Source of the DNA: an uncultured bacterium
GTDB lineage: Bacteria > Verrucomicrobiota > Kiritimatiellia > RFP12 > UBA1067
NCBI GenBank assembly: GCA_902779865.1
Contig: CACZDG010000048.1
Span: forward strand, 1-39,952
Direction: 5' to 3'
Length of the DNA stretch: 39,952 bases
Shown here: piece by piece, positions 1-39,952 of the stretch
Layout: every line of letters begins with the position of its first letter
Position numbering within the stretch: the stretch's first letter is position 1
The notes under the pieces: model-generated
Database searches by the model: none
Told to the model about the DNA's origin: nothing
Seen by the model: the letters and a program-made list of their open reading frames with translations, nothing else
Program-made: the position numbers and the translations under genes

Positions 1-2
1 AG

Positions 3-374
3 GGCTGCTACCACAGCTGCCAGATGCAGAACGGCTCGACGATGGACTTGACGGACTGGCCGAGCGACAAGGGCTGGCCCATGTACTCGCGCTTCACGAA
101 CGGCGGAAAGCAGCTTTCGTTCGCAAACGGCACGGTGAACGTGAAACTGGATTCAACCCGTGCCGACGTGAGGGCGTTGGCAAAGACCAAATCTGACGGT
201 GCATACGCAGGCTACTTGCTCAAATGGGGAACAACGACCGGGACGCTGGCAACTCGGAATACGAGCACTACGTTCGTGCTGGATGCGGATTCCGCCCTCA
301 AATACAAGTTGAAGGACGACGGTACAGGACTACTCCTCCTGCCCAAGGGCGGCTTCTTACTCATCGTCAAGTAG
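3..374 (+). CDS. C-terminal end of an unidentified, probably exported protein (5' truncated)
   Basis: The frame is open from the first bases of the window to a TAG at 372-374, so this is the 3' end of a gene that starts outside. The visible ~124 residues are rich in Gly, Ser, Thr, Asp and Lys and contain short beta-strand-like stretches (KQLSFANGTVNVKL, GTLATRNTSTTFVLD). The end is a hydrophobic GGFLLIVK. This composition fits the C-terminus of a large secreted or surface beta-rich protein, but no family is recognised. The last 14 bases of the gene (TCATCGTCAAGTAG) recur at 419-432, 45 bases beyond the stop, so a short duplication of the gene end is possible. An internal ATG at 24 is only an apparent start. 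Confidence 0.6.
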   Translation, partial: GCYHSCQMQNGSTMDLTDWPSDKGWPMYSRFTNGGKQLSFANGTVNVKLDSTRADVRALAKTKSDGAYAGYLLKWGTTTGTLATRNTSTTFVLDADSALKYKLKDDGTGLLLLPKGGFLLIVK

Positions 375-463
375 CAACGGTGGCTACGGCTACGACCTCA
401 TGCGCCGGCAATTCATGGTCATCGTCAAGTAGGGTGTTCGCGGGATAAGTGAGCTTATGCGGG

Positions 464-3400
464 TTATGAAGTAAAGGTGTGGACTCCCGGACCGACGCGG
501 CGATCGGGCTGGTTTGGAAGATGCACGATTGCCGTCGTGTTTGGCGGCACAGTCACCGTTAGCAACACCTTCCCTCCGTCGCGTCGCCAAGAGGTGGCGA
601 TTGTGCCGTTGGGGCCATTTACGGATGCCTTTACCCATGTGAGCGAATTGATGAATTGCGGCGCGATCACGACCTCCCGGAACGCCGTTGCCGAAACGTC
701 CGGAATCGCCGCGCAGCTGCCATCTTTCTCCGGCAGCTGGATGCCGCCAAGATACTGGTATGCCCACGCCATGAAGTCGCCGAACATGATGTGGTTGCGG
801 CTCGCGCCGTCGCCCCAGTCCTCCCATAGCGTGGTACCGCCTTTCTGAATCCATTCGACGGGGGAAGGTTTCGTAGGATTCGTGAGCATCTTGAACGCGA
901 GGTCGGTGCGTCCAGCTCGGCTTAGCGCGCGAAATACGTGCTTGGAACCCAGAAGCCCGATGTCAACATGACATCCCTCTCTTTCCACCGATTCCACGAG
1001 TTTCGCCTCTACCGCCGCACGTTCGCTCTCCGGCACCACGCCGAACGCGAGCGGGAACGCCTGTGCCGTCTGGCGGGCGTTGTCATATACGCCGTTGCCC
1101 TTGTAGAACTTCGCGTGGATTGCAGTCTTGATGGCATCGGCGAGCTTTGCGTAGCGCGCCGCGTCGTCGGCAAGACCCTTGATCGCGGCGATGCGCGAGA
1201 GGATCGCCGCCGCCTGGAGGTAGTAGCAGCTGGATGTGAGTTCCGTTGACGGCACGTGCTTGCGGTTCACATGGTTCCAGTCGCCGATGCCGTGCCGCAC
1301 GAGGTTTCCACGTGCCTTCGTCGAGGTGAAATCGACGTAGCGCTTGAGCGAGGGATACACGACGTCGAGTATGCGGCGGTCGCCGCGATAGCACCAGAGG
1401 TTCCACGTGACAACGGGCATTGCGCTGTCCCACGCAGGGCCGTTGCCCCAACGATAGCCCCATCCGCTCGTGGGGACGATACCGCAGATGTCGCCGTTCC
1501 CGAGCTGCGAGTCCATGATGTCGCGCAGCCATTTCTCGTAGGCGGCCGTGTTCTCGTAGCAGTACTGCGCAAGCTCGGACGCGATGGAGGCATCGCCTGT
1601 CCAGCCGTTCTTTTCGCGGTGCGGACAATCTGTCGGATAGCCGTCCGCGAAATTGGAACGGTACGCACGGTCACCCATCAGCATGAGCGTGTTGAACGTC
1701 TCGTCGGAACACGCGAACGAACCAATCGCCGGGAAGTCGGTGTGGACCACGCAGCCCGTGATGTCCTCCTTGCGTGGCGCGGCGCGAAGTCCCTTGAGGA
1801 CGACGTACTGGAAGCCGTTGTACGTGAAGCGAGGCTCGTACCTCTCAACCTCCGCGCCGGACGAGACGAAGCGGTCTGTCTGGAACTCCGCGCCCGTGGC
1901 GCAGACGGCCTGCGAGGCAGTGTAGCGGAAATGACAGTCGATGCGCCGGACGGACGCAGGCGCGAAGTCTTTGTTCGCGCGCTCGTCGTAGCGGACAACC
2001 AGCACGTCACCCTTTTTCTGCCCGCGCACGTCCATGCGAAGCCACCCCGCGAAGTTCTCCGGGAACTCCACCACGTACGTGCCGTCGGGAAACGCATGAA
2101 TCGCCTTGGGCGCGATCATGCGCATCACCTTCGCGCCAGGACAGTTCTCCGCCACGAGCGCGCCCTTTGGTGCGGACACCTCGGCGGCGCGTATCTCGCG
2201 CTTCGCGAAGTCGGGATGCGCGTAATGGTGTGCGCCGATCACCTCGCCCTCGCGGATGCAGTCGTAGCCGATGGGGCTTTCCACCTGACGCCACGAACCG
2301 TCCGAGACGACCGTCTCCCGCGTGCCGTCTGCATACGTAATCTCAAGCTGCGCGATCATGCGCGGAAAATCGCGCCACGGCGCGACGTCGAAGTTCCACA
2401 CCGCAATCGAGCGCACGTCGTACCAGCCGTGCCCCACCAACACCTTCAACGTATTCTCGCCCGACTTCAGCGCACCGCCGAGATCGTAAGTGGAGTAGAG
2501 GACGTGCTTGTCGTAAGCCGTGGGCGAAGGGTCGAGCACCTTGTCGCCGATTTTGCATCCGTTCAGCGACGCCTCGTAGAAGCCGACGCCCGTTACATGC
2601 AGGAACGCGGAGGCGATGGGCTTGGTGATGGCGATCGTCTTCTCGAATGCCGGGGATGCGATCTCCTCGCGCGTAACAAGCGCCTTGCCGTACGGCGTGT
2701 CACGCAGGGCACCGAGATCCTTTCCGAGCGTTCCGTTAGTCACGATGCGACGGCCATCGGGGAAACGTATCGCACAGATGAACGCCTGCGGGGTTCCCCT
2801 CGCGCCTTTTTTCACTCGGACGGTCATCGTGTTCTTGCCGGGTTTCAGCCACGGTGTCATGTCGCGGAACCGCAGATGGTTCCAGCGGTCCACCTGTCCT
2901 GAATGGCGGTGGAACTCCTTTCCGTTCACGTCGATCTCGTGCCGCGTCGATGCGGCGTGCAGCAACTCCACGTACTCGCCGGGCTTAACGCCGTTGAAGT
3001 CGAACTCAAGGGGAATCACCACGTCACCGCGGGCGTCGGGCTTAGTTACCCAATGCGCGCCGGCCATGTCCGCATCTGGACGCGTTTCGGGCGCGGGGCC
3101 GATCCACTTCGCCTTCCAGTTGTCTGGCGGAAGGATGCCAGTCACCCATGTGGCGGGCGCGCTCCAGTCGGATGCCGCGTCCGCGCCGTCCCACGTGCGC
3201 ACTTTCCACCAGTAACGGCACGACGATGCAAGCTGCTTCCCGCCATACACCACGTCAATCGCGTCCGCGCCAGACACCTTTCCCGAGTCCCACACGTCAC
3301 CCGTATCCGCAGCGAGCTTCTCCTTCGAGCTTGCCACTATGATGTGGTATGCGCTCTGGGTTGTGTTTTTCCCCGCCGCAATCTTCCAGCCTAGGCGTGG

Positions 3401-3562
3401 CGTGGTCGCATCGACACCGCACGGATTCTTCAGGCGTTCAACGGTCAGTGCGTACGGCATTGCACCGAACGCAGTCCACGCCGCGCAGATGATGACAAAG
3501 AAGAGTCCCGTCATGCGTAGTGCACGCGGGTGGATTTTCGCTGTGTGATTGGTGTTTTTCAT
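464..3562 (-). CDS. Secreted alpha-L-rhamnosidase, glycoside hydrolase family 78
   Basis: Predicted to release terminal alpha-L-rhamnose from plant polysaccharides or glycosides by the inverting GH78 mechanism. The 1032-residue protein starts with a basic segment and a hydrophobic signal peptide (residues ~1-33), so it is exported. The N-terminal beta domains begin LTVERLKNPCGVD, typical of GH78. The catalytic (alpha/alpha)6 part holds DCPHREKNGWTGD near residue 645, with D, E and D spaced as in the family active site, and GGTTLWEDW near residue 908, which carries the second catalytic Glu. The start at 3562 is preferred over an upstream in-frame ATG at 3598 because it gives a proper signal peptide and lies 7 bases behind an extended -10 box, implying a leaderless or near-leaderless mRNA. 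It is convergent with the gene at the left edge. Confidence 0.9.
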   Translation of the reverse strand: MKNTNHTAKIHPRALRMTGLFFVIICAAWTAFGAMPYALTVERLKNPCGVDATTPRLGWKIAAGKNTTQSAYHIIVASSKEKLAADTGDVWDSGKVSGADAIDVVYGGKQLASSCRYWWKVRTWDGADAASDWSAPATWVTGILPPDNWKAKWIGPAPETRPDADMAGAHWVTKPDARGDVVIPLEFDFNGVKPGEYVELLHAASTRHEIDVNGKEFHRHSGQVDRWNHLRFRDMTPWLKPGKNTMTVRVKKGARGTPQAFICAIRFPDGRRIVTNGTLGKDLGALRDTPYGKALVTREEIASPAFEKTIAITKPIASAFLHVTGVGFYEASLNGCKIGDKVLDPSPTAYDKHVLYSTYDLGGALKSGENTLKVLVGHGWYDVRSIAVWNFDVAPWRDFPRMIAQLEITYADGTRETVVSDGSWRQVESPIGYDCIREGEVIGAHHYAHPDFAKREIRAAEVSAPKGALVAENCPGAKVMRMIAPKAIHAFPDGTYVVEFPENFAGWLRMDVRGQKKGDVLVVRYDERANKDFAPASVRRIDCHFRYTASQAVCATGAEFQTDRFVSSGAEVERYEPRFTYNGFQYVVLKGLRAAPRKEDITGCVVHTDFPAIGSFACSDETFNTLMLMGDRAYRSNFADGYPTDCPHREKNGWTGDASIASELAQYCYENTAAYEKWLRDIMDSQLGNGDICGIVPTSGWGYRWGNGPAWDSAMPVVTWNLWCYRGDRRILDVVYPSLKRYVDFTSTKARGNLVRHGIGDWNHVNRKHVPSTELTSSCYYLQAAAILSRIAAIKGLADDAARYAKLADAIKTAIHAKFYKGNGVYDNARQTAQAFPLAFGVVPESERAAVEAKLVESVEREGCHVDIGLLGSKHVFRALSRAGRTDLAFKMLTNPTKPSPVEWIQKGGTTLWEDWGDGASRNHIMFGDFMAWAYQYLGGIQLPEKDGSCAAIPDVSATAFREVVIAPQFINSLTWVKASVNGPNGTIATSWRRDGGKVLLTVTVPPNTTAIVHLPNQPDRRVGPGVHTFTS

Positions 3563-3569
3563 GGGCGAA

Positions 3570-3578
3570 ATTGTACCA
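3570..3578 (-). promoter_or_regulatory. Extended -10 promoter of the rhamnosidase
   Basis: On the minus strand TGG-TACAAT ends 7 bases before the ATG at 3562, so transcription should begin at or next to the start codon. No ribosome binding site is visible. The TGN extension matches the other promoters in the window. Confidence 0.6.
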
Positions 3579-3868
3579 AATCCTAATCGCTCGTGCAAGG
3601 GTACGTTTTTACAATTGCGTGGAGGATGGCGGCTTGGTATAATTTCTGCACATCGCGCACGACCACGACGCCGACGCCCAGCGCGACGGCAAGATCGTCA
3701 AGCCCGTGCTTGAATGATTGCCAGATTTCAATTTCGTGCGCTCGTGACATTCTCCAAGCCATCCCTTAAAACTTTTTCCCGGTACTCTTGCGCCAAATCT
3801 CCAAATATTGTATAATGTGCAATGTTTTCATTGGGGTATTGTACCCTAGAACAAAGAACGAGGACAAA
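3579..3868. other. Intergenic stretch between rhamnosidase and the TA region
   Basis: No convincing gene. A plus-strand TGG-TATAAT lies at 3635-3643, followed by a reading frame without ATG (about 3651-3719) that ends ...DGKIVKPVLE, possibly the tail of a deleted gene. A 55-codon minus-strand frame (3583-3750) is open but resembles no family. A second -10-like TATAAT at 3811 precedes the next gene. Confidence 0.4.
3811..3816 (+). promoter_or_regulatory. -10 box upstream of the antitoxin gene
   Basis: TATAAT, 52 bases before the ATG at 3869. It lacks the TGN extension and has no obvious -35, so it is a weaker call than the other promoters. Confidence 0.4.
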
Positions 3869-4090
3869 ATGCCATACGCGGTGATAGAAAAAGAGATTGA
3901 AAGACTTGACGAGGCGCAGCAGAACACTGTCGTTCTGTTCGTTCGTTTTCTGCTGTCGCAGAAAGCCACCGCACCTGTTGGGGGCAGTGAAGCAAGGCCG
4001 CGCCGTTACGACTTCTCGCGAGTGGCGGGGCGTTTGAAACTGCGAGAGGATCCCGTGGCTTTCCAGAGGCGTATCCGCGATGAATGGTAA
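3869..4090 (+). CDS. Antitoxin-like small protein (DUF2281/VapB type) of a degraded TA pair
   Basis: A 73-residue protein with an acidic, helical N-terminal half (EKEIERLDEAQQNTVVLFVRF) of the kind found in DUF2281-like antitoxins, and a C-terminal tail PVAFQRRIRDEW that resembles the toxin-binding end of such proteins. The start at 3869 is chosen over an upstream ATG (3788) because the upstream residues look non-coding and the -10 box lies between them. The toxin frame begins inside the last codons (ATG at 4080), the usual overlap in vapBC operons. The toxin itself carries a large internal deletion, so this antitoxin may be an orphan. Family assignment is by pattern only. Confidence 0.65.
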   Translation: MPYAVIEKEIERLDEAQQNTVVLFVRFLLSQKATAPVGGSEARPRRYDFSRVAGRLKLREDPVAFQRRIRDEW

Positions 4091-4217
4091 GCGTTATCTC
4101 CTCGACACCAATGCCGTCATCGCGGCGACCGCGCTAGTCAACCGCTGCGAGGTCATCACGAACGACAACCATTTCGCCCACCAAAAGCGAGTCCAGGCAA
4201 GGACATATGATTTGTGA
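4080..4217 (+). pseudogene. VapC-type PIN toxin with large internal deletion
   Basis: The 45-residue frame starts like a PIN ribonuclease (RYLLDTNAVIAA, with the first catalytic Asp) and ends like one (CEVITNDNHFAH, the conserved TND strand). The ~80 residues expected between them, with the central acidic residues, are missing. The fusion is in frame and has no internal stop, so a mini-PIN peptide could still be made, but nuclease activity is very unlikely. The start overlaps the antitoxin stop by 11 bases. The shared intergenic repeat (R1) begins at its stop codon. Confidence 0.7.
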
Positions 4218-4337
4218 ATCGTGGAACTGCAAATGAAAGGAACAAGCCCATAGACAGTTAAGACGATAAGGCGGGGAGAAATCCGCCGACAGCATCTTGC
4301 TATGCTGCAAGCAGTCGTTTGAAGAATATGGTATAAT
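4214..4337 (+). repeat. Intergenic repeat copy R1
   Basis: First of five related copies (R1-R5). Shared parts in order: ATCGTGGAACTGCAAATG, GAAAGGAAC, an A/G-rich GTTAAGACGATAAGG block, a hairpin with arms GGCGG and CCGCC, then a second hairpin CAGCAT...ATGCTG, and finally TATGG-TATAAT. The last part is the extended -10 promoter of the next gene (4372). Confidence 0.8.
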
Positions 4338-4371
4338 AGTTGGCACATCCGGCAGAGGAAGTTAAAGAAAA

Positions 4372-4680
4372 ATGGCAGAAGTAGTGGAACAGCCTAAGAA
4401 AAAGGTGTACGTTGAGACCACGGTCGTCAGCGACGCCACCGCTTTGCCTACGAATGACCTTACTCTTGCTGGATGTCAAATGGCTACTCGCGAGAGGTGC
4501 AAGATGAGACATGACGCAACACTTGAGGAAATGTGGCGTATCAAGCGTGAGATTGCGTTGGAATATCCTACGCTTGAAGACTATTTCAAAGGGATGCTTG
4601 CTTATCAGGAAGAGGAACGCCGCCGTGGCGTGAAGTTCGTGTCATTCCCTCCACGCAAACCGGAACCGGCAATGGCCTAA
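4372..4680 (+). CDS. Fusion of a PIN-toxin N-terminus to a PIN-partner protein
   Basis: The 102-residue frame has two parts. Residues ~8-42 (KKKVYVETTVVS ... LAGCQMATRE) match the N-termini of the PIN proteins at 4850 and 5710. Residues 45-102, from an internal ATG at 4504, align with the 59-residue partner at 6207 (LEEMWRIKREI against LEELWAVKEEL, then ML..Q..EE...G..FV..P). The simplest explanation is deletion of most of a PIN gene joined in frame to its downstream partner. The internal ATG could still express the partner alone. An extended -10 lies 34 bases upstream and AGAGGA provides a ribosome site. The last codons (ATG GCC TAA) lie inside repeat R2. Confidence 0.65.
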   Translation: MAEVVEQPKKKVYVETTVVSDATALPTNDLTLAGCQMATRERCKMRHDATLEEMWRIKREIALEYPTLEDYFKGMLAYQEEERRRGVKFVSFPPRKPEPAMA

Positions 4681-4806
4681 CAATCTCAAATCGTGAAACT
4701 GAAAATGAAAGGAACAGCCATAGACCGTTAAAACGATAAGGCGGAGAAATCCGCCGACAGCAATTTGCAATGCTGCAAAACGCAGATTGCGAAAATGTGT
4801 TATAAT
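4670..4806 (+). repeat. Intergenic repeat copy R2
   Basis: Begins inside the preceding gene at CAATGGCCTAAC, supplying its last residues (Met-Ala) and stop. It then runs through CAATCTCAAATCGTG, GAAAGGAACA, a perfect hairpin GGCGGA-GAAA-TCCGCC, a second imperfect hairpin (CAGCA...TGCTG), and ends with TGT-TATAAT, the extended -10 of the next unit. Confidence 0.85.
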
Positions 4807-4849
4807 AATCCCGTTTTCAGGTACGAGTTGTATGAGGATAATGTGCTAG

Positions 4850-5350
4850 ATGAGCGAAAGTGAAAAAAAGAAAGTTTACCTAGAGTCGACTATCTTTGGA
4901 TACTTGACAGGACGGCCAAGTGCGATCCCCAAGACCGCATATTGGCAGGCGCTTACGCGTCAGTGGTGGGAAATATGCCGTCCGAAGGTTGATTGCTTTA
5001 TTTCGCGTTGGGTGATAAGCGAATCTGAGGATGGCGATGCCGATGCTGTCGAGCGTCGTATGTCTGTACTGAAGGACATTCCCGCGATTCGTCCAAATGC
5101 TGAAAAAGTAGCCGTTCTTGCCCAGCAGTTGATTCAGACCCATGCCTTGCCGGAAAAGGAAGTCGTTGACGCTTTCCATATAGCCACGGCGACAGTTGAC
5201 GGCATGGACTATCTTCTCACTTGGAATTGTAAACATCTGGCAAACTATGTTGCGTTGCCAAAGACGTATGCGGTTCTTACGGAAGCGGGGTACAATTGTC
5301 CCGTCATAATTACGCCCGAAAAGTATTTGGAGGAATGTCAAGATGAATGA
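4850..5350 (+). CDS. PIN-domain protein, VapC-like toxin (module 1)
   Basis: A 166-residue putative ribonuclease of the PIN fold. It opens KKKVYLESTIFGYLTGRPS, where Glu replaces the usual first Asp, and carries VVDAFHIATATVDGMDYLLTWNCKHLAN in its C-terminal half with the conserved D-H-D pattern. The central segment ISESEDGDADAVERR gives further acidic residues. It is the same length as its paralogue at 5710 and clearly homologous to it. The downstream partner overlaps by 8 bases (ATGAATGA), so the two are translationally coupled. The likely role is an RNA-cleaving toxin, but this PIN subgroup is poorly characterised and the partner is not a standard VapB. Confidence 0.75.
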   Translation: MSESEKKKVYLESTIFGYLTGRPSAIPKTAYWQALTRQWWEICRPKVDCFISRWVISESEDGDADAVERRMSVLKDIPAIRPNAEKVAVLAQQLIQTHALPEKEVVDAFHIATATVDGMDYLLTWNCKHLANYVALPKTYAVLTEAGYNCPVIITPEKYLEECQDE

Positions 5351-5549
5351 GACGATAGAAATGCTTTTACAGAAGACTTCCTATGATTCGATCGTGGATC
5401 GGATACACGAGACGCGTCATCGCATCGCGGCATATTTTGGCAACGACTTTATGCGCATGGCCAAATTCGGTGCGGGCGAACTTGATCTGCCGTCAGATTT
5501 TTTTGCCGGATCGCGTAAGGACTCGCAAGCCTCGCTTGCAATGGCTTAA
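5343..5549 (+). CDS. Small partner (putative antitoxin) of PIN module 1
   Basis: A 68-residue protein with YDSIVDRIHETRHRIAAYFGND, a helical segment like those of small antitoxins found after PIN genes (pattern D-x-I-V-x-x-I-x-x-x-R). It starts inside the PIN stop region and has its own TAA at 5547. The final residues are Met-Ala, as in the proteins ending at 4680 and 6386, because the repeat begins within the gene. The antitoxin role is inferred from position, size and overlap only. Confidence 0.6.
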   Translation: MNETIEMLLQKTSYDSIVDRIHETRHRIAAYFGNDFMRMAKFGAGELDLPSDFFAGSRKDSQASLAMA

Positions 5550-5709
5550 ACCAATCTCAAATCGTGAAACTGAAATGAAAGGAATAAGCCCATAGACAGT
5601 TAAAACGATAAGGCGGGGAGAAATCAGCACCACTCTAGTGACCGCTTCGCGGCGGTTTGCGATCGGTGGATATGACAGAAATTTGCAATGCCGTAAGCGG
5701 GAAGCGAGA
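5539..5709 (+). repeat. Intergenic repeat copy R3 (variant core)
   Basis: Starts CAATGGCTTAAACCAATCTC inside the preceding gene and keeps the ATCGTGAAACTG, GAAAGGAA and GTTAAAACGATAAGGCGG blocks. The usual GGCGG/CCGCC hairpin is replaced by a different insert with its own hairpin (ACCGC-TTCGCG-GCGGT). The distal part AATTTGCAATG is recognisable, but no TATAAT is present, so the next gene may depend on another promoter. Confidence 0.75.
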
Positions 5710-6210
5710 ATGAAGGAAGAAACTGTACAGGACAAAAAGAAGGTCTATGTTGAGACAAGCGTAATCGGGTATCTGGTTGCGCGTCCGTCGCGTGACGTCA
5801 TAAAAAACGCCTGGCAGGTCGCTACGCGGGAATGGTGGGAGACGGCTCGCGAGCATTACGAGTTGTACACTTCACCTGTGGTGGAACGTGAAGCTGCAAA
5901 TGGCGACGCAGATGCCGCCGCCCGTAGATTGGCGGCAATCAAGGCTGTGCAGTCGATTTCGATGTGCGATGAGATGGTGGCACTTGCGGAGAAATTACTA
6001 GAAGCGACAGCCGTTCCCCGAACTAGCTTCGACGATGCTCTTCACATCTCGGTGGCGTCAATAGCCGGAATGGACTTTTTGTTGTCCTGGAACTGCCGAC
6101 ACATCGCCAACCCCGAAACGCGTCCTCTCATTCGCAAGGTTTGCGAAGAGATGGGCTACCGCTATCCTGAAATCTGTACCCCGTTTGAAATGCTGGGAGG
6201 AATGCCATGA
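5710..6210 (+). CDS. PIN-domain protein, VapC-like toxin (module 2)
   Basis: A 166-residue paralogue of the protein at 4850. It begins DKKKVYVETSVIGYLVARPS, then WQVATREWWETA, a central SPVVEREAANGDADAAARRL, and DDALHISVASIAGMDFLLSWNCRHIAN with the conserved acidic and His residues of this PIN subgroup. It is better conserved than module 1 (standard VVxREAxxGDxDAAxRRL pattern). The start at 5710 is chosen because the upstream in-frame ATG (5638) lies within repeat R3. The partner gene overlaps by ATGA. Confidence 0.8.
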   Translation: MKEETVQDKKKVYVETSVIGYLVARPSRDVIKNAWQVATREWWETAREHYELYTSPVVEREAANGDADAAARRLAAIKAVQSISMCDEMVALAEKLLEATAVPRTSFDDALHISVASIAGMDFLLSWNCRHIANPETRPLIRKVCEEMGYRYPEICTPFEMLGGMP

Positions 6211-6386
6211 ACAAAGAGAATGATTATCTGGAAGAACTTTGGGCAGTGAAGGAAGAGTTGTCTTCTCGGTTCACGTCCTTCCGTGATTTTTTCAACGATA
6301 TGCTGAAATGGCAGCACGATGAAGAGGCGAAGGGACGGGATTTCGTGCGACTGCCGAGTGCGCAAAGCATGCCCACAATGGCTTAA
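6207..6386 (+). CDS. Small partner (putative antitoxin) of PIN module 2
   Basis: A 59-residue protein too short for default gene callers. It starts at the ATGA overlap with the PIN stop, 7 bases after GGGAGG. It contains LEELWAVKEELSS, then FNDMLKWQHDEEAKG and FVRLP, and aligns with the C-terminal part of the fusion at 4372, which defines a small family. It ends Met-Ala-stop inside repeat R4. The antitoxin role is inferred from position. Confidence 0.65.
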   Translation: MNKENDYLEELWAVKEELSSRFTSFRDFFNDMLKWQHDEEAKGRDFVRLPSAQSMPTMA

Positions 6387-6512
6387 CAATCTCAAATCGT
6401 GGAACTGCAAATGAAAGGAACAGCCATAGACCGTTAAAACGATAAGGCGGAGAGATCCGCCGACAGCAATTTGCAATGCTGCAAAGCAGTCACCACGGAA
6501 ATGTGGTATAAT
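6376..6512 (+). repeat. Intergenic repeat copy R4
   Basis: Starts CAATGGCTTAAC inside the preceding gene. Contains CAATCTCAAATCGTGG, GAAAGGAACAGCC, the GGCGG/CCGCC hairpin and the CAGCA/TGCTG hairpin, and ends TGG-TATAAT at 6504-6512, the extended -10 box of the mntA-like gene. It is very similar to R2 in its 5' part. Confidence 0.85.
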
Positions 6513-6533
6513 GTTAACCGTTTTCACATGTGC

Positions 6534-6824
6534 ATGTTAGACGAGATACGGGCGAAGCGGGATGAAATCTACGCTATCGCGAGGAGGCACAAGGCCGAAA
6601 AGCTTTGGGCTTTTGGCTCATGTGCCCGCAAGGAGGAACGTCCCGACAGCGACGTGGACATTTTGGTGAAGTTCAATGACGGGGCGTCGTTGTTCGATCA
6701 GGGCGCGATTCAGGCTGGATTGTCTTCCGTTTTGGGGCATGACGTAGATGTTGTGGATAGTGACGTATTGACACGGGAGCCTTATTTTGCTTATGCCGTG
6801 AGAAAGGATTTGGTGCCGTTATGA
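6534..6824 (+). CDS. mntA: MntA-type nucleotidyltransferase antitoxin
   Basis: Minimal nucleotidyltransferase of 96 residues, with GSCARKEERPDSDVDILV: the GS motif at residues 28-29 and the catalytic Asp pair at 40 and 42. In the known HepT-MntA systems this enzyme silences the HEPN ribonuclease by adding AMP to its active-site Tyr. The partner that follows, overlapping by ATGA, is such a HEPN protein. The start could be 6528 or 6534; both lie only 15-21 bases after the -10 box at 6507 and no ribosome site is seen. The gene forms one unit of the cassette-like run. Confidence 0.88.
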   Translation: MLDEIRAKRDEIYAIARRHKAEKLWAFGSCARKEERPDSDVDILVKFNDGASLFDQGAIQAGLSSVLGHDVDVVDSDVLTREPYFAYAVRKDLVPL

Positions 6825-7225
6825 CAGAAATGGAATCTGTGAAAAACGCCCAACGGCTGTTCCACATTTTGCAGGCTGTGCAACGCATATATCGGTCGGT
6901 GGAAGGAGTGTCTTACGAGATGTTTCTGGCAGATGAGGACAAGCAAGGTAATGTAGTCAGATGTCTGGAGGTAATTGGTGAGGCGGCCAATCATGTTTCA
7001 GAAGAGATATGCGCTGCCAATCCTGAGATTCCGTGGGCTGCAATTATCGGGATGCGCAACAATCTCATACATGGCTACAATGAGGTGAACTACAGGCTTG
7101 TGTGGGGAACGGTGCAGAATGATTTGAAACAGCTTGAGGTACGGATTCCGCAGATCATAAGCGGGTTGGACATGCCGTTGGATTTCAAGGTTGATCACTC
7201 AACGGATGATGCCGCAACCTTTTAA
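6821..7225 (+). CDS. hepT: HepT-type HEPN ribonuclease toxin (DUF86)
   Basis: A 134-residue HEPN protein. The active motif RNNLIHGY is at residues 79-86, fitting the R-x4-H-x-Y pattern: Arg and His are needed for RNA cleavage, and the Tyr is the AMP-accepting residue in characterised systems. It is coupled to the nucleotidyltransferase by a 4-base overlap. All key residues are present, so the pair looks functional. The end does not carry the Met-Ala tail of the PIN partners. Repeat R5 begins a few bases after the stop. Confidence 0.9.
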   Translation: MTEMESVKNAQRLFHILQAVQRIYRSVEGVSYEMFLADEDKQGNVVRCLEVIGEAANHVSEEICAANPEIPWAAIIGMRNNLIHGYNEVNYRLVWGTVQNDLKQLEVRIPQIISGLDMPLDFKVDHSTDDAATF

Positions 7226-7229
7226 TCAA

Positions 7230-7376
7230 ATCAATCTCAAATCGTGAAACTGAAAATGAAAGGAACAAGCCCATAGACAGTTAAAGCGATAAGGCGGGAG
7301 AAATCCGCCGACCTCCGCAAGGAGGAAGATGATTTAAGCAATGCTGCAAAGCAGTCGTTTGTTGAAATGTAGAGAG
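7230..7376 (+). repeat. Intergenic repeat copy R5
   Basis: Begins TCAATCTCAAATCGTGAAAC shortly after the hepT stop. It keeps GAAAGGAACAAG, GTTAAAGCGATAAGGCGG and the CCGCC arm, has an extra CTCCGCAAGGAGG hairpin, then AGCAATGCTGCAAAGCAG. The -10 position is degenerate (no TATAAT), so this copy does not obviously drive the next gene. Confidence 0.8.
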
Positions 7377-7562
7377 TTTCACTATAGGCGACACTATGCA
7401 GAGGAAACGCGCAAGCGTTTACCTCTCTTCGTGTTCCTATAAGGGCAATCTCTACAGCCTCAACAAAAACACGAAGAGAGGTTTTCTTTTCGTTCCGATT
7501 GCAAGCGGCAAACAGGTAAGGCAGCGTGTCCCACGCCGCCGCAGAGAAAGGAACGAAAAGAA
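7377..7562 (+). promoter_or_regulatory. Structured 5' leader of the LRR gene
   Basis: Two inverted repeats follow each other. One has arms GAGGAAACGC and GCGTTTACCTC closed by a GCAA tetraloop (7401-7425). The other has perfect 14-bp arms, CCTCTCTTCGTGTT at 7422-7435 and its complement at 7468-7481. They share bases 7422-7425, so they could be mutually exclusive. A run TTTTCTTTTC follows the second arm, which makes it terminator- or attenuator-like. A GAAAGGA ribosome site precedes the ATG at 7563. Confidence 0.55.
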
Positions 7563-10500
7563 ATGAAGAAACTACAGATGACATTGTTGATGATGTGCGG
7601 TATCGCATTAGCCACACTTCCGCTCACCGCCGAAACGGAAACGGTCGACGGCTACACATGGACATATCGAATCAATGGCGATACGGCGGAGATTTATGGT
7701 TCGTATTATCCTTCTTATGGCTATATCCCCGCCGTATCGCCATCACCGACTGGCTGTGTAACGATACCTTCTAAGCTCGGCGGCATGACTGTGACGAGCA
7801 TCGGGAGTTATGCTTTCTCTTATTGCGGCGGACTAGCAAGCGTGACGATACCCGACAGCGTGACAAGTATCGGCGATTATGCATTCTACAATTGCAATGG
7901 CCTTACAAGCATGACAATACCCGATTCGGTGACGAGCATCGGGGATGAGGCGTTCTACGACTGTAGAGGTCTTACTAGAATGACGATACCAAACTCTGTG
8001 ACGAGCATTGGGGGATGGGCATTTGCCGGTTGCAGCGGTCTTACGAACGTGGTGATTGGAAGCGGTGTGACGAGTATCGGGAATGGGGCTTTCACCTCTT
8101 GCAGTGGGCTTACAGGCGTACATATAACCGACATTACAGAGTGGTGTAACATTTCATTCAGTGACGATTACGCCAATCCGCTTTGCAATGCGCACAACCT
8201 CTATCTCAATGGCAATAAGGTTTCTGATTTGGTGATTCCGAACAACGTGAGGAACATCGGGGATTATGCCTTCTCCGGTTGCAGTGGGCTTACGAGCGTG
8301 ACGATACCTGACTGTGTGACGAGCATCGGGAATAGTGCGTTCTACAATTGTAGCGGGCTTACAGGCGTACATATAACCGACATTGTGAAGTGGTGCAGTA
8401 TATCATTCGACGGCTATTACGCCAATCCGCTTTGCCAAGCGCACAATCTTTATCTCAACGGCGAGAAGGTCACAGATTTAATGATCCCCGATAGTGTCAC
8501 AAGCATCCTGGCTTATGCGTTCGCCGGTTGCAGCGGAATTACGAGCGTAACTATACCGAACAGTGTGACGAGTATCGGGGATTTTGCATTCGACGATTGC
8601 AGAGGACTAATGGGCGTGACGATCCCGAACAGCGTGACGAACATCGGAGTGAGGGTGTTCTACAGTTGCAGTGGTCTGACAAGCGTGACGATAGGCAATG
8701 GTGTCATGGACATTGGGAAGATGGCGTTCTCTGGTTGCAGAGGACTTACAAGCGTAACGATGCCGAACAGCGTGACGAGCATCGGGGATTATGCGTTCGA
8801 CGATTGCAGGGGACTTACGAGCGTGACTATGGGCAACGGCGTCAAGACCATTGGGAATCGGGCGTTTTCTGATTGCAGTAACCTTACGAGCGTGACTATC
8901 CCTGATAGCGTGACGAGTATCGGGAATGGGGCTTTCACCTCTTGCATTGGGCTCACAGGCGTACATATAACCGACATTGTGAAGTGGTGCGGTGTCTCTT
9001 TTGGTAGTCACGACGCCAATCCGCTTTCTTATGCGCATAATCTCTTTTTTAATGGCGTGAAGGTCAAGGTATTGACGATCCCAGATGATGTGACGAGCAT
9101 CAAGAGTTATGCGTTCTCAGGTTGCAGTTCGCTCACGAGCTTAAAGATGCCGAACAGCGTGACGGGCATCGGGAGTTCTGCGTTCTCGAATTGCAGTGGG
9201 CTTACGAGCGTGACGATACCCAACAGCGTGGTGAGTATCGGGGAGTCTGCGTTCTCTGGCTGTAGCGGGCTTACAAACGTGACGATACCTGACGGTGTGA
9301 CGCGCATCGGCGATCATGCGTTCTCTGGCTGTAGCGGGCTTATAAGTATGACGATTTCAGACAACGTCACGAGTATTGGATATTGCGCATTTTCAGATTG
9401 TAACGGTCTTATGAGCTTAACGATATCCAGATCGGTTACGAGCATCGAGGGAGGGGCGTTCTCTGGTTGTAGTGGGCTGACGAGCGTGACTATTCCTGAC
9501 GGCGTGACAAGTATCGGAGATGGTGCATTTTCTAATTGCAGCGGTCTTACGAGCGTAACGATCCCTGACGGCATGACGAGTATCGGAGATTATGCATTTT
9601 CAGGTTGTAGCGGGCTGATAAGCGTGACGATTCCCGGCAGCGTAACGAACATTGGAAGCAATGTGTTCTCCGATTGCAACAAGCTGGAAAATATTGTTAT
9701 CGGCACTGGTGTGACGAGTATCGGGAATGAGGCGTTCGCGGGGTGTAATGGATTAAGTAACCTTGTGTTCAAATGTGAAATACCAGCCATAGACTCAACC
9801 GAGTTTGGCGGCTGCACAAACCTGTCGTGTTTACGGGTTGAGAAATCACTGCCTCTGCCCATGTTTTACGATATGGGAATCTCAAGATTTGAAGTTCCGT
9901 CACCATTTGTTGATTATGTGAGATCCAAGACCGAGGCAGAGGTTGTTGGCATAGAGAATTGTGATAAACTTGATATTGATAACATATTCAGCCAGATTCC
10001 TCTTTCAGTATCATCCATCCGTGCCGAGGGTAATTTACAAATCGATGTGTCATTCGGCGAACTTATGCTGCCAGAATGTGAAACTATGCTATCCGTACAC
10101 CTAATTGGAAATGGTGAAGAGACGTCTACGAACTTTACGGTCAAGTCCTGGATCAGTAGTGGTACAATAATCTCGCCCGTGCTAAAAGACTTCGACTTCA
10201 ATGCCTACAACAGTTTTTATGTGTCTGTCTCGAATTCTTTGTTTGTGGGAACGCTTGATAGCGATTGGCAATACTTCCAGGAAGCGTCACCCGTCGCGCT
10301 AGAACTCTACGGACAATTCATCTATGACGGGGGTTACGAGTATGCTACATTGAATACAGGCGTCATTAAGGTTGTTTATAGCAATGATGTTGATGCCAGT
10401 AGGGTAAAATATGAGATCGGACGACAATGCGAAGTGGGCATTTACTATGGAAAATATGATTGGCAGACAGGAAGGGTCAGTTACGAGTCTACAACCTATC

Positions 10501-13352
10501 TTCTTCCTGCGGGAGCGCCAGGCGTATTGTATAAACCAGTACCGACGCTGGATATGCACGTGGACGAGTACGGACAATATGTTGATTCGTATGGCCATCA
10601 TATATCCGACTCGGAATGGGAATGGATGTTACGAATGTATCAAGAATATCCAATATACTACTATCATGCATGGCCGGGGGAAGAGGACGAAAGGTATAGT
10701 CTCGGTATGGAACTGAGACTGATTATCCCGCCGATGATAAAGACGCATCAAGTTTACATAAGCACAGATGAAAGATTGACGTATCATGATGGAGGGGGTT
10801 ATACATACGATCCAGCTTACGTCATTGTGGATGATGGTGAGAGTTGGGCTAGTGCATTTGAGAGCTACGGCAATTCATTATTTGGCTGGACAGATGATTT
10901 TTCATGTTTGTATCTTCCTTACGGTAGTTACATTTCAGGATATGCGTCGTACATTAGTGTTGACGAAGGGTATTACATCAATAAAATCAGTTGCGGCGAT
11001 GCGTACATAAAATACGACAGGAATGGGTACATCACCGAGACATCGCAAAGGCAGTATGATTCTTCTTGGAATTCTCTGCCGATATTTGGCCCAGTCACGA
11101 ATGATGTGACATATCTCTTTGAAAGCGCTCCTATCGCGTATAACATAACCTTCATTGACGAACTGGGTGCGGAGAACCACAACGCAACCACCTATACCGT
11201 GGAGGATTCTTATTATTTCCAGCCACCCGCAGCTGTCGCGGGATGGGATTTTCTTGGTTGGGATGTTACAGGCGTGTATAATCAAACGGGTGATATCACA
11301 GTGACGGCGCAGTGGGCGCGAAGCGACAGAACCGTTACGTTCGACATTGGTGCGCATGGTACGAGGACTGGAGGTGGGGCGTTGACGCAGACTGTCGTTT
11401 GGGGAGAGGCGGCGGAGTCGCCAACCATAACGGCTGATGTAGGATGGGTGTTTACGGGATGGGAGGCGGACATATCTCAGATTACGGAGTCAATTACTGT
11501 CACCGCGCAGTACGAACGAGCACCGCTGTCTATTGAAGCGGCGTCCGGGCTTGACAAGGTCTGGACAACTAGTGGCAATGTTCCATGGTACACCGAGTGG
11601 TCAGACGCGGCGCATGATGGAGTAAATCATCTGCACAGCGGGGCGATTGGTGACAATCAGGAATCGTGGATTGAAACCGTTGTCACCAACACAGGCGTTG
11701 TTTCGTTCTGGTGGAAGGCGTCGAGCGAAGCGTATCGCGGAATTGCATACGATAAGGTTGTGTTCTCCGTCGATGGTGTTGACGTCGCCTCGATTGGCGG
11801 CGAGGTGGATTGGACGAATGTCACATACAACGTTGAAGGTAATGGGCCTCATGCCTTGCGCTGGACGTACCGCAAGGACGACAGCGACTATGGTGGCCAA
11901 GATTGCGCGTGGCTTGACGAGGTACAATATCTCCGCGAGGTGCGCGTGACGTTTGAGGATGGCGGTGCGACGGGTGGTAGCGTACCCGCCGCAATGACCA
12001 TTGGCGAGGGTTTGGAAATCACGCTGCCGGGGCAAGGTGCTCTAGCATGGCCGAAGCACAGCTTCTCTGGTTGGCGAATAAATGACGATATTTTTGCTCC
12101 TGGTACGCCCTACACGCTTGGCTACGATGACGTGCTGTTCACCGCTGCATGGGAGGAGAAGAAGGTGTCCGCTCCGACAATCGAGGTGGCTGCATGGTAC
12201 GACACTGAACGCACCGCTGTTACGATGGGATGCGAAACTGTCGGTGCGGTAATCCACTACACGTTGGATGGTTCTACGCCGACAGCGAAAAGCCCAGTAT
12301 GTACCGGCTCGTTCTATCTTGCAGGATCGGCTACAATCAAGGCAATTGCCGTACTTGACGATTACTTCGACAGCGACGTTGTCTCTGCGGAAAGCGTACG
12401 TGCCCCGTGGACGCCGGGCGAGTGTTTGAATGTGCCGAGCTTTACGTTCAGTATTGGCGGCGATGCCACTTGGTTTAGGGATAGGACCGTTACCCACGAT
12501 AGTGATACGGCCATGCGAAGCGGAGCCATTGGCGACGGGCAAACCTCGTGGATCGAAACGTCTGTTTCCGGTGCGGGGACGTTGACATTCTGGTGGAAGG
12601 TTTCAAGCGAGGCGTACAAGGGAAGTATTTACGACTACGCACGGTTTACCGTTGACGGCGATACCGCAATTCCAGATATCGGCGGCGAGATCGACTGGCG
12701 TTGCGAGACTATTATGATAACCAGTAGCGGCGTCCACACGCTTAGGTGGGCGTATGTAAAGGACTCCCAGGACAAGAACGGCTCTGATTGCGCGTGGCTG
12801 GACGAAGTGACATGGACACCAGCCGAGCCATTGCCGCCCCTTGATCCTCTTCCTGCACTTGATGCACAGGCGACGGACGGTGATGTGGCGGCGATCATTG
12901 GTGGATTGTTGGATGTCCGGCTGTCGGAGAAAGTAGCCAGTGCGGCGGCATACACGGCCTTCCGCTCTTGGGTGGATAATAACAATCTGTCTCACGCCTT
13001 GGTAAAGGATGCGCCCAACGCCTGGCTGTCGTATGCGCTTGATGCTCCGGGACTGATGACTAAGACAGCAGCGTTGGCGAATGAAGATGTCGTGATCGAA
13101 TCCATCACGCCGTCTAGCACAGCAACAGGGACGTTTGACCTTGTCGTTGACATTGCCGGTGCGGAAATAGGTACGGCGGCACGACTTGAGGAGGCCTTGG
13201 GCGTTGAGGGTGCGACGGAGTTGAATGAATCCGCGTTTTCGTCCGAAGGTCTGAATGTAACGCTTGAACGTACCGCTAGCGGCAAGGCGAAGGCAACCGT
13301 CACGCCGCAAGGTTCGCCAGCAGCGTTCTTCGTGCGCGTGAAGGTGAGATAG
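7563..13352 (+). CDS. Giant BspA-like leucine-rich repeat surface protein
   Basis: A 1929-residue exported protein with a signal peptide (residues 1-~23). About 24 LRR_5/BspA units of ~23 residues (SIGDYAFSGCSGLTSVTIP) cover residues ~65-740. They are interrupted three times by a ~45-residue insert starting HITDI(T/V)(E/K)WC. A less repetitive region follows (to ~1190). Next come two InlB/Listeria-Bacteroides-type repeats (FIDELGA...GWDFLGWDV...VTAQW). Two copies of a jelly-roll module (SGAIGDNQESWIET ... FWWK ... DCAWLDEV) follow, one before and one after a chitobiase-like segment (IHYTLDGSTPTAKSP). The C-terminus (FFVRVKVR) carries no recognised anchor. The role is probably adhesion or glycan binding at the cell surface. 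Its start follows GAAAGGAACG. Confidence 0.85.
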   Translation: MKKLQMTLLMMCGIALATLPLTAETETVDGYTWTYRINGDTAEIYGSYYPSYGYIPAVSPSPTGCVTIPSKLGGMTVTSIGSYAFSYCGGLASVTIPDSVTSIGDYAFYNCNGLTSMTIPDSVTSIGDEAFYDCRGLTRMTIPNSVTSIGGWAFAGCSGLTNVVIGSGVTSIGNGAFTSCSGLTGVHITDITEWCNISFSDDYANPLCNAHNLYLNGNKVSDLVIPNNVRNIGDYAFSGCSGLTSVTIPDCVTSIGNSAFYNCSGLTGVHITDIVKWCSISFDGYYANPLCQAHNLYLNGEKVTDLMIPDSVTSILAYAFAGCSGITSVTIPNSVTSIGDFAFDDCRGLMGVTIPNSVTNIGVRVFYSCSGLTSVTIGNGVMDIGKMAFSGCRGLTSVTMPNSVTSIGDYAFDDCRGLTSVTMGNGVKTIGNRAFSDCSNLTSVTIPDSVTSIGNGAFTSCIGLTGVHITDIVKWCGVSFGSHDANPLSYAHNLFFNGVKVKVLTIPDDVTSIKSYAFSGCSSLTSLKMPNSVTGIGSSAFSNCSGLTSVTIPNSVVSIGESAFSGCSGLTNVTIPDGVTRIGDHAFSGCSGLISMTISDNVTSIGYCAFSDCNGLMSLTISRSVTSIEGGAFSGCSGLTSVTIPDGVTSIGDGAFSNCSGLTSVTIPDGMTSIGDYAFSGCSGLISVTIPGSVTNIGSNVFSDCNKLENIVIGTGVTSIGNEAFAGCNGLSNLVFKCEIPAIDSTEFGGCTNLSCLRVEKSLPLPMFYDMGISRFEVPSPFVDYVRSKTEAEVVGIENCDKLDIDNIFSQIPLSVSSIRAEGNLQIDVSFGELMLPECETMLSVHLIGNGEETSTNFTVKSWISSGTIISPVLKDFDFNAYNSFYVSVSNSLFVGTLDSDWQYFQEASPVALELYGQFIYDGGYEYATLNTGVIKVVYSNDVDASRVKYEIGRQCEVGIYYGKYDWQTGRVSYESTTYLLPAGAPGVLYKPVPTLDMHVDEYGQYVDSYGHHISDSEWEWMLRMYQEYPIYYYHAWPGEEDERYSLGMELRLIIPPMIKTHQVYISTDERLTYHDGGGYTYDPAYVIVDDGESWASAFESYGNSLFGWTDDFSCLYLPYGSYISGYASYISVDEGYYINKISCGDAYIKYDRNGYITETSQRQYDSSWNSLPIFGPVTNDVTYLFESAPIAYNITFIDELGAENHNATTYTVEDSYYFQPPAAVAGWDFLGWDVTGVYNQTGDITVTAQWARSDRTVTFDIGAHGTRTGGGALTQTVVWGEAAESPTITADVGWVFTGWEADISQITESITVTAQYERAPLSIEAASGLDKVWTTSGNVPWYTEWSDAAHDGVNHLHSGAIGDNQESWIETVVTNTGVVSFWWKASSEAYRGIAYDKVVFSVDGVDVASIGGEVDWTNVTYNVEGNGPHALRWTYRKDDSDYGGQDCAWLDEVQYLREVRVTFEDGGATGGSVPAAMTIGEGLEITLPGQGALAWPKHSFSGWRINDDIFAPGTPYTLGYDDVLFTAAWEEKKVSAPTIEVAAWYDTERTAVTMGCETVGAVIHYTLDGSTPTAKSPVCTGSFYLAGSATIKAIAVLDDYFDSDVVSAESVRAPWTPGECLNVPSFTFSIGGDATWFRDRTVTHDSDTAMRSGAIGDGQTSWIETSVSGAGTLTFWWKVSSEAYKGSIYDYARFTVDGDTAIPDIGGEIDWRCETIMITSSGVHTLRWAYVKDSQDKNGSDCAWLDEVTWTPAEPLPPLDPLPALDAQATDGDVAAIIGGLLDVRLSEKVASAAAYTAFRSWVDNNNLSHALVKDAPNAWLSYALDAPGLMTKTAALANEDVVIESITPSSTATGTFDLVVDIAGAEIGTAARLEEALGVEGATELNESAFSSEGLNVTLERTASGKAKATVTPQGSPAAFFVRVKVR
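7770..9770 (+). repeat. 69-bp coding tandem repeats of the LRR domain
   Basis: About 24 degenerate units of 69 bp, each containing GTGACGAGCATCGGG-like and TTCTCTGGTTGCAGTGG-like segments. Some adjacent units are nearly identical at the DNA level, so copy-number change by recombination is plausible. Confidence 0.8.
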
Positions 13353-13388
13353 CTTATCATCGGGTGGAATGTTGCTCGCGCCAAGTAT

Positions 13389-13412
13389 CCATCCCGCCGC
13401 ACGACGGGATGG
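13389..13412 (+). terminator. Hairpin after the LRR gene
   Basis: Perfect 8-bp stem CCATCCCG / CGGGATGG around an 8-base loop, 36 bases after the stop. There is no T-run, so termination is only likely. Confidence 0.5.
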
Positions 13413-13511
13413 GTGGCATTGCCGACGGGGGGTAATGACAATATGCACCGGCACAAGAAGTCTTTTACACCAACACTGGCAATCAATATTGTCTGACGAT
13501 ATCATTAATTT

Positions 13512-13630
13512 GGTCTGACCTTATTGATGAAAAGGTCTGACTTTATTAATAAAAAGGTCTGACCTTATTGATGAAAAAGTCTGACCTTATTGATAATATA
13601 GTCAGACCTTAATTATCATTTCGTCAGACT
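13512..13630. repeat. Six iterons at exact 22-bp spacing
   Basis: Core sites start at 13512, 13534, 13556, 13578, 13600 and 13622. The first four read GTCTGAC and the last two its complement GTCAGAC; between them are A/T-rich TTATTGATGAAAA-like spacers. Twenty-two bases is about two helical turns, so all sites face the same side of the DNA. The last site runs directly into an internal TATAAT (13630-13635) and the array ends 30 bases before the -10 box of the next gene. Operator or iteron function is inferred. Confidence 0.85.
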
Positions 13631-13656
13631 ATAATATTGCATGGTCTAGGTCTATA

Positions 13657-13665
13657 TGCTATACT
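13657..13665 (+). promoter_or_regulatory. Extended -10 promoter of the HU-like gene
   Basis: TGC-TATACT, 38 bases before the ATG at 13704. The ribosome site AAGGAG lies at 13691-13696. Confidence 0.6.
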
Positions 13666-13703
13666 ATCGGCGTCTAGAACAAATAGCATCAAGGAGTAAT
13701 TCA

Positions 13704-14477
13704 ATGTCCACCAGAGACCAGCATACGGCGCAACTGCACTTCAAGCTGCGGGAGATCAAGCTCCCAGGCAAGAGCGAACCGGAGAAAGGAAAGTACCGTG
13801 CAATCGGTATGGCTCGCGGCAGCTACGGCACGGATAAGGTAATCGAGGAAATGCTCGACTACTCCAGTCTGCGGCTTTCACCGTACATGGTGGAGTCTGT
13901 GGTGAGCGGCGTAATTGAGTCAATGATCAGCAAAACGCTTTCTGACGGCATCACGCGAAGGTTCGGCGACTATTTCGCCGTGCGGCTGGTGATCAAGGGC
14001 ACGTTCGACGAGAAGGATGCAGAGTTTGATCCAAGGAGGAACTCCGTCAAGGTGGCTCTCGTGCCGCTCAAGCGCTTCCGCAAGGCGGTGGAGACAAGAC
14101 GTCCGCAGAACAAGGTGAAGCCGCCGCGTGCGCTGATGACGGAGATCCGGGGCGAGAGTTCTTCGGCGGATCAAGTGAAGTTCGGCGAGAACATCGTCAT
14201 AACGGGGCGCGACCTGACGGTCGTTGACATGAGCAACCAGGTGAGTGTAAGCATGGTCTGCAAGGACGGCAAACGGAAATATGACTGCTGGTCTATCGAC
14301 GACATGATCGAGCACACGCCAACGCGCATCGTCGTGCCGTTTCCGGCGGAATTCAAGAGAGAGGATTTCTGGAAGCAAAGCATGATGCGTTTCGAGTTCA
14401 GCACCGACAGCGGCAAGCCGAGTGGCCCATACCGCACAATCAAGTACAAACACGGGGTGAAGGTGGCCTTTGACTGA
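13704..14477 (+). CDS. HU/IHF-like DNA-binding protein with C-terminal DUF4469 (Ig-like) domain
   Basis: A 257-residue protein. Residues ~1-130 match the HU/IHF-like fold found in PVC and Bacteroidetes proteins (RGSYGTDKVIEEML, VIESMISKTLSDGITRRFGDYF, then FDPRRNSVKVALVP, where HU proteins have the DNA-clasping arm). Residues ~150-257 form a DUF4469-type beta domain (ENIVITGRDLTV... RIVVPFPAEF). It probably binds or bends DNA and may act on the 22-bp array just upstream, which would be autoregulation or origin-like. The start at 13704 follows AAGGAG; the earlier in-frame ATG (13656) lies in the promoter. Confidence 0.75.
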   Translation: MSTRDQHTAQLHFKLREIKLPGKSEPEKGKYRAIGMARGSYGTDKVIEEMLDYSSLRLSPYMVESVVSGVIESMISKTLSDGITRRFGDYFAVRLVIKGTFDEKDAEFDPRRNSVKVALVPLKRFRKAVETRRPQNKVKPPRALMTEIRGESSSADQVKFGENIVITGRDLTVVDMSNQVSVSMVCKDGKRKYDCWSIDDMIEHTPTRIVVPFPAEFKREDFWKQSMMRFEFSTDSGKPSGPYRTIKYKHGVKVAFD

Positions 14478-14675
14478 TTGTCGAGGTGGTTGCAAAACCC
14501 GATGTGGCGCCATCGCCATTGCACAAGGCCGATGCGGTCTTGCCACACCGTGCACGTATGGTTTTGAAATCAGATTGTTCAAGGTGCGCCCGAAGGACAA
14601 AGTTGTTGTTGAAAGTTGTCTTGGTTGTTTCCAAATCCCCAAACGAGCATCTATGTCTATTAGAACGTGACATGA

Positions 14676-14760
14676 TGTGCCATGTGCACACCTTTGTGTG
14701 ACACGATGGCACAATTTGGAGTGGAAACGGGCTGTGCCAGAGGGTTGGCACGGCCTTTGC
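14676..14760 (+). promoter_or_regulatory. Sigma-54 promoter with upstream activator palindrome (Hsp20 operon)
   Basis: TTGGCACGGCCTTTGC at 14745-14760 matches the -24/-12 consensus TGGCAC-N5-TTGC exactly. About 50 bases upstream is an inverted repeat TGTGCCAT (14676-14683) and ATGGCACA (14706-14713), placed like an enhancer-binding-protein site. The ATG is 39 bases downstream, after GAAAGGAGC. The rest of the 14478-14799 gap shows no gene. Confidence 0.8.
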
Positions 14761-14799
14761 TCTATGTAAGGTGTTGAAAAACTTGAAAGGAGCAAAACC

Positions 14800-15213
14800 A
14801 TGAATACACTGATAGACATGAATCCTTGGAAACTGCTGGACGCGTTGTTCGACGCGAACAACCGCGTCACGCGGACGATGCGCGCACGTGCGGCTGGAAG
14901 GTTCCCGCCCGTGAACGTGTTCCTGGACGACGATGCCGTTTTGATCGACATGGAGCTGCCTGGGAAGACGGCGAAGGACGTTGACCTCACCCTTGAGGCA
15001 CAGGCCGTCGTGGTGTCGGACAAACCCGCCCCCGTCGCGGACGGAGAGAAGGGCGAAGCCGCCCAGACCGCGCCCGCCTGGTCGCGCCGCATCGAGCTGC
15101 CGTTCCGCGTCAACGCCGAAAAGGCGAACGCCAAATTCACCGACGGCATCCTCCGCATCGAACTGCCCAAGGCCGAGACCCAGGGCGTACACCGGATCGC
15201 AATAGCCGGCTAA
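14800..15213 (+). CDS. Small heat shock protein, Hsp20 family (first of pair)
   Basis: An alpha-crystallin-domain chaperone of 137 residues that should hold unfolding proteins in a refoldable state. It shows PPVNVFLDDDAVLIDMELPG at the start of the domain, a central VVVSDKPAP strand, SRRIELPFRVNAEKANAKF and the typical ending GILRIELPKAE. The N-terminal arm (NPWKLLDALFDANNR) is short, as in IbpA-like proteins. Expression should depend on the sigma-54 promoter upstream. A second Hsp20 gene follows after 26 bases. Confidence 0.9.
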   Translation: MNTLIDMNPWKLLDALFDANNRVTRTMRARAAGRFPPVNVFLDDDAVLIDMELPGKTAKDVDLTLEAQAVVVSDKPAPVADGEKGEAAQTAPAWSRRIELPFRVNAEKANAKFTDGILRIELPKAETQGVHRIAIAG

Positions 15214-15239
15214 CCTCAGAAAGAGAAAGGAGAATTGAA

Positions 15240-15581
15240 ATGAACGCTAACACTGAAAGATTCGCAATGCCAGCCGTGTCGCTGGATGAACAGCCCGCGT
15301 GCTACACCTTCACGTTCACGATTCCCGGCATCGGCAAGAAGGGCGTTGACCTTCACGTCGAGGGCCGCACGTTGACGCTGAAGACGCATGCCACGTGGCA
15401 GAATCCCGCCGGTTTCCGCGAGGTCGAAACGGAGTTCATGCGCGAGAACTACGCGGCGTCGCTGGATCTGCCTGAAATGGCTGACGCCACCACGCTCGCC
15501 GCCACGCTCGAGAACGGAATCCTCACCGTCACGGTGCAGAAGAAGCCCGAGACGCAGCCCCGCAAGATCGCCATAGGCTGA
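15240..15581 (+). CDS. Small heat shock protein, Hsp20 family (second of pair)
   Basis: A 113-residue Hsp20 protein with YTFTFTIPGIGKKGVDLHVE, REVETEFMRENYAASLDLPE and GILTVTVQKK, the strands and closing motif of the alpha-crystallin domain. It is shorter and diverged from the first copy, so the two may form hetero-oligomers as IbpA/IbpB do. It is read from the same transcript (ribosome site GAAAGGAG at 15225-15232) and is followed by a terminator hairpin. Confidence 0.9.
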   Translation: MNANTERFAMPAVSLDEQPACYTFTFTIPGIGKKGVDLHVEGRTLTLKTHATWQNPAGFREVETEFMRENYAASLDLPEMADATTLAATLENGILTVTVQKKPETQPRKIAIG

Positions 15582-15605
15582 GGCGCGCGCACAGAAGGTG
15601 AAAGT

Positions 15606-15631
15606 CCCTCTCCGGAAAAATTCGGAGGGGG
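15606..15631 (+). terminator. Terminator of the Hsp20 operon
   Basis: Nine-bp stem CCCTCTCCG / CGGAGGGGG (one G-T pair) with an 8-base A-rich loop, followed by GCTTTACGTTT. Confidence 0.75.
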
Positions 15632-15653
15632 GCTTTACGTTTCATGGGGATTA

Positions 15654-15662
15654 TGATATACT
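15654..15662 (+). promoter_or_regulatory. Extended -10 promoter of tRNA-Pro
   Basis: TGA-TATACT, 12 bases before the first base of the tRNA. No clear -35. Confidence 0.55.
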
Positions 15663-15674
15663 GTTGGACGTTTG

Positions 15675-15751
15675 CGGACCGTAGCGCAGCCTGGTAGCGC
15701 GTTTGCTTGGGGTGCAAAAGGTCAGGGGTTCAAATCCCCTCGGTCCGACCA
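15675..15751 (+). tRNA. tRNA-Pro (anticodon GGG)
   Basis: Complete cloverleaf. Acceptor arms CGGACCG / CGGTCCG; D stem GCGC/GCGC with AGCCTGGTA loop; anticodon stem TTTGC/GCAAA with loop TTGGGGT, anticodon GGG; T stem AGGGG/CCCCT with loop TTCAAAT. The 3' CCA is encoded. It reads Pro codons CCC and CCU. A small ATAGG-AAAAA-CCTAT hairpin follows at ~15806. Confidence 0.95.
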
Positions 15752-15864
15752 TTGCAAAAGGGTTCCCACCATATGCAGTAGCAGCGTTTGCGCCTTCTCC
15801 AAGGCATAGGAAAAACCTATATTGCGCACAATAATATTCCGATTACCCTATCATGGTCGAAATG

Positions 15865-15873
15865 TGAGATAAT
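15865..15873 (+). promoter_or_regulatory. Extended -10 promoter of the sulfhydrylase gene
   Basis: TGA-GATAAT followed by ATTCGCC, the same downstream context as at 23784. The ATG is 36 bases downstream after GAAAGGAACA. Confidence 0.55.
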
Positions 15874-15909
15874 ATTCGCCGTTGACACCACCAGAAAGGA
15901 ACAACGGCA

Positions 15910-17205
15910 ATGAGCAAAAAAACATACCATATCGAAACCCTGGCCGTGCACGCCGGACAGGACGTACACGGCGACCCCGCGACGAATGCGAGGGCGGTAC
16001 CCGTCTATCGCACGACGGCCTACAACTTCCGCGACTCCAAGCACGGGGCCGACCTCTTCGGCCTTCGGGAGCTCGGCAACATCTACGCCCGCCTGATGAA
16101 CCCCACGAACGACGTGCTCGCGAAGCGCATCGCGGCGCTCGAAGGTGGCGCGGCGGCGCAAACGCTCGCTTCGGGCACTGCGGCCATCTACTTCACGATC
16201 ACGAACATCGCCCGCGCGGGCGACGAAATCGTGGCGGCAAGCAATCTTTACGGCGGCACCTTCAGCCAGTTCGACGCCATTCTGCCGAATGTGGGCATCA
16301 AGGTGAACTTCACGCCGGTGAACGATTTAGAGGCTGTCGAGGCAGCGATTACGGAGAAGACTAGGCTTCTCTTCATCGAGGCTGTCGGCAACCCCGCCCT
16401 TGACATCGCTGACATCGAAGGCTACGCAGCCGTCGCTCACCGCCACGGCCTGCCGCTCGTCGTAGATGCCACGTTCACGCCGCCGCCGCTCCTCCGTGCG
16501 CTCGACCACGGAGCGGACCTCGTGATCCACTCGCTCTCGAAGTGGATTGGCGGACACGGCACCGGCATCGGCGGCGTCGTGGTGGAGAAGGGCGGCTTTG
16601 ACTGGACGAATCCGAAGTTCGCGCTCTACAACGAGCCGGATGCCGGATACCACGGCCTCCGCTTCGCGCACGATCTTCCCGAACCGCTGAAGCCCATTGC
16701 GTTTTCGATCCGCCTCTTGACGGTCGGCATCCGCAACCAGGGACCCACTCTCGCGCCCGACGCGGCGTGGATCTTCCTACAGGGCGTGGAGTCGCTTCCG
16801 CTCCGCATCGCGCGCCATAGCGAGAACGCGCTCGCGGTCGCTAAGCACCTCCAGAACCATCCGAAGGTGGCGTGGGTCAAGTATCCCTCGCTCACGCAGC
16901 CAGAGCTCGCGGCGAAGTACCTACCCAATGGCGCTGGCGGCGTTGTCGTGTTCGGCGTTAAGGGCGGCGCGGAGGAGGCCCGCAAGGTCACGGACGCGGC
17001 GAACGGTGAGATATTCTCGATCCTCGCCAATGTGGGCGATGCGAAGAGCCTCATCATCCATCCGGCTTCGACCACGCACTCGCAGCTATCCGACGAGGAT
17101 CTGCGCAAGGGCGGCGTTGCGCCGGAGCTGATCCGCCTCTCCATAGGCCTTGAGCACATCGACGACATCATCGACGCGCTCGACGAGGCGTTGGAGGTCA
17201 TCTGA
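15910..17205 (+). CDS. metY: O-acetyl-L-homoserine sulfhydrylase, PLP-dependent
   Basis: A cytosolic enzyme of the Cys/Met-metabolism PLP family that makes homocysteine from O-acetylhomoserine and sulfide. The length of 431 residues is normal. The N-terminus ETLAVHAGQD, the segment YARLMNPTND, the cofactor-binding ASGTAAIYFTI and the PLP lysine in SLSKWIGGHGTGIGG (near residue 210) are all present. The C-terminal SLIIHPASTTHSQL is typical of the MetY/MetB group. The HGTGIGG and NPAL features favour the sulfhydrylase over cystathionine gamma-synthase. A strong terminator follows. The gene lies near cysK, so the region handles sulfide assimilation. Confidence 0.92.
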   Translation: MSKKTYHIETLAVHAGQDVHGDPATNARAVPVYRTTAYNFRDSKHGADLFGLRELGNIYARLMNPTNDVLAKRIAALEGGAAAQTLASGTAAIYFTITNIARAGDEIVAASNLYGGTFSQFDAILPNVGIKVNFTPVNDLEAVEAAITEKTRLLFIEAVGNPALDIADIEGYAAVAHRHGLPLVVDATFTPPPLLRALDHGADLVIHSLSKWIGGHGTGIGGVVVEKGGFDWTNPKFALYNEPDAGYHGLRFAHDLPEPLKPIAFSIRLLTVGIRNQGPTLAPDAAWIFLQGVESLPLRIARHSENALAVAKHLQNHPKVAWVKYPSLTQPELAAKYLPNGAGGVVVFGVKGGAEEARKVTDAANGEIFSILANVGDAKSLIIHPASTTHSQLSDEDLRKGGVAPELIRLSIGLEHIDDIIDALDEALEVI

Positions 17206-17210
17206 CCCTT

Positions 17211-17245
17211 TGCCCCCGTCTCCATCCCCCCCTGAGACGGGGGCA
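17211..17245 (+). terminator. Terminator after metY
   Basis: Perfect 12-bp stem TGCCCCCGTCTC / GAGACGGGGGCA, 11-base loop, followed by TTTAC. It separates metY from the next gene, or attenuates transcription into it, since no promoter is obvious in the 57 bases before that gene. Confidence 0.85.
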
Positions 17246-17302
17246 TTTACTAACCACACAAAAAACAACCGCCGCAAAGTCGGCAAAAAAGGAGAAAAGA
17301 AG

Positions 17303-18238
17303 ATGAACAGCAAAAACAACAGCAAAATCGTCCGCACCGTAATCTCATTTACGGCTGGAGCGTGCATAAGTACCGCCGCATACGCAGGAGTGCCGCTCAA
17401 CAATCTGCAAGGCACGGGAGGCATCGCCTTCAACCCGTTGGCGTACACGGCAGGGCTGCCATGGGACGACGACGGAGGAGGCGACTCCACGAACGCCGTG
17501 GAGAAGACCGATTCGGCGCTGAACGGCATAGTGTCGCGTCCGCAGATCGGAACGTGGTACGTGAACCTCAACGACGCCGGCATCAACTGGTGGGCAGCAT
17601 CCGCCGCGCTGTCGTTTGCGAATCGTGTTGAGTTGTCGGCGGGCTATGGGTTCATAAACGCGCACAAGTACGGCGACAAGTCGATCAACACCTACAACGT
17701 GGGCGCGAAGGTCAAGTTCCTCGATGAGAACGCCTTCGACACCGTGTGGGTGCCGGCGCTCGCCGTGGGCGGCGTGTGGAAGTACACGGACTCCCGCACG
17801 GTTGACGCGTTCCGTCTGGACGACAACGGCTTCGACGCGTACGTCGTAGCCTCGAAGCTGGTCACGCAGACGCCCGTGCCGGTGCTGCTCTCGGCAGGCT
17901 TGTTGCTCTCCGACGAAGTGGTGAACGGCGTCGTGGGCCACAACGACTACGACGTGGTCGCGTTCGGCAACATCGACATCCTGCCCGCCGAGAACATCGC
18001 GATCGGCCTTGAGTACAAGCAGGGCGTGGACGCTGGCGACACCCGTGCCACCGGCGGACACTCAATCCGCAACCACGACTACTGGGACGCGCACGTCGCG
18101 TGGTTCATCACGAAGAAGCTCACGTTCGTGGCGGCGTTCGCGGAAACCGGCGACAAGGACAAGTTCTACAGGAAGGGGAGCGTCAAGAACCTCGGCGTAG
18201 GCGCCGGCGCGGTGTTCTCTCTCCAGTACCAATTCTAA
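17303..18238 (+). CDS. DUF3034 family outer-membrane protein
   Basis: A 311-residue exported protein. A signal peptide (residues 1-~28, ending AAYA) is followed by the DUF3034 hallmark GVPLNNLQGTGGIAFNPLAY. Alternating hydrophobic strands with aromatic ends follow (ELSAGYGFINAH, LTFVAAFAETGDKD), and the protein ends in Phe (FSLQYQF), all signs of an outer-membrane beta-barrel. The family has no settled function. Its position between metY and cysK suggests a link to uptake of a sulfur compound, but this is inference. The start at 17303 is fixed by the signal peptide and AAAAGGAG; the same frame is open further upstream into metY. Confidence 0.85.
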   Translation: MNSKNNSKIVRTVISFTAGACISTAAYAGVPLNNLQGTGGIAFNPLAYTAGLPWDDDGGGDSTNAVEKTDSALNGIVSRPQIGTWYVNLNDAGINWWAASAALSFANRVELSAGYGFINAHKYGDKSINTYNVGAKVKFLDENAFDTVWVPALAVGGVWKYTDSRTVDAFRLDDNGFDAYVVASKLVTQTPVPVLLSAGLLLSDEVVNGVVGHNDYDVVAFGNIDILPAENIAIGLEYKQGVDAGDTRATGGHSIRNHDYWDAHVAWFITKKLTFVAAFAETGDKDKFYRKGSVKNLGVGAGAVFSLQYQF

Positions 18239-18249
18239 CCAAAAAAGAG

Positions 18250-18255
18250 TATAAT
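18250..18255 (+). promoter_or_regulatory. -10 box of cysK
   Basis: TATAAT 26 bases before the ATG, 11 bases after the DUF3034 stop. It lacks the TGN extension (GAG instead) and a clear -35. GAAAGGAAC is the ribosome site. Confidence 0.5.
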
Positions 18256-18281
18256 AACAACCAACCGAAAGGAACAGGCAA

Positions 18282-19205
18282 ATGAGCAAGACAGCAAAGA
18301 ACATTCTTGAGAAGGTCGGCGGCACCCCGCTCGTCGAGATCTCGAACAAGTTGAACAAGGGCGGCGCGAAGGTGCTCGCGAAGGTCGAGTTCTTCAACCC
18401 CGGCGGCAGCGTCAAGGACCGCATCGCGCTCGCGATGGTCGAGGCGGCGGAGAAGGACGGCGTCCTCAAGCCCGGTGCGACTATCATCGAGCCGACGAGC
18501 GGCAACACGGGCGTGGGCCTCGCGCTAGTGAGCGCGGTGAAGGGGTACCACCTCATCCTCACCATGCCCGAGACGATGAGCATCGAGCGCCGCAAGCTCG
18601 CGGCCGCATACGGCGCGGAGATCGTCCTCACGCCCGGCTCCGCCGGCATGAAGGGCGCGATCGCCAAGGCGAACGAGCTCAGGGACGCGACGCCCGGCGC
18701 GGTGATCCTCCAGCAGTTCGAGAACCCGGCCAATCCCGACTTCCACTATCGCACCACCGGCCCGGAGGTGTGGGACGGCACGGACGGCGAGGTGGCGGCG
18801 TTCGTGGCGGGCGTCGGTACCGGCGGTACGATCACCGGCACGGGCAAGTATTTGAAGGAGAAGAACCCCGAAGTGAAGCTCTTCGCGGTGGAACCCGATA
18901 CTTCGCCCGTCCTCTCCGGAGGTCAGCCCGGTCCCCACAAGATCCAGGGCATCGGCGCGGGGTTCGTCCCGAAGGTGCTGGACACCTCGCTCCTCACCGA
19001 GGTGATCAAGGCGTCGGCTGACAACGCGGGCGCGACGGCGCGCGCGGCGGCCGCGAACGAAGGCCTGCTCGTGGGCATCTCGTCCGGTGCGGCCCTCTGG
19101 GCGGCGCTCGAGCTCTCGAAGCGTCCCGAGTTCGCAGGCAAGACGATAGTCGCGCTCCTCCCGGACACTGGCGAACGCTACCTTTCGACCTGGCTCTTCG
19201 AATAG
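18282..19205 (+). CDS. cysK: Cysteine synthase A (O-acetylserine sulfhydrylase)
   Basis: A cytosolic PLP enzyme that makes cysteine from O-acetylserine and sulfide. The length of 307 residues is standard. The PLP lysine lies in GGSVKDRIALAMVEAA (near residue 45). The substrate loop EPTSGNTGVGLA, the phosphate-binding GTGGTITGTGKYLK and the late GISSGAALWAAL are all intact, as is the closing DTGERYLSTWLFE. No regulatory CBS domain is attached. With metY it covers both routes of sulfide fixation. Confidence 0.95.
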   Translation: MSKTAKNILEKVGGTPLVEISNKLNKGGAKVLAKVEFFNPGGSVKDRIALAMVEAAEKDGVLKPGATIIEPTSGNTGVGLALVSAVKGYHLILTMPETMSIERRKLAAAYGAEIVLTPGSAGMKGAIAKANELRDATPGAVILQQFENPANPDFHYRTTGPEVWDGTDGEVAAFVAGVGTGGTITGTGKYLKEKNPEVKLFAVEPDTSPVLSGGQPGPHKIQGIGAGFVPKVLDTSLLTEVIKASADNAGATARAAAANEGLLVGISSGAALWAALELSKRPEFAGKTIVALLPDTGERYLSTWLFE

Positions 19206-19240
19206 CAGCTGCCATAGCAGACGCTGAAACGCTCTGCACG

Positions 19241-19283
19241 ACAAGTCACCGCGCAATCCTCTGGATCATGTGCGGTGACTTGT
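19241..19283 (+). terminator. Hairpin between cysK and murF
   Basis: Arms ACAAGTCACCGC and GCGGTGACTTGT (12 bp, perfect) around a loop of ~19 bases. There is no T-run, so it is either a terminator or a protein-binding dyad. Confidence 0.6.
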
Positions 19284-19328
19284 TGCACTCCAAGACCGTT
19301 GCGGCGTCTTTATGTCGCAGGGGAAATG

Positions 19329-19337
19329 TGCTATACT
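19329..19337 (+). promoter_or_regulatory. Extended -10 promoter giving a leaderless murF mRNA
   Basis: TGC-TATACT ends 6 bases before the ATG at 19344, so transcription should start at the A of that codon. No ribosome site is present. Confidence 0.65.
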
Positions 19338-19343
19338 ATGCCC

Positions 19344-20525
19344 ATGTCTTTAGGAGAATTTAGAGGTGCAACGCTCGATTCGCGCAAGGTGAAGCCGGGC
19401 ATGTTGTTTGTCGCGGTGAAGGGCGAGCGCGTGGACGGGCACGACTTCATCCAGCAGGCGCTCGCCGTCGGTGCGGCGGGGATCATCGACGGGCGCGAGG
19501 AACTCACGCGCGTGGCGTCCGAATACCGCCGCTCTCTGAAGGCGAAGGTGATAGGCGTAACCGGCAGCGCGGGCAAGACGACGACGAAAGAACTGATTGC
19601 GGCGTTCCTTCGCGCGGGCGGTTTCCGCGTACACGCCACGGAAGGCAACTTCAACAACGACCTCGGTCTGCCGCTCACGATCCTCAACTGTCCGAAGGAC
19701 GCGGAGATTCTGGTCCTTGAAATGGGCACGAACCATCCGGGCGAGATTGCGCATCTCGTGGACGTCGCTGCGCCGGACGCCGGAGTGATTTCGTCCATCG
19801 GCACCGCCCACATAGAGTTTTTCAAGACACAGGACGGCATTGCGGACGAGAAGGGCACGCTGTTTGCGCGACTGCCGCCGGATGGTTTCGCCGTGGTGGG
19901 CGTGAACAACGACCGTTACGAGCGCCTTCGTGCGATGAGCGCGGCGCGTGTCGTTTCCGTGGATCCATCCGACGCCGCCGGTGCGCAGATTGCCAAGGCG
20001 CTCGCACAGCGTCTTCCCGGCGAGCACAACGTCTCCAACGCACGTCTCGCCGTCGCGTGCGCGGGCGAGTTCGGCGTACCGCTTGAACGCTGCATTGCGG
20101 CGCTGGAGGACTTCGCATTGCCAGGGGACCGCTGGCGCGTGGAGGAACGCGGCGGAGTCACTTACGTGAACGACTGCTACAACGCGAACCCCACGTCGAT
20201 GGAAGTGGCGCTGGAGACGTTTGCCGCGATGCCGTGTAAGGGACGGCGCGTGGCCGTGCTTGGCGACATGTTCGAACTTGGAACGCGGAGTGAAGAGTTC
20301 CACGAGCGCGTACTTTCCCGTGCGGCGTCGCTGCCGATAGACGTGGTGATGCCTGTGGGTGAGGCGATGACGGCTGCCGCTGCGCGGATTCGCGCCGCCT
20401 CATTTACTGCGCCGTGTGCGGACGCCGCTGCAGCACACGCCGCGCTTGAAGGGATTTTGCGGTCAGGCGACGCCGTGTTGCTCAAGGCGTCCCACGGAAT
20501 GCATCTTGGAAAGGATTTTAAATGA
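19344..20525 (+). CDS. murF: UDP-N-acetylmuramoyl-tripeptide--D-alanyl-D-alanine ligase
   Basis: An ATP-dependent cytosolic ligase that adds D-Ala-D-Ala to the peptidoglycan precursor. The N-terminal [25 protein letters not shown] is the MurE/F substrate domain. The P-loop [13 protein letters not shown] is at residues ~71-83. [17 protein letters not shown] and the C-terminal [18 protein letters not shown] follow, the latter diagnostic for MurF. At 393 residues it is short: about 15-20 N-terminal residues usual in MurF are absent, consistent with the promoter-fixed start at 19344 (19338 is the alternative). The stop overlaps the icd start by ATGA. Confidence 0.9.
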
Positions 20526-21754
20526 AACCAGCGAAGATTACAATGCAGGACGGGCGCCTTGTCGTGCCCGAAAACCCCATCATCCCGTTTATCGAGGGCG
20601 ATGGAACAGGACCCGACATCACGCGCGCGGCGATGACCGTGTGGAACGCAGCCGTGAAGTCCGCTTACGGCGACACGCGCAAGATCGAATGGAAGGAAGT
20701 GTACGCGGGCGAGAAGGCGAACAAGGTGTTCGGTCCCAATACATGGCTTCCGCAGGAGACGCTCGACGCCTGCCGCGAGTACCTCGTCTCGATCAAGGGT
20801 CCGCTCACCACGCCCGTCGGCGGCGGTATCCGCTCAATCAACGTGGCGATGCGCCAGCAGCTCGACCTCTACGTGTGCCTGCGCCCCGTCAGGTGGTTCA
20901 AGGGCGTGCCCTCTCCCGTAAAGCACCCGGAACTCACCGACATGGTGATCTTCCGCGAGAACACCGAGGACATCTACGCCGGCATCGAGTGGATGAACGG
21001 CACGCCAGAGGTGCAGAAGGTGAAGAAGTTCCTGATCGAAGAAATGGGCGTGAAGAAAATCCGTTTCCCGGATACGGCTTCAATCGGCATCAAGCCCGTC
21101 TCCGTGGAGGGCACGGAACGTCTCGTAAAGGCGGCGCTCGACTATGCCATCGCCAACGACCGCAAGTCGGTGACGCTTGTCCACAAGGGCAACATCCAAA
21201 AGTTCACCGAGGGTGCGTTCCGCGACTGGGGTTATGCCCTAGCAAAGCGCGAGTACGGCGCGAAGACGATCGACAATGGACCGTGGTGCGAGTTCAAGAA
21301 CCCGAAGACCGGCCGTACGATTACGGTGAAGGACTGCATCTGCGATGCGTTCCTCCAGCAGATACTCACGCGCCCGGCGGAGTACGACGTAATCGCCACG
21401 CTCAACCTCAACGGCGACTACGTCTCCGACGCGCTCGCCGCGACGGTGGGCGGCATCGGCATCGCGCCAGGCGCGAACATCAACTACCAGACGGGCGTCG
21501 CCGTATTCGAGGCCACGCACGGGACCGCGCCGAAGTACGCGAACCTCGACAAGGTGAACCCCGGCTCACTAATCCTCTCTGGCGAGATGATGCTGCGCTA
21601 CATGGGCTGGACCGAGGCCGCCGACAAGATCATCGCCGCGATGGACAAGGTAATCGCCGCAAAAACGGTGACCTACGACTTCGCCCGCCAGATGGAAGGG
21701 GCAACGGAAATCTCCTGCTCCGCCTTCGGCAACGCCCTCGCCGCCGCGATGTGA
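20522..21754 (+). CDS. icd: NADP-dependent isocitrate dehydrogenase
   Basis: The TCA-cycle enzyme converting isocitrate to 2-oxoglutarate with NADP. The 410 residues include [13 protein letters not shown], the substrate motif SINVAMRQ with the preceding [10 protein letters not shown], the [11 protein letters not shown] loop and the C-terminal [11 protein letters not shown] cofactor segment. This is the dimeric bacterial form. Translation is coupled to murF by a 4-base overlap. Immediately downstream is a RhuM remnant, so icd marks the left edge of the plastic island. Confidence 0.93.
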
Positions 21755-21769
21755 AACGAATCGGTTGCT

Positions 21770-21943
21770 AACTGGACCGGCGCGTCGCTCAAGGACGCTG
21801 GTCGTCTGACTTTCGCTGCGGCGAAGATGGGGGCGGAGATTATTCACGGCCTGTTTGATTCAATCCGCAAGGCGACATCGGAACGGCGTGAATACGGTAA
21901 AGGCAAGAAGACGCAAAATTTGCGACAACTGCGATGCAAGTAA
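21770..21943 (+). pseudogene. 3' remnant of a RhuM-family gene (copy 0)
   Basis: A frame without a start encodes WTGASLKDAGRLTFAAAKMG and continues through DSIRKATSERREYGKGKK. It is nearly the same as the C-terminus of copy 1 (about 22757-22905). It then ends in TQNLRQLRCK-stop. That last part comes from CAAAATTTGCGACAACTGC, the same DNA found in the variable segment of copy 3. So only the last ~50 codons of a fourth array member remain, with a foreign tail. Confidence 0.8.
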
Positions 21944-21955
21944 AGGAGAAGGATT

Positions 21956-21964
21956 TGGTATAAT
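21956..21964 (+). promoter_or_regulatory. Extended -10 promoter of RhuM copy 1
   Basis: TGG-TATAAT. Six bases later, ATGAAAGGCAACGCCGAATGA forms a six-codon frame (21971-21991) whose TGA overlaps the RhuM ATG at 21988. The AAAGG within it also works as a ribosome site. Confidence 0.6.
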
Positions 21965-21987
21965 ATGCGCATGAAAGGCAACGCCGA

Positions 21988-22937
21988 ATGACCGCGAACG
22001 AAAACCAGATTGTTGTCTATCAGCCGAACGAGACCGTTCGGCTGGACGTACGTCTTGAAAACGAGACCGTGTGGCTGACTCAGGAGCAGATTGCCAATCT
22101 CTTCGGCACAAAGAGACCGGCGATCACAAAGCACCTCGCTAATATCTACAAGAGCGGCGAATTGGAGGCACATGTTCCATTTTGGAACACATGGGTAACG
22201 ACGGCAAGCAGTCATACCGTACCATGTTCTATAACCTGGACGCCATTCTGTCTGTCGGATATCGCGTCAACAGCCGCAATGCAACATTGTTCCGTCGCTG
22301 GGCCACACAGGTCCTGAAGACTTATCTTCTCAAGGGTTACGCAGTCAATGCTCGACTGTCTCAGCTTGAAGATAGAGTTGACCGGCGGCTGGCGAAGCAT
22401 GATGACCGCATCGCCACCCTTGAACAGAAGGTCGATTTTTTCGTGCAGACCAAGGAGCCGCCGTTGCAGAGCATCTTCTACCAGAACCACTTCTGGGACG
22501 CGAAGTCGCTGTTGATCAAGTTCATCCGGCGGGCGAAGAAGGAGTTGATCGTAATCGATGCCTATCCCGGCATGGCGACATTGGACATGCTTGCGAAGCG
22601 CGGGCGCGGCGTGAAGATCGAGCTGGTGACGCATTCCAACGGCGAGCTGGAGGAATCGGACTTCGAGGCGTTCGGGAAACAATGCGGCAAGTTCACAAAG
22701 ACCATCTGCGGAGTCTGCCATGACCGCTTTATCGTCGTCGATCAGAAGGAAATCTTCTGGACTGGTGCGTCGCTCAAGGATGCGGGTCGCCTGACTTTCG
22801 CCGCGGCGAAGATGGGGGCGGAGGTCATCCCTGGTCTGCTTGATTCAATCCGCAAGGCGACGTCTGAACGACGGGAGTACGGCAAAGGCAAGAAAGTGGC
22901 GTTTGTGGTGGGATCGAAAGCGAGAGGTTTGATATAA
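21988..22937 (+). pseudogene. RhuM-family protein, copy 1 (frameshifted)
   Basis: One gene split over two frames. 21988-~22165 encodes IVVYQPNETVRLDVRLENET, then VWLTQEQIANLFGTKRPAITKHL, the helix-turn-helix start of RhuM proteins. From ~22170 the match continues one frame over (TCSILEHMGNDGKQSY ... NLDAILSVGYRVNSRNATLFRRWA). After a coiled LEDRVDRRLAKHDDRIATLEQ comes a C-terminal domain with HDRFIVVDQKEIFWTGASLK, similar to phospholipase-D-like folds. The shift lies just before a palindrome TGTTCC-ATTTT-GGAACA (22173-22189). An internal ATG at 22182 could express the distal 251 residues. The function of the family is unsettled (named after a Salmonella pathogenicity-island gene). Confidence 0.75.
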
Positions 22938-22938
22938 T
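22930..22938 (+). promoter_or_regulatory. Extended -10 promoter of RhuM copy 2
   Basis: TGA-TATAAT inside the last codons of copy 1. As in copy 1, six bases later a short frame (ATG at 22945, TGA at 22963-22965) overlaps the RhuM ATG at 22962. Confidence 0.55.
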
Positions 22939-22961
22939 ATGCGCATGAGAGGCATCGACAA

Positions 22962-23708
22962 ATGACAACTAGCGAAAACCAGATTGTTGTCTATCAGCCG
23001 AACGAAACCGTCCGGCTGGACGTGCGTCTTGAAAACGAGACGGTGTGGCTTCGCCAGAGACGCAACAGTTTCCAAAATGGAAACAGTTCAAACGGAGGGT
23101 GGCCGTTCAGTTGTTCGTACACAGGAGTTCTTCAATCTGGATGTCATTATTGCAGTCGGCTACAGGGTGAATTCACAACGTGCGACGCAGTTCCGTATTT
23201 GGGCGACGAAGGTACTCAAGGAATACCTCCTTTGCGGATATTCGGTCAATGCTAGACTAAACCAGCTGGAAGATACAATGCACCGTAACCTCGCGCGGCA
23301 CGACCAACGTATCGCCACTCTTGAACAGAAGGTCGATTTCTTCGTGCAGACGCAGACACCTCCTTTGCAGGGTGTGTTCTACGACGGGCAGTTGTGGGAT
23401 GCGCGGGCGTTGGTGCTGAAGCTGATTCAGGGCGCCAAGCGGTCGTTGATTCTGATCGACAACTGGGCGATGAATGAATGTTGCCATTGTGAAAATGTTG
23501 CCAGTCATCAATTCCAATTTCCAATGAAGGAGGCGGCATGAAGGAGATTGCGACCATCAGCATTGGAATTGGCAACATTGAAATTGGCAATACTTCCATA
23601 TTGGCAACATTCAACAAAGACCTTGGCCGCAAGTGCTTCGGCTTTACCAAGATGGATGCGGGCGCAATTCGTGGAATTAAGAAATTGGCGTTTCGTCCTG
23701 CCCCGTAG
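22962..23708 (+). pseudogene. RhuM-family protein, copy 2 (HTH deleted, frameshifted, element insertion)
   Basis: The 5' end is nearly identical to copies 1 and 3 (YQPNETVRLDVRLENETVWL). The HTH is missing: the DNA jumps at ~23050 to a different frame encoding RDATVSKMETVQTEGGRSV, then EFFNLDVIIAVGYRVNS. The match runs to IDNWA (23473), where ~190 bp of the gene are replaced by a palindromic element (23476-23611). After it the C-terminus resumes (KDLGRKCFGFTKMDAGAIRG). The element brings AAGGAGG plus an ATG (23538), which opens a 56-codon frame through the tail to 23708. The gene is certainly non-functional as a full RhuM protein. Confidence 0.8.
23476..23611. repeat. Palindromic element, copy A (in RhuM copy 2)
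   Basis: The ~50-bp arms are imperfect inverted repeats: the left starts GAATGTTGCCATTG, the right ends ATTGGCAACATTC. The interior is built from GTTGCCA / TGGCAA(C/T) and ATTGGAATTGG units. A related element lies in frame in the mod gene (28124-28216). It sits exactly where the intact relative (copy 3) has coding sequence. Confidence 0.8.
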
Positions 23709-23780
23709 AACGAGCTGCCCGTCCGGGAGGGCCGCGCTCCGTCGCGGCCACTGAATCGCCGCCACAACTCCTCTGATTTA

Positions 23781-23789
23781 TGGTATAAT
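23781..23789 (+). promoter_or_regulatory. Extended -10 promoter of RhuM copy 3
   Basis: TGG-TATAAT followed by ATTCGC. The short upstream frame of copies 1 and 2 is lost here: its ATG position reads ACG (23796). Confidence 0.55.
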
Positions 23790-23813
23790 ATTCGCACGAA
23801 AAGCAAAGCCGAT

Positions 23814-24771
23814 ATGAGTGCGAGCGAAAACCAGATTGTCGTGTATCAGCCGAACGAAACCGTCCGACTGGACGTGCGTCTTGAAAACGAGACGGTGTGG
23901 CTTAACCGTCATCAGATGGCCCAGCTCTTTGGACGTGACGTTAAGACTATCGGCAAGCACATCGCAAATGCTTTGTCCGAAGAACTTGCCTGTGTTCCAG
24001 TTGTCTCAGATTTTGCGACAACTCGACGATGCCAGGTGTCAACTGTCGCATGTCGCAAAATTTGCGACAACTGCCGCAGATGGGAAAGTCTATCAGGTTG
24101 AGTATTACAATCTGGACGTGATCTTATCTGTTGGTTATCGTGTAAAATCTGCGCAGGGCATTTTGTTTCGCCGGTGGGCAAATGCCGTACTCAAGGAATA
24201 CTTGCTTCGCGGATATTCTGTCAACACCCGCTTGAACCAACTTGAAGACAAGGTAGATCGCCGACTTGCGAAGACGGAGGCGGACGTGGCCAACTTGAAA
24301 GAGAAGGTCGATTTCTTCGTGCAGACGCAGACACCTCCTTTGCAGGGCGTGTTCTACGACGGGCAGTTGTGGGATGCGCGGGTGCTGGTGCTGAAGTTGA
24401 TTCAGAGTGCGAAGCGGTCGTTGATTCTGATCGACAATTGGGCGACGCCGGAAACGCTTGATCTTTTCGCCAAGAAGCGCAAGGGCGTGAAGGTGACGAT
24501 TATCACCTCGGAACATTACGACAAAAAGCACGTACCGCACCGCAAGATTTCGGATGCCGACATCGCGACCTTCAACGCGCAGTATCCAAAACTCGCCGTC
24601 CGCTACAATGAAACCTTTCACGACCGCTTCCTCATCATCGACGACAAGGAATTGTATCTGATAGGTGCGTCGCTGAAAGACCTCGGCCGCAAGTGCTTCG
24701 GCTTTACCAAGATGGACGCGAGCGCAATCCGCGGCATCAAGAAATCGGCGTTTGGGGTAGACGCAAGGTAG
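23814..24771 (+). pseudogene. RhuM-family protein, copy 3 (frameshifted)
   Basis: 5' frame: ENQIVVYQPNETVRLDVRL, then VWLNRHQMAQLFGRDVKTIGKHIANALSEEL, a complete HTH, ending VVSDFATT before the frame breaks near 24025. A second frame takes over with VAKFATTAADGKVYQVEYYN, LDVILSVGYRVKSAQGILFRRWA, a coiled region, QTPPLQGVFYDGQLWDAR and the PLD-like HDRFLIIDDKELYLIGASLK. The break zone looks like a diverged ~52-bp duplication: TTTGCGACAACT occurs at 24013 and again at 24061. The C-terminal 220 residues are the best preserved of the array. Confidence 0.78.
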
Positions 24772-24825
24772 TTTGTGAAGACGCTGGAGCTGTAATTCAA
24801 CTATCAACTATTGTGCGAGGGTGAA

Positions 24826-26739
24826 ATGAAAATCAAGGAAATACATGTAAGCCATTACTGCTCGTTCGGGCATGTTGCATGGGTGTCATTCAGTTCAAAC
24901 ATCATGGCGTTGATTGGACGCAATGGTGTCGGTAAGACGAACGCCCTTGATGCCATATCGCGCATGAAATTCTTCTGCGATGAGGTCGAGCGTGTTATTC
25001 CGGCACGAGCCGTCAATCAAAACACAGGCGAATCACCTGTTCTAAAGATTTTTGCGACTCTGGATGAGCAGGATATAGCGGAGTTAGGTTCCGAGATTGT
25101 CGGAGAAGAAGAAAACCGCGATGTGGGATATATGTTCACCTACGACAAATCCACTCGACGAACCCAGCTGTCGTTTTCAGGATTGTTTTTCTCGGTCATG
25201 CAAGATATTAAGGAATTGGCGAACTTGCGCGACGAGCTTAAAGAGTTTGGAGATTTTTTAAGGGAGAAGCGGATATTGAATGATGAACATTACCAGCGTC
25301 TTGTGTGGGCTCTCAAAGAATATGGCAGATTCTATATTCCAAACATTTCAGAACTTGTGTCTTGGGCATTGCAGAATCTTATCCATCACCTTGACGAGCA
25401 ACGCCGAAGCAAATTGAAGCTGTTGCTTGAACCATTACGAGACGCATTGGAAAAGCGCTATACGGCATTTCGCAAGATATCGCCACAGATTCACCTTTTC
25501 GAAGATGCCGCCGAGTTTCCCAATGCATACAATATCGATGAAGTCAAATCCTGGGATCATCGCATCAGTCGTGATAAGAAAATCGCGCTTGAACGTTTCC
25601 TGGGTGCGGTTGGCAGTTCTCGCAAAGAGTTGATTGCGGCATTTGACGAGAAAAATGAGAGTGTGCGCAATAATATACAAGATCGTATCGCCAAGGAGAC
25701 TCGAAAGCTGATGCGGGAATTTAACGATTCCTATCTAAAGGGATCGGCAGAAATTGAGCTCAATGTCAAGTTCGACGGATCGTGTCTTCGGTTCACCGTT
25801 TGCAATGCCGATACGACCGGTAGTGTTTTGTGGTCTGAGGCAAGTTCTGGCGTACGCTGGTATCTAAGCGCATTCTTCGAATTGAAACGTGCGTTGCACT
25901 CCCGCAATAGCATCATCCTGATTGATGAACCTGCGATACACCTGCACATAATGGCACAGAAGGAAGTCCTGAAGTTGCTTCAAAAATTGGCGCAGGGGAC
26001 GAAATATGTGCTGTACACGACACACAGCCCCTATCTTATCGATAAGAACAGGCTTGGGGATGTCAAGGCGATTGTTCGCCAATCAAATACATCGATCATT
26101 GAGAATCTGACGGCTATTGAGGATTGTCCCAGCCGGATGGAAGTTCTTACGCCGGTTTGCCATGCGCTTGGATATGACATGTCCATGAGTTTAACACCGC
26201 AAACATCACGTATGAATCTGGTCGTCGAGGGAATATCTGACGCGTATTACATCAATGCAATGCTGACGTTTCTGAAAGTCTCTGACGAAGACAGGCCGTT
26301 TGTGATTCCATGTCAGGGTGCGCCATCTGTACCCAATGTTCTTTCTATTTTGATGGGGTGGGGCTTGCCGTTTTCCGTTCTGCTCGATTACGACGAAGAG
26401 GGGCTTAAAACTTCCAAGAAAATCGACACGGCTTTTGGCGAGACCGGATTTCACGTCTGCATGGTGTCGCGTGAGCGAGGAAGCCAGATTGAAAATCTTC
26501 TTTCGTCCGAAGACTATCGGAAGGTGTGTGGCAAAGAGTTTGATCCGACGGACATCAAGAAGTCGAAGACGGCAAAGGCGCGTCGATTCGCGGCTATGGT
26601 TGAATCTGGTGAATTGATCCCAGACGAAATAACAATTAAGAACTTCAACCGGATATTCAGTTGGCTTGAGATCCTCAATTGGGAAGGGGCTTCTGATGAT
26701 GAACTTGAATGGTCTTGCAAGCATCGCAACAATGCGTAG
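24826..26739 (+). CDS. OLD-family ATPase/TOPRIM endonuclease
   Basis: A 637-residue protein with an ABC/SMC-type ATPase followed by a TOPRIM nuclease, as in phage-defence OLD nucleases. Walker A is GRNGVGKTN (residues ~31-39), a signature-like SSGVRWYLSAF precedes Walker B (SIILIDEPAIHLH), and the switch His is in YTTHSPYLID (~400). The TOPRIM metal residues are in LVVEGISDAYY (~466) and LLDYDEEG (~520). It probably acts on DNA as an ATP-regulated nuclease. The start at 24826 follows GAGGG; no separate promoter is clear. It is the first gene of a run with mod, fic and res (55-base gap to mod). No helicase partner is adjacent, so it is not a standard Gabija pair. Confidence 0.85.
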   Translation: MKIKEIHVSHYCSFGHVAWVSFSSNIMALIGRNGVGKTNALDAISRMKFFCDEVERVIPARAVNQNTGESPVLKIFATLDEQDIAELGSEIVGEEENRDVGYMFTYDKSTRRTQLSFSGLFFSVMQDIKELANLRDELKEFGDFLREKRILNDEHYQRLVWALKEYGRFYIPNISELVSWALQNLIHHLDEQRRSKLKLLLEPLRDALEKRYTAFRKISPQIHLFEDAAEFPNAYNIDEVKSWDHRISRDKKIALERFLGAVGSSRKELIAAFDEKNESVRNNIQDRIAKETRKLMREFNDSYLKGSAEIELNVKFDGSCLRFTVCNADTTGSVLWSEASSGVRWYLSAFFELKRALHSRNSIILIDEPAIHLHIMAQKEVLKLLQKLAQGTKYVLYTTHSPYLIDKNRLGDVKAIVRQSNTSIIENLTAIEDCPSRMEVLTPVCHALGYDMSMSLTPQTSRMNLVVEGISDAYYINAMLTFLKVSDEDRPFVIPCQGAPSVPNVLSILMGWGLPFSVLLDYDEEGLKTSKKIDTAFGETGFHVCMVSRERGSQIENLLSSEDYRKVCGKEFDPTDIKKSKTAKARRFAAMVESGELIPDEITIKNFNRIFSWLEILNWEGASDDELEWSCKHRNNA

Positions 26740-26794
26740 TTTGCTATTTGTGGCATTGACCACTTTGAACCTATTTGCTGAAGGAGAGTACAAA

Positions 26795-28441
26795 ATGCCG
26801 ATGTTGAAATGGGCGGGGAAAGAGAAGGTCGTAAACCACCACAATGATGTGCCGTTCAGGGTGCTTGAACGGAAGTGGGCGTTTGGCGATGCCGCGTCCA
26901 CAAATGGCGAGAACATGGTCGTTCACGGCGACAACCTTGCCGCGCTCAAGGCGCTTCTGCCGCAGTATGAGGGCAAAGTCAAGTGTATCTACATCGATCC
27001 GCCATACAACACCGGCAACGAGGGATGGGTTTATAGCGACAACGTGAACGATCCGCAGATCAAGAAATGGCTGGGTGAAGTCGTCGGCAAGGAGGGCGAG
27101 GATTTCTCTCGTCACGACAAATGGCTCTGCATGATGTATCCGCGTCTGCGGCTCTTGCAGAAGCTGCTTTCCAATGACGGCGTGATTTTTATCAGCATTG
27201 ATGACAATGAGTTTGCGAACTTGCGACTCGTTTGTGATGAGATATTCGGGAGTCAAAACTTTGTTGCGACCCTAACGTGGAAGAGCAGGGCGAAACCATC
27301 TAATACTGGTAAAGCGAAATATAAACCCCAGAACGACGCCGAATTCGTTTTGTGTTACAAGGGCAAGGGTGAGGCTAATTTTTTATGCGTAACATCTGGC
27401 AAGCCGCGCAGTTATCCACACGAAGACAAAGATGGAAGGTATCGTCTTCAGACCATTCTGAAATCAAATCGGGGAGAGAATAAGCGTGAAACGATGACAT
27501 TCTCGCTTGCAGGTTATACGCCTCCACCGACCAAACGATGGCAAGCCGGCGAAGAGAAGATCAAGGAACTGTATGCCAAGAATCGGATTACCTTTGAGAC
27601 CGGTGAGCCGATGTTGAAATACTATGAACATGAGGAAAAAGAGGAGGTCGCTCCGTTTTGGTGCCATATTCCGAGAGAAGTGAGCGGGACGGCCGAAGGC
27701 GGTAAAATGGTGCTGAATCAATTATTGGGAAACATGCATGGTTTTGACACCGTAAAACCACTTGAACTGATAGAGTACCTTTTGAAACATGCGTTGCCCA
27801 ATGATGCCCTTGTCCTTGATTCCTTTGCTGGCTCTGGTACGACGGCTCATGCGGTTCTTAAGATGAACAAGGAGGATGGCGGCAACAGAAAGTTCATTTT
27901 GATTGAGATGATGGACTATGCCGACACGGTGACGGCAGAGCGAGTGAAGCGTGTTATAAGCGGCTATGGAGAAGGTGACAAGGCCGTGGAGGGAACTGGC
28001 GGCGGGTTCGGCTACTACGAACTCGGCGAGCCGCTGATGATCGGCGAGAATCTTAACGAGAACTTGCCTCTTGAGAAGATTCGGGAATACGTGTGGTACA
28101 TGGAGACACGAGGCGCGGGAAGTGTTGCCAATGTGGAAGTGTTGCCAATAGCCAATGCCCATTCTCAATCGGAAAATGGCAACATTGGAATTGGCAACAC
28201 TGGCAACATTGGCAACATTAAAAATGATCCGTATCTTCTTGGAATAGCGGATGGCGCGGCTTACTACTTCTGCTATGAGAAGGGATCGGCGGTGAAGCTA
28301 AACCGCGCACTTCTCAGAAAGCTTAAGACCAAGGCAGAGCGATATGTCGTTTATGCCGACATCTGTCTTTTGGATGATACGGAACTTGAGAAATACAACA
28401 TCACCTTCAAGAAGATTCCGCGTGACATTGCAAGGCTGTAA
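26795..28441 (+). CDS. mod: Type III restriction-modification DNA methyltransferase (Mod)
   Basis: An N6-adenine methyltransferase of the beta arrangement (548 residues). The catalytic motif YIDPPYNTGNEGW is near residue 68 and the AdoMet motif DSFAGSGTTAHAVLKM near 342, with the target-recognition region between them. It should methylate the site recognised by the downstream Res subunit. Residues ~444-474 are an odd stretch (NGNIGIGNTGNIGNI) encoded by a palindromic element inserted in frame. The start at 26795 follows AAGGAGAG; an upstream ATG in the same frame overlaps the OLD gene. The fic gene follows after 12 bases. Confidence 0.9.
   Translation: MPMLKWAGKEKVVNHHNDVPFRVLERKWAFGDAASTNGENMVVHGDNLAALKALLPQYEGKVKCIYIDPPYNTGNEGWVYSDNVNDPQIKKWLGEVVGKEGEDFSRHDKWLCMMYPRLRLLQKLLSNDGVIFISIDDNEFANLRLVCDEIFGSQNFVATLTWKSRAKPSNTGKAKYKPQNDAEFVLCYKGKGEANFLCVTSGKPRSYPHEDKDGRYRLQTILKSNRGENKRETMTFSLAGYTPPPTKRWQAGEEKIKELYAKNRITFETGEPMLKYYEHEEKEEVAPFWCHIPREVSGTAEGGKMVLNQLLGNMHGFDTVKPLELIEYLLKHALPNDALVLDSFAGSGTTAHAVLKMNKEDGGNRKFILIEMMDYADTVTAERVKRVISGYGEGDKAVEGTGGGFGYYELGEPLMIGENLNENLPLEKIREYVWYMETRGAGSVANVEVLPIANAHSQSENGNIGIGNTGNIGNIKNDPYLLGIADGAAYYFCYEKGSAVKLNRALLRKLKTKAERYVVYADICLLDDTELEKYNITFKKIPRDIARL
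28124..28216. repeat. Palindromic element, copy B (in frame inside mod)
   Basis: Exactly 93 bp (31 codons) with imperfect inverted arms: left GTTGCCAATGTGGAAGTG, right ending CTGGCAACATTGGCAAC. The same building blocks occur in copy A. The mod frame stays open through it and yields an Asn/Gly/Ile repeat, which resembles the in-gene palindromic elements known from Rickettsia, though the sequence is different. Confidence 0.8.
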
Positions 28442-28453
28442 GGAGATCATGCA

Positions 28454-29605
28454 ATGAACGACTTTGACGAATATCTTGTAGCGGGAGAGCCCGACAAGCG
28501 CGAGCGCGCATACGGGTGGGCTACGGCAATCGGCCTTCAGGATGTGGACGGACTGAAGGTTTCAGACTTTCTGCTCAATACCGCGAAGCGCAACATCGAG
28601 GGCGAGATAACCCAGGTGGAGGCCGGGAAGATCATTGATGCCTACTACGAAACAAAGGAGGGGCATGATCAGCCGGAGGACAGAAAAGAGGCGGACAAGG
28701 TTGCGCGTAGAATCAATGAGACGATAAATTCTCCGACTTTCCGTTTTTCGCCGGAATACTATATCGGATTGCACGGCCGGCTTTTCAAGGATGTGTACTC
28801 TCATGCCGGAAAGATACGCGATGTGGAGCTTACGAAGCGAGAATGGGTGTTGAACGGTGATACGGTCAACTATACGCCGTCGTTCATGGTGAAAGAATCG
28901 CTTGCGTATGATTTCGCAGAAGAAAAGAAATTCCGTTACAGCGGACTTTCCGAGGATGCGTTTGCGGAACATTTCGCGTCTTTCATTTCGGGACTCTGGC
29001 AGATTCATCCGTTCAGAGAGGGCAACACGAGGACCGTCGCGGTTTTCGCCATCAAGTACCTGCGTTCCATGCGCTATGATGTGACGAATGCCCTGTTCAA
29101 GGAGAAGTCGTGGTATTTCAGAAATGCGCTTGTGCGGGCGAACTATGAGAATCCCAAACTAAATGTTGAGAAGACGCAACTTCCTCTGGAGGAGTTCTTT
29201 AAGGTTCTCATATACGGATATGACATTGAACTGCGTAATAGATTTTTACGTATTGGGTACGAGCATGGGACGCAAAAGGCCGAAGCTGTGAGGCATTTAC
29301 ACCGACATGACGTCGGTATAAATGTCGGTATAAATGACGGTGTAAACAGAGGGGATGACGGTGTAAATGACGGTGTAAACAGCGGGAAGAACGACCTAAT
29401 AGGAAGATATGCACTCTCGGAACGGGAAGAAAAGGCTGTTATGGCGATACTTCGAGATAATCGCATTACAGCGAAACAATTAGCGGACATTCTTTCGGTT
29501 AAAAAGCGACAGGCAGAGCGAATAATAGCATCGCTTAAACGGAAAACGCCACTTCGTAGAGATGGAGCGGATAAAAATGGCCGTTGGGTTTTCGAGGAGG
29601 TTTGA
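28454..29605 (+). CDS. Fic domain protein with C-terminal winged helix
   Basis: A predicted AMP-transferase (383 residues). The Fic motif HPFREGNTRT is at residues 185-194, with the catalytic His. The flap region RDVELTKREWVLNGDTVNY precedes it. The N-terminal KRNIEGEITQVEAGKIIDAYY resembles a VbhA-type antitoxin segment fused to the enzyme, which would keep it inhibited. Residues 287-309 are a tetrapeptide repeat (VGIN/DGVN) encoded by 12-bp DNA repeats. Next comes a winged helix-turn-helix (NRITAKQLADILSVKKRQAERII). It lies between mod and res, 12 bases after mod and 2 bases before res, so it is part of that operon. Confidence 0.88.
   Translation: MNDFDEYLVAGEPDKRERAYGWATAIGLQDVDGLKVSDFLLNTAKRNIEGEITQVEAGKIIDAYYETKEGHDQPEDRKEADKVARRINETINSPTFRFSPEYYIGLHGRLFKDVYSHAGKIRDVELTKREWVLNGDTVNYTPSFMVKESLAYDFAEEKKFRYSGLSEDAFAEHFASFISGLWQIHPFREGNTRTVAVFAIKYLRSMRYDVTNALFKEKSWYFRNALVRANYENPKLNVEKTQLPLEEFFKVLIYGYDIELRNRFLRIGYEHGTQKAEAVRHLHRHDVGINVGINDGVNRGDDGVNDGVNSGKNDLIGRYALSEREEKAVMAILRDNRITAKQLADILSVKKRQAERIIASLKRKTPLRRDGADKNGRWVFEEV
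29312..29380 (+). repeat. In-frame 12-bp tandem repeats in fic
   Basis: Five units: GTCGGTATAAAT twice, GACGGTGTAAAC, a 9-base spacer, GACGGTGTAAAT, GACGGTGTAAAC. The unit length keeps the frame, so copy-number changes would only alter linker length. Confidence 0.85.
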
Positions 29606-29607
29606 CG

Positions 29608-32250
29608 ATGGAGCTCAAGAATTACCAGAAGCTTGTTCTCAAAGACATTGACGCATATCTTGACGCGCTGATGAAGACGGACGGGATTAACGCCGCATGG
29701 AAGGAGTATTGGGCAAGCAAAGGAATCGGGGCGGGATTTGCCGCCTACTACGACGATCTTGCTGGTACGCCTAACGTGTGCATAAAGGTGCCGACTGGCG
29801 GCGGCAAGACATTTCTCGCGGCATCTTCCGTCAAGACGGTGTTCGACAAGCTGCCGACGGGAAAGACGAAGTTCGTGGTGTGGCTTGTGCCGAGCGACGC
29901 GATTCTCACGCAGACCGTCGCAAATCTGTCGAATCCGAACCATCCGTATCGGCAACGGCTCGACAGGGACTTTGGCGGATGCGTCAATGTCTATACGAAG
30001 GAACAGCTTCTAAACGCCCAGAACTTCAAGCCGGCGGATGTCATGGAGAACTTGAGCATAGCGATATTCTGCTATGCGTCGATCCGCGCCAATCCGAAGA
30101 GCAAGGACGACAAGAAAATCTATCAGGAAAACGGCAACCTTCTTGGTTTCGCGGAGATGTTCAACGACAAGGAACTTCTTTTGGCCGATACGCCTGATAC
30201 TGCCTTGCTGCAGGTCATCCGCCAGATGAATCCTGTTGTTGTGGTGGACGAGAGCCACAATGCGAAAAGCGAGTTGAGCATTGCCATGCTCCAGAACCTG
30301 AATCCGTCTTTTGTCCTTTCCATGACGGCTACGCCAACCAAGCGGAGCAACATTATTTCGTATGTGAACGCGCGGGAGTTGAAGAAGGAGAACATGGTAA
30401 AGCTGCCGGTCGTGGTGTACAACCGTCCAGACCGAAAAAGCGTAATCTACGATGCGGTAAAACTGCGCGGCGTACTGGAACTGAAGGCAAAGGCGGAGGC
30501 GACATCTGGCGGGAACTATGTGCGTCCGATTGTGTTGTTTCAGGCCCAACCCAAAAATACCGAGGATTCGGCGACGTTCGAGAAGATCAAGGCGAAACTT
30601 GTCGCGATTGGCATAAAGGCGGAAGAGATTGCGATAAAGACCGCAGAGAAGGACGACCTCAAGGCGATCGATCTCATGGCGTCAAATTGCCCTGTCCGCT
30701 ACATCATAACCGTCAATGCGCTCAAGGAAGGGTGGGATTGTCCGTTTGCATACGTTCTTGCGTCGCTTGCCAACAAGACATCGCAAGTAGATGTCGAGCA
30801 GATCGTAGGCCGTATACTTCGACAGCCTTATGCCAGAAAGCATGGCGAGAAGCTTCTCAACATGTCGTATGTGCTTGCTTGCAGTGCGGATTTCCAGGCA
30901 ACAGTCAAGAGCGTGGTGGATGGCCTCAACGGAGCCGGATTCAGCGCGAGTGATTATCGCGTGGCGGATGCAAATGTCATGGAGACGGCACCATCGCCAG
31001 AACTAGTCCAGACGACATTGGACGATTTCTCGGAGGTCAAGCCATGCGAGCCGTCCAACAAAGATTTAGAAGACGATCTTTCTGATGTGCCGGACGAAAA
31101 GATCGATATTCCGAAACAAGACGATGTGGAGACGCAGACGAATACAGATGCCGCCATTGGCGAAATTATCAATACAGCCGAGGCGCAGGGTGACGATTAC
31201 GAGCAGAAAAACAAAGAAGCCGGTGATGATGGTTTGTTTAATCTGGGAGTTCCAAACGTGAAAATACATCGCATGCAGCCAGAGTTCGCCGCTGAAGCGG
31301 CGCAGTTGGAGATTCCGCAGTTCATGGTGCAGGATGATGCCGGCATGTTCGGTGGCGACGAATTGCTGGTGCCTCTGAATGAGACTGCGTTGCTTGATGG
31401 ATTCACTCTTGCGGCGAAGGATGCCGCAGTGCCATTCAATCTTGCAGTTTCAGGAGCCGTTCGCGTTGACATATCCGAAAGCGGGGATGTTACGCCAAAG
31501 TGCAAGCAGCTGACGAAATCAGAACTTGAGTATTTCTCCGCACAACTTGCGACAAAGACTACTGACGACAGGATAAATGCTTTGCTCAACATGGCAGCAA
31601 CACAGCTTGACAGTAAGATTGACTTCTGCCAGAAGAAGGAGATCAAGGACTATGTTGTGCGTGTTGCGCAGCAGCTTCCTGCCGCTGAGCGCAACCAACT
31701 GTCATTGGAGCTCTTGCCGTCGTTTGTCCAGTGCGTCAGGGACAAAATAGACAAACTTGCGAAGCAACACAAGAGGTTGGCTTTCAGCGACAAGATAAAT
31801 CAGAACGTCGTGGTGTGCAAGGCAAATTACAAGTTGCCGCAGACGATACAGCCGATTCCTGCCGTTACTTATATTGAGAAATCTTTGTACACGGGTGAAT
31901 ATGCCGACATGAACCCTGAGGAGTTCTCGGTGATTCAGGCAATCGCAAGTAAGGAGAACGTGAAATGGTGGCATCGGATCAAAGACCGCAAGGGGTTCTG
32001 CATCAACGGTTTTATAAATCACTATCCTGACTTTATGGTTTATACCGATAAAGGCAATGTGGTGTTGGTTGAGTATAAAGGCGCAGACAGAGATGGTAGC
32101 GATTCTCAGGCAAAGGCGGAACTTGGACGAATCTGGGCTGACAATGCGGGGCAAAAGTACAAATACTTCATGGTGTTCCTGAAAGATGGCGATGCCGTAC
32201 AGGGTGCATTGAAGATCGACGCGTTCTTGAATACCATTGAGAAGTTGTAA
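29608..32250 (+). CDS. res: Type III restriction endonuclease subunit (Res)
   Basis: An SF2 helicase/nuclease of 880 residues that cuts DNA with Mod after ATP-driven translocation. The Walker A PTGGGKT is at residues 62-68, the DESH box (VVVDESHN) at ~214, SMTATP shortly after, and the arginine-finger motif QIVGRILRQP at 398-407. The PD-(D/E)xK nuclease lies at the C-terminus: PDF at ~807 and EYK at 822-824. All motifs are intact. The start at 29608 follows GAGGAGG with ideal spacing, 2 bases after the fic stop. Downstream are only gene fragments. Confidence 0.92.
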   Translation: MELKNYQKLVLKDIDAYLDALMKTDGINAAWKEYWASKGIGAGFAAYYDDLAGTPNVCIKVPTGGGKTFLAASSVKTVFDKLPTGKTKFVVWLVPSDAILTQTVANLSNPNHPYRQRLDRDFGGCVNVYTKEQLLNAQNFKPADVMENLSIAIFCYASIRANPKSKDDKKIYQENGNLLGFAEMFNDKELLLADTPDTALLQVIRQMNPVVVVDESHNAKSELSIAMLQNLNPSFVLSMTATPTKRSNIISYVNARELKKENMVKLPVVVYNRPDRKSVIYDAVKLRGVLELKAKAEATSGGNYVRPIVLFQAQPKNTEDSATFEKIKAKLVAIGIKAEEIAIKTAEKDDLKAIDLMASNCPVRYIITVNALKEGWDCPFAYVLASLANKTSQVDVEQIVGRILRQPYARKHGEKLLNMSYVLACSADFQATVKSVVDGLNGAGFSASDYRVADANVMETAPSPELVQTTLDDFSEVKPCEPSNKDLEDDLSDVPDEKIDIPKQDDVETQTNTDAAIGEIINTAEAQGDDYEQKNKEAGDDGLFNLGVPNVKIHRMQPEFAAEAAQLEIPQFMVQDDAGMFGGDELLVPLNETALLDGFTLAAKDAAVPFNLAVSGAVRVDISESGDVTPKCKQLTKSELEYFSAQLATKTTDDRINALLNMAATQLDSKIDFCQKKEIKDYVVRVAQQLPAAERNQLSLELLPSFVQCVRDKIDKLAKQHKRLAFSDKINQNVVVCKANYKLPQTIQPIPAVTYIEKSLYTGEYADMNPEEFSVIQAIASKENVKWWHRIKDRKGFCINGFINHYPDFMVYTDKGNVVLVEYKGADRDGSDSQAKAELGRIWADNAGQKYKYFMVFLKDGDAVQGALKIDAFLNTIEKL

Positions 32251-32324
32251 TATGTATGTAGATGATGAGGTGTGGTGGTATGTGGATCGCACCGAACTCT
32301 GAAAGCGAGAAAGGAGCAAAGGCG

Positions 32325-32462
32325 ATGAATCTGAAGGACGAAATACTTGCTGGCGAATCATACTCGCTTGAATTCAAGCTTGTCCCGAACGAGGACAGAA
32401 TCAAATACCTGAAGACGGTGGTCGCGTTTGCCAACGGCAGGGGTGGATGGGGATTGTCATGA
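32325..32462 (+). pseudogene. AlbA_2/Schlafen-type N-terminal fragment 1
   Basis: Forty-five codons after a good ribosome site (AAAGGAG). LEFKLVPNEDRIKYLKTVVAFANGRGG is the opening of AlbA_2 (AAA-4, Schlafen-like) DNA-binding proteins. The frame stops exactly where the next strand of the domain should follow. The remaining ~400 residues expected for the family are absent. Confidence 0.75.
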
Positions 32463-32474
32463 AGGAAAACACAA

Positions 32475-32627
32475 ATGAACGCTGAAGAATTTGAAAAGAT
32501 TGTCGCAAGGCACGAGATGCAGTGCCTGGAGCTGAAGGAGTCTTTCAATGTCGAGTGCATCGAGACGGCTTGCGCGTTCTCGTTGCACGAAGGGCGAATT
32601 TTCCCTGTATGTGCAATAATGGGTTAG
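32475..32627 (+). pseudogene. AlbA_2/Schlafen-type N-terminal fragment 2
   Basis: Fifty codons beginning MNAEEFEKIVARHEMQCLELKE, then ETACAFS, which again is an AlbA_2 start (LELKESF... ETACAF). The match ends at ~32585; the following residues are unrelated. It starts 12 bases after fragment 1 and is a different paralogue. Confidence 0.7.
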
Positions 32628-32643
32628 TAGGGTAGCGGCAGTA

Positions 32644-32652
32644 TGGTATAAT
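32644..32652 (+). promoter_or_regulatory. Extended -10 promoter of the third AlbA_2 fragment
   Basis: TGG-TATAAT, 19 bases before the ATG at 32672, with GGAGGAAATGAC as ribosome site. The promoter is intact although the gene is not. Confidence 0.55.
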
Positions 32653-32671
32653 CTTGTGCGGAGGAAATGAC

Positions 32672-33137
32672 ATGACACTTGAAGAGTTGAGAAAACTTGT
32701 CGCAGATGGCGAGGGCGACCATGTGGAGTTCAAGGAAACGACGGGGTATCGGCCTTATCGTCCACGCCTGTGAAAAGGCGCATCTCGCCCCGCCCCGCAT
32801 CTACGAAGATCGAGGCTTTGTCTATACTGTGTTTACTCGCCCGACCAAACAGGAATGGAACGCCAAGGTACAAGGCGACAATCAGGCCGCAACAGATAGC
32901 GAGGGAACTGGACTAAAGACTAGCCTAAAGACTGGCCTAAAGGAGAGTTCGGACACAGTTACTCAAACCTTGCGACAAATGATAAAGGACAATCCGACGA
33001 TGACAATTTCGATGATGTCGGAAGCTACAAATCTGTCGCGCAATGGTGTGAAATATCATTTGCGGTTCTTGAGGGATAAATTTGGACTGACACGTGTTGG
33101 TGGACGCAAGAGCGGGCATTGGGAGTTCCGAAAGTAA
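32672..33137 (+). pseudogene. AlbA_2 ATP-binding protein with large internal deletion (fragment 3)
   Basis: The N-terminal frame MTLEELRKLVADGEGDHVEFKE is an AlbA_2 start and is closed at 32773. From ~32740, one frame over, comes the C-terminal part of the same family: GLIVHACEKAHLAPPRIYED, GFVYTVFTRPTKQEW. It is followed by a repeat linker (GLKTSLKTGLKES, 12-bp DNA units at 32910-32945) and a winged helix (TISMMSEATNLSRNGVKYHL ... GHWEF). The central part of the protein is deleted and the junction is out of frame. Confidence 0.75.
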
Positions 33138-33142
33138 CGGCG

Positions 33143-33456
33143 ATGCTGGTTGCCAAGATATTCATGGGAAAAGAACTTGATGATTCAGTTGTAAAGTCTT
33201 ACTTTACAACTGCCGCAGACGGCAAAAGGTACAATGTCATCTACTATGCGCTGGAAATGATTCTTGCCGTCGGGTTTCGCGTTCGCGGTGTTCGCGGAAC
33301 GCAGTTCCGGCAATGGGCCAATGCGCATTTGAGCGAGTATCTTGTAAAGGGATTTACGATTGACGGCGCAAGGAGGAGGCTCGGCTTGCAGACGAGGCGG
33401 ACATGGAGGAGCTGCTGCGGATTGAGGACGAGGCAAAGCGACGCGGCAAGGATTGA
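33143..33456 (+). pseudogene. RhuM-family fragment (copy 4) fused to another gene tail
   Basis: From 33143 the frame encodes MGKELDDSVVKSYFTTAADG, then KRYNVIYYALEMILAVGFRV, RGTQFRQWANAHLSEYLVKGF, which is the central RhuM region. The HTH and the C-terminus are missing. At ~33370 another frame starts (EEARLADEADMEELLRIEDE ... RRGKD, stop at 33454) from an unidentified gene end. The variable segment again carries a palindrome, arms GTTGTAAAGT (33188-33197) and ACTTTACAAC (33201-33210). Confidence 0.7.
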
Positions 33457-33464
33457 TGGCGAAA

Positions 33465-33634
33465 ATGAACGCTGAAGAACTTGAAACGAAGAAGACAAGA
33501 TCAAGTGGTTGCGGCAGTTCCTCGGAATGTCTTCGGAATTGGTATTGAATGTTGCAGGCCCGCGCGAGTCGAAGGCTCCTGGCATACAGGCAAGGGCGAA
33601 GGCGTTCTTGGAAGAGCTGTTGTGGAAGGCATGA
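33465..33634 (+). pseudogene. AlbA_2-like start fused to a molybdenum-carrier-like 3' end
   Basis: MNAEELE at 33465 repeats the start of fragment 2 (32475). After ~10 codons, one frame over from 33494, the sequence reads DKIKWLRQFLGMSSELVLNV, then AGPRESKAPGIQARAKAFLE and a TGA at 33632. The LNVAGPRESK...PGI pattern resembles the C-terminus of the putative molybdenum carrier family (MoCo_carrier). Both parents are reduced to short pieces. The family call of the second part is tentative. Confidence 0.5.
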
Positions 33635-33985
33635 CCAAGGGGTGTTCTCTGCGCTGTACTTCACAAATTGTGAAGTAGCGCGTAATCAGCCCGAGGGGTG
33701 TGATTGTTCCGCACCGTAATCGCACGAGGGTTTCGGGGGTGTCAGGTACAAAAAAGAGCGTAAGTCATAGCTGATGGATGTGGATTCCGAGTCGTTCGGG
33801 TTGGCGCTATGGGATGGGTGGTTGATGAATATGGGGGCACTTCTGGCTGATGACTGTCCGAGCTTGGACAAAGAAGCTACAGGATCATAGACCTAACGAG
33901 TACGCCTGATGGACTTTAAGAGTTCACCAGATGCTGTTCACTGGGGTGTCATACTCGGCTGCCAAAAAACTGTTAAAATCCAGGC
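33635..33985. other. Gene-free stretch at the right edge of the island
   Basis: No coding frame with a recognisable protein on either strand and no RNA gene seen. The one notable structure is a perfect 19-base palindrome at 33658-33676 (arms ACTTCACAA / TTGTGAAGT), immediately after the molybdenum-carrier fragment. It resembles in style the palindromes of the RhuM copies. Confidence 0.5.
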
Positions 33986-34014
33986 TTGCAAATAACGGCG
34001 AAATTAGGTATAAT
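33986..34014 (+). promoter_or_regulatory. Promoter of rpmE-prfA
   Basis: TTGCAA and TATAAT separated by 17 bases, one of the few promoters here with a recognisable -35. It has AGG rather than TGN before the -10. The ATG of rpmE is 33 bases downstream, after TTGGAGAG. Confidence 0.7.
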
Positions 34015-34046
34015 AATTGCTCAATTTTTTTTGGAGAGTTCAGATT

Positions 34047-34253
34047 ATGAAAGAAGGAATCCATCCCAAGTACGGCGACGCCACGATTACGTGCGCGTGC
34101 GGCAACGTCATACACACCCGTTCCACGAAGCCGGAGATGCAGGTGAACACCTGTTCCGCATGCCATCCGTATTTCACGGGGCAGAAGACGATGGTCGATA
34201 CTGAAGGCCGCGTGGACATGTTCAAGAAGCGCTACGCCAAGTTCGCCAAGTAA
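34047..34253 (+). CDS. rpmE: 50S ribosomal protein L31, zinc-binding type
   Basis: A 68-residue ribosomal protein that bridges the subunits. It begins MKEGIHPKYG, typical of L31, and keeps Cys16, Cys18, Cys36 and Cys39 (CAC ... CSAC), so it is the zinc-containing form. HPYFTGQ and the basic end (DMFKKRYAKFAK) also fit. The upstream ATG at 34017 lies next to the -10 box and is not used. prfA follows after 31 bases, a common pairing in bacteria. Confidence 0.97.
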   Translation: MKEGIHPKYGDATITCACGNVIHTRSTKPEMQVNTCSACHPYFTGQKTMVDTEGRVDMFKKRYAKFAK

Positions 34254-34284
34254 CCGAAATTGAAAAACAGTTTCGGCCGTCTGC

Positions 34285-35367
34285 ATGATAGAGAAATCAA
34301 AGATAGCCGATGTCCTGGGGCGCCTCCGCGAAGTGGAGGCTGCCATGGGTGATCCTACGGTCATTTCAGACGCGAAGCGATACCGCGCCGTCGTGAGCGA
34401 ACATGCGGCTTTGCGTAAGCTGGAAGCCGCCGCTACGCGCTATTTCAAAATCCTTGACGACATTGAGGGCAACGAATCTCTTCTGGAGGATCCCGACTTC
34501 GCCGAGGAGGCGAAGGGCGAGATTGAACGTCTGAAGGCGGAGGTGCCGGAAGCGGAACGTGCCGTGCTTGCAGGGCTTCTGCCGCCTGATCCGCTTGAAG
34601 GACGCAACGCGGTGTTCGAAGTGCGCGCGGGGACGGGCGGCGACGAGGCCGCGCTTTTCGCCGGGGATCTCTTCCGCATGTATTCTCGCTATTGCGAGGC
34701 GCGCGGATGGCGTGTAAACGTGATGAGCGCGAACGAGACTTCGCTCGACGGCTACAAGGAGATTCTCTTCACTGTCGAGGGCGATGGCGCATACGGTGCG
34801 TTCCGCTTCGAGAGCGGTGGACACCGCGTGCAGCGTGTGCCGGAGACCGAGGCGCAGGGGCGTATCCACACGAGCGCAGCGACGGTGATCGTGTTCCCGG
34901 AGGCGGACGAGGCGGACGACGACATCGACATCCCCGAGAAGGACTTGCGCATCGACATCTTCTGCGCGGGCGGACACGGCGGACAGGGCGTGAACACAAC
35001 GTACTCCGCAATCCGCATGACGCACCTGCCCACTGGACTCGTGGCCCAGTGTCAGGACGAGCGCAGCCAGCAGCGCAACAAGGAGAAGTGCCTTGCCACG
35101 CTCAAGGCCCGCATACTCGACCACCGCCGCCGCGAGGAGGAGGCGAAGGTCGGCGCGAACCGTCTTTCCCTGCGTGGTTCCGGCGACCGTTCCGAGCGCA
35201 TCCGCACATACAACTTTCCGCAGAACCGCCTCACCGACCACCGCGTCGATCTTACGCTTTATTCCCTCGACCGCGTGATGGAGGGGGCTCTTGACCCGGT
35301 GCTGGATGCCCTGCATGCCCGCGACACGGATCAGCGCATTTCAGCCGCACTCAGCGAAAAGGTGTAA
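34285..35367 (+). CDS. prfA: Peptide chain release factor 1
   Basis: A class I release factor of 360 residues reading UAA and UAG. The peptidyl-tRNA hydrolysis motif GGHGGQGVNTTYSAIR is near residue 230. The codon-reading PxT motif is in RVPETEAQGRIHTS, which marks RF1 rather than RF2. RSQQRNKEKCLATL and the late TYNFPQNRLTDHRV are also standard. There is no programmed frameshift, consistent with RF1. It starts 31 bases after rpmE and is followed after 4 bases by the DUF212 gene. Confidence 0.97.
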   Translation: MIEKSKIADVLGRLREVEAAMGDPTVISDAKRYRAVVSEHAALRKLEAAATRYFKILDDIEGNESLLEDPDFAEEAKGEIERLKAEVPEAERAVLAGLLPPDPLEGRNAVFEVRAGTGGDEAALFAGDLFRMYSRYCEARGWRVNVMSANETSLDGYKEILFTVEGDGAYGAFRFESGGHRVQRVPETEAQGRIHTSAATVIVFPEADEADDDIDIPEKDLRIDIFCAGGHGGQGVNTTYSAIRMTHLPTGLVAQCQDERSQQRNKEKCLATLKARILDHRRREEEAKVGANRLSLRGSGDRSERIRTYNFPQNRLTDHRVDLTLYSLDRVMEGALDPVLDALHARDTDQRISAALSEKV

Positions 35368-35371
35368 TGGA

Positions 35372-35848
35372 ATGTCTTTTGCTAGCGTCATAACGGACTG
35401 GAACGTCGGCCACTTCTTCACGCATCCGTGGTTCTGGGCGAGCTTCTGCGCGTGGATGGCGGCGCAGATGATCAAGCTTCTGCGTTCCCTTGTGAAAACG
35501 CACACCGTCGATTTCGAGTACCTCGTGGCGACAGGTGGGATGCCGAGCGCGCACTCTTCCATGGTGACGGGCCTTGCAACTTCCATCGGGCTTACGGAGG
35601 GTTTTGGCACGCCAGTTGCGATGCTTGCGCTGGGGTTCGCCGTTGTGACCATGTTCGACGCCGCGACCGTGCGCCGTGCGGCCGGTGAGCAGGCGAAGGT
35701 GCTGAACCTCATGTTAAAGGAACTCAGGGAACTGAAGTTCAAGCCGAAGCATCTGAAGGAACTCCTCGGGCACACGCGCAAAGAGGTGTTCTGGGGAATG
35801 GCGCTTGGCGCCTGCGTCGCAGTGCTCGTCTGCTACTGCTGGCGTTAA
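35372..35848 (+). CDS. DUF212 (divergent PAP2) family membrane protein
   Basis: A 158-residue protein with about four hydrophobic segments. The family signature VATGGMPSAHSSMVTGLATS is present, with the SxxS/AHS residues resembling part of an acid phosphatase site. FDAATVRRAAGEQAKVLN is the second conserved block, and LKELLGHTRKEVFWGMALG precedes the last membrane segment. This family is related to PAP2 phosphatases but its activity is not established. The start at 35372 follows prfA closely, so it is the third gene of the rpmE operon. Confidence 0.88.
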   Translation: MSFASVITDWNVGHFFTHPWFWASFCAWMAAQMIKLLRSLVKTHTVDFEYLVATGGMPSAHSSMVTGLATSIGLTEGFGTPVAMLALGFAVVTMFDAATVRRAAGEQAKVLNLMLKELRELKFKPKHLKELLGHTRKEVFWGMALGACVAVLVCYCWR

Positions 35849-35853
35849 CGCTT

Positions 35854-36465
35854 TTACTTCGCTTCGTATGGGCGCACGCGGAGGTGCGCACCGAGGCTTT
35901 CCGCGAGGGCGCGGCAGCGCGCCTGTTTCTCAAGGCTCGTGACGGGTTCGCCTACGACGGTCATAACCACTTCCGGCACGGCGGTGGCGGCCTCTTTCGT
36001 GAACGCGAGAAGGGCGGGGTACGCCGCTTCGCCGAATTTAGGGCGACACATGTCGAGGTATTCAGCGGCATCGTCCGTGTTGAGGCTGATCGACAGGCAA
36101 TCCACTTTCCCCGTGAAAAGCTGCGCGGTCGGTTTGCCGTTGACGAGGTCAGAAAGGCCGTTCGTGTTGACGCGCACGCGGAGCGTGGGGTCGCGGCGTT
36201 TCAGGTATTCTGCTGCCGAAAGCAACACGTCAAGTCGTTCCGTGGGCTCTCCGTATCCGCAGAACACGACTTCGCGGTAACGGTTGTAGTCCCACTTGTC
36301 GAGGCTCGCCTCCACCTCCTCCAGGGTCGGCTCGCGTTCAAGCCAGAGCGGATCGGAACCGAAAACGCTTGCGCCGTTGTTGCGCAGGCAGAACCGGCAC
36401 GCGCATGGACACCTGTTCGTAAGGTTCACATATACGGATTGCTTTACCTGGTACGTGATTGTCAT
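35854..36465 (-). CDS. TatD-associated type radical SAM protein
   Basis: A 203-residue radical SAM enzyme with the [4Fe-4S] motif C-x3-C-x2-C at Cys19, Cys23 and Cys26 (RCPCACRFC). VVFCGYGEPTE is the GGE-type SAM motif. LRVRVNTNGLSDLVNGK and CLSISLNTDDAAEY complete the half-barrel seen in the small radical SAM proteins often linked to tatD. The substrate is unknown. It is the second gene of an operon with pdxK (4-base overlap) and is convergent with DUF212, with only 5 bases between the stops. Confidence 0.85.
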   Translation of the reverse strand: MTITYQVKQSVYVNLTNRCPCACRFCLRNNGASVFGSDPLWLEREPTLEEVEASLDKWDYNRYREVVFCGYGEPTERLDVLLSAAEYLKRRDPTLRVRVNTNGLSDLVNGKPTAQLFTGKVDCLSISLNTDDAAEYLDMCRPKFGEAAYPALLAFTKEAATAVPEVVMTVVGEPVTSLEKQARCRALAESLGAHLRVRPYEAK

Positions 36466-37316
36466 TTCGCAAGTTCTCCCAGCACTTCTTCGATTGCAAG
36501 GCCGTCCTTTGGCGGCATCCCCATCTCCACCGTGCGCCGCACGGCGTTCGCCGTGAACGCGCTCGCCTTGCGGACGGACTCCGCGAAGTCCATGCCGTTG
36601 ACGGCGTCACCCAGAATCACCGCCGCGAACACGTCGCCGGTCCCGCTGCGGTCGCCGCCGATCTTCGGCTCGGCGTGGAGCGAGAAGGGGCGTCCGCGTT
36701 CGTAGATGAAATTGACGAGCGAGTCACCACGCGGTATGCCGGAGATTACGACTTTGCTTCCGTTGCGCTCCGAGAGGCGTTCGCAGAGTGCGGAGAGCTC
36801 GGCGTCGGTGAATTCGGTGCGGTATGGTTCGTTGGCGAGGAAACACGCCTCGGTGAGGTTGGGCGTGAGAATATCCGCCATGTCGAGGAACGAGCGCATC
36901 GACTCCGCCCGTTCTCGGTCGTAAGTGGGGTAGAGGCGTCCGTAGTCGCCCATGACGGGATCGACGCACACGATCGTACCGGGCGTCTTGAACGCCTCGA
37001 TGAAACGGTGTACGAACGACACTTGCTCGTGCGAGCCGAGGAAGCCCGTTTGTATGGCGGCGAAACGAAGACCAAGCTTGAGCCATTCGGCGATGTAGTC
37101 GTCAAGGTGCGGGGTGTTGTCGGTCCATGCGAACGAGTCAAAGCCGGTGTGGTTGGTGAAGAAGGCTGTCGGCACGGGACAGCACTGCACCTTCATCGCG
37201 GAGAGAATGGGTATCGTGACCGCGAGCGAACAGCGTCCGAAGCTCGTGAAGTCGTTTATGACAGCCGCCTTTTTCTGGCGGTTGTGGTCTGCCTGCATAT
37301 CTGAAACCTTGTTCAT
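36462..37316 (-). CDS. pdxY: Pyridoxal/pyridoxamine kinase
   Basis: A ribokinase-fold enzyme of 284 residues that phosphorylates B6 vitamers to replenish PLP. The N-terminal AVINDFTSFGRCSLAVTIPI is typical of the PdxY/PdxK group, followed by QTGFLGS, VCVDPVMGD and LTPNLTEACFL. The ATP and catalytic region is GGDRSGTGDVFAAVILG, with the base Asp in GTGD. The start at 37316 is chosen because an extended -10 box ends 9 bases upstream; longer in-frame starts lie beyond the promoter. It is co-transcribed with the radical SAM gene. The exact choice between pdxY and pdxK is uncertain. Confidence 0.88.
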   Translation of the reverse strand: MNKVSDMQADHNRQKKAAVINDFTSFGRCSLAVTIPILSAMKVQCCPVPTAFFTNHTGFDSFAWTDNTPHLDDYIAEWLKLGLRFAAIQTGFLGSHEQVSFVHRFIEAFKTPGTIVCVDPVMGDYGRLYPTYDRERAESMRSFLDMADILTPNLTEACFLANEPYRTEFTDAELSALCERLSERNGSKVVISGIPRGDSLVNFIYERGRPFSLHAEPKIGGDRSGTGDVFAAVILGDAVNGMDFAESVRKASAFTANAVRRTVEMGMPPKDGLAIEEVLGELAK

Positions 37317-37325
37317 GGGGCGCAT

Positions 37326-37334
37326 ATTGTAGCA
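37326..37334 (-). promoter_or_regulatory. Extended -10 promoter of the pyridoxal kinase gene
   Basis: On the minus strand TGC-TACAAT followed by ATGCGCCCC and the ATG at 37316, giving a 5' leader of only about 3 bases. Confidence 0.6.
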
Positions 37335-37456
37335 CATCTTCGGCTGGTACGGACGAACTTTCCGTTTGAATTTCGGGAAGCAATGAAAAGTTTGCGCCAT
37401 TACACCCACATCGTAAAGGCACCGCTTGTCTGCCGCTTAGCTCTCGCCGCCGACCC

Positions 37457-37485
37457 TTGACATGAAACGAGAAATAGTGTAGAAT
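37457..37485 (+). promoter_or_regulatory. Promoter of the Gfo/Idh gene
   Basis: TTGACA and TAGAAT with 17-base spacing, the most canonical sigma-70 promoter in the window. The transcript should have a leader of ~54 bases. AAGGTAAG is the likely ribosome site. Confidence 0.75.
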
Positions 37486-37545
37486 ATTGACTGTTTGTGG
37501 GCTATGTGCCCTTGGAAGAAGCGAGGCAAAATAAGGTAAGTGACA

Positions 37546-38913
37546 ATGAAAGAGAATGGCAAGCAGACCTGTCATGTGGTGAGTAGAAGGAGTTTCGTCC
37601 ATGGCGTGTTGGCGGCGGGGATCGCGCCGGTGGTCGTGCCGGCGAGCGTGCGTGGCGCGAACGCGCCGTCGAACAAGATCACGTTGGGCGTAATCGGACT
37701 CGGCGCGCGGGCGCGCACCGTGGTGCCGTCGCTCGTGGGCCTGCCGAACGTGCGCCTCGTTGCGATGGCGGACTGCGACCTGCGGCGCGTGCGGGGCGGC
37801 TGGGCGGCCAAGTACGTCTCCAGCACCTACGGCAAGAACCATGGCGTGCGCACGACGGGCGACTTCCGCGAGGTCTGCACGGCGGCGGATGTGGACGCCG
37901 TGGCCGTGATCGCCAACCTCCACTGGCATCCGTACGTCACGGCGTTCGCCCTCCGCAGCGGAAAGCACGTGTTCATGGAGAAGCCGTTCGCCCCGTCCGC
38001 CGAGGAGGGACGTCTCATCGTGGACGCCGTCAAGGCCGCGCAGAAGCGCGGACAGGTGTTCCAGGTCGATTTCCAGCGCCGCGGGATGTTGAACTTCATG
38101 TGGGCCGGCGAACTCGCCCTGAACGGCGAGCTTGGCGAGATCAAGGAAGTCATCTGCGCGACGGTCGGCAACAAGCACTGGGACCACATGCCGGCGCAGC
38201 CCGTGCCGGAGACGATGGACTGGAACCGCTGGTGCGGTCCCTGCGAGGTGACGCCGTTCAACGAGAAGAAGCTCAGTATCTGGCCTACGGAACTAATGAG
38301 CCAATACTCGCCGAACGGCATGGCGCAGTGCTGGGGTTGCCATTACCTCGACCTCTCGCAGTTCTGTCTCCGCCGCGAGGATTCTCTCCCCGTGGAGGTG
38401 AACGCCTTCGGCACGTTCCCGTATCCCGGCTCGAGCATGACGGACACAGTTGTGGCCTGGAACGCGGAGCTTGTTTACGAGAAGGGCCCGCGCGTGGTCT
38501 TCGTCGATAACGACACGAACAAGTACGGCCTTGTGCACGGCATCAAGTTCGTCGGCACGAAGGGCTGGGCGCAGGCCGAGGAACGCGGCTTCAAGACGTC
38601 CATCCCCGACATCGCCAAGACGAGCCTGAAGCCCGGCAAGATGTCGGTCAAGCTCCCGCACTACAAGGGCGGCATGGCGGCCGACTTCGTGGACGCCATC
38701 ACGTCCGGGCGCACGGAATGCGTGATGACCCAGGCGGAGAAGGCCTGGCACTCCGATCTCCTTCCGCAGATGGCCCTCCACTCCATCAAGCGCGGGAAGC
38801 GGCTGAAGTTCGATGCCGCCGCGTTCCGCTACACGAACGACGACGAGGCGAACAAGCTCCTCAAGGCGCGTCCCTACCTCAACGGCTGGAGTCTCGACGA
38901 TGTTCGCGGTTAG
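37546..38913 (+). CDS. Tat-exported Gfo/Idh/MocA family oxidoreductase
   Basis: A 455-residue NAD(P)-dependent sugar oxidoreductase. The N-terminus carries a twin-arginine signal (VSRRSF at residues 12-17, then a hydrophobic stretch), so it should be exported folded, with its cofactor. The Rossmann segment LGVIGLGARART and the family motif HVFMEKPFAPS are present, and WNRWCGP and GCHYLDLSQF match the secreted subgroup common in Planctomycetes and relatives. The substrate is unknown. A GTG at 37540 is an alternative start. The next gene overlaps by 14 bases, so the two are coupled. Confidence 0.9.
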   Translation: MKENGKQTCHVVSRRSFVHGVLAAGIAPVVVPASVRGANAPSNKITLGVIGLGARARTVVPSLVGLPNVRLVAMADCDLRRVRGGWAAKYVSSTYGKNHGVRTTGDFREVCTAADVDAVAVIANLHWHPYVTAFALRSGKHVFMEKPFAPSAEEGRLIVDAVKAAQKRGQVFQVDFQRRGMLNFMWAGELALNGELGEIKEVICATVGNKHWDHMPAQPVPETMDWNRWCGPCEVTPFNEKKLSIWPTELMSQYSPNGMAQCWGCHYLDLSQFCLRREDSLPVEVNAFGTFPYPGSSMTDTVVAWNAELVYEKGPRVVFVDNDTNKYGLVHGIKFVGTKGWAQAEERGFKTSIPDIAKTSLKPGKMSVKLPHYKGGMAADFVDAITSGRTECVMTQAEKAWHSDLLPQMALHSIKRGKRLKFDAAAFRYTNDDEANKLLKARPYLNGWSLDDVRG

Positions 38914-39694
38914 TCTTGCGGTGGCGGCGGCGCTCACCGCCGTCCCGGTTTCCGACGGTTGGCGCGTGCAGCGCGCGGACGGCACCGCTCTTTTGGAGCA
39001 GCACGCCGCCGCCGATCACCGGGCGTACATCCATCCGCTCATGGCGCCAGACGGCAAGGGCGTCTATACGGAGAACGAGCCGAAGCACCATCCGTGGCAG
39101 CACGGCCTCTACATCGGTCTCCACGCCGTCAACGGCATCAACTTCTGGGAGAAGGAACAGAACAAGTTCCACCCGGAGCCGGTGGCGAAACCGGTCGTGG
39201 AGGGCAACACCGCGCGCTGGAAGGTGAAGACACGCTGGACGGACCAAGACGGCTCGCCTGTCCTGACGGAGACGCAGGACTGGACCTTGACCGACTACGG
39301 CACGAACTACGTGCTGGACCTCACGTGGACGCTTTCTGCGGATTTCGGCGACGTCACCTTCGGCAAATGGACGTATGGCGGGCTGTTCCTGCGGATGCCG
39401 TACAAAAAGGCCAACGCCAAGCGGCAGTTCGCCGTGAACTCGCGTGGGCAGCGGAACGACGCGGCCGAGCAGAAGGAAGCGGAGTGGGTGGAGGTGTCCA
39501 TGCCCATTGAGGGCCGGACCTCTAAAGGCGTGGTACGCATCGAGGATTTGCCGGGGAACCCGGGCTATCCGAATCCTTGGCGCGTGGACGGACAGCTCGG
39601 CATCGCGCCCAGCCATTGCATACGCGGCCCGTGGCGTCTCTCCAAAGGTGAAAAGCGCGTCAACCGCTATCGCGTGACTGTAAAAGACAAATGA
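38900..39694 (+). CDS. DUF6807 (PmoA-like) secreted protein
   Basis: A 264-residue protein with a short signal peptide (MFAVSLAVAAALTA). It carries the family features HPLMAPDGKGVYTENEP, HHPWQHGLYIGLHAVNGINFW and GIAPSHCIRGPWRLSKGE. This family is usually found beside Gfo/Idh oxidoreductases in glycan-degrading bacteria, as here, but its biochemical role is not settled. The start at 38900 lies inside the end of the oxidoreductase gene. The longer frame upstream is only the shadow of that gene. Confidence 0.82.
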   Translation: MFAVSLAVAAALTAVPVSDGWRVQRADGTALLEQHAAADHRAYIHPLMAPDGKGVYTENEPKHHPWQHGLYIGLHAVNGINFWEKEQNKFHPEPVAKPVVEGNTARWKVKTRWTDQDGSPVLTETQDWTLTDYGTNYVLDLTWTLSADFGDVTFGKWTYGGLFLRMPYKKANAKRQFAVNSRGQRNDAAEQKEAEWVEVSMPIEGRTSKGVVRIEDLPGNPGYPNPWRVDGQLGIAPSHCIRGPWRLSKGEKRVNRYRVTVKDK

Positions 39695-39837
39695 CGAATA
39701 ATGACCTCATCAACATGACGATCGTGAATGGTTATAGATCGTACCAAAATATAAAATTTCCCCTCTTGCATGTGTATGGCACGGCGATTTCAGATAGGTG
39801 AGAACTGAGTAATCGCCATTGTGGATTCCGCCCCAGC

Positions 39838-39868
39838 TTGACAAATCGGCGTTTTTTTTTGAGATACT
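39838..39868 (+). promoter_or_regulatory. Promoter of the gene at the right edge
   Basis: TTGACA at 39838 and TGA-GATACT at 39860-39868, spacing 19 with a T-rich spacer. The leader then holds TCTCGC (39871) and its complement GCGAGA (39899), which flank the AAGGAG ribosome site. The 39695-39837 stretch before it has a weak GGCGATT / AATCGCC dyad and no gene. Confidence 0.6.
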
Positions 39869-39906
39869 ATTCTCGCCTCGCCATAAGGCGGGCAAGGAGC
39901 GAGAAG

Positions 39907-39952
39907 ATGCTGACAGTCAGGCAGTGCATGATAGGCGAGACCGCGTGGTTCC
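39907..39952 (+). CDS. Start of an unidentified gene (3' truncated by window end)
   Basis: ATG at 39907, 8 bases after AAGGAG and 38 bases after the -10 box. The 15 visible residues (MLTVRQCMIGETAWF) are too few for any assignment. Confidence 0.55.
   Translation, partial: MLTVRQCMIGETAWF

What the first reader, a model, noticed from the sequence alone, without database searches (positions are those of the whole stretch)
22173..33210. Each RhuM paralogue has a different palindrome at the same position
Just after the HTH region, the segment that varies most between RhuM proteins is palindromic in DNA in every copy, but with unrelated sequence. Copy 1: TGTTCC-ATTTT-GGAACA (22173-22189). Copy 2: GTTTCC-AAAAT-GGAAAC (23068-23084). 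Copy 3: GTCGCAAA-A-TTTGCGAC (24052-24068), plus AGTTGTC...GACAACT (23999-24023). Copy 4: arms GTTGTAAAGT/ACTTTACAAC (33188-33210). They encode TCSILEHM, TVSKMETV, VAKFATT and VVKSYFTT. A palindrome conserved in shape but not in sequence, inside a coding region, suggests an allele-specific operator or self-recognition site matched to the adjacent HTH, or a recombination or inversion site that diversifies the protein.
Basis: partly seen in the sequence, partly recalled or inferred. Interest (0 to 1): 0.8.

Follow-up and report, generated by a model that had tools for sequence, protein, structure and literature searches.

The report
Genes carrying their own binding site
RhuM genes, found across bacteria, archaea and their viruses, contain inside the protein-coding sequence a variable DNA palindrome that changes in step with the protein's own DNA-reading helix, so each gene seems to carry the address that its protein reads, and some phages carry copies of these addresses.

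Summary
All palindromes lie at the stated coordinates. In 221 non-redundant RhuM genes from many phyla and phages, a ~25-bp palindrome sits at one fixed codon: 215 have at least 8 of 10 arm pairs; mean 9.34, against 6.35 after synonymous recoding (z 48). The arms vary (89 half-sites in 214 genes) and track exposed recognition-helix residues, also between distant backbones and along a tree; control residues track them much less. Arm mismatches show no net G:T excess (35 against 41 A:C), favouring DNA over an RNA hairpin. Best reading: each rhuM gene carries, in the codons of its own wing strand, the operator its winged helix-turn-helix binds. Binding is inferred. The three window sites tested are nearly unique in their genome, so the site probably acts in cis. 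ORF6N, DUF1016_N and Bro-N genes show similar palindromes at fixed codons; AlbA_2 does not. Phage loci without detected rhuM carry exact operators, possibly decoys. All four window copies are broken near the palindrome. Function is unproven.

The parts
21988..22937 (+). RhuM copy 1 (HTH, operator, RhuM core, C-terminal part), frame broken just before the operator
   Evidence: ORFs 21988-22317 and 22182-22937 in different frames; PF13310 match in the second; three-frame translation
22078..22143 (+). HTH of copy 1; recognition helix TKRPAITKH at 22108-22134 (K at -10, P at -14, R at -15)
   Evidence: translation; register from alignments
22173..22189 (.). Operator of copy 1, TGTTCCATTTTGGAACA; core TCC and TG as the code expects for K(-10)/P(-14) and R(-15)
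   Evidence: only place in the 4.3-Mb genome at up to 1 mismatch; code
22962..23541 (+). RhuM copy 2, HTH largely deleted, C-terminal part truncated
23064..23088 (.). Operator of copy 2, AACAGTTTCCAAAATGGAAACAGTT
   Evidence: its 17-bp centre has one other place in the genome, with 1 mismatch
23814..24771 (+). RhuM copy 3 (HTH, two operator versions, RhuM core, C-terminal part with a weak PLD-like match), frame broken in the operator region
   Evidence: PLDc_2 24.1 bits, under its cut-off of 27
23904..23969 (+). HTH of copy 3; recognition helix RDVKTIGKH at 23934-23960
   Evidence: sequence; the same helix goes with the core GTCGCAAA in L014
23999..24023 (.). First operator version of copy 3, AGTTGTCTCAGATTTTGCGACAACT, 9 of 10 arm pairs
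24051..24069 (.). Second operator version of copy 3, TGTCGCAAAATTTGCGACA
21910..21930 (.). Relic operator with right flank (GACGCAAAATTTGCGACAACT) after an older RhuM C-terminal relic
   Evidence: 1-mismatch match
33119..33475 (+). RhuM copy 4, N-terminal HTH missing
33186..33212 (.). Operator of copy 4, CAGTTGTAAAGTCTTACTTTACAACTG (12-bp arms)

Best explanation
Each rhuM gene carries inside its coding sequence, right after the HTH codons, a ~25-bp palindromic operator that is read by the winged HTH of the protein it encodes. The recognition helix reads the inner bases (3 to 8 from the centre), and the wing, whose first strand is itself encoded by the operator, goes with the outer bases (10 to 12). 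The operator dictates the amino acids of that strand, so helix, wing and site change together and travel together when the gene moves. Shown here: fixed position, palindromicity beyond codon constraint, variable sequence, covariation with exposed helix residues. Inferred: that a RhuM dimer binds the site, and what binding does. Because the three window sites tested are nearly the only cognate sites in that genome, the most likely role is cis self-control: the protein sits on its own gene, blocking its transcription and perhaps keeping its effector part (RhuM_C, Fic or PLD-like) inactive. My odds: self-binding operator about 0.85; negative self-control through it about 0.5.
For: Position and palindromicity: 0.894 at one centre, next 0.409; 215 of 221 genes with at least 8 of 10 pairs; synonymous control 6.35; z 48. 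Covariation: excess mutual information up to 1.31 bits, residue -10 with position 4; at most 0.03 for buried -12 and -9; E-CGG 46 of 48, L-[AG]AG 35 of 35, R-GCA 24 of 27, Q-AAG 17 of 19; core triplet predicted leave-one-out from residues -10 and -14 in 191 of 212. Not mere linkage: 214 genes, donors under 50% identical downstream: helix 0.719, residues between helix and operator 0.397, random 0.381; co-change 0.88 and 0.85 of the possible for the matching pairs; 0.38-0.59 for ten control residues. DNA rather than RNA: (G:T 35, A:C 41 at positions 3-12). Structure: (recognition helix 43-55, then strand 65-71 within the operator-encoded peptide, then strand 77-83). Wing class with outer bases: (EG-AAC 145 of 145, DGK-AGT 45 of 45). 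Nearly unique sites. Similar architecture in other families: with AlbA_2 as clean negative.
Against: No binding or expression experiment was possible. A promoter operator was expected for an ordinary autorepressor and was not found: 3 further cognate sites around 270 genes, 1.4 expected. No relative among solved structures by sequence, and the best fold match (DdrC) is weak. At position 2 from the centre G:T mismatches exceed A:C (34 to 7), as an RNA hairpin would give, though that position is near the centre; without position 8 the arm count is G:T 30, A:C 24. The wing-outer-base link involves neighbouring codons, so it is weaker evidence than the helix link. Residues outside the helix reach up to 0.30 bits and control residues co-change at 0.38-0.59, so shared ancestry does contribute. 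L207 has an HTH but a weak palindrome (6 of 10). In the window no intact gene of this kind exists.
Confidence: 0.8

Rival explanations
1. The palindrome is an RNA hairpin in the rhuM messenger (translation control or stability), not a DNA site.
For: Short loops and arms of 7-15 bp would fold; G:T exceeds A:C at position 2 (34 to 7).
Against: In the arms G:T (35) does not exceed A:C (41); the arm sequence tracks recognition-helix residues of an HTH; pairing runs into the centre (position 1 paired in 72%). I folded no RNA.
Confidence: 0.05
2. Amino-acid and codon constraint alone makes the segment palindromic.
For: Synonymous recoding still leaves 6.35 of 10 pairs, so the peptide itself is permissive.
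Against: Observed 9.34 of 10, z 48. In two Synechococcus phages a perfect operator lies in another reading frame of an annotated gene (ELSGNSGQL).
Confidence: 0.01
3. The palindrome is a tiny mobile element, or a homing or recombination site: RhuM binds it to move gene pieces, and operators spread by insertion next to other operators.
For: Different operators lie close together in phage loci L272, L276, L391, L399 and L405 and in the relic L423; all window copies are broken near the operator; L221 has a 23-bp-arm palindrome with its own core after the gene.
Against: Three window operators are not repeated in their genome beyond a relic and a one-mismatch site and no extra cognate sites surround 270 genes beyond chance; the C-terminal parts seen are RhuM_C, Fic and PLD-like, no transposase, in the few proteins scanned.
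Confidence: 0.1
4. The site is a target by which RhuM of one element excludes rival elements that carry the same allele (an immunity-group marker); diversity arises by frequency-dependent selection.
For: RhuM genes lie close to the integrase gene in the phage and satellite records opened; many alleles; RhuM models are listed as candidate defence systems (PDC-S05, PDC-S23).
Against: The carrier would also target itself unless binding alone is harmless; some phages keep operator copies inside genes, which a target would be expected to lose.
Confidence: 0.12

Closest known systems
RhuM family, Pfam PF13310 (PADLOC PDC-S05 / PDC-S23)
   Same: The window copies belong to it by sequence. Biol Direct 2013, PMC3710099 (two passages read), proposes RhuM as a toxin domain in restriction-modification loci, often fused to DOC.
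   Different: Neither those passages nor the listings of my ten paper searches mention an operator inside the gene or helix-site covariation. The Pfam profile begins at the palindrome.
Autoregulators with a binding site inside their own gene (for example parS inside the B. subtilis ParB gene spo0J; recalled, not looked up)
   Same: Palindromic site of a DNA-binding protein inside the gene that encodes it.
   Different: parS is strongly conserved (recalled); here the site is highly variable, covaries with the helix in 214 genes and encodes part of the DNA-binding domain.
ORF6N, DUF1016_N and Bro-N proteins
   Same: Variable palindromes at fixed codon and phase in each family: ORF6N 16 and 4 of 26 at two columns, DUF1016_N 10 of 23 at one column and phase, Bro-N 5 and 4 of 16 at two columns.
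   Different: Different position and core; helix-site covariation not tested there.
DdrC of Deinococcus radiodurans (PDB 8u0g)
   Same: Best Foldseek match of the RhuM model (E 2.9e-3, probability 0.99).
   Different: TM-scores only 0.24 and 0.33; 10% identity.

Membership tests
RhuM (PF13310) | Match over the curated cut-off of the Pfam model | tested here: met
   69.3, 83.1, 72.1 and 76.5 bits against 33.7 for the four window copies
RhuM (PF13310) | Intact full-length protein (HTH, core, C-terminal domain) | tested here: not met
   All four window copies are frame-broken or truncated
Autoregulator with intragenic operator | Palindromic site inside its own coding sequence, beyond codon constraint | tested here: met
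   9.34 of 10 against 6.35
Autoregulator with intragenic operator | Site matched to the protein's own recognition helix | tested here: met
   (covariation; no binding assay)
Autoregulator with intragenic operator | Protein binds the site and lowers its own expression | not testable with these tools
   Needs binding and reporter assays
Classical promoter autorepressor | Cognate site near the gene's promoter | tested here: not met
   3 extra sites around 270 genes, 1.4 expected
RNA hairpin element | Excess of G:U-compatible mismatches in the arms | tested here: not met
   G:T 35, A:C 41 at positions 3-12; position 2 is the exception (34 to 7)
Dispersed palindromic element (REP- or RPE-like, recalled) | Many copies in one genome | tested here: not met
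   Three window operators: 1, 2 and 2 places in 4.3 Mb at up to 1 mismatch
Phage decoy site | Exact operator kept in phages without rhuM | tested here: inconclusive
   Sites present, but in one phage gene only 10 of 43 homologues keep the exact form; no RhuM found in 9 records, which may be fragments and had no positive control

The most novel reading that the evidence does not exclude
A general class of defence- and phage-associated DNA-binding proteins (RhuM, ORF6N, DUF1016_N, Bro-N) carries a variable 'self-address' in its own gene. The protein is leashed on that single site in the cell and is set free or activated when the host DNA that holds its own gene is lost or out-competed. Phages answer with matched operator copies, sometimes of several kinds close together, that act as decoys and evolve from one operator class to another.
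Probability: 0.27. Interest if true: 0.97.

Novelty: categorically new. Interest (0 to 1): 0.93.

Why it matters
A gene family in which the DNA site is carried by the gene that encodes its reader gives hundreds of natural helix-site pairs: a ready data set for a protein-DNA recognition code (191 of 212 core triplets predicted from two residues), and it lets the binding site of an uncharacterised protein be read from its own gene. It gives a handle on what RhuM, and perhaps ORF6N, DUF1016_N and Bro-N proteins, recognise. If the phage copies are decoys, it also shows a DNA-level counter-defence. The core claim can be tested at once with binding assays.

Tried and rejected
Promoter operator: scanned the loci of 270 RhuM genes for second cognate sites, nothing beyond chance. 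Intrinsic terminator for the phage intergenic sites: no T-run seen by eye in the printed contexts; no terminator program was run. RNA hairpin and pure codon constraint: see rivals. Dispersed repeat in the own genome: not seen for three operators. The 17-mer GTTGCAAAWTTTGCAAC gave 65 viral contigs, mostly not in RhuM frames, but is short and AT-rich, so I drew nothing from it. E. coli genomes: Photorhabdus RhuM DNA gave no match. PDB by sequence: nothing convincing. PMC8263062 (passages) concerns a phage nuclease aimed at a parasite's origin: related in spirit, not this. PMC12988326 (one passage) mentions PDC-S05 only among trees. Ten paper searches (listings only, open-licence PMC) showed no title or abstract start describing intragenic palindromes in these families; several listings were capped and most subscription papers are not held.

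Limits of the counts. Of 262 HMM domain hits in 241 loci, 250 could be anchored and 221 remained after dropping short or at least 90% identical ones. The genome-contig scan kept the best 80 of 581 relatives (itself a capped list) and the second viral scan 80 of 185. Covariation used 214 of 221 genes. Linker classes are my own regular expressions; 19 genes fell in 'other' (14 of them AAC). A first count of operator-like palindromes (94 outside, 22 inside RhuM) used a RhuM list made before 63 of the loci were fetched; one search replaces it (24 inside, 5 in RhuM-like pieces, 87 neither). Phage 'other ORF' labels use any open frame of at least 70 aa, many of which may not be genes. The Bro-N set contains at least one RhuM gene (L545). 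In one search only 15 ORF6N genes were found by motif; searches used 30 loci.
Full report
What was claimed.

The window. The palindromes are real and at the stated coordinates. All four genes are relics: copy 1 shifts frame just before its palindrome, copy 2 lost most of the HTH, copy 3 holds two operator versions in a duplicated, frame-shifted stretch, copy 4 lacks its N-terminal part. A further relic operator lies at 21910-21926. The copies stand beside an AAA ATPase with a sub-threshold OLD-like TOPRIM match and type III restriction-modification genes. The assembly (4.3 Mb, 272 contigs) has seven PF13310 matches.

The family. I gathered 241 loci: 37 from the own genome and 58 genomes of its family, 94 viral, 80 named genome contigs from many phyla including archaea and 30 from 96 genomes of the phylum. 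An HMM built from 13 rows matched in all 241. After anchoring and redundancy removal 221 genes remained. Averaged over these, one centre, the third base of the tenth codon counted from the E of 'GEL', has a paired fraction of 0.894 over 12 arm positions; the next best is 0.409 and the mean over all centres 0.255. At arm positions 3 to 12, 128 genes have 10 of 10 pairs, 73 have 9, 14 have 8, and six have fewer. Of these six, five show a palindrome at a shifted place or in a broken frame (L001 and L005, which are window copies 1 and 4, L079, L043 and the second gene of L111; by eye); L207 is truly weak. Recoding each segment with synonymous codons at the gene's own usage gives 6.35 (sd of the mean 0.06); swapping arms between genes gives 5.26.

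DNA, not RNA. In the arms G:T mismatches (35) do not exceed A:C (41), contrary to what an RNA hairpin would leave; 17 of the A:C are at position 8, and at position 2, near the centre, G:T leads 34 to 7.

The protein reads it. Mutual information between HTH residues and operator bases is highest for exposed residues of the recognition helix: -10 with positions 3-5 (0.91-1.31 bits above shuffles), -15 with positions 7-8 (1.11, 0.87), -14 with positions 4-7 (up to 1.01), and also -17, -16, -13 and -11; buried -12 and -9 give at most 0.03, and residues outside the helix at most 0.30. The code is simple: E at -10 goes with CGG (46 of 48), L with AAG or GAG (35 of 35), R with GCA (24 of 27), Q with AAG (17 of 19), M with AAG (15 of 17), K with TCC (18) or GCA (8) of 26. 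Residues -10 and -14 predict the core triplet leave-one-out in 191 of 212 genes. Window copies 1 and 3 obey it.

Is it only linkage? Helix and operator are neighbours, so they could be inherited as one block. Against this: choosing, among genes less than 50% identical downstream, the one with the most similar helix recovers 0.719 of six operator bases; the residues lying between helix and operator recover 0.397, an N-terminal stretch 0.418, downstream similarity 0.396, random 0.381. The gain shrinks at stricter cut-offs (0.534 against 0.364 at 40%). On a tree of the downstream region the core triplet needs 80 changes; joint changes with residue -10 reach 0.88 of the possible maximum, -15 with positions 7-8 0.85, the two crossed pairs about 0.6, ten control residues 0.38-0.59. 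So ancestry contributes but does not explain it.

Structure. An AlphaFold2 model of L014 (mean pLDDT 87.6) shows a winged HTH: recognition helix 43-55, then a strand at 65-71 within the operator-encoded peptide, a loop and a second strand 77-83. The loop class goes with the outer bases: QxEGxR-like with AAC (145 of 145), ADGK-like with AGT (45 of 45), HGA-like with GGT (4 of 5). These are neighbouring codons, so this is weaker evidence than the helix. Foldseek's best match is DdrC, weakly; no relative in the PDB by sequence. C-terminal parts differ: RhuM_C (L014), Fic (L031, L034) and a sub-threshold PLD-like match in window copy 3, so the reading module is shared by different effectors.

Cis, not a regulon. 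Around 270 RhuM genes only three further cognate sites were found, 1.4 expected; three window operators are nearly unique in their genome. In 387 genomes of the phylum one common operator occurs six times: four in RhuM frames (L419, L420, L422, L424) and two in RhuM-like fragments by eye (L421, L423). In plasmids it hits two records, both annotated as RhuM genes.

Phages differ. The same operator (22 bases specified) lies in 63 viral contigs; after collapsing similar contexts there are 42 sites, of which two are in RhuM frames, two in RhuM-like pieces (L363, L374) and 38 in neither. A permuted palindrome of equal composition gave none. A second operator gave 11 distinct sites (one from a named phage record), two in RhuM and nine not; a third gave 10, seven in RhuM, one in a RhuM-like piece and two not. 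A generic scan of the 147 loci that these and the 17-mer scans and the opened phage records brought in found 24 operator-like palindromes in RhuM, 5 in RhuM-like pieces and 87 in neither, against one in shuffled sequence; these loci were mostly chosen for holding an operator, so 87 is not a rate. Different operators stand close together in several. In a primase-like phage protein (PriCT_2, DUF5906), 38 of 42 readable homologues carry the site or altered forms, while the four at about 68% identity lack it; one form has the outer bases of the other class on both arms. Only 10 of 43 keep the exact 25-mer, so decay is as fair a reading as class switching. In two Synechococcus phages a perfect operator lies in an annotated gene in another reading frame. 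Among 50,697 named phage records such sites are rare: 17 records matched one operator query, four of them at 99% identity or more, mostly over part of the query, and four matched another, none above 95%. No RhuM was found in nine viral records with one operator, but these may be fragments. Decoys against RhuM are my guess, unproven.

Other families. With 30 loci each, the best palindrome near the match against 60 synonymous recodings: RhuM 9.37 against 7.63, ORF6N 9.13 against 7.55, DUF1016_N 8.87 against 7.62, Bro-N (29 genes) 8.69 against 7.49, AlbA_2 (29 genes) 7.48 against 7.52; genes at p 0.05 or less: 19, 16, 14, 13 and 0. After alignment the palindromes fall on shared codons and phases: ORF6N 16 and 4 of 26 at two columns, DUF1016_N 10 of 23 at one, Bro-N five and four of 16 at two. 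Helix covariation was not tested there.

Mechanism. Most likely a RhuM dimer binds the operator inside its own gene and limits its own expression or activity. A gene that carries its operator in its coding sequence stays regulated wherever it moves, which suits genes found in phages, satellites and defence-like loci (PMC3710099, passages). The binding step is strongly inferred, the regulatory step is a guess, the leash-and-decoy model a further one.

Novelty. Single operators inside genes are known (recalled). A highly variable operator that encodes part of its own reader, covaries with the helix across phyla, has parallels in other families and has phage copies was not seen in the listings of ten paper searches of an open-licence library.

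Noticed in passing
window 22022-22045: A second palindrome with 10-bp arms (CAGCCGAACGAGACCGTTCGGCTG) in the codons of YQPNETVRL of copy 1; a 9-of-10 version of the same peptide region appears in L250.
   Followed up: no
window 33656-33676: Palindrome TACTTCACAAATTGTGAAGTA with 10-bp arms downstream of copy 4; its centre resembles ORF6N-type palindromes.
   Followed up: no
L221, centre 2421: Palindrome with 23-bp arms, containing the operator core of the RhuM gene it follows, shortly after that gene's stop.
   Followed up: partly
L374, L376, L380: A RhuM-like peptide ELDPDSTVKEYLTVQTEGPRQV embedded in an otherwise different phage open frame.
   Followed up: partly
L423: Relic in which two operators of different outer class stand within about 70 bases, similar to window copy 3.
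   Followed up: partly
L242, L247, L268, L271 (ORF6N genes): Some ORF6N genes carry the palindrome-encoded peptide twice in tandem (for example LRSQIVTLNVGTSLRSQIVTLN), so perhaps two sites in one gene.
   Followed up: no
window 32697-33137: Small open frame with a sub-threshold winged-helix match (HTH_24); the sequence just before it reads like the start of an AlbA_2 protein (recalled resemblance, not tested), so possibly one more broken gene.
   Followed up: no
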